From NCBI GenBank assembly GCA_001464475.1, contig LNDX01000006.1, positions 117,792 to 181,791 of the forward strand: a stretch of DNA of 64,000 nucleotides. Direction: 5' to 3'. The position numbers and the translations under genes were made by a program. The stretch is from Flavobacteriaceae bacterium Ga0077528 (GTDB lineage: Bacteria > Bacteroidota > Bacteroidia > Flavobacteriales > Flavobacteriaceae). Shown piece after piece: positions 1-64,000 of the stretch. How positions within the stretch are numbered: the stretch's first letter is position 1; each line of letters opens with the position of its first letter. The notes below the pieces were generated by a model that had not been told where the DNA came from, did not search any database, and saw only the letters and a list, made by a program, of their open reading frames with translations.

Positions 1-153
1 AAAAGTCTTAAAGTCAACGACAAAATAATTGTAAAAAGCCGCAGCGCAGGATGTTCGCCTAATCATCCCTATTTGATTATATCGAGCGATTATATTGCAA
101 AAGACAATAAGGTACTTTACAAACGTGACCTTAGTAAAAATAATGGTTGCTAA
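1..153 (+). CDS. C-terminal end of an unidentified protein (5' part outside window)
   Basis: An open frame runs from the first base to a TAA at 151-153 and gives 50 residues, ending in KRDLSKNNGC. It contains the stretch KSRSAGCSPNHPYLII. No start lies inside the window, so this is the tail of a longer protein. I do not recognise the family. A terminator-like hairpin follows at about 187-229, which supports a gene end here. Confidence 0.5.
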   Translation, partial: KSLKVNDKIIVKSRSAGCSPNHPYLIISSDYIAKDNKVLYKRDLSKNNGC

Positions 154-186
154 AGATAAGAGCCAAATTCACCAAAGAGTTTAAAT

Positions 187-229
187 AAAAAGCTGCACAA
201 ATCTCTCCTGACTTTGTAAAGCTTTTTTA
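187..229. terminator. Rho-independent-like terminator between convergent genes
   Basis: AAAAGCT and ACAAA on the left pair with TTTGT and AGCTTTT on the right around a loop of about 11 nt, followed by a T run. It lies between the gene tail ending at 153 and the convergent trmH ending at 257, and could serve both directions. Confidence 0.45.
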
Positions 230-256
230 TATTTTATAAAACTCAATCGTTGTAAG

Positions 257-919
257 CTATTCTTTAAGATTTGAATAATAACGTTCTTCAATTCGTTTAA
301 TATCTTTGATAGAATTTCTAGCCCAATCCAATCGTTTTTCAAGAATTTCTTCTTCGGTTAGTTGCCAATTTAAGTTCGATTGACGCAATCTATTAGTAAT
401 ATCTTGAATGATAATTGCCGCGGAAACCGAAATATTTAAACTTTCTGTAAAGCCAACCATCGGTATTTTGATATAACCATCGGCTTGGTCTATAACTTCT
501 GGCGAAAGTCCTTCTTTTTCAGTTCCAAAAAAAATAGCGCTTCGTTTTGTTATATCAAATTCGTGAATCAAGCACGAATCATTGTGTGGCGTTGTGGCGA
601 TAATTTGATAACCTTTTTCACGCATAGCATCCATGCAACTTTGCACTGAGTTGAATCGGTTTACATCAACCCATTTTTGTGCACCCATGGCAATTTCGGC
701 ATCGATTCTTTTACCAAATTTTTCTTCAATAACATTCAATTGTTGAATTCCAAAAACTTCACAACTACGCATCACCGCGCTAGTATTGTGCAACTGAAAA
801 ACGTCTTCCATTGCAATCGTAAAATGATTGGTTCTATTCTTTAAAACCTCTAAAAAGCGTTCTTTTCTGTTTTCAGTAAGGATATCTTCTAAATATGCTA
901 AGTAATCTAAATCGACCAT
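257..919 (-). CDS. trmH: TrmH-type tRNA 2'-O-ribose methyltransferase (SPOUT family)
   Basis: Transfers a methyl group from SAM to a ribose 2'-OH, most likely Gm18 of tRNA. All three SpoU/TrmH motifs are visible: motif 1 NTSAVMRSCEVFG (about residues 45-57, with the catalytic Arg51), motif 2 FFGTEKEGLSPE (about 130-141) and motif 3 IPMVGFTESLNISVSAA (about 152-168), which forms the trefoil-knot SAM site. The frame stays open to 955, but I start at the ATG at 919 (220 aa). A Bacteroidota -7 box TATTTTTG lies between the two candidate starts (939-946), so the upstream 12 codons would not be transcribed. Substrate choice within the TrmH family is inferred from the N-terminal region. Confidence 0.88.
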   Translation of the reverse strand: MVDLDYLAYLEDILTENRKERFLEVLKNRTNHFTIAMEDVFQLHNTSAVMRSCEVFGIQQLNVIEEKFGKRIDAEIAMGAQKWVDVNRFNSVQSCMDAMREKGYQIIATTPHNDSCLIHEFDITKRSAIFFGTEKEGLSPEVIDQADGYIKIPMVGFTESLNISVSAAIIIQDITNRLRQSNLNWQLTEEEILEKRLDWARNSIKDIKRIEERYYSNLKE

Positions 920-938
920 TTTAAAAAAATAATTTTGG

Positions 939-946
939 CAAAAATA
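939..946 (-). promoter_or_regulatory. -7 box of trmH promoter (TATTTTTG)
   Basis: Matches the Bacteroidota -7 consensus TAnnTTTG, read on the minus strand. It lies 19 nt upstream of the preferred trmH ATG and decides that start. Confidence 0.55.
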
Positions 947-980
947 GTAAAACAAGATTTATTCGAAACTTTTACTTTTA

Positions 981-988
981 TATCTTTG
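981..988 (+). promoter_or_regulatory. -7 box upstream of the sirtuin gene (TATCTTTG)
   Basis: Matches TAnnTTTG. If used, the transcript leader of about 95 nt would contain the whole 1002-1075 hairpin before the start codon at 1091. Confidence 0.4.
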
Positions 989-1001
989 AAGAAGTTACCG
1001 T

Positions 1002-1075
1002 TTTGTCATTTCGACGAAGGAGAAATCACATAATGTAAATTTCAAGTGAGATTTCTCCTTCGTCGAAATGACAAA
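1002..1075. repeat. 26-bp perfect inverted repeat in the leader of the sirtuin gene
   Basis: Positions 1002-1027 are exactly the reverse complement of 1050-1075, with a 22-nt AT-rich spacer. The arm contains GTCATTTCGACGAAGGAG. It resembles dispersed flavobacterial intergenic repeats; a related but different element, GTCATTCCGTAGGAATCTC, occurs twice elsewhere in this window (3778-3800 and 52868-52890). Confidence 0.8.
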
Positions 1076-1090
1076 CTATATGTAAATTAA

Positions 1091-1783
1091 ATGAAAAAGA
1101 AATTAGTAGTTTTAACTGGTGCAGGAATTTCTGCAGAAAGTGGTATCAAAACCTTTCGTGATGCTGATGGTTTATGGGAAGGACACGATGTAATGGAAGT
1201 TGCTTCGCCTGAAGGTTGGCGCAATAATCAAGAATTGGTTTTAGATTTTTACAATCAAAGACGAAGACAATTACATCAAGTGAAACCTAATTTAGGACAT
1301 AAAACTTTAGCAGATTTAGAGAACGATTTTGACGTTCATATAATTACTCAAAACGTAGATAATTTGCACGAACAAGCTGGAAGTTCAAAGGTTTTACATC
1401 TTCATGGTGAACTATTAAAAGTGAGAAGTGTAAAAGACAGCAACTACATTTTAGATTGGTCACACGATTTAAAAAGTGGTGATGTTGATAAAAACGGACA
1501 TCAATTACGACCACATATCGTTTGGTTTGGCGAAGATGTTCCAGCGCTTGAAGAAGCTTTGCAAATTGTTCAAACTGCAGATATTATTGCCGTAATTGGC
1601 ACTTCATTACAAGTATATCCAGCAGCAGGATTGATTCATTACGGAAAACCAAACACACCTATTTATTATATTGACCCAAAACCTGCAACGATATATGAAT
1701 TAGCCAATCCGCTAGAAGTAATTCCTATGAATGCAACCGAAGGTGTTCCGTTTTTGAGAGAAAAATTGCGAAGAAGAGAATAG
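1091..1783 (+). CDS. Sir2-family NAD-dependent protein deacylase without zinc cysteines
   Basis: Removes acyl groups from lysines using NAD+. The NAD-binding GAGISAESGI (about residues 10-19), the TQNVDNLH box (86-93) and the catalytic His105 in HLHGEL are present. Y54 and R57 (YNQR) match the Tyr-x-x-Arg pair that marks class III sirtuins (SIRT5, CobB) acting on succinyl or malonyl lysine. The 230-aa protein contains no cysteine at all, so the usual four-Cys structural zinc site between the HG box and the second Rossmann half is absent. Start ATG at 1091, with an AT-rich leader carrying a large hairpin. Desuccinylase activity is an inference from the Y-x-x-R pair. Confidence 0.88.
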   Translation: MKKKLVVLTGAGISAESGIKTFRDADGLWEGHDVMEVASPEGWRNNQELVLDFYNQRRRQLHQVKPNLGHKTLADLENDFDVHIITQNVDNLHEQAGSSKVLHLHGELLKVRSVKDSNYILDWSHDLKSGDVDKNGHQLRPHIVWFGEDVPALEEALQIVQTADIIAVIGTSLQVYPAAGLIHYGKPNTPIYYIDPKPATIYELANPLEVIPMNATEGVPFLREKLRRRE

Positions 1784-1861
1784 AAAACAGAGAATAGAAA
1801 ATAGATTCTATGGATAGTCTATTTTCTTTGTTCTATATTCTATATTCTAAAATCGTTTAAC

Positions 1862-1869
1862 TATTTTTG
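1862..1869 (+). promoter_or_regulatory. -7 box of purB promoter (TATTTTTG)
   Basis: Matches TAnnTTTG, 55 nt upstream of the purB ATG at 1925. Confidence 0.5.
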
Positions 1870-1924
1870 CGCTTTAAAAATAACTAGATTCTGAATCAAG
1901 TTCAGAATAAACAACACAACAACA

Positions 1925-3268
1925 ATGCAACTAACAGAATTAAACGCTATTTCACCAATTGACGGAAGATATCGAAGTAAAACCGTTTCTTTATCACCAT
2001 TTTTTTCGGAAGAAGCACTTATAAAATACCGAGTTTTAATTGAAGTCGAATATTTTATTGCTTTATGCGAAGCCGATTTACCACAACTTTCAGGTGTAAA
2101 CAAATCGGTTTTTGATGCCTTACGTCAAATTTATACTAACTTTTCAACGGAAGATGCACTTTGGATAAAAGAAACCGAAAAAACGACTAATCACGATGTA
2201 AAAGCTGTTGAATACTTCATTAAAAGTAAATTTGATGAATTAGGATTAGAACCTTTCAAAGAATTCATCCACTTCGGATTGACTTCTCAAGACATCAATA
2301 ACACTGCGATTCCTTTATCAACAAAAGAAGCTTTTGAAAAAGTATATTTACCAAGTTTGATTGCTGTAATTGCAAAATTAAAAGAATTAGCAATGGAATG
2401 GAAAGATATTCCAATGTTAGCAAGAACACACGGACAACCGGCTTCTCCTACTCGATTGGGAAAAGAAATTTTGGTTTTTGTAGAACGTTTGGAAGAGCAA
2501 ATGCGATTGTTATTTAATGTTCCATTTGCAGCAAAATTTGGTGGCGCTACTGGAAATTACAACGCACATCATGTAGCTTATCCAAACACCGATTGGAAAA
2601 AATTCGGAACCGATTTCGTAGAATCAACTTTAGGATTACAACATTCTTTTCCAACAACACAAATAGAACATTACGATCATTTTGCAGCATTTTTTGATGC
2701 TTTAAAACGAATTAACACCATCCTTATTGACTTAGATAGAGATATTTGGACGTATGTTTCGATGGATTATTTCAAACAAAAAATCAAAGCTGGAGAAATT
2801 GGTTCGTCAGCAATGCCACATAAAGTGAATCCAATTGACTTTGAAAATTCAGAAGGAAATTTAGGAATTGCGAATGCTATTTTCGAACATCTTTCTGCTA
2901 AATTACCAATTTCAAGATTGCAACGCGATTTGACTGATAGTACGGTTTTAAGAAACATAGGAGTTCCGATGGGACATACTTTAATTGCATTTGAAGCTAC
3001 TTTGAAAGGGCTGAATAAATTAGTTTTAAACGAAGTTAAATTTGAAGAAGATTTAGAGAAAAACTGGGCAGTTGTAGCCGAAGCAATTCAAACGATTTTA
3101 CGTCGTGAAGGTTATCCAAATCCTTATGAAGCTTTAAAGGATTTAACTAGAACTAATACTATTATCAATAAAGAAGCTATTCATAATTTCATTCAAACAC
3201 TTAACGTTTCAGATGAAATTAAAGTGGAATTGATGCAGATTAGTCCTAGTAATTATTTGGGTATTTAA
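1925..3268 (+). CDS. purB: Adenylosuccinate lyase
   Basis: Catalyses two fumarate-releasing steps of purine synthesis: SAICAR to AICAR and adenylosuccinate to AMP. The fumarase/aspartase signature SSAMPHKVNP sits at about residues 294-303, with the catalytic Ser loop. The N-terminal ISPIDGRYRSK and TSQDINNTA (about 120-128) are typical of PurB. The 447-aa length fits the family. The gene stands alone and is followed by a strong hairpin terminator at 3303-3346. Confidence 0.96.
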   Translation: MQLTELNAISPIDGRYRSKTVSLSPFFSEEALIKYRVLIEVEYFIALCEADLPQLSGVNKSVFDALRQIYTNFSTEDALWIKETEKTTNHDVKAVEYFIKSKFDELGLEPFKEFIHFGLTSQDINNTAIPLSTKEAFEKVYLPSLIAVIAKLKELAMEWKDIPMLARTHGQPASPTRLGKEILVFVERLEEQMRLLFNVPFAAKFGGATGNYNAHHVAYPNTDWKKFGTDFVESTLGLQHSFPTTQIEHYDHFAAFFDALKRINTILIDLDRDIWTYVSMDYFKQKIKAGEIGSSAMPHKVNPIDFENSEGNLGIANAIFEHLSAKLPISRLQRDLTDSTVLRNIGVPMGHTLIAFEATLKGLNKLVLNEVKFEEDLEKNWAVVAEAIQTILRREGYPNPYEALKDLTRTNTIINKEAIHNFIQTLNVSDEIKVELMQISPSNYLGI

Positions 3269-3302
3269 ATTTAACCACAAAGACACGAAGATTAAAAAGC
3301 AC

Positions 3303-3346
3303 AAAGCTCACAAAGTATTTATATCCTTTGTGAGCTTTATTTTTTG
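3303..3346. terminator. Bidirectional hairpin terminator after purB
   Basis: AAAGCTCACAAAG (3303-3315) pairs perfectly with CTTTGTGAGCTTT (3326-3338) and is followed by a T-rich tract. It lies between purB and the convergent gene ending at 3360. Confidence 0.7.
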
Positions 3347-3359
3347 TTTAGAAAACGAA

Positions 3360-3761
3360 TTATACAATTAATATTTCGATATCATCTAAATTTCGATTAC
3401 GTCTACTTCTACCTAATACTTTAGACATTACAATATTTGGAATATTAAATGGAAAAGAGAAAAACTCTAAAATTGAATCTTTTAAAATGATATCATTATA
3501 ATTGTGAACCGATATTTTGAATTTTCCGTAGTTATTAATGTCAAAAGCATAAAACTTAATTGCTTTTTTTCCACATTTAAAATCTCTTCCTTTAAGGTAA
3601 AACTCCCTTAATTCAATATCTTCATTAGTTTCTAAATTTACAATTTGAACATAAAAATCAGGATTCGTTTTGATATGATGTCCACCAAGAATATAGATAA
3701 CATAAGAACCATAAAATATTTCTGATTCTGTTGTGTCTTGAATATTAAATTTGATACTCAT
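3360..3761 (-). CDS. Hypothetical protein, 133 aa
   Basis: I do not recognise this protein. It has no signal peptide or membrane segment. It is rich in beta-type, aromatic and charged residues (FYGSYVIYILGGHH near residue 16; RDFKCGKKAIKFYAFD in the middle) and ends in a short basic stretch, GRSRRNRN, before DDIEILIV. It lies between purB and guaB on the minus strand with an intergenic repeat (3778-3800) just upstream. It could be a small beta-sandwich protein; that is only an impression. Confidence 0.6.
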   Translation of the reverse strand: MSIKFNIQDTTESEIFYGSYVIYILGGHHIKTNPDFYVQIVNLETNEDIELREFYLKGRDFKCGKKAIKFYAFDINNYGKFKISVHNYNDIILKDSILEFFSFPFNIPNIVMSKVLGRSRRNRNLDDIEILIV

Positions 3762-3777
3762 ATAAGCGATAATGAAG

Positions 3778-3800
3778 TGAGATTCCTACGGAATGACAAC
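3778..3800 (+). repeat. Dispersed 23-bp repeat, copy 1
   Basis: The sequence beginning TGAGATTCCTACGG and ending AATGACAAC is the exact reverse complement of 52868-52890. It is itself a partial palindrome around TCCTACGGA. It is followed at 3800-3838 by ACTGAAA-type low-complexity filler. Confidence 0.75.
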
Positions 3801-3839
3801 TGCGAACTGAAATCTGCAAACTGAAAACTAAGCACTAAA

Positions 3840-5312
3840 CTATCTAGAATAATTCGGAGCTTCTTTAGTAATCGTAACATTATGAGGATGACTTTCGCCA
3901 ATTCCGCTAGTTGTGATTCTTACAAATCTTCCTGTTTCTTGAAGCGTTGGAATATCTTTAGCACCGCAATAACCCATTCCGGCACGAAGTCCACCAACGA
4001 ATTGTTGCATACTCTCGTTTAATTCACCTTTATATGGAACACGACCCACAATTCCTTCTGGAACTAGCTTTTTAATATCGTCTTCAACATCTTGGAAATA
4101 TCTGTCTTTTGAACCTTCTTGCATTGCTTCAACAGAACCCATTCCGCGATACGATTTGAATTTTCTTCCTTCAAAAATAATAGTTTCTCCAGGAGATTCT
4201 TTTGTTCCTGCTAAAAGTGAACCAAGCATTACACAATCAGCTCCAGCAGCAATCGCTTTTGGAATATCTCCTGTGTAACGAATTCCACCATCTGCAATTA
4301 CTGGAACTCCTGAACCTCTCAAAGCCGCAGCAACTTCCAAAACTGCTGAAAATTGTGGAAAACCAACTCCAGCAACAACTCTTGTAGTACAAATAGAACC
4401 TGGACCAATTCCGACTTTTACGCCATCAGCACCATTTTCTACTAAATATAAAGCAGCTTCTGCAGTCGCAATATTTCCAACAATAACATCAAGATTTGGG
4501 AATTTAGCTTTCACCAATTTCAAAACATCAACCACACCTTTTGTGTGACCGTGAGCCGTATCAATAATTACAGCATCAACTCCTGCGTTTACTAAAGCGG
4601 TTGCTCTTTCTACAGCATCGGCAGTAACTCCAAGAGCTGCAGCAACTCGAAGACGACCAAATTTATCTTTATTAGCAACAGGTTTTTGTGCTAATTTGGT
4701 AATATCTCTAAACGTAATTAATCCAACTAATTTATTATTAGAATCAACTACTGGTAGTTTTTCAATTTTATTTTGTTGCAAAATTCCCTCTGCTTCTTGC
4801 AAAGTTGTTCCTTCGGCAGCCGTAACAAGATGTTCCGAAGTCATTACTTCTAAAATAGAACGCGAATTGATTTTCTCAAAACGCAAATCTCTATTAGTCA
4901 CAATTCCTTTTAAAATTCCGTTTTCATCAACAACAGGAATTCCGCCAATTCCGTGTTCTTTCATCAACATTTTAGCATCACCAACGGTCGAATTCAAAGG
5001 CAAAGTTACTGGATCTATAATCATACCAGCTTCGGCACGTTTTACTTTTCTAACCTTTGCAGCTTGTTGCTCAATAGTCATATTTTTGTGTAAAACACCA
5101 ATTCCGCCTTCTTGCGCCATAGCAATTGCCATAGAACTTTCGGTAACGGTATCCATAGCTGCAGAAACAACTGGAACATTCAACGTAATATTTCTAGATA
5201 TTTTCGATTGAATATTAACTTCGCGCGGTAAAACTTCGGAATAATTTGGAATTAGCAGTACATCGTCATAGGTTAAACCTTCGCCAACGATCTTAGTAGT
5301 GTGTGCTTTCAT
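3840..5312 (-). CDS. guaB: Inosine-5'-monophosphate dehydrogenase
   Basis: Oxidises IMP to XMP with NAD+, the committed step of GMP synthesis. The TIM-barrel catalytic loop [15 protein letters not shown] carries the active Cys at about residue 307. The phosphate-binding [25 protein letters not shown] segments are present. Two CBS domains are inserted at about residues 95-210 ([20 protein letters not shown]). The 490-aa length matches the family. It is transcribed alone from a -7 box at 5345-5352. Confidence 0.97.
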
Positions 5313-5344
5313 TTTGCAATTTGTAGTTGTAGTTAAATTGCGTG

Positions 5345-5352
5345 CAAATATA
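5345..5352 (-). promoter_or_regulatory. -7 box of guaB promoter (TATATTTG)
   Basis: Matches TAnnTTTG on the minus strand, 32 nt before the guaB ATG. Confidence 0.5.
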
Positions 5353-5468
5353 GTGAAAAAGTAAATAGTAATTAGTGAATAGTGATTAGTTTTATCATTT
5401 TGTAAATTAAAATGACTAAAAATCCAATAAAAATGATTAACTTTAGTGTAACTTCTTAATTCAGTTTT

Positions 5469-7907
5469 ATGATAGATTCTAAAGATAAAATTTCAGGGCT
5501 TTCCAATGAAGAAGTTACTTCCTCTAGAACCAAAAATGGTAGCAATTCTTTAGAACATCAAGAAAAAAATCATTTTTTGATGTCTTTGCTAGAAATGGTT
5601 AAAGAACCTATGTTTTTATTATTGGTGGCTGCTGCAAGCATTTATTATATTTCGGGCGATTATGGTGATGGAATTTTTATGACGGTTGCTATCTTTTTAG
5701 TGGCAGCGATTTCACTTTTCCAAGAAGCACGAAGCAGGAATGCAATTGAAACGCTAAAAAAGCTATCGCAACCCAAAAGTAAAGTAATAAGAAACAGTGA
5801 ATTAATTGAAATTCCGAGTGAAGAAATAGTGCTTGGTGATTTCATTCAAGTGGAAGAAGGAACCTTTATTCCTGCTGATGCAAACATCATACAATCTAAT
5901 GATTTTTCGGTAAATGAATCCATTTTGACTGGAGAATCGTTATCGGTTTTTAAAAATGAAACTTCCGAAAATAAAACCATTTACCAAGGAACTACTGTCG
6001 CAACTGGTTTGGCAATTGGCGAAGTTATTGCCATCGGAAATCAAACTAGCTTGGGTAAAATTGGTAAAAGCATTGCAACTATCGTTGAAGAAAAAACACC
6101 TTTACAAATACAAATCAACAATTTTGTAACCAAAATGTCGGTTATTGGTTTAGTTGTTTTCCTTATTGTTTGGGCAATCAACTATTATCATTCAAGAGTT
6201 GTTTTAGATAGTTTGTTAAAAGCTTTAACCATTGCAATGAGTGTGATTCCTGAGGAAATTCCGGTAGCTTTTGCCTCTTTTATGGCGCTTGGAGCTTGGC
6301 GATTAATGAAAATGGGAATCATAACCAAACAAACTAAAACCGTTGAAACTCTTGGAAGTGCCACGGTAATTTGCACAGATAAAACTGGAACAATTACTGA
6401 AAACAAAATGAGTTTGGCACAATTATATGTTTTTAAATCAAATGAAATTGTTGATACAAAAAATAGCCTAAATCTTGATGCAATAGAAGTTTTAAAAGAT
6501 GCAATGTGGTCAAGCGAACCCATTCCGTTTGATACTATGGAACTTGCTATTCACGAAACTTACGCCAAATTAGACTCAGTTGATGAACGTCCGAATTTTA
6601 AATTAGTTCACGAATATCCTTTGGGCGGAAAACCTCCTATGATGACGCATATTTTTGAAGATTCTAAGGGTACAAAAATTATAGCGGCTAAAGGTGCGCC
6701 CGAAGCAATTATAGCGGTCAGTCAATTATCGGAAAATGAAAAAAATGGCTAACGAAGGTTATCGTGTTTTGGGTGTTGGCGTAACCGAATTTCCAGGAAC
6801 AGATTATCCAAAAACACAACAAGAATTTAAGTTTAATTTTAAAGGATTAGTTGCTTTTTATGATCCGCCTAAAGCTAATATTCAAAACGTTTTTGAGACG
6901 TTTTACAAAGCTGGAATTGAATTAAAAATAGTTACAGGCGATAATGCTCAAACCACGACAACAATAGCAAAACAAGTTGGTTTTAAAGATGCTGATAAAG
7001 TACTAAACGGCGACGAATTAATGGCAATGGACGAAGCAACATTAAAAGTAAAAGTGATGGAAACTGCCATTTTTACAAGAATGTTTCCTGAAGCAAAACT
7101 AAAAATTATTCAAGCTCTAAAAGACAATAATCAAACGATGGTCCGGCGTTGAAATCGGCTCATATCGGAATTGCTATGGGTAAAAAAGGAACTGAAATTG
7201 CTAAACAAGCCGCCAATTTAATTTTGATTGACGATGACTTTGCAAAAATGACCGACGCCATTGCAATGGGAAGAAAAATTTATGTTAATTTAAAAAAAGC
7301 TATTCAATACATAATTTCAATCCATATTCCAATAATTTTGGTTGTGTTTATACCATTAGCATTAGGCTGGATATACCCTAATATTTTTACACCAGTTCAT
7401 ATAATTTTCTTGGAAATAATTATGGGACCAACTTGTTCTATCATTTATGAAAATGAACCTATGGAACGCAATTTAATGTTAGAAAAACCAAGACCATTGA
7501 CAACTACATTTTTCAACTTTAAAGAGATTACCATTAGTATTATTCAAGGAGTTGTCATTACTTTAGGATTGCTTTTTATGTATCAATATTGTATTCAAAA
7601 TAACTTTTCGGAAAGCTATACACGAACATCAATTTTTCTAACTTTGATTGCATCAAATATTTTTCTGACGTTAGAAAATCGTTCGTTTTATTATTCAATT
7701 TTTACCACAATTCGTTATAAAAACAATTTGGTTTTAATAATTATTGGAATAACAATAGTACTAACATCGCTCTTGCTTTTTGTATCTGTTTTTTCAAAAT
7801 TCTTTTTGTTTGAAATGGTAGATTACACACAAATTGGATTTAGTATTTTAGTTGGATTTGTATCAGTAATATGGATTGAATTTTATAAGCTGTTTAAAAG
7901 ACGTTGA
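5469..7907 (+). pseudogene. Cation-transporting P-type ATPase, broken by two internal frame changes
   Basis: The three frames 5469-6752, 6736-7152 and 7149-7907 together read as one P2-type (Ca2+-like) ATPase of about 817 residues. Visible parts are the TGES actuator motif, the PEEIP membrane motif, the phosphorylation site DKTGTITE, KGAPEA in the nucleotide domain, a TGDNAQTT motif and the C-terminal membrane helices. Near 6736-6752 the frame shifts between SENEK and MANEGYRVLG, and the usual linker residues are missing. Near 7137 the hinge motif TGDGVNDGPAL is reduced to DGPAL; loss of 28 nt would explain both the missing residues and the frame change. Without the GDGxND magnesium site the enzyme could not turn over, so I call it a decayed gene, not sequencing error. 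Confidence 0.82.
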
Positions 7908-7989
7908 TTTTCAGACACGAACCTGCTTGTCGTCAAACACGAATTGCACGAATTTGCACGAATTAAATTACTTTAAAATTACACGAAGT

Positions 7990-8052
7990 ACAACTAACTG
8001 AAAACTATTACTGAGAACTGAAAACTGAGACTGAGAACTGAGACTGAAAACT
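7990..8052. repeat. Low-complexity CTGAGAACTGAAAA filler
   Basis: The segment is a run of imperfect copies of ACTGAAAACT and ACTGAGAACTGA. It directly abuts the stop codon of the HMG-CoA lyase gene. Similar filler occurs near 3800-3838. Just before it (about 7937-7965) GCACGAATT is repeated. Confidence 0.6.
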
Positions 8053-8054
8053 TC

Positions 8055-8918
8055 TCAGTGAAATTCTCCAAATAAACGTGAAGCCACATTATAAGCGCTT
8101 TCAAAACTCATTGGACTAGTATTGGTATCTGCTTTTTGTTGGGTGAAATAGGATAACATTTTCTCGGTTGGCATATTGCCTGTTAAATCGTCTTTTGCCA
8201 TTGGACAACCACCAAAACCTTGAATCGCACCATCATAACGACGACAACCTGCTTTGAAAGCTGCATCAATCTTTTCGTGCCATTTATCTGGAGTAGTGTG
8301 CAAATGCGCTCCAAATTCAATTTTAGGATATTTTGGAATTAAATTCGAAAATAAATAGTCAATAACTTCGGGCGTTGAACTTCCAATAGTATCTGAAAGT
8401 GATAAAATTTTCACACCCATATTGGCTAATTTTTCGGTCCACTCGCCTACTACGTCAACGTTCCAAACATCACCATAAGGATTTCCGAAACCCATTGAAA
8501 TGTAGGTCACGACTTCTTTATTAGATTTGTCTGCTATATCCAAAATTTCTTGTAAGGTGATTAAACTTTCGGCAATAGTTTTGTGCGTATTTCGCATTTG
8601 AAAATTCTCAGAAATAGAAAATGGGAAACCTAAATATTGTATTTCCTTATGAACGGAAGCCAACTCAGCACCTTGTGTATTGGCAATAATGGCAAGTAAT
8701 TTACTTTGGGTTTGAGACAAATCTAATTGTGCTAAAACCTCAGCAGTATCGACCATTTGCGGAATAGCTTTGGGCGAAACAAAACTACCAAAATCAATAG
8801 TATCAAAGCCTACACGAAGTAGCGCTTGAATATAATCCACTTTTCGTTGGGTTGGAATAAACGATTTGATGCCTTGCATAGCATCACGTGGACATTCTAT
8901 TATTTTGATTTTTTCCAT
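8055..8918 (-). CDS. Hydroxymethylglutaryl-CoA lyase
   Basis: Cleaves HMG-CoA to acetyl-CoA and acetoacetate, the last step of leucine breakdown. It is a DRE-TIM metallolyase: the N-terminal IIECPRDAMQGIKSFIPT carries the Arg-Asp pair at the active site, and GAHLHTT supplies the metal-binding His-x-His. The cysteine loop GFGGCPMAKDDLTGN near residue 240 is close to the lyase signature. The 287-aa length fits. It is transcribed alone from a -7 box at 8926-8933, so no leucine-degradation operon is visible. Confidence 0.9.
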   Translation of the reverse strand: MEKIKIIECPRDAMQGIKSFIPTQRKVDYIQALLRVGFDTIDFGSFVSPKAIPQMVDTAEVLAQLDLSQTQSKLLAIIANTQGAELASVHKEIQYLGFPFSISENFQMRNTHKTIAESLITLQEILDIADKSNKEVVTYISMGFGNPYGDVWNVDVVGEWTEKLANMGVKILSLSDTIGSSTPEVIDYLFSNLIPKYPKIEFGAHLHTTPDKWHEKIDAAFKAGCRRYDGAIQGFGGCPMAKDDLTGNMPTEKMLSYFTQQKADTNTSPMSFESAYNVASRLFGEFH

Positions 8919-8925
8919 AGGTTGT

Positions 8926-8933
8926 CAAAGATA
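8926..8933 (-). promoter_or_regulatory. -7 box of HMG-CoA lyase promoter (TATCTTTG)
   Basis: Matches TAnnTTTG on the minus strand, 7 nt before the start codon at 8918, so the leader would be very short or absent. Confidence 0.5.
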
Positions 8934-8986
8934 CTAAAGAATTTCTTTTTACGAAATCGTTTTTTATAGAAGTAGTAAAATAAATT

Positions 8987-9088
8987 ATTACACTTATCGG
9001 TAATAAATTGAAATATTACACATTTTGGTAATAATTTAAAATATTACGTATTTTGGTAATAAATTGAAATATTACGTATTTTGGTAAT
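8987..9088. promoter_or_regulatory. Four phased ATTAC-N8-GTAAT palindromes (likely operators) upstream of satD-like gene
   Basis: Sites at 8987-9004, 9015-9032, 9043-9060 and 9071-9088 each have ATTAC and GTAAT half-sites 8 nt apart. The starts are exactly 28 bp apart, so the array is strictly periodic. Two sites read ATTACGTATTTTGGTAAT exactly. The last ends 27 nt before the -7 box of the downstream gene. Autoregulation by its C-terminal helix-turn-helix is an inference. Confidence 0.75.
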
Positions 9089-9115
9089 AATTGTTGTTTT
9101 TTGAAAAAAAATTAA

Positions 9116-9123
9116 TACATTTG
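9116..9123 (+). promoter_or_regulatory. -7 box of satD-like promoter (TACATTTG)
   Basis: Matches TAnnTTTG; a TTG lies 19 nt upstream (9094-9096). The start codon at 9128 is only 4 nt after the box, which suggests a leaderless transcript. Confidence 0.55.
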
Positions 9124-9127
9124 ACCT

Positions 9128-9739
9128 ATGATTGTGATACTTACAGGCGACATTATTAATTCAAGAAAGGCTTCTTCAAAAAAATGGATGGAAGATTTGA
9201 AGTCTATTTTTCAAACGATTGGGAAATCTCCAAACGATTGGGAAATCTATCGTGGCGATGAATTTCAATTGGAAATCAAGAACATAGAAGACGCTCTGAC
9301 TATTGCTTTTCAAATTAAAGCATTTTTTAAATCTATAGATTTAGATGTAAGAATCAGTATGGGTTTTGGTGATAAAACACATAAAACTCGAAAAATAACA
9401 GAAAGTAACGGAAGCGCTTTTATTCGTTCGGGAGAAACATTTGAAACTTTAAAAAAGCAAAAACTAAATTTAGCCATCAATTCTGGAAATCTAGCATTAG
9501 ACGAAGAACTGAATTTAATGCTAAAACTAAGCTTATCTTTTATGGACAATTGGCTGCAACAATCAGCTGAATTTGTGCTAGTTGCTATTCAAAATCCTAC
9601 GCTTTCACAAGAAGAACTTGGCGAAATATTAGGTATTAATCAAGCCGCTGTGAGCAGAAGACAAAAGCGTTCTAACTATGAATTACTACTTCAAGTAAAT
9701 CATTATTTTAGAAAAAAAATTAAAACTCTTGAAGTATGA
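9128..9739 (+). CDS. SatD-family protein with C-terminal helix-turn-helix
   Basis: The N-terminal part (MIVILTGDIINSRK, then WEIYRGDEFQLEI near residues 38-50) resembles the SatD family, which has a nucleotide-cyclase-like GD..SR and RGDEFQ arrangement. Residues about 155-190 (LSQEELGEILGINQAAVSRR) form a clear helix-turn-helix of the MarR/sigma-region-4 type, so this is probably a DNA-binding regulator. Its stop overlaps the start of the next gene by 4 nt (9736), which implies translational coupling with the DUF3307 membrane protein. Four phased palindromes lie just upstream and are the obvious candidate binding sites. Biochemical role unknown. Confidence 0.75.
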   Translation: MIVILTGDIINSRKASSKKWMEDLKSIFQTIGKSPNDWEIYRGDEFQLEIKNIEDALTIAFQIKAFFKSIDLDVRISMGFGDKTHKTRKITESNGSAFIRSGETFETLKKQKLNLAINSGNLALDEELNLMLKLSLSFMDNWLQQSAEFVLVAIQNPTLSQEELGEILGINQAAVSRRQKRSNYELLLQVNHYFRKKIKTLEV

Positions 9740-10446
9740 TTGTCTTTGTAAAATTACTTTTAGCGCACTTATTAGGTGATTTTTTACTGCAACCAACTTC
9801 GTGGGTAAAAGATAAAGAACAGAAAAAACACAAGAGCATCTACTTGTATTTGCACACCTTTCTGCACTTTGCTTTGGCTTGGATTTTAGTTGGAACTACT
9901 GATTTTGGTTGGTATGCCTTCGCATTAGCAGCATTACACGGTTTTATAGATTTTTTGAAGTTACATTATCAAAAATCAAAAACAAAACGCATTTGGTTTT
10001 CTATAGACCAAATTTTGCATTTACTTGTTATTATTGTAGTTACATTAATTTACAACAATACTATCCTAGATTTTATAAGTTTTGGAAATCCATTTTGGAT
10101 TACAATTACAGGTTTTATCTTATTGACAAAACCAACTTCACTCATCATCAAAAACATCATTTCTGTTTGGACACCTGAAAATAAAACCAATGACGATTCG
10201 CTACAAAATGCCGGAAATTATATTGGAATTTTGGAGCGTCTTTTTGTATTCTGCTTTATTCTAACAAGTCATTTTGAAGCCATTGGATTTTTAATAGCAG
10301 CAAAATCAATCTTCCGATTTGGAGATTTGAAAGAAGCGAAAGATAGAAAACTTACCGAATATGTTCTAATCGGAACGTTATTAAGTTTCGGAATTGCTTT
10401 ATTAATTGGACTTTTAGTACAAATAAGTTTAGGACTTTCTCTTTAA
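9736..10446 (+). CDS. DUF3307 family integral membrane protein
   Basis: A 236-aa protein with about six hydrophobic segments. The N-terminus [19 protein letters not shown], followed by [10 protein letters not shown] and [11 protein letters not shown], fits DUF3307, whose members carry conserved His and Asp residues inside membrane helices. It overlaps the SatD-like gene by 4 nt, a pairing that recurs in bacteria. Its 3' end overlaps the convergent pyrD by 18 nt. Function is unknown; the coupling suggests the upstream regulator controls or senses it. Confidence 0.75.
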
Positions 10447-11451
10447 AATTGCCTTATTTATTTCCTTTACCAATTTTGGTCCTTCATAAATAAAACCGGT
10501 GTAAAGTTGAATCAAACTTGCTCCTGCATCTAATTTTTCGATAGCATCTTGAGCCGAATGGATTCCGCCAACACCAATAATTGGGAAAGATTTATTACTT
10601 TTCTCAGATAAAAATCGAATGACTTCTGTAGAACGTTTTGTCAATGGTTTTCCTGATAATCCACCCATTTCTGATTTATTATCAGATTGTAAACCTTCTC
10701 TTGAAAGTGTTGTATTAGTTGCAATTACACCTGCAATTTTGGTTTCGTTTACAATATCAATAATGTCTAAAAGTTGAGAATCAGTTAAATCTGGAGCAAT
10801 TTTTAGAAGAATTGGTTTTTTGGTTGCGTGTTTCGAGTTGCGAGTTTCGAGTGTTGTTAAAAGTTCGGTTAATGGTTTTTTATCTTGAAGTTCTCTTAAA
10901 TTTGGTGTATTTGGCGAACTTACATTTACCACAAAATAATCTACATAATCAAAAAGTGCTTCGAAGCAAATTTCGTAATCTTGCGTGGCATTTTCGTTTG
11001 GCGTAAGCTTGTTCTTTCCAATATTTCCTCCAATTAAAACGCTTTTATTCTTCTTTAATCTTTCAACAGCTTCTTGAACTCCGCCGTTATTGAAACCCAT
11101 TCTGTTAATAATTGCCGAATCTTCTTTCAATCGGAATAATCGTTTTTTAGGATTTCCTTCTTGACCAACTGGCGTTAACGTTCCAATTTCTATGAATCCG
11201 AATCCAAAATTGGAAAGTTCTTTGTATAAAACAGCATTTTTATCAAAACCTGCAGCTAATCCAACAGGATTTGGAAATTTTAATCCGAAAACTTCCGTTT
11301 CTAATCGTTTGTCGTTTACTAAATATAACGATTTGAAAAGAGAAGAACATCCTGGTATTTTAGATAAAAATCGGATTAATGAAAAGGTAAAATAATGTAC
11401 TTTTTCAGGATCAAATTGAAAAAGAATTGGACGAATTAGTAGTTTGTACAT
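10429..11451 (-). CDS. pyrD: Dihydroorotate dehydrogenase (quinone), class 2
   Basis: Oxidises dihydroorotate to orotate with quinone in pyrimidine synthesis, at the inner face of the membrane. The N-terminal helix [20 protein letters not shown] is the quinone-tunnel segment of class 2 enzymes. [10 protein letters not shown] and [14 protein letters not shown] bind FMN, and [11 protein letters not shown] carries the class 2 catalytic serine. GVGGI and the [15 protein letters not shown] segment close the barrel. In the middle, residues ETRNSKHAT lie between LLTTL and [12 protein letters not shown]. They are encoded by a tandem CTCGAAACTCGCAA repeat (10824-10852) that looks like intergenic filler inserted in frame. 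The 340-aa length remains normal. Confidence 0.94.
10824..10852 (-). repeat. 14-nt tandem repeat inside pyrD
   Basis: Read on the minus strand, CTCGAAACTCGCAA is followed at once by CTCGAAACACGCAA, with one mismatch. It encodes the unusual ETRNSKHA segment of PyrD. The motif type is otherwise seen in flavobacterial intergenic regions. Confidence 0.65.
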
Positions 11452-11471
11452 TTTATTGAAGTTGTGTTTTG

Positions 11472-11479
11472 CAAAAATA
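11472..11479 (-). promoter_or_regulatory. -7 box of pyrD promoter (TATTTTTG)
   Basis: Matches TAnnTTTG on the minus strand, 20 nt before the pyrD ATG. Confidence 0.5.
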
Positions 11480-11533
11480 GAAAATTGTTTGGAGTTGAAT
11501 GTTGGAAGTGGAAAGAAAATAAAAATCTATTTG

Positions 11534-11541
11534 TAAATTTG
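11534..11541 (+). promoter_or_regulatory. -7 box of rlmH promoter (TAAATTTG)
   Basis: Matches TAnnTTTG, 20 nt before the rlmH ATG at 11562. Confidence 0.5.
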
Positions 11542-11561
11542 CGACTTATACTAAACCAACA

Positions 11562-12035
11562 ATGAACATTCGACTTCTAGCCATTGGCAAAACCGATAAT
11601 AAAGCACTTCAAACATTAATTGACGATTATACAAAAAGATTGTCGTTTTATGTGAAATTTGATTTGGACGTAATTCCAGATATAAAAAATGTAAAAAACC
11701 TGTCGGAAGCGCAACAAAAAGAAAAAGAAGGTGAGCTAATTTTATCTAAACTTGCTGCAACTGACCAATTAATACTGTTAGATGAAAACGGAACCACATT
11801 TTCTAGTATAGGTTTTTCTGAATATTTGCAAAAAAAAATGAACGCAGGAATAAAAACCTTAGTATTTGTTATTGGCGGACCGTATGGCTTTAGTGATGAA
11901 TTTTATAAAAAAGCCCAAGGAAAAGTTTCCCTATCAGAAATGACTTTTTCGCATCAAATGGTTCGTTTGTTTGTAATCGAGCAAATTTATCGAGGGTTTA
12001 CTATTTTGAGAAACGAACCTTATCACCACCAATAG
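11562..12035 (+). CDS. rlmH: 23S rRNA (pseudouridine1915-N3)-methyltransferase
   Basis: Methylates N3 of pseudouridine 1915 in helix 69 of 23S rRNA using SAM. It is a small SPOUT enzyme of the usual length (157 aa). The SAM-binding knot is visible as FVIGGPYGFSDEFY (about residues 104-117) and the C-terminal LSEMTFSHQMVRLFVIEQIYR followed by ILRNEPYHHQ, the diagnostic end of the family. The stop codon is immediately followed by a short AGTACGAAGTACGAAGT tandem filler. Confidence 0.95.
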   Translation: MNIRLLAIGKTDNKALQTLIDDYTKRLSFYVKFDLDVIPDIKNVKNLSEAQQKEKEGELILSKLAATDQLILLDENGTTFSSIGFSEYLQKKMNAGIKTLVFVIGGPYGFSDEFYKKAQGKVSLSEMTFSHQMVRLFVIEQIYRGFTILRNEPYHHQ

Positions 12036-12066
12036 AAAGTACGAAGTACGAAGTTTATTGATAGAT

Positions 12067-12687
12067 TTAGAAAATATAGATTTCACTAATAATCATTTCT
12101 ATTTCTAAAGTATTAATAAAAACTGCATTTTTGATAAAAGTATCGTAGCTAGCTTCTTTGTCAAAACAAAAGTTGTATTTCAAAGGTTTATCACTTTCTA
12201 AACTATCTAAATAATTTATCAAATTAGATTTTTCAACAATGTTTTTATTAACTAAAACTTTATCGCCTTTGGTGAAATAAATCTCAACTCCAGATTTTGG
12301 CTTTTCAAGTTTAAATTTTAGACTTGCAAAAGGTAAGAATGCTAATGTTTTTTTCTTGTCATTAGCATATGAAAAATAATTCTCGGCAGCTTCATTTTTA
12401 TGAATGCTTTTATCTTTTTTAGCTTGCAATTTTACTAGTTCTGGCATCACTAATTTTAAAGGCAAACGTTTGTCAATATTAAAAATCCAATTGGTTGAAA
12501 CTATGGCATTTTTTCTATTTACATCAGCAATAGTATCTTTTCCTTCAACTTTAAAAAATATATAAATTGGTGAATGTTCTTTCACATCACCAATGATCGT
12601 TCTATCTGCTTTTGGCAATTGAATTTCTTTCTTTCCTTCACAAGATACTATTCCAAAAGCTATTAATAATACTAAGTATTTTTTCAT
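12067..12687 (-). CDS. Hypothetical lipoprotein, 206 aa
   Basis: The N-terminus MKKYLVLLIAFGIVSC is a lipoprotein signal peptide with the lipobox ending at Cys16, followed by EGKK. Asp is not at +2, so retention rules known from E. coli do not help. The rest is soluble, lysine-rich and mixed alpha/beta. I do not recognise the family. It is directly downstream of folP (1-nt gap), so the two are probably co-transcribed, although no functional link is obvious. Confidence 0.7.
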   Translation of the reverse strand: MKKYLVLLIAFGIVSCEGKKEIQLPKADRTIIGDVKEHSPIYIFFKVEGKDTIADVNRKNAIVSTNWIFNIDKRLPLKLVMPELVKLQAKKDKSIHKNEAAENYFSYANDKKKTLAFLPFASLKFKLEKPKSGVEIYFTKGDKVLVNKNIVEKSNLINYLDSLESDKPLKYNFCFDKEASYDTFIKNAVFINTLEIEMIISEIYIF

Positions 12688-12688
12688 T

Positions 12689-13513
12689 TTAATGATTTAA
12701 TTGATTGAATAATTTGACACATTCCAAAGCTTCCTTTACATCATGAACGCGTAATATTTTCGCTCCTTTTAGCAAAGAAATCGTATTTAATGACGTAGTT
12801 CCATTTAAAGCAAATTCGGCTGTTGTATCTAACGTTTTATATATCATAGATTTTCTTGAAACTCCTGCAAGTAATGGCAATTCTAACATTTGAAACAATT
12901 CTAATTTATTTAAAACTTCAAAATTTTGTTCCAATGTTTTTGCAAATCCAAATCCAGGATCGATAATCAAATCATTGATTCCTAAACTTCTTGCTTTGGC
13001 TACTCTTTCAGAAAAATAAAATATCATTTCTTTTACAATATTTTCATATTGCGTCATCGATTGCATTGTTTGAGGTGTTCCTCTCATGTGCATCATAATG
13101 TAAGGCACTTGAAGATCTGCAATAGTTTGAAACATGGCATCATCCAAGTTTCCAGCAGAAATATCATTCATCATCGCTGCGCCTCTTTCTACAGTCTCTT
13201 TTGCAACTTTGCTTCTGAAAGTATCAATTGAAATAATGGTTTCAGGAAATTCATTAAGCACCTTTTGAACTATAGGAAGTATTCTTTGCAATTCCTCTTC
13301 TTCTGAAACAAACTCAGCATTTGGTTTACTTGAATATCCACCAATATCGATAAAAGTTGCACCTTCTAAAAGCATTTTTTCGACTTGCAGTAAAATTGAT
13401 TTTTCATCTATATGTTTTCCACCATCATAAAAAGAATTGGGAGTAACATTGAGAATTCCCATTACTTTGGGAGCAGATAAATCGATAAGTTTTCCTTTAC
13501 AGTTAATCGTCAT
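12689..13513 (-). CDS. folP: Dihydropteroate synthase
   Basis: Joins p-aminobenzoate to 6-hydroxymethyl-dihydropterin pyrophosphate in folate synthesis; the target of sulfonamides. Visible signatures are MGILNVTPNSFYDGG (about 18-32), the FIDIGGYSSKP loop (about 55-65) and DPGFGFAKTLEQN (about 185-197). The 274-aa TIM-barrel length is normal. The gene is followed by a lipoprotein gene in the same orientation. Confidence 0.95.
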   Translation of the reverse strand: MTINCKGKLIDLSAPKVMGILNVTPNSFYDGGKHIDEKSILLQVEKMLLEGATFIDIGGYSSKPNAEFVSEEEELQRILPIVQKVLNEFPETIISIDTFRSKVAKETVERGAAMMNDISAGNLDDAMFQTIADLQVPYIMMHMRGTPQTMQSMTQYENIVKEMIFYFSERVAKARSLGINDLIIDPGFGFAKTLEQNFEVLNKLELFQMLELPLLAGVSRKSMIYKTLDTTAEFALNGTTSLNTISLLKGAKILRVHDVKEALECVKLFNQLNH

Positions 13514-13518
13514 TGTAC

Positions 13519-13549
13519 TTTGTACTTCAATTTGAATTCTTTACTTTTG
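13519..13549 (+). promoter_or_regulatory. Promoter TTTG-N19-TACTTTTG
   Basis: A -33 TTTG at 13519-13522 and a -7 TACTTTTG at 13542-13549 are 19 nt apart, a textbook flavobacterial promoter. It points to the DUF1599 gene and supports the ATG at 13611 over the upstream TTG at 13563. Confidence 0.6.
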
Positions 13550-13610
13550 ACCCGAGACCACTTTGGTTCGAATCGTAAGTAGTAAAAATTATTATACAAA
13601 GATACCATTA

Positions 13611-14153
13611 ATGAAGAATACTTCACAAGAATACGACAAAGTAATTGGCATTTGCCGAGATTTATTTAGTAAAAAAATGAGTGATTATGGAAGTGCATGG
13701 CGCATTTTACGTTTGCCATCATTAACCGATCAAATTTTTATAAAAGCACAACGCATAAGAAGTCTTCAAGAAAACGAAGTTAGAAAAGTAGACGAAGATG
13801 AAACTGGCGAATTTATTGGCATCATCAATTATTGCATAATGGCTTTGATTCAATTAGAATTAGGTGTTGTTGACCAACCAGATTTGAATACCGAGCAAGC
13901 AATAAAATTATACAACGAAAAAATTGCTTTAACCAAACAATTGATGGAAGACAAAAACCACGATTATGGTGAAGCTTGGAGAGAAATGCGCGTAAGTTCA
14001 CTGACTGATTTAATCTTACAAAAATTACTTCGTGTAAAACAAATTGAGGACAACAAAGGAAAAACTTTAGTTTCTGAAGGCATTGATGCTAATTATCAAG
14101 ACATGATCAATTATTCTGTATTTGCATTGATTTTAATGAAATACGGACAATAA
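13611..14153 (+). CDS. DUF1599 protein with two tandem domains
   Basis: A 180-aa protein made of two similar halves. Each half carries a D-Y-G-x-A-W-R motif: KKMSDYGSAWRILRLPSLTD and later NHDYGEAWREMRVSSLTD. These helical domains belong to DUF1599, also described as nucleotide-modification-associated domain 1. I start at the ATG at 13611, downstream of a good promoter; the frame extends upstream only through a TTG. In flavobacteria it sits between folP and a MauE-like gene, as here. Function unknown. Confidence 0.78.
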   Translation: MKNTSQEYDKVIGICRDLFSKKMSDYGSAWRILRLPSLTDQIFIKAQRIRSLQENEVRKVDEDETGEFIGIINYCIMALIQLELGVVDQPDLNTEQAIKLYNEKIALTKQLMEDKNHDYGEAWREMRVSSLTDLILQKLLRVKQIEDNKGKTLVSEGIDANYQDMINYSVFALILMKYGQ

Positions 14154-14187
14154 CATATCGTTAACAACTTACAATTAAAAGCCTTTT

Positions 14188-14195
14188 TACCTTTG
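14188..14195 (+). promoter_or_regulatory. -7 box (TACCTTTG) upstream of MauE-thioredoxin gene
   Basis: Matches TAnnTTTG, 14 nt before the ATG at 14210. It probably drives the 14210-16611 gene set. Confidence 0.5.
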
Positions 14196-14209
14196 TAAAA
14201 ACATATTTT

Positions 14210-15334
14210 ATGGAAACAAAAAAATCATACATATCTTGGTCAATTAGAATTTTAGTTTCGTTACTATTTATTGTTTCAGCGGTTGCCAAAATGTATCCTT
14301 CACCTTATTTTGCTATATCAACTTTTGAAGTTAAACAGCTTTATACATTAGGTTTTTCTGAGCATGTTGCACCTTATTTTTCAAGAACTCTTATTGGAAT
14401 CGAATTGGCAATGGGATTTTTATTGTTGCAAAACCATTGGCTGAAACGTTTCATTGTACCAATGACTATTTTACTTTTAGCCGTTTTTGTTGGACATTTA
14501 ACTTATGTAACTTTTTTGAGCGGTGGAGATTCTGGTAATTGTGGTTGTTTTGGTGAGTTAATTCCGATGACACCAATTGAAGCCATTATCAAAAATGTTG
14601 TAGCCATTGGATTACTTGGATACTTGTATTATATTCTTCCGAAAGAAACTTCAAATCATAACTTTTGGATTTTAACAACAGTTCTTTTTGCTACTATTTT
14701 AGGAATATACATGGTAGCTCCTATTCAACCTGTTGCAACTGCACTTCCTATTTCTGAAATTGAAGAACCTACTGAAGGTTTTGATGATTCAATGCCTACA
14801 ATAGATTCAACAACTATGACACTTCAAAATCCTTTGGAAAATGAAAAATTAACCAATGAAGTTAAAAAAGATACCGCTAAAAAAGTAGAAGTTCAAAACT
14901 TGAATGAACCTAAAAAGGTAAAATCAGGAAATGCTGCTCTTTTTCCAAGTATAGATAAAGGTAAAAAATTACTTTGCTATTTTGTTCCTGGTTGTGACCA
15001 TTGTAGAGATGCGGCCAAAGAACTAACAGAAATGAGAAAGAAAGATGCTAGTTTACCGCCACTTTCTATTATTTTCATGAATGAAGAAGCCGATTTAATT
15101 CCTGCCTTTTTCAAAGAAGCTGGTGCTACCTATCCTTATAAAATTATTGAAATCATTCCGTTTTGGAATGCTCTAGGAAGCGGAAAAGATACACCTGGTG
15201 TAAAATATCTTTGGAATGGAAACGAAATAAAATACTATTGGGGAATAACTGACGATAAATTTGTTGGTGAGGATTTGAAAAAATATTTGAACCAATCGTA
15301 TGAAGAACTTAAGAAAACCCATCCTAAATTATAA
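14210..15334 (+). CDS. MauE/DoxX-like membrane protein fused to a thioredoxin-like domain
   Basis: A 374-aa protein. Five membrane segments fill about residues 9-175, with the MauE-type cysteine loop SGNCGCFGELIPMTPIEA between them. This family is thought to pass redox equivalents across the membrane. A linker of about 70 residues leads to a C-terminal thioredoxin-like domain with a CDHC motif (VPGCDHCRDAA, about residue 265). The two modules suggest an electron relay to an extracytoplasmic thiol. It is followed 18 nt later by a TlpA-like lipoprotein thioredoxin, which would be a natural partner. Substrate unknown. Confidence 0.78.
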   Translation: METKKSYISWSIRILVSLLFIVSAVAKMYPSPYFAISTFEVKQLYTLGFSEHVAPYFSRTLIGIELAMGFLLLQNHWLKRFIVPMTILLLAVFVGHLTYVTFLSGGDSGNCGCFGELIPMTPIEAIIKNVVAIGLLGYLYYILPKETSNHNFWILTTVLFATILGIYMVAPIQPVATALPISEIEEPTEGFDDSMPTIDSTTMTLQNPLENEKLTNEVKKDTAKKVEVQNLNEPKKVKSGNAALFPSIDKGKKLLCYFVPGCDHCRDAAKELTEMRKKDASLPPLSIIFMNEEADLIPAFFKEAGATYPYKIIEIIPFWNALGSGKDTPGVKYLWNGNEIKYYWGITDDKFVGEDLKKYLNQSYEELKKTHPKL

Positions 15335-15352
15335 ACTTATAATTAATTGAAA

Positions 15353-15856
15353 ATGAAAAAAATAATAGTAATAGTAGCGATAATAATGACTTCAATATCT
15401 TGTGGCAATGCACAAAAAAAAGAGTTTTCGAAAGATGCTCTTAAAGGTAAATTAACAGGCACCGAATCTAAAGAAGTTACTTTGAAAGAAATTTTAAAGA
15501 AACATAAAGGCAAAACTGTTGTCATTGAATTTTGGGCTTCTTGGTGCAGTGATTGTGTAAAAGCAATGCCAAAAGTTAAAGAGATGCAAGCTAATAATCC
15601 AAACGTAGTTTACATTTTCATTTCTTTGGATAAAACTTTTGATAAATGGAAAGCCGGAATAGAAAAACACGAATTAGCAGGAGAACACTATTGGGTTAAT
15701 GACGAAAAAGGTATGAAAGGTACTTTTGGAAAATCAGTTGATTTAGATTGGATTCCGAGATACATGATTATTAATAAAAAAGGTCAAATTGAATTGTATC
15801 GTGCTATTGAAACTGACTTTGAAAAAATTAACGCTACTTTAAAAACACTAGAATAA
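15353..15856 (+). CDS. TlpA-like thioredoxin lipoprotein
   Basis: A 167-aa thiol-disulfide protein on the outer side of the membrane. The signal MKKIIVIVAIIMTSISC ends in a lipobox cysteine, and the active site WASWCSDCVKAMP gives a C-x-x-C pair. IPRYMIINKKGQI contains the cis-proline loop. I use the ATG at 15353; the TTG two codons upstream adds nothing. It lies between a MauE-thioredoxin fusion and tpiA, and its stop overlaps the tpiA start (TAATG). Likely a reductant for exported cysteine proteins. Confidence 0.85.
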   Translation: MKKIIVIVAIIMTSISCGNAQKKEFSKDALKGKLTGTESKEVTLKEILKKHKGKTVVIEFWASWCSDCVKAMPKVKEMQANNPNVVYIFISLDKTFDKWKAGIEKHELAGEHYWVNDEKGMKGTFGKSVDLDWIPRYMIINKKGQIELYRAIETDFEKINATLKTLE

Positions 15857-16611
15857 TGAGAAAGAAAATCGTTGCTGGCAATTGGAAAATGAACAAAAAT
15901 GCCGAAGAAACTGAAGATTTATTGAATGAACTTATTGATAAATTACCTAACGATATCGAAGCACAAATTATTGTTGCTCCAACGTTTGTAAATTTAGCAT
16001 CAGCTTCTGATCATTTAGAATTTACAAATATTGTGGTAGCTGCTCAAAATATGCATCAAGCAGAAAATGGAGCTTACACAGGAGAAATTTCTGCAGATAT
16101 GTTACAAAGCATTGGAGTAAATACTGTTATTCTAGGTCATTCTGAAAGAAGAGCTTACTTCAATGAAACCGATTCTCAATTGGCATACAAAGTTGATACA
16201 GCATTAAAACACAATATGACAGTAATTTTTTGCTTTGGCGAAGAATTAAAAGACCGTCAAGACAATCAACATTTTAATATTGTTGAAAATCAATTACGTG
16301 ATGGATTATTTCATATAAACAATGAATCTTGGGAAAATATCATCTTAGCATACGAACCAGTTTGGGCGATTGGAACAGGAGAAACTGCTTCACCTGACCA
16401 AGCTCAAGAAATGCACGAATTCATCAGAGAAACAATCCGTAAACGTTTTGGAAGTGACATCGCTGAAGATGTTTCAATCCTTTACGGAGGAAGTGTAAAA
16501 CCAGATAATGCAAAAGAAATTTTTGGTAAACCAGATGTTGATGGAGGATTAATTGGTGGCGCTGCACTAAAAGCAGACGATTTCGTTGGAATTGTAAATG
16601 GATTAAGATAA
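15856..16611 (+). CDS. tpiA: Triosephosphate isomerase
   Basis: Interconverts dihydroxyacetone phosphate and glyceraldehyde 3-phosphate. The active-site Lys is in VAGNWKMNKN (K11), the electrophilic His in ILGHSERR (about 97) and the base Glu in AYEPVWAIGTG (about 169). The C-terminal phosphate loop GGSVKP and GGLIGGAAL is intact. Length 251 aa is standard. The ATG overlaps the stop of the upstream thioredoxin gene by 1 nt. A strong terminator follows. Confidence 0.97.
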   Translation: MRKKIVAGNWKMNKNAEETEDLLNELIDKLPNDIEAQIIVAPTFVNLASASDHLEFTNIVVAAQNMHQAENGAYTGEISADMLQSIGVNTVILGHSERRAYFNETDSQLAYKVDTALKHNMTVIFCFGEELKDRQDNQHFNIVENQLRDGLFHINNESWENIILAYEPVWAIGTGETASPDQAQEMHEFIRETIRKRFGSDIAEDVSILYGGSVKPDNAKEIFGKPDVDGGLIGGAALKADDFVGIVNGLR

Positions 16612-16631
16612 TAATTTATCAAAATAATTTA

Positions 16632-16670
16632 AATCCTCAACTGTAATTCAATCAGTTGAGGATTTTTTTT
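16632..16670 (+). terminator. Rho-independent terminator after tpiA
   Basis: AATCCTCAACTG (16632-16643) pairs perfectly with CAGTTGAGGATT (16653-16664) and is followed by eight T. Confidence 0.85.
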
Positions 16671-16731
16671 ATTACTTAGTAACAAATTCTTACATTCATC
16701 GTCTTACTCTTAAACCAAACAACAAATTATT

Positions 16732-17625
16732 GTGGAAACGATTCTAAGCATCAAAAATCTTCACAAACGTTATGGCAAATTACAAGCTGTTAAAAACGTT
16801 TCACTAGAAATTCAAAAAGGAAATGTCTATGGCATTTTAGGACCAAACGGAAGTGGAAAATCTACCACTCTTGGTATAGTATTGAATGTTGTCAATAAAA
16901 CTTCAGGAGAGTATTCTTGGTTTGGAGGAACAATGCAAACACATGAAGCTTTGAAAAAAGTTGGTGCTATTATTGAACGTCCAAATTTCTATCCTTACAT
17001 GACGGCAAAAGAAAACCTAGAATTGGTTTGCAAAATAAAAGGAATCAGCTACAATAAAGTACAAGAAAAACTTGAAGTTGTAGGTTTGTATGATAGAAAA
17101 GACAGCAAATTCAATACTTTCTCACTTGGAATGAAACAGCGTTTGGCTATTGCTTCAGCTTTACTAAACGATCCAGAAATTCTTATTTTAGACGAGCCAA
17201 CTAATGGTTTAGATCCACAAGGAATTCATCAAATTAGAGATATTATAAGATTAATTGCCTCACAAGGAACTACAATTTTATTAGCTTCTCACCTATTGGA
17301 TGAAGTTGAAAAAGTATGTTCGCATGTCTTGGTTTTGAGAAAAGGAGAAATTCTTTACTCTGGTACTGTAGAAGGAATGTCGACTAATAATGGTTTTATC
17401 GAACTTCAAGCCAATGACAATAAAGCATTGATTGCTGCGCTTCAAAATCATCCAAATATTACTAAAATTGAGGAAGAAGAAGGTAAAGTTTTGATTTATT
17501 CTAACACCAATATTGATCCTTCAGAATTAAATAAATTTTTGGTTGAAAAATCAATTTACCTAAACCATTTAGCTAAACGTAAAAACAGTTTAGAAGCACA
17601 ATTTTTACAATTAACAGGCAAATAA
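16732..17625 (+). CDS. ABC transporter ATP-binding protein
   Basis: A 297-aa ATPase of the ABC-2/bacitracin-export type. Walker A is GPNGSGKST (about residues 38-46), the signature is SLGMKQRL, Walker B is LILDEPTNGLDPQG, and the His switch is in LASHLLDEV. The start is GTG at 16732. About 70 C-terminal residues follow the ATPase core, as in drug and lantibiotic exporters. The partner permease begins 11 nt downstream. Substrate unknown. Confidence 0.9.
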   Translation: METILSIKNLHKRYGKLQAVKNVSLEIQKGNVYGILGPNGSGKSTTLGIVLNVVNKTSGEYSWFGGTMQTHEALKKVGAIIERPNFYPYMTAKENLELVCKIKGISYNKVQEKLEVVGLYDRKDSKFNTFSLGMKQRLAIASALLNDPEILILDEPTNGLDPQGIHQIRDIIRLIASQGTTILLASHLLDEVEKVCSHVLVLRKGEILYSGTVEGMSTNNGFIELQANDNKALIAALQNHPNITKIEEEEGKVLIYSNTNIDPSELNKFLVEKSIYLNHLAKRKNSLEAQFLQLTGK

Positions 17626-17636
17626 TCTACAGAAAA

Positions 17637-18476
17637 ATGAAACGTTTACTCTCAATAGAATTACAAAAAATCTGGAAAAATAAAGCAAGTAAAATTTTAA
17701 CTTTAAGTTATTTTATTTTGCTAACTTTTATAGCTTTAATTGCCTCTATAAAAATTAATATTGGTAATTTTCAACTTCATATTGCCGAACAAGGAATCTT
17801 CAATTTCCCATACATTTGGCACTTTAACACCTACATTGCTGCTATTTTAAAATTCTTCCTTGCTGTTGTCATTGTATCGATGATGGCAAACGAATATAGT
17901 TATGGTACTTTAAAACAAAACTTAATCGATGGAATGAGTAAAAAAGAATTTGTAACATCAAAATTCTTAACTGTTGTAGTATTTGCTGGAGTATCAACAT
18001 TATTCATATTTATTCTTTCACTTATTCTTGGATTATCATTTTCATCCTATAATGAGGTTGGAATAATCTTTTCTGAAATGGAATATCTTATAGCATATTT
18101 TGTAAAACTAACAGGATTTTTCTCTTTTTGTTTATTTATTGGAATTTTAATAAAACGCTCTGCTTTTGCACTAGGATTCTTATTCGTATGGAATATAATT
18201 GAAGGAATAATTATTGGAATCTTGAATTTTAAAATTTTCCCAGATAGTGATTTTGATAAAAACATTACTCAATTTTTACCTTTAGAATCAATGAGTAATC
18301 TTATAGTTGAACCATTTACAAAACTATCAGTTATCAAAAATATTGAGACAACTATTGGTGGTGCAGCAAACTTAAAAGATTATGATGTACATTGGTATTC
18401 CATTCTTATAGTATTAGCTTGGACTGCTATTTTCATTTCTTCATCCTATTATCTTTTAAAAAGAAGAGATTTATAG
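17637..18476 (+). CDS. ABC-2 type permease subunit
   Basis: A 279-aa membrane protein with six predicted hydrophobic segments. It begins with an amphipathic LLSIELQKIWKNKASK stretch and contains MMANEYSYGTLKQNLIDGMSKKEFVTSK, the cytoplasmic NEY..GT..QNL motif typical of ABC-2 permeases. It follows the ATPase gene by 11 nt, so the two should form one exporter. Substrate unknown. Confidence 0.85.
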   Translation: MKRLLSIELQKIWKNKASKILTLSYFILLTFIALIASIKINIGNFQLHIAEQGIFNFPYIWHFNTYIAAILKFFLAVVIVSMMANEYSYGTLKQNLIDGMSKKEFVTSKFLTVVVFAGVSTLFIFILSLILGLSFSSYNEVGIIFSEMEYLIAYFVKLTGFFSFCLFIGILIKRSAFALGFLFVWNIIEGIIIGILNFKIFPDSDFDKNITQFLPLESMSNLIVEPFTKLSVIKNIETTIGGAANLKDYDVHWYSILIVLAWTAIFISSSYYLLKRRDL

Positions 18477-18546
18477 AGACTTTTTAAGAATGTTAAAAAA
18501 TATAAGTTCATTAGAATAACTCTAATTTATTTGCTATTTTTATCAA

Positions 18547-21500
18547 ATGAAAAAGAGAGTTTTACTATACCTACTAACCATTTTATTATCAGCTAATTGC
18601 TTTGCACAATTTAGCAAAACGCATTACATCCCACCATTATCTCATACAAATTCTGTTGATCCTCAAGAACAGTTTCTATATATTTCAAGCCCAAGTTTGG
18701 TTCCCATCAACTTTCAAATTCAAGAAATTGGTGGTACAACAATTGATGGTACTGTAAGTAGAGACGCGCCTTACGTATATTCAATTGGTTTTGGAACTGA
18801 TACTCAACTTATAACTAATGAATTTGATGTAAGTGTTGTTAAAAACAACAAAGGATTTATTATTCAAGCACAAGATTTAATCTATGTGACTGTTAGATTG
18901 ACTGCCCAAAATAGTCTACATGCTGGTGGACTTGTCGCCAAAGGTAGTGCTGCTTTAGGTACTAACTTTAGAATTGGTGGTTTCATTAATACCGGAGCTC
19001 CATCTTCATCCGAAAACTACTTTACTTTTGCCTCTATACTCGCAACAGAAAATAATACTACAATTACATTTGATGATATAAAAACAGGTGTAACATTATT
19101 AAATAATGTTGCTGCAGGAAATACACCTGCAAATGTTACTCTTAATGCAGGTGATAGTTATGTAATTGCCGTAAAAGGTCCATCAGATCCAAATAGAGAT
19201 GGTTTAATTGGAATGCTAATAAATTCCAATAAACCAATCGCAGTAAATTGTGGTTCTTTTGCAGGAAGTAATGGTTCTACAAGTAATTTAGATTTAGGTT
19301 TCGACCAAATTGTTTCAGCTGAAAGAACAGGTCAAGAATATATTTTTATAAAAGGTTCTGGAGTTAATGTTACCGAAAGGCCATTAATTGTTGCTCATGA
19401 AGACAACACTCAAGTATTCACAAATGGATTAACAACCCCAATTGCAACGCTGAACGCAGGAGAATATCTAGCACTTGATGGTTCTCAGTTTTCTGCTAAT
19501 GGAAATTTATATGTAAACACTTCAAAAAATGTTTTTGCTTATCAAGGAATTGGAGGTTCTTCTAGTCAAGCCAATCAAAACATGTACTTTTTACCTCCTT
19601 TAAGTTGCCAAACACCAAAAACAATAGACAACATTCCTTTCATTAATGAAGTTGGAAACCAATCTAATTTTGATGGAACGGTATGTCTAGTTACAAAAAC
19701 TGGTGCTACTTTAAATTTTATAATTAATGGAACAAGTTACACTTTAGCAAGTTTGCCAGGAAGTATTAATGTTAACGGACCATTTGTAGTAACAGGAAAT
19801 CCAAATTATGTAACCTATACTTTTGACGGATTAAACGGTAATGTTTCCGTATTTTCCTCAGAGCAAGTATATTTATCTTATTATGGTTCAAGTGGTGCTG
19901 CAACTTATGGTGGATTTTACTCAGGGTTTACTTTCAGACCAGAAGTAGTTTTCCAACCTGTAGCTGGTAGCAGTTCCAATTGTATTCCCAATGTGAACTT
20001 GGAAATAAGCTCATTAAGTGGTTTTGATGTCTTTCAATGGTATTTTAATGGCAATCCTATACCTGGTGCAAATAGTAGCTCATATACACCTACGCTGTCA
20101 GCATTTGGTCCAGGATATTACAAAGTAAAAGCTACATTAACTGAATGTGGAATCGATTTGTTTTCTGACGAAATTCCTGTAAGTATATGTTCAACAAATT
20201 CAGATAGTGATAACGCTAACGATAACATTGATCAAGATTATGATGGTGATGGAATTACAAATTGTGATGAATCGTTTGGAAATCAAAATGTTTCCTTAGC
20301 AAATCCTCTTGCAGGAACAGTTGCTGTTGGAACATATTCTAACTCATTTACAGGAGCAATTTCAACTTCAACAACGGCAAGTGCAGCGCCTTTTATTGGA
20401 AATGCAGATGGAAGTTTTGTAACAGATATTCCACCAGGAAAAACAAATACAGTTAAATATCAACTTACTTTTCCTCAACCTATATCGTTAGCAATTGAGT
20501 ATGTTGCAACAGCAAACTCAACTGATTTATTAGATGCTAATGCTGAGTTTATTATTAATTCGCCAATAAATAAAACAATAACCGTTTTAAATCCAACAAA
20601 TCAATTATTAATTGATACCAACTATGATGGAATTTTTGAAAGCGGTGTTACAGAATATTCTTCATTCGAAATTCGATTTAGATTAAACAGCACAATTCCA
20701 TTAGCTGCAGGAACTGGAACATTTAAATTCATGGCCAGTCAAGTAACTTCAATAAGTTTTTCTCATAGAAATTTATCTGATGCTTTACCTAACAAATCAA
20801 CATTCAAAATTATAGCAACCTGTGTGCCAAAGGACTATGATGGTGATGGCGTATTTGACCAGTTTGATTATGATAGTGATAATGATGGAATTCCTGATTA
20901 TATTGAAGTACAAGGCACTTCTTTTGTTGCTGTATCAAATATTGATGCTAATAATGATGGAATTGATGATGCCTACAATACTGGTCTAACACCAGTTGAT
21001 TCTGATAATGATGGAATAGCAGATTATATCGACCTAGATTCTGACAATGATGGAATTTACGATTTAAATGAATCTGGATATACTTTAACTGATGCAAATT
21101 CTAATGGAATAATTGATGGTGCAAATTTTGGTATTAACGGATGGTTAAACACTTTAGAAACAACTCCAGATAGCGGAATTATTGCAAACAGTATCGCTAA
21201 TACTGATAGTGATTTATTAAATAATTACTTAGATTTAGATAGTGATGGAGATGGTTGCAATGATGTAATTGAAGCTGGCTATGCCGATGGAAATAACGAT
21301 GGAATTTTAGGAACTACAACTCCACCAACAGTAAATCCAAACAATGGTGTTGTAACAAGCGGAACTGGTTATGTTAATCCAAATTCTAACTATTTCACAC
21401 CTGCTCCAATTGTAATAACGACTCAACCGGCGAATCAATTTTCTTGTGAATTACAAGGAACAACATTTACATTCACAACTTCAACACCAATAACCACTTA

Positions 21501-23631
21501 TCAATGGCAAGTATCATCAGATAATGGTTTGACGTGGACAAATATTACAAACAACACAAATTATAACGGTGCAACAACTGATGTTTTAGCTGTAAATAAC
21601 ATCACAATGTCAATGGCAGGTTATAAATACAGAGTAATATTAAATAGAATAGGAAACTCTTGCGGACTGATTTCTGGTGATGCTTCTTTATCAATTTATG
21701 CATTACCAGTGGTGGTTTCACCATTATCATTAATACAATGTGATGATAATACTGATGGTATTTCTACCTTCAATTTAACTGAGAAAAATACGTTTATTTC
21801 TACTAATTCAGCAAGTGAAACTTTTACTTTTTTCACAAATCAAACTGCTGCTCAAACCAATGATACTGCATTTTTAATTTCAAGCCCATTAGCATTTACA
21901 ACAAGTAACACATCCGTGTGGGTAAGAGTCCAAAATGCAAATAACTGTCCCAGTATCGCAAGATTAGACTTGATAGTATCTACACCACAATTACCAGCTA
22001 GTTTTATCATACCTAATCAAGTAAAATGTGATGATTATATTAATGCAACCAATAACGAATATGATGGAATTGCAACATTTGACTTGACGCAAATATACAA
22101 CAACACTTTAGCTCAATTACCAACACCAACTTCAGATTTTACAATAAAATTTTATAAAAATCTGGCTGATTTTAATGCTGAAAATGATAGTAATGGTAAT
22201 TCATTAGCTATAACAAATATTTCAAATTATAGAAATATTGGCTATCCAAATTCACAAACCATTTGGGTGCGTGTAGATAGCAATATTAATAACGGATGTT
22301 ATGGTTTCAAAACTTTTAATGTTATCGTTGAACCAACTCCTGTTTTCAATACAGTTGGGGTAAATAATGTCATTCGCCATTGTGATGACGACCATGATGG
22401 AATTTACGGATTCGATACTTCAACTCTTGAGAGCGATATTCTTCAAGGTCAAACAAATATTGACGTAACCTATTACGATGCAACTGGAGTTCAATTTGCT
22501 ATGACAAATCCTTTTTCTGTAAATACTTCTCAAACTATTACAGTAAGATTAACTAATAATCCTTCATTAGCAACAGATGGTCCTTGCTATTATGAGAAAA
22601 CAATTCAGTTTATAGTAGATGATTTGCCACAAATATTTCCATTGTTACCAAATCAATTAACATTTTGTGATGATGAAACCGATCCTGCTGACCAAGATGG
22701 GTTATTAGATTTTGATACAACTAATATACTTCCAACAATTTTGCAAGGACAAACTGGGTTTGATATATCTTTTACACTTCAAGATGGTACAGTAATTCTG
22801 AATAATTTACCACCAACTTTTACAACTGGAACTCAAAATGTAACCTTAACATTAACAAATCCTTTAAACCCAAGTTGTCCGGTTTCTACAATTTTAAATT
22901 TTGTTGTAAATCCAACTCCAAATATTGATATCAATCAAAATGGTTGGGCAAATCAACTTGTTTGTACCAATCTGCCAACTTTCACGGTAACATTAGATGC
23001 TGGTATTACAGATGCAACACCTTCAAGTGCCTACACATACCAATGGTATTTAGAAGGAAATATACTGGTAGGTGAAACAAATTATTCTATAACTGTTAAT
23101 ACTGGTGGAACTTATACAGTTGTTGTTACCAATTCATTGGGTTGCCCAAAAACGAGAACAATTGAAGTTACCACTTCAGTAATTGCAACAATTGATGATA
23201 TCAATATTATTGATTTATCTGAAAATAATTCTGTAGAGGTAATTGTATCTGGAAATGGTGATTATGTTTATAGTATTCAAGAGCCTTATGGACCTTATCA
23301 AGATTCAAATATTTTTAACAATGTACCAATGGGATTCCATACTGTTTATGTAAAAGATTTAAATGGATGTGGAATAACAGAACAATTAATTTCTGTTTTA
23401 GGAGTTCCTCAATATTTTACTCCAAATGGTGATGGGTTTAATGACACCTGGAATATTAAAGGCGCGAATGAGCAATTCTATTCTAACTCCGTTATACATA
23501 TATATGATAGATATGGTAAATTAGTAAAACAAATATCAGCTATTGGTCAAGGTTGGGACGGAACTTATAATGGTAATTTAGCACCTTCAGATGATTACTG
23601 GTATAATATTACTTTTGATTTTTTCTCTTAA
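18547..23631 (+). CDS. Giant secreted T9SS type B cargo protein with IgGFc-binding-like domain
   Basis: 1694 aa with a signal peptide ([20 protein letters not shown]). Residues about 150-460 resemble the IgGFc-binding N-terminal domain. From about 550 to 960 come acidic DSDNDGI/DYDGDGI repeats of the thrombospondin type 3 kind that bind calcium. Several Ig-like or PKD-like modules follow, many beginning with a CDD..DG motif. The C-terminus ([20 protein letters not shown] and on) is the gliding-associated type B sorting domain of type IX secretion. The last residues are FDFFS instead of the usual basic end: a T-run change places SLKR in the +1 frame (see findings). It was probably an adhesin; the second copy follows 10 nt downstream. 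Confidence 0.88.
23175..23619 (+). repeat. 445-bp duplication, copy 1 (T9SS C-terminal region)
   Basis: Aligns without gaps to 25531-25975 in the next gene. The encoded residues are almost identical and about the last 95 bp are the same base for base. It covers a module beginning SVIATID and the whole sorting domain. Confidence 0.85.
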
Positions 23632-23641
23632 ACGATAGTAC

Positions 23642-25996
23642 ATGAATTTTTACAAAAAAATAATTTACCTTTTTGTATCCTTTTTTGCGCAATTTAGTTT
23701 TTCACAAAATGATTGTGTTGATGCACTCGTAGCCTGCGGAAATAGTAACTATAACAACATATCAATTGTTGGTCCAGGCATTAGCGAAATTGATTTTACG
23801 AACTCATGTACTGGTCAAGAAAACAATTCGTTGTGGATTAAAGTTACTATTCAAAACCCGGGAACTTTAGGTTTCACTTTAATTCCAAATAATGCTTCTT
23901 TGAATATCGACTTTGATTTTTGGGTATTTGGTCCAACGGCAAGCTGTTCAAATCTTGGGCAAACAATAAGATGTTCCACGACAAATCCGCAGTTATCTTA
24001 TGCATCCAATAATCAAACTGGAATGAATGCTACAGAAACAGATACCTTTGAAGGTCCAGCCGCACAGGGTAATAATTTTGTAAGTGCTTTAAATGTTCTG
24101 GCAAACGAGACTTATTATTTAGTAATTGACAGATTTAGTGGTGACAGTAACTTCAGTCTTCAATGGACAGGAACCGCAACTTTTAGTGATGCTCCTATAA
24201 TTAATAATACAACGGCTGGCTCAACATTAAACATCAGTAAATGTGATTCTGACGCGGTTCAAGATAACAGCACCTCATTTGATTTAACTCAAAACCAATC
24301 CTTAGCAATAGGTTTGCAAACCAATATTCTTGCCACATTTCACATTTCAGAAAATGATGCCATTGTTGGTTCTAATAAAATTATAAACACAACAAATTTT
24401 ACTAATACATCAAATCCTCAAATCATCTATATTAGACTTGAAAATGCATTGACAGGTTGCTTTACTACATCCAATTTTAGTTTGACGGTAACTCCATTTC
24501 AAACACAAAATCCTATAAATATTGAATCTTGTGATTTTGATAACAACGGATTTGCAACTTTTAATTTATTAGAAAATACTTTTATTTTAACTAATGGCGA
24601 TCCTAATTTAGTGGTAACTTATCATCCTACAAACAATGATACTACTACTTTACCAAACAATTACACCAATCAAGTTGCTTTTACAAATGAAACTCTTTGG
24701 GCAAAAATTAGTGATAGTAGTACTAGTTGTTATGCCTACAAACCATTTGATATCATCATAAATCCAGCACCAGTTGCTGTTGCATCACAACTTACTCAAT
24801 GCGATTTTGAAGTTTTTCCTAACGGATTAACCACTTTTAATTTGAACGAAGCCAACAATATAATTACAAATAATAATGCTAATTATGTTACGTCATTTTA
24901 TTTGAATAATGCCGATGCTGTTGCAAATATTAATGCGTTATCGTCTAATTATACCAATATTTCAAATCCTCAAATAATTTCTGTTAGAGTTACAAATTCT
25001 GTAACCGGATGTTTTTCAATAACACAATTAACACTTAATGTATCTGTAAATCCTACGCAAGTTGTCACGATAGAGAAATGTGATGATGATGGTACAGAAG
25101 ATGGAATAACAACATTCAATTTAGCCGATGCCGGATTTGAACAATCAGGAAATACTGTAACCTATTTTTCTACTCCAAATGATGCACTGCTGGAGCTAAA
25201 TCAAATAACTACGACCACTTTTACAACTCAAACTGTTTATGCACGAATCGAAAATGGTAATGATTGTATTGGTGTTAACGTGATTAATTTAATTATAAAA
25301 CCGTTACCCAATTTTACAATTACTCAATTCGGTTTGTTATGTTTAAACGATGTTTCGAAGTCGACGCAATTAACTGCTCAAATGGTAAATCCATTAAGTC
25401 ATAGTTTTTTATGGACTCCAACCAACGAAACAACTCAAAGTATAGACGTCACTCAAAATGGAACTTACACAGTAACAGTAACAAATAATACAACTTCTTG
25501 CTCTAAAACACTAAATATTCTTGTAACTGGTTCAGTAATTGCTACAATCGACAATATTAATATTACTGATTTAGCAGAAAACAACTCTGTAGAAGTTATT
25601 GTTTCTGGAAATGGAGATTATGTATATAGTATTCAAGAACCTTATGGCCTATATCAAGATTTAAATATTTTTAATAATGTACCAATGGGATTCCATACTG
25701 TTTATGTAAAAGATTTGAATGGTTGTGGAATAACAGAACAATTAATTTCTGTACTTGGAGTTCCTCAATATTTTACTCCAAATGGTGATGGGTTTAACGA
25801 CACTTGGAATATTAAAGGAGCGAATGAGCAATTCTATGCTAACTCAATAATCCACATTTATGATCGATATGGCAAACTAGTAAAACAAATATCAGCTATT
25901 GGTCAAGGTTGGGACGGAACTTATAATGGTAATTTAGCACCTTCAGATGATTACTGGTATAATATTACTTTTGATCACTTCGCTCTCAAAAGATAA
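23642..25996 (+). CDS. Secreted T9SS type B cargo protein, second of a tandem pair
   Basis: 784 aa with a signal peptide (IIYLFVSFFAQFSFS). The N-terminal 170 residues, with CTGQENNSLWIKVTIQNPG and FDFWVFGP, resemble a jelly-roll-like adhesive domain found in gliding-associated proteins. Repeated modules beginning with CD.D and containing TFNL follow, similar to those in the upstream gene. The C-terminus is the type B sorting domain and ends in FALKR, the intact basic end. It is co-oriented with the 1694-aa gene (10-nt gap), and their last 150 residues are nearly identical. Confidence 0.87.
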   Translation: MNFYKKIIYLFVSFFAQFSFSQNDCVDALVACGNSNYNNISIVGPGISEIDFTNSCTGQENNSLWIKVTIQNPGTLGFTLIPNNASLNIDFDFWVFGPTASCSNLGQTIRCSTTNPQLSYASNNQTGMNATETDTFEGPAAQGNNFVSALNVLANETYYLVIDRFSGDSNFSLQWTGTATFSDAPIINNTTAGSTLNISKCDSDAVQDNSTSFDLTQNQSLAIGLQTNILATFHISENDAIVGSNKIINTTNFTNTSNPQIIYIRLENALTGCFTTSNFSLTVTPFQTQNPINIESCDFDNNGFATFNLLENTFILTNGDPNLVVTYHPTNNDTTTLPNNYTNQVAFTNETLWAKISDSSTSCYAYKPFDIIINPAPVAVASQLTQCDFEVFPNGLTTFNLNEANNIITNNNANYVTSFYLNNADAVANINALSSNYTNISNPQIISVRVTNSVTGCFSITQLTLNVSVNPTQVVTIEKCDDDGTEDGITTFNLADAGFEQSGNTVTYFSTPNDALLELNQITTTTFTTQTVYARIENGNDCIGVNVINLIIKPLPNFTITQFGLLCLNDVSKSTQLTAQMVNPLSHSFLWTPTNETTQSIDVTQNGTYTVTVTNNTTSCSKTLNILVTGSVIATIDNINITDLAENNSVEVIVSGNGDYVYSIQEPYGLYQDLNIFNNVPMGFHTVYVKDLNGCGITEQLISVLGVPQYFTPNGDGFNDTWNIKGANEQFYANSIIHIYDRYGKLVKQISAIGQGWDGTYNGNLAPSDDYWYNITFDHFALKR
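25531..25975 (+). repeat. 445-bp duplication, copy 2 (T9SS C-terminal region)
   Basis: Gap-free partner of 23175-23619. The high identity, greatest at the 3' end, fits recent duplication or gene conversion. Confidence 0.85.
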
Positions 25997-26014
25997 TCAT
26001 AAAATTAACTACAT

Positions 26015-26049
26015 AAAAAAACCATCAGTTTTCCCTGATGGTTTTTTTT
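26015..26049. terminator. Bidirectional terminator between T9SS cargo gene and typA
   Basis: AAAAAACCATCAG and CTGATGGTTTTTTTT form a 9-bp GC stem flanked by A and T runs on either side, so it can act in both directions. Confidence 0.85.
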
Positions 26050-26066
26050 ATATTCAAATTTAAGAA

Positions 26067-27863
26067 TTAGATTTTAAATCTTTTTCTATCATTTTCAGTT
26101 AAATATATTTTTCTCAAACGAATAGTTTTTGGAGTAACCTCAACATATTCATCTTTTTGAATGTATTCTAAAGCTTCCTCTAATGAGAAAATAATTGGTG
26201 GAATAATTCTAGCTTTTTCATCATTTCCAGAGGAACGTACGTTTGATTGTTTCTTAGCTTTGGTTACATTAATACACATATCATCACTACGAGAATTTTC
26301 TCCAATAACTTGACCTTCGTAAATTTCATCATTTGGATTAACGAAGAATTTACCACGATCTTGTAATTTATCAATAGAATAAGGAATTGCTTTTCCGTTT
26401 TCCATAGAAATCAATGAACCATTATTTCTTCCCGGAATCTCTCCTTTGTATGGTTCGTAACCTATGTAACGGTGTGACATAATAGCTTCACCAGCAGTTG
26501 CAGTAAGTAATTGGTTTCTCAAACCGATAATCCCACGTGATGGAATATTAAATTTAACAATCATACGCTCACCTTTACCTTCCATCGAAAGCATTTCACC
26601 TTTACGGATAGAAACAAATTCAACAGCACGTCCAGAAAGGTGCTCAGGTAAATCAATAGTCAATTCTTCAATTGGCTCACATTTTTTACCATCAATTTCT
26701 TTTATAATAACCTGTGGTTGACCAATTTGTAATTCATATCCTTCTCTTCTCATTGTTTCAATAAGAACCGATAAGTGAAGTACTCCACGACCAAAAACCA
26801 TAAATTTATCAGCTGAATCAGTTTCACCCATACGCATTGCAAGGTTTTTCTCTAATTCTTTTGTCAATCTATCTCTAATGTGTCTTGAAGTAACAAACTT
26901 CCCTTCTTTACCAAAGAAAGGCGAATCGTTAATGGTAAACAACATACTCATTGTTGGCTCATCAATAGCAATAGTTTGTAACGCCTCTGGATTTTCAAAA
27001 TCAGCAATAGTATCACCAATTTCAAATCCTTCAACACCAACAATTGCACAAATATCACCAGCTATAACTTCTTGTACTTTTTTACGACCTAAACCTTCAA
27101 AAGTATGTAACTCTTTAATTCTCGATTTCATTACAGAACCATCTCTTTTTACTAAAGAAATTGGCATACCTTCTTTCAATACACCTCTTTCCAATCTACC
27201 AATCGCAATACGACCTGTAAATGATGAGAAATCTAAAGAAGTGATTAACATTTGTGGTGTACCTTCAGAAACCTTTGGCGCAGGAACATGTTCTACAACC
27301 ATATCTAATAAAGGCTCAATATTATCTGTCATATTTTCCCAATGATCTGACATCCAGTTATTTTTAGCTGAACCATAAACTGTAGGAAAATCCAACTGCC
27401 ATTCTTCTGCACCCAATTCAAACATCAAATCAAAAACTTTTTCATGCACTTCTTCAGGTGTACAATTTTCTTTATCAACTTTATTAATAACCACACATGG
27501 TTTTAATCCTAAGTCAATAGCTTTTTGCAACACGAAACGAGTTTGAGGCATAGGACCTTCAAATGCGTCTACTAAAAGACAAACTCCGTCAGCCATATTT
27601 AATACACGTTCTACTTCACCACCAAAATCGGCGTGACCTGGAGTATCAATAATGTTAATTTTTGTTCCTTTATACGAAACAGAAACGTTTTTAGAAGTAA
27701 TAGTAATACCTCTTTCACGCTCTAAATCGTTGTTGTCAAGAATTAGGTCACCTGTGTTTTCATTTTCGCGAAAAAGCTGACAATGATACATAATTTTGTC
27801 AACCAAAGTAGTCTTACCGTGGTCAACGTGGGCAATAATTGCAATGTTTCTGATAGATTCCAT
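26067..27863 (-). CDS. typA: Ribosome-binding GTPase TypA/BipA
   Basis: A translational GTPase linked to ribosome assembly and stress adaptation. G1 AHVDHGKTT (about residues 11-19), switch region RERGITI, G3 DTPGHADFGGE, G4 NKVDKE, and an EF-G-like C-terminal half ending in RLRKIYLTENDRKRFKI are visible. The 598-aa length is standard. The promoter -7 box is TACCTTTG at 27883-27890. Confidence 0.96.
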   Translation of the reverse strand: MESIRNIAIIAHVDHGKTTLVDKIMYHCQLFRENENTGDLILDNNDLERERGITITSKNVSVSYKGTKINIIDTPGHADFGGEVERVLNMADGVCLLVDAFEGPMPQTRFVLQKAIDLGLKPCVVINKVDKENCTPEEVHEKVFDLMFELGAEEWQLDFPTVYGSAKNNWMSDHWENMTDNIEPLLDMVVEHVPAPKVSEGTPQMLITSLDFSSFTGRIAIGRLERGVLKEGMPISLVKRDGSVMKSRIKELHTFEGLGRKKVQEVIAGDICAIVGVEGFEIGDTIADFENPEALQTIAIDEPTMSMLFTINDSPFFGKEGKFVTSRHIRDRLTKELEKNLAMRMGETDSADKFMVFGRGVLHLSVLIETMRREGYELQIGQPQVIIKEIDGKKCEPIEELTIDLPEHLSGRAVEFVSIRKGEMLSMEGKGERMIVKFNIPSRGIIGLRNQLLTATAGEAIMSHRYIGYEPYKGEIPGRNNGSLISMENGKAIPYSIDKLQDRGKFFVNPNDEIYEGQVIGENSRSDDMCINVTKAKKQSNVRSSGNDEKARIIPPIIFSLEEALEYIQKDEYVEVTPKTIRLRKIYLTENDRKRFKI

Positions 27864-27882
27864 CTGATTTTTTTAGAATGTG

Positions 27883-27890
27883 CAAAGGTA
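27883..27890 (-). promoter_or_regulatory. -7 box of typA promoter (TACCTTTG)
   Basis: Matches TAnnTTTG on the minus strand, 19 nt before the typA ATG. Confidence 0.55.
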
Positions 27891-28013
27891 CACTTTATTT
27901 TGATATAAAAAACCTTGCTTACAAGAGTTTACATTTTAATAACTATTATTATTTGAATGTTTAAAAATTTGATTATTTTTTTGATAAAAAAGATGGTTTC
28001 ATTATTTTTTTTT

Positions 28014-28021
28014 TATTTTTG
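28014..28021 (+). promoter_or_regulatory. -7 box (TATTTTTG) directly upstream of a histidine kinase gene
   Basis: Matches TAnnTTTG. The ATG at 28026 is only 4 nt downstream, so the transcript may be leaderless, as for the satD-like gene. Confidence 0.5.
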
Positions 28022-28025
28022 AGTA

Positions 28026-29747
28026 ATGAAAAGTTTTTTTTACAAAAGTATAGTAATTTATTTCCTAACAATCCTCATTTTGGCTTTAATAAGCCACTAC
28101 TATATTGTAAACTTCATTTCTGTTAATGATCAATTATTTTACAGTCTTTATATTTTTATCTTTCTAATTATTTGCTCACCAATAGCTTTAATAATTATTT
28201 TTAAGACAATTGATAAAAAAAATAATGATTCTATTACCAACTTAAAAAGAATCAACAAAGACCTTTATGAATCAAATGAAAGATATGATATAGTTGCCAA
28301 AGCAACCAGTGATACTATTTGGGATTGGGATATTAAAACTGGTGGTTTCATTTGGAACAAAGGAATACAAGGCGTTTTTGGTTACAAAAAAGAAGATGTA
28401 GGAGATAATCTTCAGTGGTGGTTTGAAAAAATTCATCCAGAAGACAGCTTAAAAATGTCTGTAAAACTTTATTCATTCATTGAACAGAAAACTGAAAAAT
28501 GGCAAGATTATTACAGATTCATGTGCGCTGATGGAACTTATAAATATGTTTTCGATAGAGGCTTTTTAGTAATGGATGATGACAGAAATGTAATTCGTAT
28601 GATAGGTGCTATTCAAGATATCACCAAACAAAAAGAAGAAGAACAAAGATTAAAACTGTTAGAAACCGTTATTACTCAAACAAAAGACACCGTAATAATT
28701 ACAGAAACAAGTAATACAGAAAAAGAACAACCAAAAATTGTTTTTGTCAATCCTGCATTTTCAAAAATGACAGGATATAAATCAAAAGAAGTAATTGGAA
28801 AAAATGCTACTATTTTGATGAATAAATTTAGTGTTAGGAATGATATAAAAAAATTAGCAGAAGTCATTAAAAAGAAAGAAGAATTTACTTTTGAAGCACT
28901 AAATAAAAGAAAAAACGGCGAGCAATACTGGGTAAATCTTACAATGATTCCTATTACTAACAAAGATAATCAACATTCTCATTGGATTTCAATACAAAGA
29001 GATATTTCAGTCGAAAAAGAACGTGAAAAAGAACGTGAACATCTTATTAGCGAACTTACACAAAACAATAAAGATCTAAAGCAGTTTTCATATATAACCT
29101 CACATAATCTTAGAGCTCCGCTATCTAATCTAACTGGACTATTAAATCTAGTTGAGGATATTCCTATAGAAAATCAAGAATTAAAAGAAATTATTAGTGG
29201 TTTTTCTAAATCTACACACCAACTTAATGAAACCATAAATGATTTAGTAAATGTAATTATCATCAAAGATAGTCCATCAATTCAAAAAGAAGGTATTGTC
29301 ATTAAGGATGTATTTGAAAATGTTTTTAATCAATTAAGTTTTTTAATTGGAGTAAAAAAACCAATTATCAAAATGGATTTAAATAAGGATCAAATAGTTT
29401 ACTTAAACAAATCTTACATTGAAAGTATTTTATTAAATTTGATGTCAAATTCGCTACGTTATTGCGATCCAGTTAGACAATTAAAAATTTCAATCGCTTC
29501 AAAAAAAGTGGGAAATGAAACAATTATCACATTCAAAGATAACGGAATTGGAATTGATTTAGAAAGAAATAAAGATAAAGTATTTGGATTATACCAAAGA
29601 TTTCATGACTATCCAGATAGTAAAGGATTAGGCTTGTACTTAGTAAAATCTCAAGTAGAATCAATGGGAGGCACTATTAGCATTGATAGCACAGTTGGAG
29701 TTGGAACTACTTTCACAATAATTTTTAAAAACAATAAAGATGTATAA
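28026..29747 (+). CDS. Membrane-bound PAS-PAS sensor histidine kinase
   Basis: 573 aa. Two membrane helices occupy about residues 7-65 with only a very short external loop, so sensing is probably cytoplasmic. PAS/PAC 1 spans about 85-205 (WDWDIKTGGFIWNKGIQGVFGY is typical of PAS_3) and PAS/PAC 2 about 212-330 (NPAFSKMTGYKSKEVIGKN). The dimerisation box ITSHNLRAPLSNL places the phospho-His near residue 360. The ATPase has NLMSNSLRYC, DNGIGID and KGLGLYLVKSQVESMGG. It overlaps the response regulator gene by 8 nt, so they form one pair. Stimulus unknown. Confidence 0.9.
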   Translation: MKSFFYKSIVIYFLTILILALISHYYIVNFISVNDQLFYSLYIFIFLIICSPIALIIIFKTIDKKNNDSITNLKRINKDLYESNERYDIVAKATSDTIWDWDIKTGGFIWNKGIQGVFGYKKEDVGDNLQWWFEKIHPEDSLKMSVKLYSFIEQKTEKWQDYYRFMCADGTYKYVFDRGFLVMDDDRNVIRMIGAIQDITKQKEEEQRLKLLETVITQTKDTVIITETSNTEKEQPKIVFVNPAFSKMTGYKSKEVIGKNATILMNKFSVRNDIKKLAEVIKKKEEFTFEALNKRKNGEQYWVNLTMIPITNKDNQHSHWISIQRDISVEKEREKEREHLISELTQNNKDLKQFSYITSHNLRAPLSNLTGLLNLVEDIPIENQELKEIISGFSKSTHQLNETINDLVNVIIIKDSPSIQKEGIVIKDVFENVFNQLSFLIGVKKPIIKMDLNKDQIVYLNKSYIESILLNLMSNSLRYCDPVRQLKISIASKKVGNETIITFKDNGIGIDLERNKDKVFGLYQRFHDYPDSKGLGLYLVKSQVESMGGTISIDSTVGVGTTFTIIFKNNKDV

Positions 29748-30153
29748 TAAAATATTATGTGTTGATGACGATCCCATAACACTTATGCTGTGTAAAAAAG
29801 TAATTGAAAAATCTGATTTTTCTAAACAAATAGATACAGCACACAATGGTGAAGATGCACTTAAATATTTTGACAACTTAAAAAATAGTTTAGAAGAAGA
29901 TAACAACATTATTCTACCTCAACTTATGTTTTTAGATTTAAATATGCCCGTAATGGGAGGATGGGAATTTCTTGATATATTCTCCGAAAACAAGTATCAC
30001 GATTTTTTTCCTGAACTAAAAGTAATTGTATTATCTTCAACTATTGACCCTAGAGATATAGAAAAATCAAAGTCTTACTCAATGGTTATCGATTTTCTAT
30101 CCAAACCTATTACCAAAGAAATGCTTTACTCCTTTAGTAACAATACACAATAA
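29740..30153 (+). CDS. Single-domain response regulator
   Basis: A 137-aa receiver domain with no output domain. CVDDDPITL supplies the acidic pocket, FLDLNMPVMGG the phospho-Asp (about residue 64), LSS the conserved Ser/Thr and SKPIT the Lys. It overlaps the upstream kinase gene by 8 nt. This resembles the CheY-like partners often linked to PAS kinases in flavobacteria. A terminator follows. Confidence 0.9.
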   Translation: MYNKILCVDDDPITLMLCKKVIEKSDFSKQIDTAHNGEDALKYFDNLKNSLEEDNNIILPQLMFLDLNMPVMGGWEFLDIFSENKYHDFFPELKVIVLSSTIDPRDIEKSKSYSMVIDFLSKPITKEMLYSFSNNTQ

Positions 30154-30182
30154 AAAAAGCTTCCAAATTGGAAGCTTTTTTA
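30154..30182. terminator. Terminator between response regulator and rpsT
   Basis: AAAAAGCTTCC and GGAAGCTTTTT form a perfect stem with a 5-nt loop, with A and T tails for both directions. Confidence 0.8.
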
Positions 30183-30201
30183 TTTTATCGTAATTAAAAC
30201 A

Positions 30202-30453
30202 TTACAATTTTGCAACATGTTTTGTTAACTTAGATTTTAAGTTTGATGCTTTGTTGTCATGAATAATGTTTTTCTTAGCTAGTCTATCAATCATAGAGAT
30301 TACACTAGATAATTTTGAAGAGGCATCAGATTTATCAGTAGCTAATCTTAATGCTTTTATTGCATTACGAGTAGTTTTGTGCTGATATCTATTTAACACT
30401 CTTTTCTTTTCGTTACTTCTGATTCTTTTTAAAGCTGACTTATGATTTGCCAT
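30202..30453 (-). CDS. rpsT: 30S ribosomal protein S20
   Basis: Binds 16S rRNA early in 30S assembly. The 83-aa sequence MANHKSALKRIRSNEKKR, with the following alpha-helical basic stretch and NIIHDNKASNLKSKLTKHV end, is diagnostic. It is monocistronic, flanked by a terminator on one side and two tRNA-Glu genes on the other. Confidence 0.96.
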   Translation of the reverse strand: MANHKSALKRIRSNEKKRVLNRYQHKTTRNAIKALRLATDKSDASSKLSSVISMIDRLAKKNIIHDNKASNLKSKLTKHVAKL

Positions 30454-30609
30454 TTTTTCCTTTTTTTAATTGTAATAATTGTTATAAACTACTAGTTAAA
30501 AAAGAAAAACCTCCCACAACTTAATTTAAAGTCACTTTGGTTTTAACTAATAAAATAATAACAGAGACACCAGTCATTATTTTACAAAACTTATTTACAA
30601 CTAATTTTG

Positions 30610-30681
30610 TAGCCCGTAGGGGAATCGAACCCCTCTTACATGGATGAAAACCATGCGTCCTAACCGATAGACGAACGGGCC
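30610..30681 (-). tRNA. tRNA-Glu (anticodon TTC), copy 2
   Basis: The minus strand folds as a cloverleaf: acceptor GGCCCGT/ACGGGCT, anticodon stem CATGG/CCATG with loop TTTTCAT (anticodon TTC), and T arm GGGGTTCGATTCCCC. No encoded CCA. It is identical to the copy at 30726-30797 and lies downstream of it. Confidence 0.95.
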
Positions 30682-30725
30682 AATATCATCCTTCGTTAAT
30701 CTTTATTTTCAGTAAACTGAACTTG

Positions 30726-30797
30726 TAGCCCGTAGGGGAATCGAACCCCTCTTACATGGATGAAAACCATGCGTCCTAACCGATAGACGAACGGGCC
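30726..30797 (-). tRNA. tRNA-Glu (anticodon TTC), copy 1
   Basis: Same 72-nt sequence as 30610-30681, separated by a 44-nt spacer, so the pair is a tandem duplication read as one transcript. A -7 box lies at 30823-30830. Confidence 0.95.
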
Positions 30798-30822
30798 ATT
30801 ACATTATTTTGTAATGCGAGTG

Positions 30823-30830
30823 CAAAAATA
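30823..30830 (-). promoter_or_regulatory. -7 box of the tRNA-Glu pair (TATTTTTG)
   Basis: Matches TAnnTTTG on the minus strand, 25 nt upstream of the first tRNA-Glu. Confidence 0.55.
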
Positions 30831-30881
30831 CAACTATTTTTAATTCACGCAATAGTAGTAAGCACTTTTTTTAATTATTTT

Positions 30882-32360
30882 TTAATATGCTTTTGCAAAC
30901 AACACTCTACCAGTAGATTTAGCTCCAGAAAAAATACATTTTCCATCCTCTTCCACTCTATCTAATGGGATACATCTGATGGTAGCTTTAGTCAAATCTT
31001 TAATTTTTTCTTCTGTTTCTGGTGTCCCATCCCAATGAGCCGAAATAAAACCTCCTTTATTTTCTAATACATCTTTAAATTCTTCGAAAGAATTCACCTC
31101 TGTTATATGAGCAGTTCTGTAATCTATAGCTTTTTGGAATAAATCTTTTTGAATTGTATCTAACAAATCACTTACATAAGTAACAATTTCTTCTTTAGAA
31201 ACTACTTCTTTAGTTAGTGTATCTCTTCTTGCTACCTCAAAAGTTCCATTTTCAAGATCTTTCGGTCCAACTGCAATTCTAACTGGAACTCCTTTTAATT
31301 CCCATTCTGCAAATTTGAATCCTGGTTTTTGAGTAGTTCTATTATCATATTTGATAGAAATATTCATTTTTTTGAATTGAGCCATCAAACCATTTACAAC
31401 TTCAGATATTTTTTCAAATTCATCATCCGTTTTAAAGATTGGAACAATAACAACTTGTATTGGAGCTAGATTTGGTGGCAATACCAATCCATTATCATCA
31501 GAATGAGTCATAACTAATGCTCCCATTAAACGGGTAGACACACCCCAAGATGTTCCCCAAACATATTCTTGCTTTCCTTCTTGATTAGCATATTTAACAT
31601 CAAAAGCTTTTGCGAAATTTTGCCCTAAAAAATGTGAAGTTCCTGCTTGAAGTGCCTTCCCATCTTGCATTAATGCCTCAATACAATAGGTTTCTTCTGC
31701 ACCAGCAAATCGTTCAGTTTCAGTTTTTAATCCTTTTATTACAGGAATAGCCATGAAATTTTCTGCAAAATCTGCATAAACATTCATCATTTTTTCAGAC
31801 TCTTCAATAGCTTCTGCCTTGGTAGCATGTGCTGTATGACCTTCTTGCCACAAAAACTCAGCAGTTCTTAAAAACAAACGCGTTCTCATCTCCCAACGAA
31901 CCACATTTGCCCATTGATTTATCAGTAAAGGCAAATCTCTATAGGATTGAACCCATCCTTTATAAGTAGACCAGATGATAGCTTCACTTGTAGGACGAAC
32001 AATTAATTCTTCTTCCAATTTAGCATTAGGATCTACAATTAATTTACCTGGACGTGTCTCATCATTTTTTAAACGATAATGAGTAACAATGGCACATTCT
32101 TTTGCAAAACCTTCAGCATTTTTTTCTTCAGCTTCAAACATACTCTTAGGAACAAATAAAGGAAAATAGGCATTACTATGCCCTGTTTCTTTAAACATTC
32201 TGTCTAATTCTGCTTGCATTTTTTCCCATATTGCATAACCGTATGGCTTAATTACCATACAACCTCTTACACCTGAGTTCTCCGCTAAATCTGCTTTAAC
32301 TACAAGTTCGTTATACCATTTGGAATAATCCTCTTCTCTTTTTGTTAAGTTCTTACTCAT
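30882..32360 (-). CDS. proS: Prolyl-tRNA synthetase, archaeal/eukaryal type
   Basis: Charges tRNA-Pro. Class II motifs are present: motif 2 [20 protein letters not shown] with the Arg, the [16 protein letters not shown] block, and motif 3 around [16 protein letters not shown]. At 492 aa it lacks the bacterial editing INS domain and ends in the archaeal-type zinc-domain region ([20 protein letters not shown]), the form used by Bacteroidota. It diverges from a lipoprotein gene; the two -7 boxes lie side by side at 32414-32431. Confidence 0.95.
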
Positions 32361-32413
32361 AATGAATAGTTTGGCATAAAAATTGTTTAACTTATTTTAA
32401 CTAAATAGTTCGG

Positions 32414-32421
32414 CAAAACTA
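32414..32421 (-). promoter_or_regulatory. -7 box of proS promoter (TAGTTTTG)
   Basis: Matches TAnnTTTG on the minus strand. It is only 2 nt away from the opposite-strand -7 box at 32424-32431, so the two promoters overlap and probably compete. Confidence 0.5.
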
Positions 32422-32423
32422 AC

Positions 32424-32431
32424 TATTTTTG
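32424..32431 (+). promoter_or_regulatory. -7 box of WGWNN lipoprotein promoter (TATTTTTG)
   Basis: Matches TAnnTTTG. An ATG at 32434 would be at or before the transcript start, so the ATG at 32461 is preferred. Confidence 0.5.
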
Positions 32432-32460
32432 TAATGTCCAACAATAAAAAAGCTATAGAT

Positions 32461-33444
32461 ATGAAAACAAATTATTTTTTTACCAAAAAAATCTCCATTT
32501 ATTCTGTATTTGGACTTTTAGCATTAATTGGAACTTCTTGTGGTTCATACCAAAACACTTCATATTATGATAATGATGGAATTTATGGTTCTACCGACAA
32601 TAAACCTAAACAAACTGAAGAATCGAAAGCTAACAGTGCTTATTATAAAGAATACTTTAGTTCTTTAAAGCAAGAAAGTGAGGAGGTTTTTACAGATGTT
32701 GAAACTTACTCGTCTTATAATGATACCGTTTCAAGAAATCAATCTCAAACTGATATAAACTACGCTGGTTGGGGATCTAACAATTCTGAAAATATTATCG
32801 TTAATGTTTATGATAATGGTTGGGGTTGGAATAACTGGGGTTGGAATAACTGGGGCTGGAATAACTGGGGTTGGAACAACTGGGGCTGGAATAACTGGGG
32901 TTGGAACAACTGGGGTTGGAACAACGGATGGGGTTGGAATAACTGGTACGGGCCAGGATGGGGTTGGAATAATGGTTGGTATGGAAATGGTTGGGGATGG
33001 AATAACGGATGGAATGGTAATAATTATGCTTTTTCTAACGGAAGAAGAAATACCAATTACAACAACAATATAAATAATGGTTTGGGAAACAGAAGAGTTT
33101 CTAATTTAGGAAATACTAGAAATACAAATACTACAAGAAGCAATTATCAAACTGGTGGAGTTAGACGAACTAATACCACTGTTAGAAATCCAAATACGAC
33201 TAGAAATGATTCTCAAACTGGTGGCGTAAGACCTACTACTGGTTCTACTAGAAATGATAATAACACTGTTAGACCATCAACAACTCCAGTTAGAACGAAC
33301 AATAACACTAGAAGTGATAGTCCGAGATCTTACTCTCCAAGCCCAAGTAATAGCGGTAGCAGAGGTGGTAGCTTCGGTGGTGGAGGCGGTAGCTTCGGCG
33401 GTGGAGGCGGTGGAGGTAGATCGTCTGGCGGAGGTAGAAGATAA
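32461..33444 (+). CDS. Lipoprotein with WGWNN pentapeptide repeats and Gly-rich tail
   Basis: 327 aa from the ATG at 32461. The signal peptide ends in LIGTSC, a lipobox, near residue 29. A soluble acidic segment follows, then a tandem WGWNN array (seven perfect 15-nt units at 32821-32925 and further WGWNNG copies). An Asn/Arg/Thr-rich stretch comes next, and then a GGGSFGGGG tail ending GGGRR. The composition suggests an extended surface or periplasmic structural protein. It sits next to proS and the OmpP1 porin. Function unknown; the array should vary in copy number between strains. Confidence 0.72.
   Translation: MKTNYFFTKKISIYSVFGLLALIGTSCGSYQNTSYYDNDGIYGSTDNKPKQTEESKANSAYYKEYFSSLKQESEEVFTDVETYSSYNDTVSRNQSQTDINYAGWGSNNSENIIVNVYDNGWGWNNWGWNNWGWNNWGWNNWGWNNWGWNNWGWNNGWGWNNWYGPGWGWNNGWYGNGWGWNNGWNGNNYAFSNGRRNTNYNNNINNGLGNRRVSNLGNTRNTNTTRSNYQTGGVRRTNTTVRNPNTTRNDSQTGGVRPTTGSTRNDNNTVRPSTTPVRTNNNTRSDSPRSYSPSPSNSGSRGGSFGGGGGSFGGGGGGGRSSGGGRR
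32821..32943 (+). repeat. 15-bp tandem repeat encoding WGWNN
   Basis: Units TGGGGTTGGAATAAC start at 32821 and follow every 15 bp to 32925, differing only in third-codon positions. After one GGA codon another unit lies at 32929-32943. Confidence 0.92.
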
Positions 33445-33464
33445 TCATCAATCTAAAGTAAAAA

Positions 33465-33530
33465 TTTATGAAATCGCCATTAACAACAAGGTTGCATAAG
33501 CAAACACCAATAAATAAAAGGCGATAACAT
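33465..33530 (+). repeat. Dispersed approx. 65-bp hairpin repeat, copy A
   Basis: Begins ATGAAATCGCCATTAACA and ends AGGCGATAACAT, so ATCGCC and GGCGAT pair across a loop. It matches 48230-48288 at about 85 percent. It could also encode a 19-aa peptide (MKSPLTTRLHKQ...), but copy B has an early stop, so coding is unlikely. Confidence 0.65.
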
Positions 33531-33561
33531 ATATGACAACTAATAAACAACTTTTACATAT

Positions 33562-35076
33562 ATGAAAAAGATATTTGCAATTGCGATAGCAACATTAGCT
33601 GTCTCATCAATTCAAGCACAAGATATAAACGATGCCTTACGTTATGGTCAAACTGATTTGAACGGAACTGCACGCTTTAGAGCAATGGGTGGCGCTTTTG
33701 GAGCATTAGGTGGTGATTTTTCTTCACTTAATCTAAATCCAGCAGGTTCTGTAATATTTGCTAACAATCAAGTGGGATTAACTCTAAGCAATTTTAATAT
33801 TAAAAACAATTCCAATTATTTCGGAAATAAAACTTCTGAAAATGATAATAGTTTTGATTTAAATCAGGCTGGTGCCGTTTTTATATTTGAAAATGGAAGT
33901 GCTAAAAGCGATTGGAAGAAATTCTCCATAGCTATAAATTATGAAAATGCTAGAAATTTAGATAACTCGTTATTTTCATCTGGAGTAAATAGACAAAATT
34001 CAATAGATAATTACTTTTTAAGTTATGCCAATGGTGTGCCCTTTGGAAACTTAAATAGTTTTAATTATGAGGATTTATTTTTTAACGAACAACAAGCTTA
34101 TCTAGGGTATAATTCGTATATAATTGATCCTTTAAACACAACAAACAACAATATAGAATATTTCACTAATATAGCTGGTGGCGGAAATTATTATCAAGAA
34201 AATTCTATAGAAAGTGTTGGTTATAATGGAAAACTTACTTTTAACGCAGCTACAGAATACAAAGATAAATTCGCTTTTGGTATTAATTTAAACTCACACT
34301 TTATTGATTATAGACAATCTTCGAGCTTTTTTGAAGCTAATGATAATCCAAGATACGCTGTTGGGTCTACAGTAGATAGAGTTCGTTTTAACAACCAACT
34401 TTATACCTACGGAACAGGTTTCTCTTTCAATATTGGAACAATTTTTAAACCAACTAAAGAAGTAAGATTAGGTCTGGCTTATGAATCTCCTACGTGGTAC
34501 CGACTTAACGATGAATTATCTCAACGAATTGTAACTTCAGGTTATGGATTGAATGCTGCTCAAGATAATACTTTGTATTCTACTCAAATTACAGACCCTA
34601 ACGTAACTATGATTTTTCAACCTTATAAACTACAAACTCCAGGAAAATGGACTGGTAGTTTTGCTTACATCTTCGGAAAAAAAGGATTGATAAGTCTTGA
34701 TTATTCTATGAAAGATTACAGTAATATGGAGTACAGACCTCAAAACGATTTCCCTAATGAAAACAGATCAATGAGAAACTTGTTAACAACCTCAAGTGAA
34801 GTTAGATTGGGTACAGAATATAAAATCAAAAAACTAAGCTTAAGAGGTGGTTACCGTTGGGAACAAAGCCCTTATAAAAATGGTAATGCTATTGGTGATT
34901 TAACAGGTTATTCTGGTGGATTAGGATATAATTTTGGTTCAACTAAAGTTGACTTGGCTTACGCTCATGCTAAAAGAAATTACAATTTACAATTCTTCTC
35001 GCAAGGACTTGTTGATCCAGCAAGAATTGAAAATATAACAGATAATGTAACTCTTACTGTAATATTTGAATTATAA
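33562..35076 (+). CDS. OmpP1/FadL/TodX-family outer membrane beta-barrel protein
   Basis: 504 aa with a signal peptide (MKKIFAIAIATLAVSSIQA). The region LRYGQTDLNGTARFRAMGGAFGALGGDFSSLNLNPAG is characteristic of the OmpP1/FadL family, which moves hydrophobic molecules such as long-chain fatty acids across the outer membrane. Alternating aromatic beta strands continue to a C-terminal strand ending TLTVIFEL. It is in the same orientation as the WGWNN lipoprotein gene, with the dispersed repeat between. Substrate unknown. Confidence 0.87.
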   Translation: MKKIFAIAIATLAVSSIQAQDINDALRYGQTDLNGTARFRAMGGAFGALGGDFSSLNLNPAGSVIFANNQVGLTLSNFNIKNNSNYFGNKTSENDNSFDLNQAGAVFIFENGSAKSDWKKFSIAINYENARNLDNSLFSSGVNRQNSIDNYFLSYANGVPFGNLNSFNYEDLFFNEQQAYLGYNSYIIDPLNTTNNNIEYFTNIAGGGNYYQENSIESVGYNGKLTFNAATEYKDKFAFGINLNSHFIDYRQSSSFFEANDNPRYAVGSTVDRVRFNNQLYTYGTGFSFNIGTIFKPTKEVRLGLAYESPTWYRLNDELSQRIVTSGYGLNAAQDNTLYSTQITDPNVTMIFQPYKLQTPGKWTGSFAYIFGKKGLISLDYSMKDYSNMEYRPQNDFPNENRSMRNLLTTSSEVRLGTEYKIKKLSLRGGYRWEQSPYKNGNAIGDLTGYSGGLGYNFGSTKVDLAYAHAKRNYNLQFFSQGLVDPARIENITDNVTLTVIFEL

Positions 35077-35097
35077 TCTGATAAAAAACATTTGAAT

Positions 35098-35126
35098 AAA
35101 CCATTCGTTTTCGGATGGTTTTTTTT
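35098..35126 (+). terminator. Terminator after OmpP1-like gene
   Basis: AACCATTCG and CGGATGGTT form a stem with one G-T pair, followed by eight T. Confidence 0.75.
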
Positions 35127-35184
35127 ATGGAATAATCTTCAAATGAAATTCATAGTTTCTGAAACAACTTCAAATTAATTATTG

Positions 35185-35192
35185 TAATTTTG
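35185..35192 (+). promoter_or_regulatory. -7 box of rimO promoter (TAATTTTG)
   Basis: Matches TAnnTTTG, 20 nt before the rimO ATG. Confidence 0.5.
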
Positions 35193-35212
35193 CACTCCAA
35201 TTAAATTAAGGT

Positions 35213-36514
35213 ATGAGAACCAAATCGTTAAAGAAAAACAAAATCAATGTCATTACACTAGGATGTTCTAAAAACACTTACGATAGTGAGGTTTTAATGG
35301 GACAATTGAAAGCTAGTGGCAAAGATGTTGTGCATGAACAAGAAGGAAATATTGTAGTAATAAACACTTGTGGTTTTATTGATAATGCTAAGGCAGAATC
35401 TGTAAATACTATTTTGGAATATGCCGATAAAAAAGAACGCGGAATTGTAGATAAAGTATTCGTTACCGGATGCTTATCCGAACGCTATCGTCCTGATTTA
35501 GAAAAGGAAATCCCGAATGTTGATCAATATTTTGGCACTACAGAATTACCTCTTCTGTTGAAAGCGCTTGGTGCTGATTACAAACACGAATTACTTGGTG
35601 AACGACTTACAACAACACCAAAAAACTATGCCTATTTAAAAATTGCTGAAGGTTGTGATAGGCCTTGTAGTTTTTGTGCCATTCCAATTATGCGAGGCAA
35701 ACACGTTTCCCAATCTATTGAAAAATTGGTTAAAGAAGCCGAAGGTTTAGCAAAAAATGGTGTGAAAGAATTAATTCTAATTGCACAAGATTTAACCTAT
35801 TATGGTTTGGATTTATACAAAAAACGTAATCTTGCCGAATTACTTGAAAACCTTGTGAAAGTAGAAGGAATTGAATGGATTCGATTACATTATGCCTTCC
35901 CAACTGGTTTTCCGATGGATGTATTGGAATTGATGAAACGCGAACCAAAAATCTGTAATTATATTGACATTCCGCTGCAGCATATTTCTGATAAGATTTT
36001 GAAATCTATGAAACGCGGTACAACAAAAGAAAAAACTACCAAATTATTAAAAGATTTTCGTGAAGCCGTTCCTGGAATGACGATTAGAACTACATTAATT
36101 GTTGGTTATCCAGGTGAAACACAAGAAGATTTTGAAATCATGAGAGATTGGGTTCAAGAAATGAAGTTTGAACGTTTGGGTTGCTTTACGTACTCTCACG
36201 AAGAAAATACTGGTGCCTTTGTTCTCGAAGATGATGTTCCTGAAGAAGTTAAAAAAGCTCGTGCTCAAGAAATAATGGACTTACAATCACAAATTTCATG
36301 GGATTTGAATCAAGAAAAAGTGGGTCAAACATTTAAATGTATTATTGATAGAAAAGAAGGTGAACATTTTGTTGGAAGAACCGAATTTGATAGTCCAGAT
36401 GTAGATAATGAAGTACTGATTGATGCTGCAAAATTCTATGTTAAAACTGGAGAATTTGTAAATGTAAAAATCATTGAAGCAACAGAATATGATTTATACG
36501 GTGAACCTATATAA
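35213..36514 (+). CDS. rimO: Ribosomal protein S12 methylthiotransferase
   Basis: A radical-SAM enzyme that adds a methylthio group to an aspartate of ribosomal protein S12. The UPF0004 N-terminal domain supplies three cysteines for the second 4Fe-4S cluster (TLGCSKNTYD, INTCGFID, VTGCLSERY). The radical-SAM motif is GCDRPCSFCAIP, and a TRAM-like domain is at the C-terminus. The 433-aa length fits RimO. Confidence 0.95.
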   Translation: MRTKSLKKNKINVITLGCSKNTYDSEVLMGQLKASGKDVVHEQEGNIVVINTCGFIDNAKAESVNTILEYADKKERGIVDKVFVTGCLSERYRPDLEKEIPNVDQYFGTTELPLLLKALGADYKHELLGERLTTTPKNYAYLKIAEGCDRPCSFCAIPIMRGKHVSQSIEKLVKEAEGLAKNGVKELILIAQDLTYYGLDLYKKRNLAELLENLVKVEGIEWIRLHYAFPTGFPMDVLELMKREPKICNYIDIPLQHISDKILKSMKRGTTKEKTTKLLKDFREAVPGMTIRTTLIVGYPGETQEDFEIMRDWVQEMKFERLGCFTYSHEENTGAFVLEDDVPEEVKKARAQEIMDLQSQISWDLNQEKVGQTFKCIIDRKEGEHFVGRTEFDSPDVDNEVLIDAAKFYVKTGEFVNVKIIEATEYDLYGEPI

Positions 36515-36530
36515 TTTGAAATATTTTTTA

Positions 36531-36538
36531 TAAATTTG
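36531..36538 (+). promoter_or_regulatory. -7 box (TAAATTTG) upstream of small secreted protein gene
   Basis: Matches TAnnTTTG, 19 nt before the ATG at 36558. Confidence 0.5.
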
Positions 36539-36557
36539 ACTCTCTAAACAATTTGAT

Positions 36558-37046
36558 ATGAAAACATTAAAATCAGTTTTTACAATAAGTTTACTCTTAG
36601 GCTCTATAACATTTGCATCAGCTCAATTCGGTGGAAATAGAATGAATAATGGTATGGGAATGGGAATGGGCACAAGAAACCAACAGAATATCCAAAATAA
36701 CAGTAATTTTGGACGCAATGAAAAAAGTGCTGAAGAGATAGAAAAAGAAAGAGTAGAAAACATTAACAAAACTGTTGAATTTTTAAAAACAGAATTAAAA
36801 TTAGATGAACTACAAATTATTGTCATCCGTAAAGAAATAGAAACTAGTTCAAAAAAGATTTATGCAGTTGTAAAAAATGATGAAATTTCTGAAGAAGACA
36901 AAACTAAAGAAATTGAAGCAATCTCTGAAAAAACCGACACAACAATAAATACTTTTTTAAATGCTGAGCAAAAAGAAAAGTATAAAAAGTTTATTGAAAA
37001 TAAAAAAGAAAATTTAAACAAACTGAAAGAAAAACGATCGAGATAA
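36558..37046 (+). CDS. Small secreted helical protein, Spy/LTXXQ-like
   Basis: 162 aa with a signal peptide (ISLLLGSITFASA) and a Gly/Met/Asn-rich linker (NNGMGMGMG). The rest is one long charged helical region. LKLDELQ and FLNAEQKEKYKKF resemble the paired LTxxQ motifs of Spy/CpxP periplasmic chaperones. That similarity is weak but the layout fits. Function not proven. Confidence 0.6.
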   Translation: MKTLKSVFTISLLLGSITFASAQFGGNRMNNGMGMGMGTRNQQNIQNNSNFGRNEKSAEEIEKERVENINKTVEFLKTELKLDELQIIVIRKEIETSSKKIYAVVKNDEISEEDKTKEIEAISEKTDTTINTFLNAEQKEKYKKFIENKKENLNKLKEKRSR

Positions 37047-37066
37047 AAACTCAAATCACAAATAAA

Positions 37067-37098
37067 AAACTCCTAAACAATCAAGTTTAGGAGTTTTT
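37067..37098. terminator. Terminator after small secreted protein gene
   Basis: AACTCCTAAAC and GTTTAGGAGTT form a stem with a short loop, with A and T tails; it lies between convergent genes. Confidence 0.75.
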
Positions 37099-37125
37099 CG
37101 CGTTATTAACCAACCTTATAATCAA

Positions 37126-37539
37126 TTATGATTTTGCTACAACAGTACCTTTAAAAGTTAAAACTTTCGGATTAACATCAGCGCTTGTTGTAACGGTAAC
37201 AGTTTTTGTAAATGAACCAGCAGCAGCAGCATTGTATGTAGCTTTTACATATCCAGATTTTCCTGGCGCAATAGATTCTTTTGTATAATCGGCAGCTGTA
37301 CAACCACAAGCTGGTTTTACATTTGTAATGATAACTGCTTTATTACTTGTATTTTTAAATTGAAATTCAATCAATTTTGGTGTTCCTTGAGGAATTTGTC
37401 CTACGTCGATAGTTTCACTTTTCCAAGCAATAGAACCTGCTTCCGTAGTTTTTACTGTTGGAGTTTCCTCTTTAGAAATTACTGTAAATGACATTAATCC
37501 TAAAGTCAAAGCTAACATTGAAATTTTTAAAATTTTCAT
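37126..37539 (-). CDS. DUF1573 secreted protein
   Basis: 137 aa with a signal peptide (LALTLGLMSFTVIS). The domain WKSETIDVGQIPQGTPKLIEFQF...NVKPACGCTAADYT is the DUF1573 beta-sandwich with its conserved C-G-C motif. This family is abundant in Bacteroidota and related to ASPM-SPD-2-Hydin Ig-like domains. Transcribed alone from a -7 box at 37594-37601. Function unknown. Confidence 0.87.
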   Translation of the reverse strand: MKILKISMLALTLGLMSFTVISKEETPTVKTTEAGSIAWKSETIDVGQIPQGTPKLIEFQFKNTSNKAVIITNVKPACGCTAADYTKESIAPGKSGYVKATYNAAAAGSFTKTVTVTTSADVNPKVLTFKGTVVAKS

Positions 37540-37593
37540 ATTTTAATTTGTTTAAATTTGTTTTGTTTTAAAGTCCACTATAAATGAACAATA

Positions 37594-37601
37594 CAAAGAT
37601 A
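37594..37601 (-). promoter_or_regulatory. -7 box of DUF1573 gene promoter (TATCTTTG)
   Basis: Matches TAnnTTTG on the minus strand, 54 nt before the ATG. Confidence 0.45.
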
Positions 37602-37715
37602 AGTCAACAACTATTTTACTTCTGTTAATCGATTTCAAATGTTTGTTAATGACTTGTTAACTGAAAAAAGTTGGTGCTTTTTTTTAGTAATATTACCTTT
37701 TGAAACACATCAATA

Positions 37716-38969
37716 TTGAAAACTAAAAACCTCAACATAATAATCGTTCTCGGATTAGTTGCTACCATTGGAATATTGATAGCACAATTACTATGGACAA
37801 AAGAAGCCTTCAATTTAGAAGAAAAAAAATTCTCTCAACGCACCCATATTGCTCTTTTAGAAGTAGTTAAAAAACTTTACCAAGGAACAAATAGCGAACT
37901 TCCCATACAAAATCCGATTAAGAAAATTGCTAATGATTATTATATTGTCAATGTCGAAAACGATTTTCAACCCGATATTTTAGAACATTATCTAAAATCG
38001 GAATTTACTAAATTCAATATCAACACCGATTTTGAATATGCCATGTACAATTGTCAAAGTGATGAAATGGTTTATGGCAATTACGTGTCTTTTGACAATA
38101 GTAAGCCTGATGAAAAATCAGTTTATTTTCCAAAGCACGAAAACTTGGTCTATTATTTTGCTGTTCGTTTTCCTGATGAAACTAGTTATTTATTGAGCTC
38201 TTTGCGTTTTTGGTTTGTGCTTTCCATAGCATTAATTATCATTTTATTGGTTTACGTATATTCCATTTACACCATTATCCAACAAAAAAAATACTCTGAA
38301 TTGCAACGCGATTTCATCAACAATATGACGCACGAGTTTAAGACTCCGCTATCCTCCATCCTACTCGCTTCAACCTATTTGAACAAACAAGATGTCATTC
38401 AAAAAGATACTAAACTTGAAAAATACACCGAGATTATTATCAATCAAAGTAAAAAGCTAAACAGTCATATTGAGCAAATTTTAAACATTGCCAAGTCGGA
38501 TAATGCTCCTATGACTATGAATAAAAAAGAAATTCTATTGGTACCGATAATAAAAGATGTAATTGAAAACATGCAATTAAAACATCCTAATTTATCCGTA
38601 AAAATTAATGCTGATGAAACTACAAAAATCAATGCAGACGAGTTTCATTTTACCAATATCGTTTACAATCTTTTAGATAATTCTATAAAATATTGCGAAG
38701 AAAACCCAACGATTTCAATTGATATTTTAGAAGACAAAAACAAAATCAAATTGGATTTTTCAGATAATGGAATTGGCGTTTCAAATAAAAATTTAAATTT
38801 TATCTTTGATAAATTTTACAGAATTCCGAGTACAAAAAGCAACGAAGTGAATGGTTTCGGACTTGGTTTGTACTACGTAAAGAAAATCTGTACCCAACAT
38901 AATTGGAAAATTTTCGCCACTAATAATGACGATAAAGGAATCACAATTTCAATTGAAATACCTAAATAA
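37716..38969 (+). CDS. Two-helix sensor histidine kinase, RprX-like
   Basis: 417 aa, starting at TTG 37716. One membrane helix at the N-terminus and a second at about residues 160-185 enclose an external sensor domain of about 130 residues. The H-box is NNMTHEFKTPLSSI (His near residue 206), followed by NLLDNSIKYC, DNGIGVSN and GFGLGLYYVKKI of the ATPase. The response regulator gene starts 51 nt downstream. The layout resembles the RprX/RprY system of Bacteroides; signal unknown. Confidence 0.88.
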   Translation: MKTKNLNIIIVLGLVATIGILIAQLLWTKEAFNLEEKKFSQRTHIALLEVVKKLYQGTNSELPIQNPIKKIANDYYIVNVENDFQPDILEHYLKSEFTKFNINTDFEYAMYNCQSDEMVYGNYVSFDNSKPDEKSVYFPKHENLVYYFAVRFPDETSYLLSSLRFWFVLSIALIIILLVYVYSIYTIIQQKKYSELQRDFINNMTHEFKTPLSSILLASTYLNKQDVIQKDTKLEKYTEIIINQSKKLNSHIEQILNIAKSDNAPMTMNKKEILLVPIIKDVIENMQLKHPNLSVKINADETTKINADEFHFTNIVYNLLDNSIKYCEENPTISIDILEDKNKIKLDFSDNGIGVSNKNLNFIFDKFYRIPSTKSNEVNGFGLGLYYVKKICTQHNWKIFATNNDDKGITISIEIPK

Positions 38970-39020
38970 CTAAGTAAATAATTCAGCATTTTTGAGATGC
39001 TGAAATAAATTCAGCATAAT

Positions 39021-39704
39021 ATGACAAAATATAAAATTCTTTACGCCGAAGACGACGAAACGCTTGCCTTTCTAACCAAAGACAATTTAGAAATGCACTA
39101 CGATGTAACCCATTGCACAGATGGCGAAATGTGTCTTAAAGCTTTTAAAAGTGAAGCTTTTGATATTTGTATTTTTGATATTATGATGCCCAAAATGGAT
39201 GGTTTTGAACTGGCTGAAAAAATTCGTCAGTTGAATTCCGATGTGCCAATCATCTTTTTGTCGGCTAAAACCTTGAAAGAAGACCGAATTAAAGGATTAC
39301 GTCTTGGAGCAGATGACTATTTAGTAAAACCCTTTAGCATCGAAGAATTGTTGCTTAAAATCGAAATTTTCTTAAAGCGTTCTCAGAAAAATACTACGGT
39401 AGAAAACGTGATTTATACTGTTGGAAAATACCAATTCGATCATAAAAACTATTTGGTATTTACCGATTCCGAAAAAATTAGTTTGACGCAACGTGAAGCC
39501 GAATTATTGAAACTATTTCTAGACAACAAAAATGTTGTAATGAAACGTGAAGAAATACTTAAATCACTTTGGGGCAACGACGATTATTTTATGGGAAGAA
39601 GTTTGGATGTATTCATCTCTAGATTGCGTAAAATTTTAGCCAATGAAAAAGGAATCACCATTGAAAATTTACACGGAATTGGTTTCAAATTTAATGTTGA
39701 ATAA
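39021..39704 (+). CDS. OmpR-family response regulator, RprY-like
   Basis: 227 aa. Receiver residues 1-120 contain YAEDDE, the phospho-Asp in FDIMMPKMDG and KPFS. The C-terminal winged helix (about 130-227) has LTQREAELLKLF and SLDVFISRLRKIL, the OmpR/PhoB DNA-binding pattern. Cognate partner of the upstream kinase. It ends back to back with the convergent LysM-NlpC gene with no gap (39704/39705). Confidence 0.92.
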   Translation: MTKYKILYAEDDETLAFLTKDNLEMHYDVTHCTDGEMCLKAFKSEAFDICIFDIMMPKMDGFELAEKIRQLNSDVPIIFLSAKTLKEDRIKGLRLGADDYLVKPFSIEELLLKIEIFLKRSQKNTTVENVIYTVGKYQFDHKNYLVFTDSEKISLTQREAELLKLFLDNKNVVMKREEILKSLWGNDDYFMGRSLDVFISRLRKILANEKGITIENLHGIGFKFNVE

Positions 39705-40892
39705 TTATTCTTTCAACACTCTATTGATTTGAACAAAGCTTCTTGAATAGTAGCCTTCTTTGGTGGATGAAATCATTACTCCAGCGCTTGTTGACGAGTG
39801 AATGAACTTTATTTCGTCTTCCAAAACTTCCGTAATCATTCCAACATGGCTTATTCTTGAGCCTCCAAAAGTGGCAAAGAAGATTAAATCACCTTTTTGG
39901 GCTTGAGATTTATTTATTCGCTCACCAACACCTGTCATTTCATGAGACGAACGCGGCAAAGTCATATCGATGCTTTTAAAAGTATGAAACATTAAACCTG
40001 AGCAATCAAATCCTGCACTGGTTGTTCCTCCTCTTCTATAACGAGTTCCAATATGTTCTGAAGCTTTTTCTATTAAAAATTCGGCTTTAGTTAAGTTGGC
40101 TGCCGATAAAGGCTTTGCAGTTTCAATTTCCTTTTGCACTTCAACCACTTCCGATTTATTTACCGCTGGTTCGCCAGTTCCTTTTCTGATGATTAAAAAC
40201 TGATCTACTTTTAAGCCATTAGCTACACTCGGATTTAGTTTTGTCAATTCTTCTATAGAAACTCCAGTTTGTTTAGAAATTCCGTATAAAGTTTCTTTGG
40301 GCAATACTTTGTGCACTACATCTACATTAGAAACAAGATGCTCCACTTTAGTTTCTGTAACGATATCTTTTATTGGATTTTGCTCTTGAACCACTTTTTC
40401 AGGAAGCGTTGCTTCTTCCATATTAGGTAATTGCAATTTCATTCCAGCTTTTAGATTACTTGTCTTTAAAGTTGGATTTAATTCGCACAACGTTTCCATA
40501 GAAACACCATATTTTTTAGAAATGCTGTACAAAGTTTCTTTTGATTTTACACTATGCGTTGCTTTCGAAGCACCTTCAATATCTTTAACCTTATCTTGTT
40601 TCAGATTCTCACTTTTCTCTGCAACTTCTTTTTTCTCAGCAACCTCTTTTTTGGATGGCTTTTCCTTCTCTTTAAACTTCTTATTCGGAATTTTAACCTC
40701 AGCATTCAAACCCAAGACAGCGCCTTTCAATTTCGGATTCAAATCAAAGATTTCCGATTGGGTTACGTCGTATTTTTTGGCAATAGAATAAATAGATTCG
40801 CCTGATTTTACCTTATGTTTAATTACTTTTTGAGCAAAAGTTTGGATAGATAAAAACAGAAAGAACAGTATAAATAGTTTGAAAAATTTCAT
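39705..40892 (-). CDS. LysM-repeat NlpC/P60 peptidoglycan hydrolase
   Basis: 395 aa. A signal peptide (FILFFLFLSIQTFA) is followed by three LysM domains with the SGESIYSIAKKY type of repeat (about residues 25-70, 112-155 and 190-235), separated by Lys/Glu-rich linkers. The NlpC/P60 domain has its catalytic Cys in AGFDCSGLMFH, His in ISHVGMITE and a second polar residue in FIHSS. It is expected to cut peptide stems of peptidoglycan in the periplasm. Confidence 0.92.
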   Translation of the reverse strand: MKFFKLFILFFLFLSIQTFAQKVIKHKVKSGESIYSIAKKYDVTQSEIFDLNPKLKGAVLGLNAEVKIPNKKFKEKEKPSKKEVAEKKEVAEKSENLKQDKVKDIEGASKATHSVKSKETLYSISKKYGVSMETLCELNPTLKTSNLKAGMKLQLPNMEEATLPEKVVQEQNPIKDIVTETKVEHLVSNVDVVHKVLPKETLYGISKQTGVSIEELTKLNPSVANGLKVDQFLIIRKGTGEPAVNKSEVVEVQKEIETAKPLSAANLTKAEFLIEKASEHIGTRYRRGGTTSAGFDCSGLMFHTFKSIDMTLPRSSHEMTGVGERINKSQAQKGDLIFFATFGGSRISHVGMITEVLEDEIKFIHSSTSAGVMISSTKEGYYSRSFVQINRVLKE

Positions 40893-41096
40893 GAGTTAAG
40901 TATAATTCTCAGCACTAAAATGTGCCATTAAAAAGTTTTGCAATTTACAAATAAATGTGCATTTGGTCGATGTTTTTTAACTAAAATTTAAAAAATAACC
41001 TATTTATCGAGTAAAATTTAAGTAATTTTCAATAATTGAAACTTATTAAACTCATAAGTAAATTTTTATTATTTTTACATTATTAAATTATATGCC

Positions 41097-42140
41097 ATGA
41101 ATTGGAGTGCCAAAATTATAAGCCATAACGGCGAAAAACGAATTGCTGTTTATTTTGAAAAGAATAAAGATCTAATAGAACGAATAAAAAAACTTGAAGG
41201 TTCGCGCTGGAGTCAAAGTTTGAAGGTTTGGCATTTGCCAGATACTGAAAAATATAGAAATCAATTTCAAATTATATTTCCTGAAACTAAACTTATTAAT
41301 GAAGAAGGAATTGAAGCAATTACTAAGTTTACGCTTTGGTTACGCTCCAAACGTTACAGCGAAAAAACTATAATAACCTATTGTGACGGATTGAAATCCT
41401 TTTTAGTTTTCTACAATAAAAAACCTATACAATCTATTACAAATGAAGATGTTATAATTTTTAATAATGAATATATAATTAAAAATAAATTATCAGAATC
41501 ATATCAAAATCAAATTGTAAATGCAATAAAGTTATATTTCAAAATAATTAGAGATACCAAAATTGATATTGAAAAAATACATCGACCAAAAAGGGCTAAA
41601 ACTTTACCAAATGTTTTGAGTAAAGAAGAAGTAAAAGCCATTCTTGAAGCGCCAACCAATCTAAAACACAAGATGATGTTGAGTTTAATTTATAGCTGTG
41701 GTTTGCGCAGCGGAGAATTATTGGCACTTGAACCTAAACATATTGACTCAAAACGAAACATTGTTTTACTTAAAAATTCAAAAGGAAAAAAAGATCGAAT
41801 CGCACCATTAAGTCCAAAAATATTAGAATTATTGAGGTCCTACTATCTTATGTACAAACCTGTTAAATATTTATTTGAAGGAAATATTGTTGGTGAACCC
41901 TATTCAGAAAAAAGTTTACAACAAGTAATGAAACAATCAATTCAAAAAGCAAATATTTTTAAGCCAGTTACATTACATTGGCTTCGTCATAGTTTTGCTA
42001 CTCATTTATTAGAAAGCGGAACCGATTTAAGATATATTCAAGAATTGCTTGGTCATAGCAGTAGTAAAACAACTGAAATTTACACACATGTAAGTACCAA
42101 AAATATTCAGCAAATCCGAAGTCCGTTTGATGATTTATAA
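41097..42140 (+). CDS. Tyrosine recombinase, candidate integron-type integrase of Xer/IntI lineage
   Basis: 347 aa with all catalytic residues: Arg in CGLRSGE (about 203), Lys in KGKKDR, His-x-x-Arg in HWLRHSFATHLL (about 296), His in LGHSSSKTT and Tyr in EIYTHV (about 329). The end, IRSPFDDL, resembles the VRSPLDAL end of IntI1. The extra segment of about 20 residues that marks IntI before the HxxR box is absent. Residues 1-60 (RWSQSLKVWHLPD) form an added N-terminal domain before the SAM-like domain. It lies immediately upstream of, and is co-oriented with, the cassette array, as in the inverted integron of Treponema denticola. An ordinary XerC/D-like element integrase is the alternative. 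Confidence 0.85.
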   Translation: MNWSAKIISHNGEKRIAVYFEKNKDLIERIKKLEGSRWSQSLKVWHLPDTEKYRNQFQIIFPETKLINEEGIEAITKFTLWLRSKRYSEKTIITYCDGLKSFLVFYNKKPIQSITNEDVIIFNNEYIIKNKLSESYQNQIVNAIKLYFKIIRDTKIDIEKIHRPKRAKTLPNVLSKEEVKAILEAPTNLKHKMMLSLIYSCGLRSGELLALEPKHIDSKRNIVLLKNSKGKKDRIAPLSPKILELLRSYYLMYKPVKYLFEGNIVGEPYSEKSLQQVMKQSIQKANIFKPVTLHWLRHSFATHLLESGTDLRYIQELLGHSSSKTTEIYTHVSTKNIQQIRSPFDDL

Positions 42141-42159
42141 TTTATATTTTATACATTTG
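42126..42159 (+). promoter_or_regulatory. Candidate cassette promoter (Pc): TTTG-N22-TACATTTG
   Basis: A -33 TTTG (42126-42129, inside the last integrase codons) and a -7 TACATTTG (42152-42159) point into the cassettes. The spacing of 22 nt is at the long end of the accepted range. Confidence 0.55.
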
Positions 42160-42168
42160 ACATAAATA

Positions 42169-42247
42169 CGCTATTTAGTAGCGCTAATCATACCCAATTT
42201 GGGTGTATTACCGCTATAACATAGCGACTATATACAAGTTATGCTCT
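42169..42247 (+). other. Candidate attI recombination site
   Basis: Contains hairpins CGCTA-TTTAG-TAGCG (42169-42183), ACCCAATTTGGGT (42192-42204) and CGCTAT-AAC-ATAGCG (42212-42226), then the core GTTATGCTCT at 42238-42247. The core is the exact reverse complement of the end of cassette 1 (42825-42834), marking the junction. Confidence 0.65.
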
Positions 42248-42260
42248 ATCATAGAAAAAT

Positions 42261-42833
42261 ATGAATAAAATCAACATTCTGCTAGTTGACATCTATATTT
42301 CTGAATCCAAAACATCAGAGGCAATTTCAGATGAGGAAAATTCTAAAATTCTTAATTTTAGAAATGAGTTTACACATTTTATAAAATTAGAAGAAAATAG
42401 TAATGTAAAAAAACTTATTGATGAAGCTGAAATTATTCCTGATTATGTCCTTGAATCTTTTTTAATCAATAAGTTTATTGAGTTTAAATCATCAAACATT
42501 CTTTGTGTCGGTCTATACTCGAAAGAGGGTTTGAAAATTATTAAAAACTCCCTAAATTCTCTAGGTTTAACAGTAAATAAAATTTGGTATGTTAAACAAA
42601 AAGATCCAGACACTTACAAAATTCAATTTTGTCAAAACCCACCTAATGCTAGCTTTGAAAAGTATCTCGAAGAAATTGAAGAGAGATGGGAAAAATCATA
42701 TCGTGAGAGAAAAGACTTCATTAACTTTTTAAAAACAGAATTTTTAGATTTAGAATGGAGAGTTATTGAAGTAGATTATATAAAACCAATAACTAAGGAA
42801 TATATCATGAACAAAATAAATGACAGAGCATAA
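42261..42833 (+). CDS. Cassette 1: hypothetical cytoplasmic protein, 190 aa
   Basis: No signal peptide or membrane helix. The start MNKINILLVDIYISES and the region SSNILCVGLYSKEGLKIIKNSLNSLGL suggest an alternating alpha/beta fold, followed by a helical C-terminal half rich in Glu and Lys. I do not recognise the family. The stop codon TAA (42831-42833) is part of the left core TAAC of the following attC-like site, so the gene fills its cassette from end to end. It is the first cassette after the candidate promoter and so the one expected to be expressed best. Confidence 0.65.
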   Translation: MNKINILLVDIYISESKTSEAISDEENSKILNFRNEFTHFIKLEENSNVKKLIDEAEIIPDYVLESFLINKFIEFKSSNILCVGLYSKEGLKIIKNSLNSLGLTVNKIWYVKQKDPDTYKIQFCQNPPNASFEKYLEEIEERWEKSYRERKDFINFLKTEFLDLEWRVIEVDYIKPITKEYIMNKINDRA

Positions 42834-42987
42834 CCGCAGTTTGCACCAATTGCTGGGCTTGCGCTTGCTATTTTGTTCTTCGTGGAAAATAATCTGGTGA
42901 CTTCTACTCTATCTTTCTAAGAAATTTTGTAGGTTTGTTTTGGTCAGTGATTGCAGCAGCAACTGGTGCAAGCTGCATACGTTAGCA
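42828..42987 (+). repeat. attC-like site 1
   Basis: Left core GCATAAC (42828-42834), right core GTTAGCA (42981-42987). GCAGTTTGCACCAATTGCTG on the left pairs with CAGCAACTGGTGCAAGCTGC on the right with few mismatches. The middle holds CTATCTTTCTAAG, shared with sites 5 and 9 and in part with site 6. Confidence 0.8.
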
Positions 42988-43017
42988 AGCATTATAAATC
43001 CACGTAAACTAAAAAAA

Positions 43018-43581
43018 ATGAAATTCTGGTTTGGTTTAATATTATCGTTATTTGGTGGCTTACTAGGAATAGGTCTTTTTCGTGAATGGATAAGATTAAA
43101 AACTATTTTAGATGATTCAAACCTTGATATTATTTCTTTAATAATTCTTGTAATAGGATTATTGCTTTCTGCCTTTGACCATTTTGAACAGTCACAAGAT
43201 TTAAAGAAATTAGAGAATGAGCAAAAAGGCAGAGTACTTGAACCAAATCAAAAGGAAAATCTAATATTAGCTTTAAAAAAAGCTTCAAAGACAAAGGTTG
43301 TTTTAATGAGTATTCAAGGAGACCGAGAATCTTTTAGATTTGCTAATGCTATCAAGGATTTACTTGTTGAATCAAATTGGGAAGTTGATGGAGTTTGGGA
43401 GGAAATAATAATTGGAGGTATTGGACCAGGATTAGTAGTTCGAGAAAAATCTTCAGATGCAAACTCAATTGGAAAGATTGTTAATGAAGCTTTAAATAAA
43501 AATAATATAAATGCAAAAGTTGTTGTAAAATCAGATCTTAAACCAGATTTAATTCAAATCATTGTTGGTTCGCGACCTTAA
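43018..43581 (+). CDS. Cassette 2: membrane-anchored hypothetical protein, 187 aa
   Basis: The ATG at 43018 is chosen because an upstream in-frame start (42940) lies inside the attC-like site. Two hydrophobic segments (about residues 1-20 and 38-57) are followed by a soluble domain of about 120 residues with KTKVVLMSIQGDRESFRFA, a Gly-rich GGIGPGLVV stretch and a C-terminal LIQIIVGSRP. The architecture suggests two helices holding a cytoplasmic domain. Family not recognised. Confidence 0.65.
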   Translation: MKFWFGLILSLFGGLLGIGLFREWIRLKTILDDSNLDIISLIILVIGLLLSAFDHFEQSQDLKKLENEQKGRVLEPNQKENLILALKKASKTKVVLMSIQGDRESFRFANAIKDLLVESNWEVDGVWEEIIIGGIGPGLVVREKSSDANSIGKIVNEALNKNNINAKVVVKSDLKPDLIQIIVGSRP

Positions 43582-43623
43582 TTTCAGCCAATGTTAGTAG
43601 TCATATTTAAATGAAATAACGCA

Positions 43624-43756
43624 TGCTAACATTGGTTTTCATCAATGGCGAGGCTTGCGCTCATCAGGAAAGTACGCTGATGCAATAAAATTTTGGTTAT
43701 ATTTGTGTGGTCAGTGCTGAAAGTCGCCACTGAATGAAAGCCAAGGGACGTTGGCG
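43624..43756 (+). repeat. attC-like site 2
   Basis: Left core TGCTAAC (43624-43630), right core GTTGGCG (43750-43756). TTTTCATCAATGGCGA pairs with TCGCCACTGAATGAAAG. The left core is the reverse complement of the start of cassette 2 (GTTAGCA at 42981). A further perfect repeat CCAATGTTAG (43588-43597)/CTAACATTGG (43626-43635) overlaps it. Confidence 0.8.
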
Positions 43757-43765
43757 GTAATACTC

Positions 43766-44308
43766 CTAAACCTGAGTAGTTATCACATCAATATTTAAAT
43801 CCAATTTTTGATAATCTTTGTCATTAGTGACAACTTTATACTTATTTAAAATTGCTAATTGAGCGTAATAAGCGTCATTAAAATCAACAATTTTAAAATT
43901 TTTCAATATAGCACTTTTATCAATTGCATTAAAATTATCTCCAACAATTACTAAATTTGGTAGTTTAAAAATTTTATTAATTGATATTGTAATAGTTTCA
44001 ACAGAATTCTCATATTCTTTTATTCCCACAAAGTCTCTTTTAAAATCTTTATCGACAAATTTATTATTTGTTATCCATTGATTATAATCTCTACGAAGTA
44101 AAACATTTGCAAACTCAGAAACAACCATTGAAGTAATATAAATTGGTGAGTCTCTAGTTATTAATTTTTCAAGCAATCTAGCATATTGAGATTGGTCGTT
44201 TGCTTGAAATCCAGCAACTGTCCCATATAATAAAAGCCAAATATTTGTATCAAAAAAGAATTGGTCAGTATAACCAACTTCGAAGTCTTTTAATTTAATC
44301 GTTGCCAT
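43766..44308 (-). CDS. Cassette 3: PIN-domain protein (putative RNase)
   Basis: 180 aa from the ATG at 44308; the frame extends further upstream but only inside the STAS-like gene. DQFFFDTNIWLLLYG gives the first PIN Asp, EFANVLLRR the Glu, and FNDAYYAQLAILNKYKVVTNDKDY the C-terminal Asp residues. PIN proteins are Mg2+-dependent RNases, often toxins. It overlaps the upstream STAS-like gene by 14 nt, so it should be translated with it. It is the last gene of a three-gene minus-strand operon inside one cassette. No classical small antitoxin is present; the two upstream genes may play that role. Confidence 0.78.
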   Translation of the reverse strand: MATIKLKDFEVGYTDQFFFDTNIWLLLYGTVAGFQANDQSQYARLLEKLITRDSPIYITSMVVSEFANVLLRRDYNQWITNNKFVDKDFKRDFVGIKEYENSVETITISINKIFKLPNLVIVGDNFNAIDKSAILKNFKIVDFNDAYYAQLAILNKYKVVTNDKDYQKLDLNIDVITTQV

Positions 44309-44648
44309 ACAAAGCATCATTAGAATTTTTCTCAAAAGATTCTTTATCCGCAAAATATTCTTTTGCTCTTTGAATAACGTCTCTAAAAAGTATTCTGTCA
44401 TCCATTTCTACATTCTCTAGTTTTAAATATTCATTTAAAAACTCTCCTGTATATTCTTTTTTACTATATAAACTTCCAATTGCAGCATTAAGAAAGGCTG
44501 TAATCATAATCGTAATACCAGCAAAATCTAATTCAACTTTTTCTTTTCGCTGTAAACAAGAATCAACTATCTCAAAAATTTTCATTCCATTTTCAGTGGA
44601 AACCGCTAATTCTGAATTAATTACATCTTTTATTACTATGTGTTTCAT
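44295..44648 (-). CDS. Cassette 3: STAS-like DUF4325 protein
   Basis: 117 aa from the ATG at 44648; an earlier in-frame ATG (44705) would overlap the upstream gene. The pattern KVELDFAGITIMITAFLNAAIGSLY is the core of the STAS-like DUF4325 domain, related to anti-sigma antagonists such as SpoIIAA. It lies between a GHKL ATPase and a PIN protein. By analogy with SpoIIAB/SpoIIAA pairs, the ATPase may bind or phosphorylate it; this is an inference. Confidence 0.75.
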   Translation of the reverse strand: MKHIVIKDVINSELAVSTENGMKIFEIVDSCLQRKEKVELDFAGITIMITAFLNAAIGSLYSKKEYTGEFLNEYLKLENVEMDDRILFRDVIQRAKEYFADKESFEKNSNDALYGND

Positions 44649-44679
44649 TGTTTTTATTTCTTTATGCAAATGTACGTTA

Positions 44680-45561
44680 TTAAAAAATATTATCAAAATC
44701 TTCAACCTCTTGAATTAGCACATAATGATTGGAATCATTTAGATTAAATTTAATATTTACAATTGTTCCTTCAAATATAGAATTTAATTTAGCTTTTACA
44801 ACATTTCCATTCTTAAATTCATAAAAACCATCAGATGAAATAATTTGTATTTTTCCACGATTTAATTTAATGAATTCAAAAATAACAGATAATCCCAAAC
44901 CTCCAGAAGTTACACCTGTTTTGGTTGTATTACCTTTAATCATAGCCCATTCAATAGCATCAGCTCCTCCAATTTCTTTATTCAAATAGTCAGAAACATT
45001 CTGCTTTATATTAACACCTTTATCAACTATTGTGAAATGCAATGGTTTATCAACTTTTCTTGGGAAAAATTGACCGCAAGTATGTATATAATCACACTTT
45101 CCGTGTGTTCTAGCATTTTCGTATATCTCAAAAATATTTCTTGTAATCTCTTTCCCCAATTTTTTACTATGAGATGGAAATTGTGGTTTACTTAATAATT
45201 CATTTTGAATATAATTATAAAAACCACTATCATCATTTGGAGTAAACTTCATATAAGTTAATGAAGTATCATAATTATCATCTATTCTTTCAAAACCGAA
45301 AGGAACTAGAAAAGCATTTTTTCTTAGAATAGTTTCTATTGCAGTATTTATATTTTTTAAACTAATTTTATTATTTTTTGATTCTAAAATTTCAAAAATC
45401 GTGCCAATTAAAGCACATAAATTAGCTTCTAAAAAAGTTACTTTCTCGAAATCAAAAGTAATTTCAGAATTGTTTACATTTTGATGTTTATTAATCCAAG
45501 TTATAATAAAATCATATCCTTCAAACTCACTTTTAATATCATTGGGAATGGTTATTATCAT
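44680..45561 (-). CDS. Cassette 3: STAS-GHKL ATPase (anti-sigma/histidine-kinase-like)
   Basis: 293 aa. Residues about 1-100 look STAS-like (ITFDFEKVTFLEANLCALIGTIFE). Residues about 130-280 form a GHKL ATPase with the N box EIYENARTHG, G1 VDKGVNI and G2 SGGLGLSVIFEFI. There is no His-containing dimerisation domain, so it is not an ordinary sensor kinase; SpoIIAB/RsbW-type kinases are the closest model. It is the first gene of the minus-strand operon in cassette 3, 31 nt before the STAS-like gene. Confidence 0.8.
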   Translation of the reverse strand: MIITIPNDIKSEFEGYDFIITWINKHQNVNNSEITFDFEKVTFLEANLCALIGTIFEILESKNNKISLKNINTAIETILRKNAFLVPFGFERIDDNYDTSLTYMKFTPNDDSGFYNYIQNELLSKPQFPSHSKKLGKEITRNIFEIYENARTHGKCDYIHTCGQFFPRKVDKPLHFTIVDKGVNIKQNVSDYLNKEIGGADAIEWAMIKGNTTKTGVTSGGLGLSVIFEFIKLNRGKIQIISSDGFYEFKNGNVVKAKLNSIFEGTIVNIKFNLNDSNHYVLIQEVEDFDNIF

Positions 45562-45632
45562 ATTGTGGAAACTTAATTAATATTTTTGCTAAAATATGAA
45601 ATAAAATCAACAAAAGTAAATAAAAGTACTAC

Positions 45633-45767
45633 CGCCAACAGCGGTTTCACGAAATTGCGGGGTTTGGGATTTATCAGAATTGGTAATTTTTGAAACTAAA
45701 TTTTGTCTATATTTGTAATCAAAAGTGTTGAAAATCCGCAACTTCGTGAAGCGGCGCCACGTTGTAA
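45633..45767 (+). repeat. attC-like site 3
   Basis: Left core CGCCAAC (45633-45639), right core GTTGTAA (45761-45767). GCGGTTTCACGAAATTGCGG pairs with CCGCAACTTCGTGAAGCGGC, one of the cleanest stems of the set. The left end TACCGCCAAC matches the start of cassette 3 (GTTGGCGGTA at 43750) over 10 nt. Confidence 0.85.
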
Positions 45768-45775
45768 GTAATTTT

Positions 45776-46444
45776 ATGGAAATGCTAAAAAAAATATTTG
45801 GAATTAAAACAGAAAAGCCGAGTTTGGTAATTGAACCTAATGGTATTAACACGATTGGCGGAAAAGGAAATAAGGAAATAGAAATACCTTATTTTGAGTA
45901 TAGTCCTGTGGTTTATCTTGGTTGTATCTCAAAAGATGAAAAAGAATTAAAACTTTTAGATTTTGACTTACATATAGTTTGTCCAATATTTATAGATTTA
46001 TCTGAACCAATCTTTTTTGATTATTCAGATTATAAAAAACCAATTATTATAACCGAGAATGTTGAAACTAATTTTTATCAATATTTTGAAGATATACCAA
46101 ATACTTCAATTATAGAATATAAAGAAATTAATTTCAGTTTTAATTATGCAAAGACAGTTAAAACAAAAATAGGTATACATAATATTGAACATGTTCCAGG
46201 TGAAATAGGACAATTTATAAACCCGAATTGGATACAAGAAGAGCAATGGCCGAATTGTCCAAAGAATGGAAAAAAAATGAAGTTTTTATTTCAATTAACC
46301 TATGTTGAAGAAAGTATTGTTTTAAAAGGTCAAGACGTATTGGAAAAAGAATCTATAGAACCATACTTAAATTTTGGAGGAGATTTTTATGTTTTTTATG
46401 AACCCGAATCAAAAACAATTGCATATCTAATTCAGTATGAATAA
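45776..46444 (+). CDS. Cassette 4: hypothetical protein with weak DUF1963-like end
   Basis: 222 aa from the ATG at 45776, just after the right core of site 3; another ATG at 45782 is possible. No signal peptide. The C-terminal part has PNWIQEEQWPNCPKNGKKMKFLFQLT and later FGGDFYVFYEPESKTIAYLIQYE. That order of P-W-Q, E-P-C, M-x-F-L-x-Q and Y-V-F resembles DUF1963/YwqG proteins, but it is weak. Function unknown. Confidence 0.65.
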   Translation: MEMLKKIFGIKTEKPSLVIEPNGINTIGGKGNKEIEIPYFEYSPVVYLGCISKDEKELKLLDFDLHIVCPIFIDLSEPIFFDYSDYKKPIIITENVETNFYQYFEDIPNTSIIEYKEINFSFNYAKTVKTKIGIHNIEHVPGEIGQFINPNWIQEEQWPNCPKNGKKMKFLFQLTYVEESIVLKGQDVLEKESIEPYLNFGGDFYVFYEPESKTIAYLIQYE

Positions 46445-46451
46445 AAACTAC

Positions 46452-46583
46452 TTACAACAGGCGTTTGGCAAGATTGCGAATTTTGTAGTAAATTCACATT
46501 TATTTCTCGCAAGAAATTTTATCTTTGATAGAAAATAATCGGTTCCGAAGTTCGCAAACTCGCCAAGCGCCGGAACGTTAACA
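46452..46583 (+). repeat. attC-like site 4
   Basis: Left core TTACAAC (46452-46458), right core GTTAACA (46577-46583). GGCGTTTGGCAAGATTGCGAA pairs with its right-hand counterpart (TTCGCAAACTCGCCAAGCGCC, minus one base). The left end matches the cassette 4 start GTTGTAAGTA over 10 nt. The middle (GATAGAAAATAATCGGTTCC) is shared with site 7. Confidence 0.85.
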
Positions 46584-46612
46584 GTAAGCTTTAAAAAAAA
46601 CCAGCGGAAATT

Positions 46613-47008
46613 ATGAAGACTTATTTAAATACACTTTTTATTTTTTTTCTTATATCTATCCCAAACATAGCGAAATCTCAGAATTTAGAAAATTTTGAGG
46701 AATATATTGTTAACGAATGGTCTCTAGAATATTATGAAACTGGTGGAGCAAAATTTCCACCAAAATCTGGGCATGAAAATGATAAAATGATTTTTACCAA
46801 AGAGCATAAATCAGAATCAATAAACAACGGTGTTTCTCAAGTTGGAACATGGGAATTTGATAAAGAAAATGGAATTTTATTAGTTGTTGAAGAAAAAAAT
46901 GAATTCAAAATGAAATTTAAAGTCATTTCCTGTACAGAAACTAATTGTGTTTTGGAATTAAAAAATTTACAAGGTCAGAAAATACGAGCTTTTTTAGTTG
47001 CAAATTAA
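46613..47008 (+). CDS. Cassette 5: small secreted lipocalin-like protein
   Basis: 131 aa with a signal peptide (LFIFFLISIPNIAKS). The rest has short beta strands: EWSLEYYETGG, DKMIFTKEHKSE, VGTWEFDKENGILLVVEE and CVLELKNLQG. The pattern G-T-W-x-F-D and the length fit lipocalin-like proteins common in flavobacteria. Ligand unknown. A similar protein is in cassette 7. Confidence 0.65.
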   Translation: MKTYLNTLFIFFLISIPNIAKSQNLENFEEYIVNEWSLEYYETGGAKFPPKSGHENDKMIFTKEHKSESINNGVSQVGTWEFDKENGILLVVEEKNEFKMKFKVISCTETNCVLELKNLQGQKIRAFLVAN

Positions 47009-47019
47009 TAAAAGTCTAC

Positions 47020-47180
47020 TGTTAACAACGATTTTGCGCTATTGCTGGACTTGAGCTTGCTATTTAGTCTTCGTGGAAAATAATCTGGTGGCTACAATTC
47101 TATCTTTCTAAGAAAAGTCGTAGTTTTGTTTTGGTCAGTGCTTGCAGCATCAACAGACGGCAAGCATGGGAACGTTGGGC
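47020..47180 (+). repeat. attC-like site 5
   Basis: Left core TGTTAAC (47020-47026), right core GTTGGGC (47174-47180). Its stems are more degenerate than in site 3. The left end TACTGTTAAC matches the cassette 5 start GTTAACAGTA over 10 nt. The middle matches site 1 closely (TCGTGGAAAATAATCTGGTG). Confidence 0.8.
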
Positions 47181-47293
47181 GATATTTTATGAAAAAAATG
47201 TGCATAATAGAAGTTCTGGAAATTATTTTTATATTCAATTCCAACCTTTAGCAAATAAAATACATCTTAATTTTATAAACCTAAATCAACATT

Positions 47294-48004
47294 ATGAAAA
47301 ATCTAATCTATTTTGTTATCGCAATCTTAACTGTAAAATCTCATTCTCAAAACAAAAACTTCATAGATCAACCTTACGTTGAAACAACATCAAAAGCTGA
47401 CACTCTTATAATTCCTGATAGAATTTATTTAAACATTGTAATTTCCGAAAAAGATACAAGGGGAAAAATATCTCTAGAAGAATTGGAAACTAAAATGATA
47501 AACAAATTAAATTCTATTGGAATTGATCTAAAAAAACAATTATCACTATCAGATTTATCAAGTAACTTCAAAAAATATTTTCTTAAACAGCAAGAAGTAC
47601 AAAAAGCTAAACTTTTTAATTTATTAGTTTTTGATGCAAAAACTGCAGGTTTAGTAATTCAAAAACTCGAAGAAGAAAATATATCAAACATATATTTAGA
47701 AAAAACTGAATATTCAAAAATTGAACAATTAAAACTTGAACTCAAAAGTTTAGCTGTCAAAAAAGCAATTAAAAATGCTGAATATTTAGTCAAACCTTTT
47801 AATCTAAAAGTTGGTGAAGCAATGTTTATTTCTGACATTGATGTAAACATTACAAACCTTAACTATGGTAGGAATTCTGCAATTCAAATTCGAGGAATTG
47901 CGAGTCTTAGGGAATATGGTTCTGAAGCCGAAAACAAAGAAATTGAATTTGAAAAAATAAAAGTAAGTGCGGAAGTAGGTGTTAAATTTAAACTTGAAAA
48001 GTAA
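47294..48004 (+). CDS. Cassette 6: secreted SIMPL-domain (DUF541) protein
   Basis: 236 aa with a signal peptide (LIYFVIAILTVKSHS). The layout of PDRIYLNIVISEKDT, a central LEEENISNIYLEKTEYS and the helix LKSLAVKKAIKNAEYLVKPFNLKVGEAMFISD is the SIMPL/DUF541 domain. The family assembles into periplasmic rings, but its role is unknown. The ATG at 47294 lies 120 nt from the cassette start, leaving room for an own promoter. Confidence 0.75.
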   Translation: MKNLIYFVIAILTVKSHSQNKNFIDQPYVETTSKADTLIIPDRIYLNIVISEKDTRGKISLEELETKMINKLNSIGIDLKKQLSLSDLSSNFKKYFLKQQEVQKAKLFNLLVFDAKTAGLVIQKLEEENISNIYLEKTEYSKIEQLKLELKSLAVKKAIKNAEYLVKPFNLKVGEAMFISDIDVNITNLNYGRNSAIQIRGIASLREYGSEAENKEIEFEKIKVSAEVGVKFKLEK

Positions 48005-48010
48005 TACATC

Positions 48011-48181
48011 GTACAACCGCCGTTTGAATCAATTTCTGGGCTTGCGCTTGTGTTTCCGTCTTAGTGGTAAATACTCAGATGTTTTCAATTCTATCTTTCA
48101 AATTAATTTTGTAGATTTGTTTTGGTGAGTGCTGGCAGCAGCAACTGAATACAAGCGGTCGAACATTGTGAAAAATTCCCA
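48011..48181 (+). repeat. attC-like site 6 (degenerate right core)
   Basis: Left core GTACAAC (48011-48017); the right core reads ATTGTGA (48175-48181), so the expected G of GTT has become A. Arms CGTTTGAATCAATTTCTG and its partner near 48138-48165 still pair. The middle resembles sites 1 and 5. Confidence 0.65.
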
Positions 48182-48229
48182 AAACACTTGTAGAATTCAA
48201 GACATTAATTTAAAACTTAACTCTATCAT

Positions 48230-48288
48230 ATGAAATCGCCATTAACATCAAGTTTGCGCTAACAAACACTAATGATTAAAAAGGCGAT
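48230..48288 (+). repeat. Dispersed approx. 65-bp hairpin repeat, copy B (inside cassette 7)
   Basis: Matches 33465-33530 at about 85 percent, including the paired ends ATCGCC and GGCGAT. It lies upstream of the cassette 7 gene just as copy A lies upstream of the OmpP1-like gene. Confidence 0.65.
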
Positions 48289-48324
48289 ACCATACGTTAC
48301 CTCTAAAAAATAAAATTTAAACAT

Positions 48325-48753
48325 ATGAAACCAATATTTACGATTCTATTTCTGATTTCCAGTTTGACATTATTTTCACAAACTGAGAATGTAGTTGGAA
48401 ATTACAAACTTATCCTTGAAACTAAAGACAATAGCTCATTTGAATATGAATTGACTTTAAGCCAGGACGGAACATTTTCCTTTCATTATTATTCGAATAT
48501 CAAACAAGGAATTCCACCCGAAGTAAATAAATATGGAAAAGGAAATTGGACTATAAAAAATAATGTGATTACATTCTTCTCTGATAAGCAAAAAGATTTT
48601 GATGAAAAATACACTTTGGATTTTACAAATACCAAAGCAAGATTTGTTACAAAATCTCCTCGTGATAAAAGTGAAGAAATAATAAAAACTCAACTTAAGT
48701 TCCTAGAGTCAGAAATTTTCTGGATGAGAAGAATTGATATAGATAAAATATAA
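48325..48753 (+). CDS. Cassette 7: small secreted lipocalin-like protein
   Basis: 142 aa with a signal peptide (ILFLISSLTLFSQ). After it, VVGNYKLILETKDNSSFEYELTLSQDGTFSFHYY and GKGNWTIKNNVITFFSD give the strand pattern of small lipocalin-like or META-like proteins. A charged C-terminal helix follows. Similar in plan to the cassette 5 protein but not closely related in sequence. Function unknown. Confidence 0.65.
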   Translation: MKPIFTILFLISSLTLFSQTENVVGNYKLILETKDNSSFEYELTLSQDGTFSFHYYSNIKQGIPPEVNKYGKGNWTIKNNVITFFSDKQKDFDEKYTLDFTNTKARFVTKSPRDKSEEIIKTQLKFLESEIFWMRRIDIDKI

Positions 48754-48761
48754 AACTAAAT

Positions 48762-48899
48762 ATTGTAAGCGTTCCTCGCAATTGCAAATTTTGTGGTAAG
48801 TTCACAACCACGTTTCGTAAGAATTTTTATCTTTAACAGAAAATAATCGGTTCCGAAGTTTGCAACTTATGCAAACAGGAACGTTGGGTGTCATTTGGC
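48762..48899 (+). repeat. attC-like site 7 (eroded left core)
   Basis: Right core GTTGGGT (48893-48899). The left side reads TTGTAAGCGTTCC instead of an AAC core. The internal part is close to site 4 (AATAATCGGTTCCGAAGTT), and CGCAATTGCAAATTTTG pairs with the right half. Confidence 0.65.
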
Positions 48900-48935
48900 G
48901 AAACAAAAAAAGAACAAAACATAAAATAAAAAAAT

Positions 48936-49382
48936 ATGGGAACTTGGGGAATAACCGCATTTGAAGATGATACAGCAATGGAATTTTACGATGAATTTTG
49001 TGAATCTGAACAATCAATAAATGATTTGGAAGATTGTTTAGACATTGTAATCTCACAAAATTATAATATGGACGATTTGCTTATGGAAGGATTCATTGAA
49101 CCAATTAACGCATTGGTTTGTGCTGAAATTATTGCAACTGCAAATGGAAAACCATGTGAAAAACTTCCAGATGATGAATATCATGATGAAATGGAAGTTC
49201 AAATGATTGATTTTGAAAAACTAAATCAGAATTTAACATCTGAAATAAAGCAAAAAGCAAAAGAAACTATAAACAAAATTAAAACAGACAACCAAATGCA
49301 TCTAAATGTTTTGTGGTTGGAATCTGAATCATTTGAAGAATGGAAAGAATATTTAGAAAATTTAATTGAAAGAGTAGAATAA
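48936..49382 (+). CDS. Cassette 8: DUF4259 protein
   Basis: 148 aa, acidic, no signal peptide. MGTWGITAFEDDTAMEFYDEF is the diagnostic DUF4259 N-terminus (M-G-x-W-G, then ED/ND and A-x-D-W/F). The rest is helical, with LVCAEIIATANGKP in the middle and a W-x-E-S-E end. DUF4259 proteins are often found in mobile or accessory DNA; function unknown. Confidence 0.8.
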   Translation: MGTWGITAFEDDTAMEFYDEFCESEQSINDLEDCLDIVISQNYNMDDLLMEGFIEPINALVCAEIIATANGKPCEKLPDDEYHDEMEVQMIDFEKLNQNLTSEIKQKAKETINKIKTDNQMHLNVLWLESESFEEWKEYLENLIERVE

Positions 49383-49396
49383 ATAAAAAAACGAAC

Positions 49397-49443
49397 GCCC
49401 AACAGCCGTTTCCGTTGGCAGAAATTTTACACAACTGTTATAT
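49397..49443 (+). repeat. attC-like site 8, truncated
   Basis: Left core GCCCAAC (49397-49403) followed by AGCCGTTTCCG as in the other sites, but the segment ends after 47 bp at CTGTTATATG, where the next start codon (49442) begins. The right two thirds of a normal site are missing. Confidence 0.5.
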
Positions 49444-50074
49444 GAAAAAAATATTTTATGTATTGTTATTCGTTTCATCTTTGAGCATAAAAGCTCAAGA
49501 ATATGAATTTGACACTATGACAATTTATTCTACAAAATTGGGTTTGAATCAAAATTCGGTTTCAAACTATTTCAGTTCAAAAAATAAAACCTATTCTTTT
49601 AAAATTTTTAGTTATGACGGTATTTTACAAGGTAGGCTATATGACTTCAAAAGATGTAAAGTACATTATTATAACGTTGAAGAAGTTATATCAAATAATG
49701 ATACAATCACAAAATTTACTTATAAGGAGACTTCTTATCTAAAAACTGGTCAGGAATTTTACACAAGTTACGTTTATGATTTTGAAACTACTGAAGAAAA
49801 TGATGATTATAAACAAGTCAAATTAAACGTTTTTAAAAACTCCAAAAGAAAAAAACCCGTTATTCATTTTGATTTAAAATTAAAGAAAATTGATGTCAAT
49901 TTGTTTCAAGCATTTAGAGTAAGTTGTATTCACCGTTTCGAATTTGTACCACAATTTGATATTAATGGTAACTATATTGTTGAAAGTGCAAAAGGAGTCA
50001 CGCATGAAGGTCAAATAATTGAACATCGTTTACTGGAATATAACAAAATAAACTTAATACTCAAAGCAGATTAA
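49442..50074 (+). CDS. Cassette 9: secreted hypothetical protein, 210 aa
   Basis: A signal peptide MKKIFYVLLFVSSLSIKA supports the ATG at 49442 over the frame start at 49415. The mature part is rich in Tyr, Phe and Lys and looks like beta strands (YSFKIFSYDGILQGRLYDF, FYTSYVYDFETTE). I do not recognise the family. Because the preceding attC-like site is truncated, this gene may be locked to cassette 8. Confidence 0.65.
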   Translation: MKKIFYVLLFVSSLSIKAQEYEFDTMTIYSTKLGLNQNSVSNYFSSKNKTYSFKIFSYDGILQGRLYDFKRCKVHYYNVEEVISNNDTITKFTYKETSYLKTGQEFYTSYVYDFETTEENDDYKQVKLNVFKNSKRKKPVIHFDLKLKKIDVNLFQAFRVSCIHRFEFVPQFDINGNYIVESAKGVTHEGQIIEHRLLEYNKINLILKAD

Positions 50075-50081
50075 AAACTTC

Positions 50082-50237
50082 TACTAACCCAAGTTTTAAA
50101 TTAGGCTTAATCTTGTTATTTTGTTTTTTTGTAAAAAACAATCTGGTGGCTACGACTTTATATTTCTAAGAAAATCCTTAGTTTTGTTTTGATTAGTGCG
50201 TGTATCAGTAACAGATGCAAGTGTCCGAACGTTACCA
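50082..50237 (+). repeat. attC-like site 9
   Basis: Left core TACTAAC (50082-50088), right core GTTACCA (50231-50237). The middle shares CAATCTGGTGGCTAC and TTTCTAAGAAA with sites 1 and 5. Its stems are weak. Confidence 0.7.
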
Positions 50238-50251
50238 GTAAAACTTAAAAA

Positions 50252-50767
50252 ATGCGTAAAACGACAACCACAGTTTTGACAATCATAATACTTTGGATAA
50301 GTATTTTAACATCAATTGTAAGAAATCCGCAATTTGGCGTTCAATTCATATTTGGATGTATTAGCTTAATAAGTGCTTCAACAACTTTGCTTCTGAGAAG
50401 AAAAGATTTAAGTCTCGGAATTTTAACTTTTGCATTATTTCTATCTACTTTTAATGTAATTATATTTAATGAATCATTAAGCCTAAAATTTGGTTTTATT
50501 AGTTTGATACCTTTTTTGTTATTACTTATATTAATTTTTTCAAACTTTGGCGAATTAATTGATTTGAGAGAAAAATGGTTTGGAGTTGAAACTGTTGAAA
50601 TTGAAAAATCACAACTTAATAAAATAGCTTTCTACAAACGTGAATTTCAAAATTTATCTTCCGAAGAATTATTAAGAAGAGAAAATGAAGATAGAATTAC
50701 TGAAGAAGCAAGAATTGCTATCAAACAACTTTTGAGTGAAAGAGATAATACAATGTATATAAGTTAA
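50252..50767 (+). CDS. Cassette 10: small membrane protein, 171 aa
   Basis: About four hydrophobic segments in residues 5-110 (VLTIIILWISILTSIV, FIFGCISLISASTTLLL, LGILTFALFLSTFNVIIF, FISLIPFLLLLILIF), then a charged cytoplasmic tail of about 60 residues with EELLRRENEDRITEEARIA. Not recognised. It starts 15 nt after the right core of site 9. The cassette ends at TGGTAAC (50774-50780), the reverse complement of its start. Confidence 0.65.
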   Translation: MRKTTTTVLTIIILWISILTSIVRNPQFGVQFIFGCISLISASTTLLLRRKDLSLGILTFALFLSTFNVIIFNESLSLKFGFISLIPFLLLLILIFSNFGELIDLREKWFGVETVEIEKSQLNKIAFYKREFQNLSSEELLRRENEDRITEEARIAIKQLLSERDNTMYIS

Positions 50768-50780
50768 GTACTACTGGTAA

Positions 50781-51055
50781 CATTTATTTACCACATTTGA
50801 TTACTATGATATTTCTAAAATAAGATTCATATTTTCTATTGTTTTTGGTAATATTTCAATATCTTTTATTCATTTAAAACAATAGATTTATTTAAACATT
50901 AATTAGCTCAATTTGTTTTAATCAATTTTAATTTTAGACCATGATTCTTATCTAAATAATAAAATTAAACATTCAATTTCTTGAGAGTTTTTTTACATTT
51001 GACCAATTACTAGTTGAAATAAGTTGTTTTAAATTATTAAATATAGAATTGCGAA
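50781..51055. other. Intergenic region after the array
   Basis: AT-rich, with no gene that I can support. The array ends at 50780 without the palindromic half that a complete final site would have. Confidence 0.5.
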
Positions 51056-51787
51056 ATGAGTGAGTATAAAAATAGTCGTTGTATAAATTGCGATACCGAG
51101 ATAATTGGTAAATTTTGTCACAATTGCAGTCAAAAATCAAATACACAACGTCTTGGCATTAAACATTTTATCCAACACGACATAATTCATGGCGCATTTC
51201 ATTTAGATAAAGGTTTGCCTTTTACACTAAAAGAAATCATACTAAGACCTGCTACTGTCGCTCAGAACTACATTCAAGGAAAAAGAGTTAGATATTATAA
51301 TTTCTTTTATTTGACGTTAGTAATTATTGGTTTTACGCTCTTGTTGCAATCCTTTATGGACAAACCAAGTTTTAGAAACAACAATCCTTCTTATGTAAAA
51401 AGTTTGAATTTTGCACGTGAGAATATCAAGTTCATTTTGCTTTCGTTTATCCCTTTATTTGCAATTTCTTCAAGAATGGTATATCACAAAGTAAAGTTCA
51501 ATATCGCTGAACATAGTATTATTGCGAGTATATGCCTAATTTATTTTTTGTTGTTCAATTTATTATCTGATATTCTTAAGTTATTGAAGTTGGATGAAAA
51601 TACCAATTCTATCATAAATTTAATAACTGCAATAACAATTATCATTATTTACTATCAATTTTTTAAAGAATATTATCAAAATAAAAGGTATTTGAATGTA
51701 ATAAATGCCTTTTTAACACTATTCATTTTTATTATTTTCTTTGTTCTACTTGTATCCTTTATTGTGTTATTTATAACAATGAAATAA
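51056..51787 (+). CDS. DUF3667 membrane protein with zinc-ribbon N-terminus
   Basis: 243 aa. Two C-x-x-C pairs (CINC and CHNC) make an N-terminal zinc ribbon, followed by IKHFIQHDIIHGAFHLDKGLPFTLKEIILRPATVAQNYIQGKR, the DUF3667 signature. Four to five membrane helices occupy the C-terminal half. Common in Bacteroidota; function unknown. It ends 3 nt before the convergent acr3. Confidence 0.85.
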   Translation: MSEYKNSRCINCDTEIIGKFCHNCSQKSNTQRLGIKHFIQHDIIHGAFHLDKGLPFTLKEIILRPATVAQNYIQGKRVRYYNFFYLTLVIIGFTLLLQSFMDKPSFRNNNPSYVKSLNFARENIKFILLSFIPLFAISSRMVYHKVKFNIAEHSIIASICLIYFLLFNLLSDILKLLKLDENTNSIINLITAITIIIIYYQFFKEYYQNKRYLNVINAFLTLFIFIIFFVLLVSFIVLFITMK

Positions 51788-51790
51788 AAA

Positions 51791-52819
51791 TCAAAAATAC
51801 TTCTTTCTCAACCAAAAAGCCACATTAACCAAAATAATCAATGCCGGAACTTCAACTAAAGGTCCAATAACGCCAGCAAATGCTTGTCCGCTATTGATTC
51901 CGAAAACGCCTATGGAAACGGCTATCGCTAACTCAAAATTATTTCCTGAAGCGGTGAACGATAATGCAACAGCATCACGATAATTGGCTCCAATTTTCTT
52001 GGAAACAAAAAACATCAAGAAAAACATAATAGCAAAGAAAATCACTAGTGGAATGGCAATTCGAACAACATCCATAGGTAAATCGACAATCATTTCGCCT
52101 TTCAAACTGAACATTAACACAATCGTAAAAAGAAGCGCTATCAAGGTAATTGGCGAAACAAACGGTATAAATTTCTGATTGAAGAATTTATCTCCTAAAT
52201 ATTTTTTAATCGCAAATCGACTAATCACTGCTAATGCAAATGGAATTCCTAGATAAATTCCAACGGTTTTGGCAATTTCTGAAATAGTAATATCGAGTTC
52301 CAAACCTTTGATTCCGAATAATGGCAACATCACTGCCAAATAAAAATAGGCATACAAACTGAAGAAAAACACTTGTAGCAAACTGTTAATTCCGATTAAT
52401 CCTGCTGTTAGTTCGCGGTTGCCTTCGGCTAGTTCGTTCCAAACGATTACCATTGCAATGCACGGAGCAATTCCAATGATGATTAATCCTGTCATGTATT
52501 CTGGATAGTCTTTTAGGAAAAAAGTAGCTAATAAGAACATCAAAAAAGGACCAACAATCCAGGTTATGAAAAACGAAGCTGTGAGTAATTTGGGTTGTTC
52601 AAACATTTTAGGAACTTGCGAAAAATCGATTTTTGTTAATGGCGGATACATCATTAAAATTAGTCCAATTGCCAAAGGAATATTTGTAGTTCCAGATGAA
52701 AACGAGTTAATAAAATCGGCTGAATTCGGAATAAAATAACCAATGCCAACTCCAATTAGCATAGCTAGAAATATCCAAAGTGTTAAGTATCGATCTAAAA
52801 AATTAAGTCTTTTTTTCAT
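51791..52819 (-). CDS. acr3: Arsenite efflux permease ACR3
   Basis: 342 aa with about ten membrane helices. LDRYLTLWIFLAMLIGVGIGYFIP and GIAPCIAMVIVWNELAEGN, with the essential cysteine in helix 4, are ACR3 hallmarks. Exports As(III). Last gene of a minus-strand ars cluster with arsR, a DUF6428 protein and an arsenate-reductase-like phosphatase; a dispersed repeat separates it from the phosphatase gene. Confidence 0.93.
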   Translation of the reverse strand: MKKRLNFLDRYLTLWIFLAMLIGVGIGYFIPNSADFINSFSSGTTNIPLAIGLILMMYPPLTKIDFSQVPKMFEQPKLLTASFFITWIVGPFLMFLLATFFLKDYPEYMTGLIIIGIAPCIAMVIVWNELAEGNRELTAGLIGINSLLQVFFFSLYAYFYLAVMLPLFGIKGLELDITISEIAKTVGIYLGIPFALAVISRFAIKKYLGDKFFNQKFIPFVSPITLIALLFTIVLMFSLKGEMIVDLPMDVVRIAIPLVIFFAIMFFLMFFVSKKIGANYRDAVALSFTASGNNFELAIAVSIGVFGINSGQAFAGVIGPLVEVPALIILVNVAFWLRKKYF

Positions 52820-52867
52820 GTTAAACCATTAAGGTATTAAGATTCATTAAGATTTATTATATTCACA

Positions 52868-52890
52868 GTTGTCATTCCGTAGGAATCTCA
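52868..52890 (-). repeat. Dispersed 23-bp repeat, copy 2
   Basis: Exact reverse complement of 3778-3800, located in the 68-bp gap between acr3 and the phosphatase gene. Confidence 0.75.
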
Positions 52891-53496
52891 TTTAATCTGA
52901 CTAAACACATAATGCATTTCACTTGCTATTTGTAAACTTCTTTCTGCGTATTTTTCGTTCATTAAATCGGTTCCGTCAAAAGCTTTTGGATCGTCGTATT
53001 TTATTGGAAATCTGGCTTCTGCACCAAAAACCATTGGACAACCTTCATCTGCATTATTACAAGTCATTATGGCTCCAAACTTACTTTTCGGATTAAAATC
53101 ATCGAAATACGCTTTTGAAAAACAAATAATGGGATGTTGATTTTCATCAAACTTAACCGCATAAACCGGATTTTGCTCTTCACTCAACTTCTGAATTTCA
53201 AAACCTTGATTGGTCAACGTTTCACTAACTTTTGGAAACATGGCTGTAGCTTCCGTTCCGCCAGAATAGCAAAAAACCTTTTGAATTCCGAAATGAAACG
53301 CCATAGTTTGTGCCCAAATTTGAGACAAATGACTTCTTCTAGAATTGTGCGTGCAAATGAAGTTTAGACGAATTTCTTCGTTGGAGTTTACTTTATTTTG
53401 AATATAATCAATCAAAGGTTTCAAAACTTCCTTTCGTTCGTTAGGAACAGAAATTTCAGTAATTGTTTGTATTGTATTTGATAAATTTTCAAGCAT
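52888..53496 (-). CDS. Arsenate reductase of the low-molecular-weight phosphatase type
   Basis: 202 aa. FICTHNSRRSHLSQIWAQT carries the C-x5-R P-loop of the low-molecular-weight protein-tyrosine-phosphatase fold, as used by ArsC enzymes that reduce As(V). TCNNADEGCPMVFGAEARFPIKYDDP contains later cysteines suited to disulfide cycling. An N-terminal extension of about 40 residues precedes the P-loop. Position between acr3 and arsR supports arsenate reduction; a plain phosphatase is the alternative. Confidence 0.83.
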   Translation of the reverse strand: MLENLSNTIQTITEISVPNERKEVLKPLIDYIQNKVNSNEEIRLNFICTHNSRRSHLSQIWAQTMAFHFGIQKVFCYSGGTEATAMFPKVSETLTNQGFEIQKLSEEQNPVYAVKFDENQHPIICFSKAYFDDFNPKSKFGAIMTCNNADEGCPMVFGAEARFPIKYDDPKAFDGTDLMNEKYAERSLQIASEMHYVFSQIK

Positions 53497-53625
53497 AGAT
53501 TATTTTTTTTACCGCAAAGAGCGCAATGATTTACACTATGTTCGCAAAGGATTTTACTTTTTCGCCACAGATTTCTTTTTACAATAAACTCTGTGCAAAA
53601 CTCTAAGAACTCTGTGCTACTTTTT

Positions 53626-54102
53626 CTAACAACAACCAGAATCTGGTGTACAACAAGAAGTTACTTTTGGTTTCCACTCTCCTATTTTTACTTTCAATTT
53701 TTCTGGAGGAATTCCGCAATTGTCTTTTGCCAAACAATCGGTTAGTTTTGATTTTAATTGGAAATTAGTTCCGTCAAAATCTAAACCGAATTTCCCAATG
53801 GTTTCTTTCATTTGGTATTCAACTTCAATTTCTAAATCTGGAATTTGCAATTTAGCTTCCGATAATTCAATGATGTGAACCAATTTTTCAGGATGCAATC
53901 GGTGATCATAATCGTTGGCTTCCCAAAGTTGAAAATTCACAACTTCTTCAGTGCGAACTACGCCACCACAATCGATGAAATGTTTAGTAATTTTACCAAC
54001 TTCAGTCACATGAAAATGACTTGGAACCAATTCGCCATTAGGCAATTGAAAAGCAATTTGTGAAAGATTTTTTAACTGATTTTTTATTTCTGATAGTTTC
54101 AT
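53626..54102 (-). CDS. DUF6428 protein of the arsenic cluster
   Basis: 158 aa, no signal peptide. The start MKLSEIKNQLKNLSQIAFQLPNGELVPSHFHVTEVG and the central NFQLWEANDYDHRLHPEKL are typical of DUF6428, which recurs beside arsR. The last ten residues, SCCTPDSGCC, hold four cysteines and look like a metal- or arsenite-binding tail. Function is inferred from context. Confidence 0.75.
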   Translation of the reverse strand: MKLSEIKNQLKNLSQIAFQLPNGELVPSHFHVTEVGKITKHFIDCGGVVRTEEVVNFQLWEANDYDHRLHPEKLVHIIELSEAKLQIPDLEIEVEYQMKETIGKFGLDFDGTNFQLKSKLTDCLAKDNCGIPPEKLKVKIGEWKPKVTSCCTPDSGCC

Positions 54103-54138
54103 TTTTTTAGTGATTAGTGATTAGTAAAAAGTGATTAG

Positions 54139-54462
54139 CTAACAACATTTGTTCTTTAATTTATGTCGAATCACTCCAAAATGATTTTCTATTTTATCTA
54201 TCGTATCTGGATTTATGCAATAGCAAATGGCTGTGCCTTCTATAGTTCCTTTTATGATATTGGCGTTTTTTAATTCTTTAAGGTGTTGCGAAATTGTAGG
54301 TTGTGCTAATGGTAATTCGTTAACTATATCACCACAAATACAGGAATCTACCGACAATAAATAATCGACAATTGCAATTCTTGCTGGATGTGAAAGTGCT
54401 TTGAATAAAGTTGCCATTTCGTTGTGCTCTTCTGAAAATGATTCTGATTTTGATGCTCCCAT
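54139..54462 (-). CDS. arsR: ArsR-family arsenite-responsive repressor
   Basis: 107 aa. Winged-helix core ALSHPARIAIVDYL..CICGDIVNELPLAQPTISQHLKELKNANII; the pair C-x-C in SCICGD is in the ArsR alpha-3 type position, and a C-terminal CC end (KNKCC) adds a third thiol group. It is the first gene of the ars cluster. A 12-bp palindrome lies just upstream. Confidence 0.9.
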   Translation of the reverse strand: MGASKSESFSEEHNEMATLFKALSHPARIAIVDYLLSVDSCICGDIVNELPLAQPTISQHLKELKNANIIKGTIEGTAICYCINPDTIDKIENHFGVIRHKLKNKCC

Positions 54463-54479
54463 TTTTATAAAAAATTATT

Positions 54480-54491
54480 ATATTGCAATAT
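54480..54491. promoter_or_regulatory. Candidate ArsR operator (ATATTGCAATAT)
   Basis: A perfect 12-bp palindrome, 17 nt upstream of the arsR start and within AT-rich flanks (TTACGAT on one side). The position fits autoregulation. Confidence 0.5.
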
Positions 54492-54573
54492 TACGATAAA
54501 ACAATTATATAAAGCGAATTATTATGTTAAATTTATACTACAAATCAAACTTCTCAATTCAGAAATAATTTCA

Positions 54574-54581
54574 TACTTTTG
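54574..54581 (+). promoter_or_regulatory. -7 box of tpx promoter (TACTTTTG)
   Basis: Matches TAnnTTTG, 22 nt before the tpx ATG. Confidence 0.5.
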
Positions 54582-54603
54582 AAATCTTAAAAAATCTTTA
54601 ACT

Positions 54604-55101
54604 ATGGCAGCAATAACATTAGGTGGAAACCCAATAAACACAAATGGTTCATTACCTCAAGTAGGTTCAAAAGCAACCGATTTTCAATTAGTAAAAAGCG
54701 ATTTATCTGTAGCTACTTTAGCTGATTATGCAGGAAGCAAATTGGTTTTAAACATTTTCCCAAGTATTGATACCGGAACATGTGCTACTTCGGTTAGAAC
54801 TTTCAACGCAAAAGCTAGTGCTTTAGAAAACACAAAAGTTTTATGTATTTCAAGAGATTTACCTTTTGCTCAAAAACGTTTTTGTGGTGCTGAAGGATTA
54901 GAAAATGTTGAAAATTTATCTGATTTCAAAGAAGGAAGTTTCGGGAAAAATTATGGTTTAGAAATCGTTGATGGTCCATTAGCAGGATTACATTCTAGAG
55001 TTGTGATTGTTTTAGACGAAAACGGAGTTGTAAAACACGCTGAACAAGTTGGTGAAATTGCAGACGAACCTAATTACGAAGCCGCTTTAGCATCACTATA
55101 A
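54604..55101 (+). CDS. tpx: Thiol peroxidase (atypical 2-Cys peroxiredoxin)
   Basis: Reduces hydrogen peroxide and alkyl peroxides with thioredoxin. The peroxidatic Cys is in [15 protein letters not shown] (about residue 60) and the resolving Cys in [10 protein letters not shown] (about 94), the Tpx spacing. The 165-aa length is normal. Its TAA overlaps the next ATG (TAATG at 55100). Confidence 0.95.
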
Positions 55102-55472
55102 TGGAATTCGAAAGAGATAAAACCTTCTTAACTGGACGATTTAAAAGTATGGGATTTGCCTTTAAAGGCGCCATCAAATTAATTACAACCGAACACAGTG
55201 TAATGGTACAAAGTTGTTTGGCTGTTATAATGATTATTGCTGGTTTTTACTTTGAAATTTCTCACGAAGAATGGTTGATTCAAACCTTAGCCATTGGTTT
55301 AGTCCTTGGAATTGAAGGTCTAAACACTGCAGTAGAAAAAGTGGCCGATTTTATTCATCCTGAATACCATGAACGCATTGGTTTTATCAAAGACATTGCA
55401 GCTGGAGCCGTATTTTTTGCTGCAATGACTGCTATTGCTATTGGATGCATTATTTATATTCCAAAATTTTAA
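55101..55472 (+). CDS. dgkA: Diacylglycerol/undecaprenol kinase
   Basis: 123 aa with three membrane helices. ALKGAI-like FAFKGAIKLITTEHSV and GIEGLNTAVEKVADF carry the family motif with the catalytic Glu and Asn residues. Gram-positive homologues phosphorylate undecaprenol; the Bacteroidota substrate is not certain. It overlaps tpx by 1 nt and precedes ftsK by 49 nt. Confidence 0.88.
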   Translation: MEFERDKTFLTGRFKSMGFAFKGAIKLITTEHSVMVQSCLAVIMIIAGFYFEISHEEWLIQTLAIGLVLGIEGLNTAVEKVADFIHPEYHERIGFIKDIAAGAVFFAAMTAIAIGCIIYIPKF

Positions 55473-55521
55473 TTGATTACAACATAAAATTTCTATTTTT
55501 ATACCAACTATTTAATTTCGA

Positions 55522-58029
55522 ATGGCAAAACAAGTAAAAAAAGAAAATACAAAACCTGACGAACTAGGAGAAAAACTTCCTTGGAAAATGAAAAGACAAT
55601 ACAAAGTAGTTTTTGGTTGTCTTTTAGTACTTTTATCCATAGGACTTTTGGTGGCTTTCATTTCGTTTTTCATGCATGGTCAAGAAGATCAAAGTGTGGT
55701 TACCGCATTATCTGACAGAAATAAACCTGCAGAAAATTGGTTGGGAAAAGTAGGTGCTTTTTTAGCTGACTTCTTTATTTACAAAGGATTTGGAGCCGCA
55801 TCGTTTCTTTTTGTGAAATTGTTTTTCATTACTGGAGCTTTTATGGTTTTAGATTTGCCATTAAAGAAATTAAAATCAACTTGGTTTTGGGATTTATTTG
55901 CCATCATCATCTTATCCATACTTTTCGGATTCTTTGCCAATTCTATTCCAGAACTTGGCGGAACTATTGGTTTTGAAATGAATCAATTCTTTCAAGATTA
56001 CATCGGAAAAATTGGAACTTTCTTAGTCTTACTTTTTGGATTAGTAATTTATTTATTATTCAAAATCAAAATCTCTCCAGACAGCATCAAAATGTTTTTT
56101 GAGAAAAAGCAAAAAGAATTCAAAGAAGATATTGATGCTATGAAATCAAAACCTTCTGAAGATGCAAGTGGAGCTTACAATCTTGAAGAATATGCCGTTG
56201 AGGAATCTAAAGACGATTTAGATGAAGCATTTGAAGAACCTTATATCAAACCAGTAACCTCTCAGTTTGAAATCAATAAAGAAACATTGAAACCAACAAT
56301 TTCAAGTTATTCTGAAATTGAATTGGAACCTACATTAAAAAACGAACCAAAAGTTACTCCTTCACTTTCACTAGAAGTTGAGCAACCCATAACTCCAAAA
56401 GTAGAACCTGCTAAAGAAATAATCAAAACCAATGACGAAGCTTTTGTAATTGAAAAATCGCAAGACGAAGATACGGTTGAAGAAAATTTGGCAGCCAAAT
56501 TAGTAGCCGATTTTGGTTTATTTGACCCTAAATTGGAATTGTCTAATTATAAATTTCCAACTATTGATTTACTGAAAGAATACTCAAGCGTTGGAATTAC
56601 CATCAATCAAGAGGAACTTGAGGACAACAAAAACAACATTGTAGAAACGTTACGTAACTACAAAATCGATATTGCTCAAATCAAAGCGACTGTTGGTCCA
56701 TCGGTAACACTTTATGAAATTGTTCCAGAAGCTGGAATTCGTATTTCTAAAATTAAAAGTTTGGAAGACGATATTGCACTTTCTCTTTCAGCATTGGGTA
56801 TTCGTATCATCGCTCCTATTCCAGGAAAAGGAACAATTGGTATTGAGGTTCCAAACAAGAATCCTACTATGGTTCCAATGAAAACGGTGATTGCATCTGC
56901 AAAGTTTCAAGAAGCCGAAATGGAATTACCAATTGCATTAGGAAAAACTATTTCTAACGAAACTTTTGTATTTGACTTAGCCAAAATGCCTCACCTTTTA
57001 ATGGCTGGAGCAACTGGACAAGGAAAATCGGTTGGTTTGAATGCGGTCTTAACTTCGTTATTATACAAAAAGCATCCTGCAGAAGTGAAGTTTGTTTTGG
57101 TAGATCCAAAGAAAGTGGAGTTAACACTTTTCAACAAAATTGAAAGGCATTATTTAGCAAAATTACCAGATTCTGAAGATGCCATTATCACCGATAATAG
57201 CAAAGTAATAAATACATTGAATTCGCTTTGTATCGAAATGGACAACCGTTATTCTTTATTGAAAGATGCGATGGTTAGAAACATCAAAGAATATAATGAG
57301 AAATTCAAACAAAGAAAATTAAATCCAGAACACGGACACCAATTTTTACCTTACATTGTATTAGTGGTCGATGAGTTTGCCGATTTAATTATGACCGCAG
57401 GAAAAGAAGTGGAAACACCAATTGCTCGTTTGGCGCAATTAGCTCGTGCTATTGGAATTCACTTAATCATCGCCACACAAAGACCTTCGGTTAATGTAAT
57501 TACGGGTATGATTAAAGCTAACTTTCCTGCGAGAATTGCTTTTAGAGTAACATCAAAAATTGACTCAAGAACTATATTAGATTCTGGTGGAGCCGATCAA
57601 TTGATTGGACGTGGAGATTTATTGTTTTCTAACGGAAATGATTTAGTTCGTGTACAATGTGCCTTTGTAGACACACCTGAAGTAGAAAAAATTGTAGATT
57701 ATATTGGTTCTCAAAAAGCTTATGCAAGTGCTTTCATGCTTCCTGAGTATGTTGGTGAAGAAAGCAGCATGAAATTAGACATCGATATTTCTGAAAGAGA
57801 TTCTATGTTTAGAGAAGCTGCAGAAATAATTGTGACCGCCCAACAAGGTTCGGCATCATTATTGCAAAGAAAATTGAAATTAGGTTACAATCGTGCCGGA
57901 AGACTAATAGACCAACTAGAAGCAGCCGGAATTGTTGGACCTTTTGAAGGTAGCAAAGCTAGAAGTGTAAATATTCCAGACTTGGTAGCTTTAGATCAAT
58001 TTTTAAACAATGAACAAAACAATAATTAA
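55522..58029 (+). CDS. ftsK: DNA translocase FtsK
   Basis: 835 aa. Four membrane helices in the first 180 residues, an acidic linker of about 150 residues, then the RecA-like motor: Walker A GATGQGKSV (about 496), Walker B YIVLVVDEFADL and a TQRPSVNVITG segment. The C-terminal winged helix GSASLLQRKLKLGYNRAGRLIDQLEAAGIVGP is the gamma domain that reads KOPS-type sites and activates XerD. Shorter linker than in E. coli. It overlaps the next frame at its stop. Confidence 0.95.
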   Translation: MAKQVKKENTKPDELGEKLPWKMKRQYKVVFGCLLVLLSIGLLVAFISFFMHGQEDQSVVTALSDRNKPAENWLGKVGAFLADFFIYKGFGAASFLFVKLFFITGAFMVLDLPLKKLKSTWFWDLFAIIILSILFGFFANSIPELGGTIGFEMNQFFQDYIGKIGTFLVLLFGLVIYLLFKIKISPDSIKMFFEKKQKEFKEDIDAMKSKPSEDASGAYNLEEYAVEESKDDLDEAFEEPYIKPVTSQFEINKETLKPTISSYSEIELEPTLKNEPKVTPSLSLEVEQPITPKVEPAKEIIKTNDEAFVIEKSQDEDTVEENLAAKLVADFGLFDPKLELSNYKFPTIDLLKEYSSVGITINQEELEDNKNNIVETLRNYKIDIAQIKATVGPSVTLYEIVPEAGIRISKIKSLEDDIALSLSALGIRIIAPIPGKGTIGIEVPNKNPTMVPMKTVIASAKFQEAEMELPIALGKTISNETFVFDLAKMPHLLMAGATGQGKSVGLNAVLTSLLYKKHPAEVKFVLVDPKKVELTLFNKIERHYLAKLPDSEDAIITDNSKVINTLNSLCIEMDNRYSLLKDAMVRNIKEYNEKFKQRKLNPEHGHQFLPYIVLVVDEFADLIMTAGKEVETPIARLAQLARAIGIHLIIATQRPSVNVITGMIKANFPARIAFRVTSKIDSRTILDSGGADQLIGRGDLLFSNGNDLVRVQCAFVDTPEVEKIVDYIGSQKAYASAFMLPEYVGEESSMKLDIDISERDSMFREAAEIIVTAQQGSASLLQRKLKLGYNRAGRLIDQLEAAGIVGPFEGSKARSVNIPDLVALDQFLNNEQNNN

Positions 58030-58030
58030 A

Positions 58031-58672
58031 ATGAATAAATTTCTGTCAATTGCGTTACTACTTTTTGTTAGTTTAACAGCTAATGCACAAGATAAAAAAG
58101 CTAAAGAGCTTTTAGACGATGTAACTGAAAAAATTAAAAGTTATAAGAACATCGTTATTGATTTTAAATACACTTTAAATAACGCCAAAGAAAACATCAA
58201 CCAAGAAAGCAAAGGAAATGTAACTTTGGAAGGAAATAAGTATGTTCTTAATTTTATGGGCGTAACTAAAATTTACGATGGAAAAAAATCCTACACTATA
58301 AATCCAGAAGATGAAGAAGTTACTATTTCAAGTGTAAATGACAAAGATGATAAAGCTATTACACCTGCCAAAATGCTAACGTTTTTCAATAGTGGTTATA
58401 AATATTCTATGGATATTTCTCAAAACATTAAAGGACGTAAAATTCAATACATCAAATTAATTCCGAATAGCGCTAAAGACCAACGTAAAGAGGTTTTGTT
58501 GGGAATTGATGTTCAAACTAAAACCATTTACAACCTTATAGAAGTTGGTAAAAATGGAACAAAAACTACATTGACTGTTAATTCTTTCAAAACCAATCAG
58601 CCATTGTCAAAAAATCAATTTACATTTGTAGCGAGTAAATATCCTAACTACTACATCAATAAATTAGATTAG
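58031..58672 (+). CDS. LolA-like outer-membrane lipoprotein carrier
   Basis: 213 aa from the ATG at 58031, which starts a good signal peptide (FLSIALLLFVSLTANA). An upstream ATG at 58010 overlaps ftsK and would lengthen the signal. The open beta-sheet pattern (IVIDFKYTLNN, KGNVTLEGNKYVLNF, DGKKSYTINPEDEEVTIS) and a PLSKNQFTF end fit LolA. It would shuttle lipoproteins through the periplasm. Its neighbour is the LptF/G-type permease. Confidence 0.83.
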   Translation: MNKFLSIALLLFVSLTANAQDKKAKELLDDVTEKIKSYKNIVIDFKYTLNNAKENINQESKGNVTLEGNKYVLNFMGVTKIYDGKKSYTINPEDEEVTISSVNDKDDKAITPAKMLTFFNSGYKYSMDISQNIKGRKIQYIKLIPNSAKDQRKEVLLGIDVQTKTIYNLIEVGKNGTKTTLTVNSFKTNQPLSKNQFTFVASKYPNYYINKLD

Positions 58673-58677
58673 CTTTT

Positions 58678-60462
58678 GTGAAAATATTAGACAAGTATTT
58701 ATTAAAATCATTCCTGATTACATTTACTACGGTATTTGTAATCTTGTTTTTTATATTCATACTTCAAACGGTCTGGTTATTCATTTCTGAGTTGGCTGGT
58801 AAAGATTTAGACTTCCTTTTGGTTGTGAAATTTTTACTGTTCTCCATGCCAAGAATAGTTCCGCTAGTATTGCCTTTATCTGTATTATTGGCTTCTATTA
58901 TGACTTTTGGAAGCTTAGCAGAAAACTACGAATTTGCCGCAATGAAATCTTCTGGAATTTCTTTTCAGAGAACCATGAGAAGCATCACCGTATTTATAAT
59001 TTTACTAAGCATTTTATCCTTTTTCTTTGCCAATAACGTAATTCCTTACGCAGAATATAAGTTCATCAACTTTAGACGAAATATCGCTCAAGTTAAGCCA
59101 GCTATGGCTATTGCAGAAGGTCAATTTAGTGAAGTTGGAAATTACACCATCAAAGTAGATAAAAAATCAGGTGAGAAAGGAAACTTTCTAACTGGAGTAA
59201 CCATTCACAGGAAACTTCCAAATGGTGAAGGAAATACAACCGTAATTAAAGCTAAAAAAGGTGAACTAATAAGTAGTGAATCATCCAATACTTTAAAGTT
59301 AGTTTTAACAGACGGAAATTATTACGAAGATATAATTCCAAAAAAATATGAAGAACGTCCTAGAATTCCATTTGCTAAAGGAACCTTCAAACGTGATGTA
59401 ATTAATATTGATTTATCAAAATTGAATCAATCGAGTATGGATGAAGTGGATATTTCAAATACCAATACCATGCTTAATATAAGTGAGTTACGATTTACTA
59501 TTGATTCACTTAATACCAATTACAAAAAAGACCTTCGCTCCTACACCGAAAACATTTATTTGCGCACTGGGATAAACAACACTTACTATCAACCCGATAG
59601 CACACAAGTAAGAACCAAAGTTTCTTCCAATAATTTATTGGCTAATCTTACTGATAGTCAAAAAAGTGAGATAGTAAAAATTGCCTTCAGTAATATAGAA
59701 AATACTGTTTTTTCTATTGACAGTTCTATTTTTGAAATGCAAGCCAAACAGAAAAGTATCAACAAACATTGGATTGCATTACATGACAAATACATGATTG
59801 CCTTTTCATGCTTATTGATGTTTTTTATTGGAGCACCACTAGGTTCTATCATCCGAAAAGGTGGTTTGGGATTACCTATTGTATTTGCAGTAGCGATTTT
59901 TATTGTATTTCATTTTATCAATACTTTTGGAAAAAGAGTAGCTCAAGAAGACGGAATGACACCCTTTATGGGCGTTTGGATGTCGTCGATTGTATTAACT
60001 CCTCTAGCAGTTTTACTTACCTATAGAGCTATTAATGACATTGGAGGTATGGTAAGTTTTGATGGTGTATTACTTCCTCTTCAAAAGTTTTTTACAAAAA
60101 AAACACAAGAGAATGAGAATGCAACTCCAAAAACTATTGATGCCTTATTTGATACTAAATCACATATCGAAAAATATCAAAAATATGCCAATTTTGGGTT
60201 AATCGCTTATGCTATAACATTCATAACCTGCCTACTATGGTTTATGAATAATTCCATTATCACCACAATTTTGTTTGGATTAAGTCTTATAGTATTACTA
60301 TATTTTATATATCAATCACAACAAATCGTTTCAAAAATAAGCAAGGCACATTGTATAGCAATCGAACCTGGTATGGGTATTTCACTATTAACTGGTTTTC
60401 CTTTTTATGGTTTGCTTTACCTTTACACAAAAAAAGTTTTGAACACATTAACTACTAATTAA
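58678..60462 (+). CDS. LptF/LptG (YjgP/YjgQ) family permease
   Basis: 594 aa, starting at GTG 58678. Three N-terminal helices, a large periplasmic domain (about residues 115-360) and further C-terminal helices. LDKYLLKSFLITFTTVFVILFFIF and FAAMKSSGISFQRTMR are typical of the lipopolysaccharide-export permeases that work with LptB. It is about 230 residues longer than E. coli LptF/G, with an extra C-terminal helix block. It follows the LolA-like gene by 5 nt. Confidence 0.9.
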   Translation: MKILDKYLLKSFLITFTTVFVILFFIFILQTVWLFISELAGKDLDFLLVVKFLLFSMPRIVPLVLPLSVLLASIMTFGSLAENYEFAAMKSSGISFQRTMRSITVFIILLSILSFFFANNVIPYAEYKFINFRRNIAQVKPAMAIAEGQFSEVGNYTIKVDKKSGEKGNFLTGVTIHRKLPNGEGNTTVIKAKKGELISSESSNTLKLVLTDGNYYEDIIPKKYEERPRIPFAKGTFKRDVINIDLSKLNQSSMDEVDISNTNTMLNISELRFTIDSLNTNYKKDLRSYTENIYLRTGINNTYYQPDSTQVRTKVSSNNLLANLTDSQKSEIVKIAFSNIENTVFSIDSSIFEMQAKQKSINKHWIALHDKYMIAFSCLLMFFIGAPLGSIIRKGGLGLPIVFAVAIFIVFHFINTFGKRVAQEDGMTPFMGVWMSSIVLTPLAVLLTYRAINDIGGMVSFDGVLLPLQKFFTKKTQENENATPKTIDALFDTKSHIEKYQKYANFGLIAYAITFITCLLWFMNNSIITTILFGLSLIVLLYFIYQSQQIVSKISKAHCIAIEPGMGISLLTGFPFYGLLYLYTKKVLNTLTTN

Positions 60463-60466
60463 GATC

Positions 60467-61597
60467 ATGTCAAATAACATACAACTCAACACTATAGAAG
60501 AAGCTATCGAAGACATTCGTCAAGGTAAAGTCATCATTGTTGTTGATGATGAAGATAGAGAGAATGAAGGTGATTTCTTGGCTGCTGCCGAAAAAGTAAC
60601 TCCCGAGATGATTAATTTTATGGCTACACATGGTCGTGGATTAATTTGCGCACCATTAACTGAAAGTCGTTGTAAAGAATTGGATTTACACGCGATGGTT
60701 AGAAACAATACTGACCATATGGAAACTGCTTTTACGGTTTCTGTAGATTTAAAAGGAAATGGTGTTACTACAGGTATTTCTGCAGCTGATAGAGCCAAAA
60801 CTATTCTTTCTTTAGTAGATGAAAACACAAAACCCTATGATTTAGCGCGTCCTGGACATATCTTTCCGTTGGTTGCAAAGCAAGGTGGCGTTTTGAGAAG
60901 AACTGGTCATACGGAAGCAGCAATTGATTTTGCACGTTTAGCTGGATTCAAATCGGCAGGAGTTATTGTTGAAATCATGAATGAAGATGGAACAATGGCT
61001 CGTTTACCACAATTGGTTGAAGTAGCAAAGAAATTTGATTTAAAATTAGTTTCCATTGAAGCTTTGGTGGCTTACAGAATGCAACACGATAGCTTAATTG
61101 TAAAGAAAGAAGATTTTGAAATAGAAACACGTTTCGGACAATTTCGTTTGCGAGCTTATCTACAAACCACAAATAAACAAGTTCACGTAGCTTTAACCAA
61201 AGGAAGTTGGAGTAAAGGCGAATCTATCTTAACGCGTATCAATTCGACGCAAATCAACAACGATATTTTAGGAACCTTGACCAACAATGCCGATAAAAAA
61301 TTGGATGATATGTTCCGTTTGATTAATGAGGAAGGCAAAGGTGCCGTTATCTTCATTAATCAAGAAGTACAATCTTTAGATTTATTAAATCGTTTGAAAG
61401 AACTTAAAGTATTACAAGAGCAAGGAATCATCAATGCTCCACAAATTAGAATGGATGCGAAAGATTTTGGAATTGGAGCACAAATATTGCACGACATAGA
61501 CATTTCTAAAATACGATTAATCACCAATACGCAACACACAAAACGCGTAGGAATGATTGGATATGGATTAGAAATCACAGATTACGTGGGTTATTAA
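60467..61597 (+). CDS. ribBA: DHBP synthase with degenerate GTP cyclohydrolase II half (RibBA-like)
   Basis: 376 aa. The N-terminal half makes 3,4-dihydroxy-2-butanone 4-phosphate for riboflavin: [22 protein letters not shown] and [16 protein letters not shown] hold the metal and substrate residues. The C-terminal half keeps the GCH2 fold ([31 protein letters not shown]). Its zinc motif is lost: [16 protein letters not shown] stands where RVHSEC..GDVFGSxRCDCG is expected, with no Cys. So only the RibB activity is likely. It starts 4 nt after the permease gene. Confidence 0.9.
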
Positions 61598-61692
61598 TGC
61601 AAAAAAATACAAAATTTAAGTTTCCTAAAGTATAGAAAATGAAACGATTAGTTTTTATAATAAAAATTAATCGTTTTTTTGTTTAAAATCTA

Positions 61693-61723
61693 TTTGGAAA
61701 ACAAAAAAAGGTTACTATATTTG
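61693..61723 (+). promoter_or_regulatory. tRNA-Ser promoter TTTG-N19-TATATTTG
   Basis: A -33 TTTG (61693-61696) and -7 TATATTTG (61716-61723) with the ideal 19-nt gap lie 33 nt upstream of tRNA-Ser. Confidence 0.65.
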
Positions 61724-61755
61724 CATCCGCAATACGGAAGTATGTGCGTCTTACT

Positions 61756-61843
61756 GGAGAAATGGCAGAGCGGTCGAATGCGGCAGTCTTGAAAACTGTT
61801 GACTGTAACAGGTCCGGGGGTTCGAATCCCTCTTTCTCCGCCA
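61756..61843 (+). tRNA. tRNA-Ser (anticodon TGA)
   Basis: An 88-nt cloverleaf with acceptor GGAGAAA/TTTCTCC, a long variable arm, anticodon loop CTTGAAA (TGA) and T arm GGGGGTTCGAATCCCTC. The CCA end is encoded. An integrase gene begins 259 nt downstream, so its 3' end is the probable attachment site. Confidence 0.95.
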
Positions 61844-61865
61844 GTAGAAATACAAACGGTACTAA

Positions 61866-61901
61866 AACCCACTAAATTCAACAATTTAGTGGGTTTTTTC
61901 T
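61866..61901 (+). terminator. Terminator after tRNA-Ser
   Basis: AACCCACTAAATT pairs with AATTTAGTGGGTT, followed by six T. Confidence 0.8.
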
Positions 61902-61953
61902 TTTAGGGCTGTATCAAATTATTCATTAAATCTCAAAGTTTAGGTGTCTTTTA

Positions 61954-61989
61954 AGGTGTCACTAAAAAAATAAATTTTAAGTGACACCT
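61954..61989. repeat. Inverted repeat AGGTGTCACT/AGTGACACCT
   Basis: Perfect 10-bp arms (61954-61963 and 61980-61989) with a 16-nt spacer. A further AGGTGTC half lies at about 61942. It sits between tRNA-Ser and the integrase gene, where arm-type integrase or excisionase sites are expected. Confidence 0.6.
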
Positions 61990-62102
61990 CGCAACTAAAG
62001 CACCGCTACTACAAGTTGTTCAACAACATATTCAAAAAATGTACATCTTGTGTGTAGTTATTAAATCGAATAAATTTAATACTAACTTTAAGGTCACCAA
62101 CA

Positions 62103-63344
62103 ATGAACACATCAGTATCAATTCTCTTCTACATCAAGAGAGCAAAAGCCAACAATTTAGGGGTTTGTCCTATCTACACTAGAGTTACTGTCAATACCAA
62201 ACGTTTTGAGTTTAGCACCAACAAATATATCAATCCTGATAAATGGTCCTCAGAAGGCAGCAAAGTAAAAGGTTCCACAGAAGAAGCTAGAACAATCAAT
62301 AGTCATCTTGATTACTTAAAAAGTCAAGTTTTAGAAGCTGAGAAGAAACTTTTCAAAAAAGACATCAGTTTAAATTCAGAAAATCTAAAGAATGAATTGT
62401 TTGGTCTATCAGAAACCAAGCGTATGCTTGTTCCCATCTTCCAAGACCACAACAACAAAATAAAGGAATTAGTTGGAAAAGAATACGCTCCAGGAACATT
62501 AGAACGCTACACTACTTCACTCAAGCATACTATTGAGTTTATGCAATGGAAATACAACGTTTCAGATATTGATATTACAAAGATTGACCACGCCTTTGTT
62601 ACGGATTACGAGTTTTGGTTACGAAGCGTTAGAAATTGTGCTAACAATACAGCTGTTAAATACCTAAAAAACTTCAATAAAATTATCAAGCTTTGCTTGG
62701 CCAATGACTGGTTAGAAAAAAATCCTTTTGCCAACTACAAATCAAAAGTTAAAGAAGTTGAACGAGTTTATTTGACCGAAGCTGAAATTCAAAGCATAAT
62801 TGAAAAAGATTTCAAAACAGAAAGACTTTCGCTAGTTCGCGATATCTTCCTTTTTAGCTGCTTTACAGGTTTGGCATACATAGATGTCAAAAACTTAACA
62901 AAGTCGCATATAAGCTTCGGTATTGATGGCGAAAAATGGATATTTACTCACAGACAAAAAACAGAAAGTGCATCCAAAATTCCAATCCTTCCTGTAACTC
63001 AAATGATAATTGATAAATACGAAAATCATCCACAATGTTTAAATGAAGAAAAACTACTACCTATCCTATCGAACCAAAAAATGAACGCTTATTTAAAAGA
63101 AATAGCCGGAGTTTGTGAAATTGAAAAAGAATTAACTTTTCACATTGCAAGACACACCTTTGCCACAACTGTAACATTGACAAACGGAGTTCCTATTGAA
63201 AGCGTAAGCAAAATGTTAGGTCATAAAAATTTGAGAACTACTCAGCATTATGCAAAAGTGCTAGATAGAAAAGTAAGCGAAGACATGAAGATTTTGAAAA
63301 ATAAATTCAAATCAGATTGTTTGACAAAGAGAAAATCTATTTAA
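62103..63344 (+). CDS. Conjugative-transposon-type tyrosine integrase
   Basis: 413 aa. An N-terminal arm-binding domain (VSILFYIKRAKANNLGVCPIYTRVTV) is followed by a SAM-like core-binding domain (about 120-215). The catalytic domain has HIARHTFATT, LGHKNLRTT and Tyr in QHYAKVLD (about 382). Box I reads SCFTGLAYIDVKNL without the usual Arg, as in Bacteroides CTnDOT-type integrases, where the Arg is supplied elsewhere. It lies directly after tRNA-Ser and marks the left end of an integrated element that runs out of the window. Confidence 0.9.
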   Translation: MNTSVSILFYIKRAKANNLGVCPIYTRVTVNTKRFEFSTNKYINPDKWSSEGSKVKGSTEEARTINSHLDYLKSQVLEAEKKLFKKDISLNSENLKNELFGLSETKRMLVPIFQDHNNKIKELVGKEYAPGTLERYTTSLKHTIEFMQWKYNVSDIDITKIDHAFVTDYEFWLRSVRNCANNTAVKYLKNFNKIIKLCLANDWLEKNPFANYKSKVKEVERVYLTEAEIQSIIEKDFKTERLSLVRDIFLFSCFTGLAYIDVKNLTKSHISFGIDGEKWIFTHRQKTESASKIPILPVTQMIIDKYENHPQCLNEEKLLPILSNQKMNAYLKEIAGVCEIEKELTFHIARHTFATTVTLTNGVPIESVSKMLGHKNLRTTQHYAKVLDRKVSEDMKILKNKFKSDCLTKRKSI

Positions 63345-63377
63345 CAATATTTTTACTTAATATTAATTTATTTTAAT

Positions 63378-63385
63378 TAGTTTTG
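63378..63385 (+). promoter_or_regulatory. -7 box (TAGTTTTG) upstream of cysteine-rich protein gene
   Basis: Matches TAnnTTTG. The in-frame ATG at 63383 lies in the box, so the true start must be the ATG at 63404. Confidence 0.55.
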
Positions 63386-63403
63386 TATTGTTTTATTAGT
63401 TTA

Positions 63404-63781
63404 ATGAAAAAATACCACATCATACTCATAATGATTTTAGGCATGTTTATCTTGCCTAATAGTGCTATGGCTTGTGGTAAAGGTTCAGACAAGAGTTCTT
63501 GCAAAAAAGAAATTTCCTCTACTAAATCAGAAAAAAAGAGTTGTTGTGACAACGATAATTCGAAAGATAAAGATCACAAAGGTTGTAAAGGCAATTGCGG
63601 TCATTCTAAATGTGGATGTTCGTCAACCTGTCCAACCTCTTCAGTAAGCTTTTTATCTGAAATCGTTTTTAAAAATTACATGTTTAGCTATTCTTCAATC
63701 GAGAAAGTTAAATTTTCATACACAATACCATTAATCTTAGATGGTTTTTATTCCATTTGGCTCATTCCTAAAATAAGCTAA
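63404..63781 (+). CDS. Cysteine-rich secreted protein of the mobile element
   Basis: 125 aa. The signal peptide IILIMILGMFILPNSAMA is followed by about 60 residues containing 12 cysteines (SSCKK, KSCCDND, GCKGNCGHSKCGCSSTC), then a hydrophobic end LILDGFYSIWLIPKIS. The cysteines suggest metal binding in the periplasm, perhaps copper; such proteins often travel with metal-efflux genes on Bacteroidota elements. Not proven here, because the rest of the element is outside the window. Confidence 0.6.
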   Translation: MKKYHIILIMILGMFILPNSAMACGKGSDKSSCKKEISSTKSEKKSCCDNDNSKDKDHKGCKGNCGHSKCGCSSTCPTSSVSFLSEIVFKNYMFSYSSIEKVKFSYTIPLILDGFYSIWLIPKIS

Positions 63782-63965
63782 ATCCATTTTTGATAGCCAT
63801 AAGTGTGTCAAATTCATAGCTTTTCGCTATCCAATTCAACAGTTTTAGTATTGTTTTTCATACCATTATTGGTACTGTAATTACATTCTTTCTCAACTGT
63901 CTTTTATCCAAATTTATTTTATCAACTAATCAAGGTAGTTTGCTTTGATTACAATTTTATTCAAA

Positions 63966-64000
63966 ATGAAAAATTCATTAATGAAAATAATGATAGCAAT
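63966..64000 (+). CDS. Start of a further gene (3' part outside window)
   Basis: ATG at 63966 opens MKNSLMKIMIA to the window end. The Lys, Met and Ile content looks like a signal peptide start. The 184 nt between 63782 and 63965 hold no gene that I can support. Confidence 0.4.
   Translation, partial: MKNSLMKIMIA

What the first reader, a model, noticed from the sequence alone, without database searches (positions are those of the whole stretch)
41097..50780. Integron-like gene cassette array in a flavobacterial chromosome
Ten gene units follow a tyrosine recombinase and are separated by palindromic sites of about 130-170 bp with AAC (left) and GTT (right) cores. The left core of each site is the reverse complement of the start of the same cassette, not of the next one, which is how attC sites in an integrated array behave. 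Cargo is diverse, mostly unknown, and in one case multigene. Well-described integrons are mainly from Proteobacteria, Spirochaetes and a few other phyla; I do not know of an established flavobacterial one with this recombinase type.
Basis: partly seen in the sequence, partly recalled or inferred. Interest (0 to 1): 0.93.

Follow-up and report, generated by a model that had tools for sequence, protein, structure and literature searches.

The report
Integron without an IntI integrase
This Flavobacterium-type chromosome carries a recombinase gene followed by ten gene cassettes, most with two ends that match each other as the ends of a once-closed circle would, and because the recombinase lacks a piece found in every known integron enzyme compared here, these bacteria likely capture and swap genes with a second, separate kind of integron.

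Summary
Behind a tyrosine recombinase (41097-42140) lie ten cassettes ending in palindromic AAC...GTT sites (eight recognisable, two truncated). A cassette's start is the reverse complement of the left core at its own end (3 of 362,880 permutations as good). In 205 cassettes from 40 Flavobacterium loci this pairing covers 15 nt with a constant mismatch at position 11; pairing within one integrated site is near background. One 595-bp cassette-plus-site is identical in two species, similarity ending at G|TT on both sides. An attI-like sequence ends at the first cassette in 60 of 79 loci. Canonical IntI arrays pass the same test.

The recombinase is not an IntI: 42 of 42 sequences, window included, lack the insertion that 14 of 14 IntI have and 41 form their own clade. 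Sites carry conserved mismatches where canonical attC has extra bases. Relatives occur in 153 of 299 genus and 193 of 349 family genomes sampled. It works like an integron but fails the enzyme test: a new variant. Ten literature searches listed no description. Recombination itself is untested.

The parts
41097..42140 (+). Tyrosine recombinase, 347 aa: N-terminal domain (about 1-70), SAM-like domain (77-156), catalytic domain with R204 K229 H294 R297 H320 Y329; no IntI insertion
42152..42159 (+). TACATTTG, fits the flavobacterial -7 box TANNTTTG (consensus recalled); possible cassette promoter, untested
   Evidence: sequence; TANNTTTG lies between stop and attI in 30 of 60 loci
42160..42240 (+). 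attI-like site: palindromic boxes 42169-42183 and 42212-42226 flank TACCC...GGGTGTA (42191-42207); ATATACAA|GTT at 42230-42240
42239..42981 (+). Cassette 1 (ORF 42261-42833, no Pfam match at E <= 0.1) with its site
42832..42983 (+). attC-like site S1
   Evidence: 39.6 bits
42982..43750 (+). Cassette 2 (ORF 43018-43581) with its site
43628..43752 (+). attC-like site S2
   Evidence: 63.8 bits
43751..45761 (+). Cassette 3: three genes on the minus strand (weakly GHKL-ATPase-like 44680-45561, STAS-like DUF4325 44295-44705, PIN 43766-44401) with its site
45637..45763 (+). attC-like site S3
   Evidence: 87.6 bits
45762..46577 (+). Cassette 4 (ORF 45776-46444, no Pfam match at E <= 0.1) with its site
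46456..46579 (+). attC-like site S4
   Evidence: 114.4 bits
46578..47174 (+). Cassette 5 (ORF 46613-47008) with its site; a full-length 72.7% identical relative of the cassette lies in another species' array
47024..47176 (+). attC-like site S5
   Evidence: not reported by the model
47175..48165 (+). Cassette 6 (SIMPL/DUF541 ORF 47294-48004) with its site
48015..48167 (+). attC-like site S6, right core ATT instead of GTT
   Evidence: 21.1 bits
48166..48883 (+). Cassette 7 (ORF 48325-48753), degraded ends
48768..48885 (+). attC-like site S7
   Evidence: 54.2 bits
48884..49437 (+). Cassette 8 (DUF4259 ORF 48936-49382)
49401..49439 (+). Site S8, truncated (left and right cores only)
49438..50231 (+). 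Cassette 9 (ORF 49442-50074, no Pfam match at E <= 0.1)
50086..50233 (+). attC-like site S9
   Evidence: only its right end is reported by the model, E 1.6
50232..50781 (+). Cassette 10 (ORF 50252-50767) ending in a left core (50769-50781) without a hairpin: end of the array

Best explanation
The locus is an integron-type cassette platform that is likely run by its own tyrosine recombinase, which has no IntI insertion. Inferred working: a cassette exists as a circle in which its start and end close into one complete palindromic site; the bottom strand of that site folds into a hairpin; the recombinase joins it, at G|TT, to the double-stranded attI just behind its own gene; excision is the reverse. 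Shown by sequence: cassette boundaries at G|TT, covariation of a cassette's own two ends, hairpin arms with compensatory changes, a conserved attI at the expected place, exact sharing of one cassette between two species, and the missing insertion. Inferred: that this recombinase does it, that it uses folded single strands, and that the bottom strand is the one used. Two arms can be read in each site, both G-Y-T-N7-A with the A in a conserved mismatch; these mismatches would take the place of the extra bases that set the strand in canonical attC.
For: Same-cassette pairing in the window and in 205 cassettes (0.79-0.86 at positions 4-9, 0.56 at 10, 0.03 at 11, 0.70-0.80 at 12-15, background after), with same-site pairing near background. 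A weaker form in 62 cassettes from 26 further loci, mostly of other genera. Canonical IntI arrays pass the same test. Mobility: 595 bases identical between G118 and G198, 33-40% identity just outside G|TT. attI in 60 of 79 loci against 3.2% of random windows, and A at position 11 of the first cassette in 60 of 60. Sites downstream of the recombinase in 33 of 40 Flavobacterium loci and 20 of 26 others. Bottom strand folds better in 175 of 196 circle-form sites. All six catalytic residues in 41 of 42 sequences, the window included.
Against: No reaction was observed. The IntI insertion, called essential for integron function (PMC8138268, passage; PMC2426708's reference list cites Messier and Roy 2001), is absent. 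The extra bases typical of attC are absent. Of 16 chosen genomes without a recombinase match 12 still hold sites (median 4; 17 of 17 with one, median 34). Eighteen site hits of this genome lie outside the array and only 6 of the 18 have a recognisable cassette start. 7 of 40 Flavobacterium loci showed no site and 19 of 79 no attI match. Outside the genus position 11 is complementary as often as in shuffles (0.18), so the mismatch is less strict there. Some sites lie upstream: 2 in the 40 loci, 3 in the 26, one in L025. Inner-arm complementarity is partly built in by the way sites were picked; the outer-arm test is not.
Confidence: 0.8

Rival explanations
1. The recombinase moves cassettes between double-stranded sites, as Xer/dif or Cre do: the right half of each site alone reads as two 11-bp inverted arms around an 8-bp spacer, and hairpins are incidental.
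For: Right halves show T-N7-ARC, N8, GTT-N7-A (my reading). Nearest solved structures include XerA and XerH as well as IntI. No IntI insertion.
Against: It gives no reason why the left arms exist, pair over 18 positions with changes on both sides and covary with the cassette's own start over 15 nt. The conserved mismatches favour folding of one strand.
Confidence: 0.12
2. An ordinary IntI integron whose enzyme merely lost the insertion and is dying.
For: Some window sites are degraded (S8, c7); TIGR02249 scores 205 bits.
Against: The insertion is absent in 42 of 42 sequences while catalytic residues stay in 41 of 42; the clade is separate from the IntI clade; up to 21 scanner sites in 17 kb (L114) and an identical cassette in two species are not signs of decay.
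Confidence: 0.04
3. Dispersed palindromic repeats (MITE- or REP-like) that happen to lie between genes, with no cassette movement.
For: Sites also occur singly elsewhere in the genome.
Against: The intervals between sites, genes included, carry the covarying ends; identity between species starts and stops at G|TT; the attI is conserved.
Confidence: 0.02

Closest known systems
Sedentary chromosomal integrons with IntI integrase (control here: 20 loci of the same phylum)
   Same: attI next to the recombinase gene, cassettes with one site each, same-cassette complementarity beyond AAC/GTT, many sites of about 115-125 bp; sites more alike within an array (0.69) than between arrays (0.47) here, a hallmark named for canonical ones in PMC9668308 (passage)
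   Different: No IntI insertion (28-29 against 70 residues), separate clade, outer arm of 15 nt with a constant mismatch instead of 11-12 nt without one, mismatches instead of extra bases on the R''-L'' arm, recombinase gene reading towards the cassettes (the usual opposite orientation of intI is recalled), often palindromic boxes in attI
VchIntIA (PDB 2a3v)
   Same: Best Foldseek match of the predicted model, E 1.1e-16; core-binding and catalytic parts align
   Different: About 59 residues of the chain (between 183 and 243) face 17 here (between 252 and 270); extra N-terminal domain of about 70 residues
Xer-type recombinases (XerA 5hxy; Xer-like proteins of the same genome)
   Same: No IntI-length insertion (34 and 36 residues in two own Xer-like proteins); XerA ties with IntI as nearest solved structure (E 1.2e-16)
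   Different: Here next to attI and cassette arrays; own Xer-like proteins fall outside the clade
'Integron-like' subgroup of tyrosine recombinases in PMC8138268 (passages read)
   Different: The passages I read link the insertion to integron function and describe no arrays for members without it

Membership tests
Integron (IntI type) | Integrase with the IntI-specific additional domain around patch III | tested here: not met
   0 of 42 sequences (window included) against 14 of 14 IntI; TIGR02249 matches positions 3-176 and 238-315 only, below its cut-off
Integron (IntI type) | Tyrosine recombinase with complete catalytic residues | tested here: met
   R K H R H Y in 41 of 42 sequences, the window included; one reads S at R204
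Integron (IntI type) | attI beside the integrase gene, first cassette joined at GTT | tested here: met
   60 of 79 loci, the window among them; 19 without a match, including L100, L101 and L114, which have arrays
Integron (IntI type) | attC: left core complementary to the start of the same cassette | tested here: met
   canonical control
Integron (IntI type) | Core boxes RYYYAAC and GTTRRRY | tested here: inconclusive
   AAC/GTT were required by the scanner; the base after GTT is A or G in most starts, the next three do not follow RRY as a rule
Integron (IntI type) | Extrahelical bases on the R''-L'' arm | tested here: not met
   Extra base on that arm in 54 of 59 canonical sites against 51 of 234 here, mostly at the loop end (left positions 22-26); the two sets were picked at different thresholds
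Integron (IntI type) | Bottom strand of attC used | tested here: inconclusive
   Only predicted folding energy: bottom better in 175 of 196; strand use itself not testable here
Integron (IntI type) | Cassettes exchanged between arrays | tested here: met
   Sequence evidence: one exact case, further full-length matches
Integron (IntI type) | Site-specific recombination activity | not testable with these tools
   needs bench work
Complex tyrosine recombinases with arm-binding domain | N-terminal arm-binding fold | tested here: inconclusive
   N-domain modelled as beta-beta-alpha-beta-beta-alpha, mean pLDDT 72; no significant fold match, best E 0.2 to a SMARCAL1 HARP domain
Xer/dif or pdif modules | 28-bp dif-like site with 6-bp spacer | not tested
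   no dif search was run

The most novel reading that the evidence does not exclude
Integrons exist in a second form: a Xer-like recombinase with a private N-terminal domain handles folded single-stranded cassette sites without the IntI insertion, choosing the strand by conserved mismatches in two like-built G-Y-T-N7-A arms instead of by extra bases. It is spread through Flavobacteriaceae and beyond, and has probably been missed because surveys start from IntI and from attC models of other groups.
Probability: 0.55. Interest if true: 0.92.

Novelty: new variant of a known kind. Interest (0 to 1): 0.86.

Why it matters
The IntI insertion is treated as the mark of integron integrases and as needed for their function (passages in PMC9668308, PMC8138268, PMC2426708). 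A platform with the same cassette logic and no insertion gives a natural comparison for how tyrosine recombinases come to use folded single strands, and whether that happened once or twice. It also points to a large unread pool of cassette genes: recombinase relatives in 153 of 299 genomes of the genus and 193 of 349 of the family, and 4 to 107 sites in 17 chosen genomes that have one (where scoring stops at 107 candidates).

Tried and rejected
Rfam scan: no match. PADLOC scan of 10 cargo proteins: no match at E <= 0.1. A promoter in every site: TANNTTTG occurs in 45 of 245 sites on the top strand against 19.7 expected, 6 on the bottom; enriched but not general, so not claimed. N-terminal domain as arm-binding or HARP-like: no significant match by fold, PDB profile or Pfam; among weak Pfam matches DUF5710 appears in 5 of 17 members, best E 0.0044. 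A fixed chromosomal site: G140 has the flanking LysM gene (85%, response regulator beside it) with no site or recombinase in 18 kb, its integron being on another contig; G012, G023 and G032 likewise show none, but their LysM matches are only 48-50% and may not be the same gene; G013 (62%) has scanner hits about 3-3.5 kb away. My first reading, that the flanks had no match in other loci, was wrong: my own line limit had cut the printout; one search corrected it. A different array between the same flanks was not reached: the contig of L016 ends 255 bp after its recombinase.

Rows dropped before counts: cassette 7; 11 of 245 sites outside 112-134 bp and 9 of 205 cassettes; 13 of 58 candidate sites before the model alignment; L137 and L028 before the tree. 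The scanner makes false hits at its threshold of 15: in the window two at exactly 15 inside the array are not sites, so some of the 245 will be false.
Full report
What is there. The window holds a 347-aa tyrosine recombinase (41097-42140) followed by ten gene units. The host genus is inferred to be Flavobacterium: G140, 'same genus', has a contig of the same length and site spacing as the named Flavobacterium MAG contig L009. Units end in palindromic sites that start with AAC and end with GTT. Eight sites have recognisable arms (118-153 bp); S8 is truncated and the tenth keeps only its left core. Cassette 3 carries three genes on the opposite strand (weakly GHKL-like ATPase, STAS-like DUF4325, PIN). 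Over their Pfam cut-offs otherwise are only SIMPL (c6) and DUF4259 (c8).

The decisive test in the window. If a cassette travels as a circle cut at G|TT, its own start and the left core at its own end belong together. For nine cassettes (c7 left out, degraded) 7.4 of 10 bases after GTT match the same cassette's end, against 3.4 of 10 for other pairings; 3 of 362,880 permutations reach this; the own end is the best match for 7 of 9. A constant mismatch is visible at the eleventh base: A in 9 of 9 starts, facing a left core that reads G there, reverse-complemented, in 8 of 9.

The same test elsewhere. Stretches behind relatives of the recombinase were fetched from 40 Flavobacterium loci (species genomes without names) and scanned with a script that looks only at the inner arms between AAC and GTT. 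It found 245 downstream sites, 33 of 40 loci with at least one and 26 of 40 with three or more, and two hits upstream, where about 1.5 kb per locus was available. The 205 cassettes between neighbouring sites give the profile 0.86, 0.79, 0.80, 0.82, 0.83, 0.81, 0.56 at positions 4-10, 0.03 at 11, 0.80, 0.70, 0.73, 0.71 at 12-15, background from 16 on. Pairing the two outer sides of one integrated site gives background or little more. So the outer arm is a 15-nt unit that is complete only in the circle, and the crossover lies at or next to GTT. As the scanner did not look at the outer arms, this is independent of how sites were picked. In 26 further loci, mostly of other genera, 20 have a downstream site (92 in all, 3 upstream), and 62 cassettes show a weaker form: 0.50-0.76 at 4-10, 0.60-0.61 at 12-14, and at 11 an A in most starts but complementarity equal to shuffles, 0.18.

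Control. Twenty loci with true IntI from the same phylum give 33 cassettes with canonical boxes: pairing runs to position 11 (0.70) and fades at 12 (0.39), with no mismatch at 11. The test thus recognises known integrons, and the sites here differ in a definite way.

Site anatomy. In 234 sites of 112-134 bp the inner arm pairs at 97-100% at most positions while its letters vary, except at left position 9 (30% complementary, mostly T opposite G) and position 18 (4%; A opposite C in 225 of 234), and 81-88% at 6 and 14-16. From G8 to A18 is eleven bases, as from the G of GTT to the mismatched A of the outer arm: both arms read G-Y-T-N7-A. On 45 sites 18 of 18 pairs have changes on both sides and 91.4% of cells pair, against 60.2% when shuffled; this is inflated because sites were chosen for pairing. 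In canonical sites an extra base on the R''-L'' arm occurs in 54 of 59; here in 51 of 234, mostly near the loop (the two sets were picked at different thresholds). PMC2727003 (passages read) says that such extrahelical bases direct strand choice. Here the mismatches are A.C on the top and T.G on the bottom strand at position 18, and mostly so at outer position 11, while position 9 goes the other way; the bottom strand of the circle-form site folds better in 175 of 196 cases, -29.0 against -25.3 kcal/mol on average.

attI. Behind the stop codon of the recombinase, 75-135 bp away, a sequence of the type ATATAMWA|GTT marks the start of the first cassette in 60 of 79 loci; random windows match in 3.2%; base 11 of the first cassette is A in 60 of 60. 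Palindromic boxes about 26 and 70 bp before the crossover are seen in many of the 45 loci printed, with different letters in different species; they were not counted. Copies of this attI lie at C5:142248, C42:5284 and C6:114692 of this genome with no recombinase beside them; the pattern gave 8 matches against 3 for the reversed control.

Mobility. The unit that starts at L098:3270 (G118) is identical to one in L089 (G198, oriented): 476 of 476 cassette bases and 119 of 119 of its site, and identity drops to 33-40% on both sides of G|TT. Other matches between loci: L087/L083 91.9% and L094/L095 90.5% over the full cassette, L095/L090 99.9% over the last 1431 of 1711 bases; window cassette 5 has a full-length 72.7% relative in L089 with both boundaries in register. 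For L087/L083 the sites behind the cassette are not alike (31%). A close relative of the window, L016, shares 7,119 bp of upstream flank at 93.1% and about the first 150 nt of the recombinase, then carries a different recombinase (50% identity) and downstream sequence. Its contig ends before an array.

The enzyme. NCBIfam places it near archaeal XerA (210 bits) and integron integrase TIGR02249 (205 bits), under both cut-offs; the latter match leaves out profile positions 177-237. Against 2a3v about 59 residues of the chain face 17. Where 14 of 14 IntI from Bacteroidota have 70 residues, 42 of 42 sequences, the window included, have 28 or 29, and the catalytic residues stand in 41 of 42. In the tree IntI forms one clade (98/97) and 41 of these sequences another (95/92); their order with Xer is not resolved, and long branches are flagged. 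The predicted model (pLDDT 83) matches 2a3v and XerA best and about equally. The N-terminal domain is modelled at moderate confidence and has no significant relative; the best, non-significant fold match is a SMARCAL1 HARP domain, E 0.2.

Spread and scatter. Relatives at E <= 1e-60 occur in 153 of 299 genus genomes and 193 of 349 family genomes; arrays were examined only in the loci named above. With a model built without window sites, 17 chosen genomes with the recombinase have 4-107 sites (median 34) and 16 chosen ones without a match have 0-25 (median 4; 12 of 16 above zero) (scoring stops at 107). This genome has 23 hits at E <= 0.1, 5 in the array; of the 18 others, 5 have a cassette start matching at 10 or 11 of 11 informative bases and one at 9. 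The longest ORF of a cassette reads forward in 163 of 205, backward in 18, and 24 have none of 50 aa or more.

Literature. Ten searches of the held open library listed no integron of this kind in Flavobacteria; I saw the listings, not every paper. PMC8618304 (passages) names Bacteroidota among phyla with integrons. [quoted passage not shown] PMC9668308 and PMC2426708 (passages) stress or use the additional domain. PMC8138268 (passages) notes that the insertion is not fully conserved in its integron-like subgroup but essential for function. Subscription papers and preprints were not searchable, so prior description cannot be excluded.

Verdict. By anatomy it works like an integron; by the enzyme test it is not an IntI integron. 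I file it as a new variant of a known kind, with the recombination step inferred.

Noticed in passing
G000 C5:142248-146955, C42:4466-5302, C6:114692-115719 (loci L206, L208, L217): attI-like sequences followed by attC-like sites with no recombinase beside them: orphan platforms in the same genome.
   Followed up: partly
L005 (G000 C29:27337) and L006 (G000 C9:60516): Tyrosine recombinases of about 410 aa, of another kind, lie within about 1-1.5 kb of attC-like sites (C29:28759, C29:29325, C9:61933); an element that targets such sites is conceivable.
   Followed up: no
window 43766-45561: Cassette 3: weakly GHKL-like ATPase, STAS-like DUF4325 and PIN protein, all opposite to the array's direction; no PADLOC match.
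   Followed up: partly
L016:10001-10150 against window 41097-41246: The two recombinases are nearly identical over the first 50 residues and the upstream flank, then differ by half: a switch inside the recombinase gene at one chromosomal place.
   Followed up: partly
window 42169-42226 and attI-like sequences of many other loci (printout): Paired 15-17-bp palindromes in attI whose letters differ between species; could be recombinase arm sites or operators.
   Followed up: partly
window 51791-54102: Permease of the arsenite type (name recalled, no family search run), phosphatase-like and small genes downstream of the array; a DNA relative of 51795-52819 occurs elsewhere in other genomes of the genus.
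   Followed up: no
many contigs: Contigs often end shortly behind the recombinase, as repeats would cause; arrays are probably undercounted in draft genomes.
   Followed up: no
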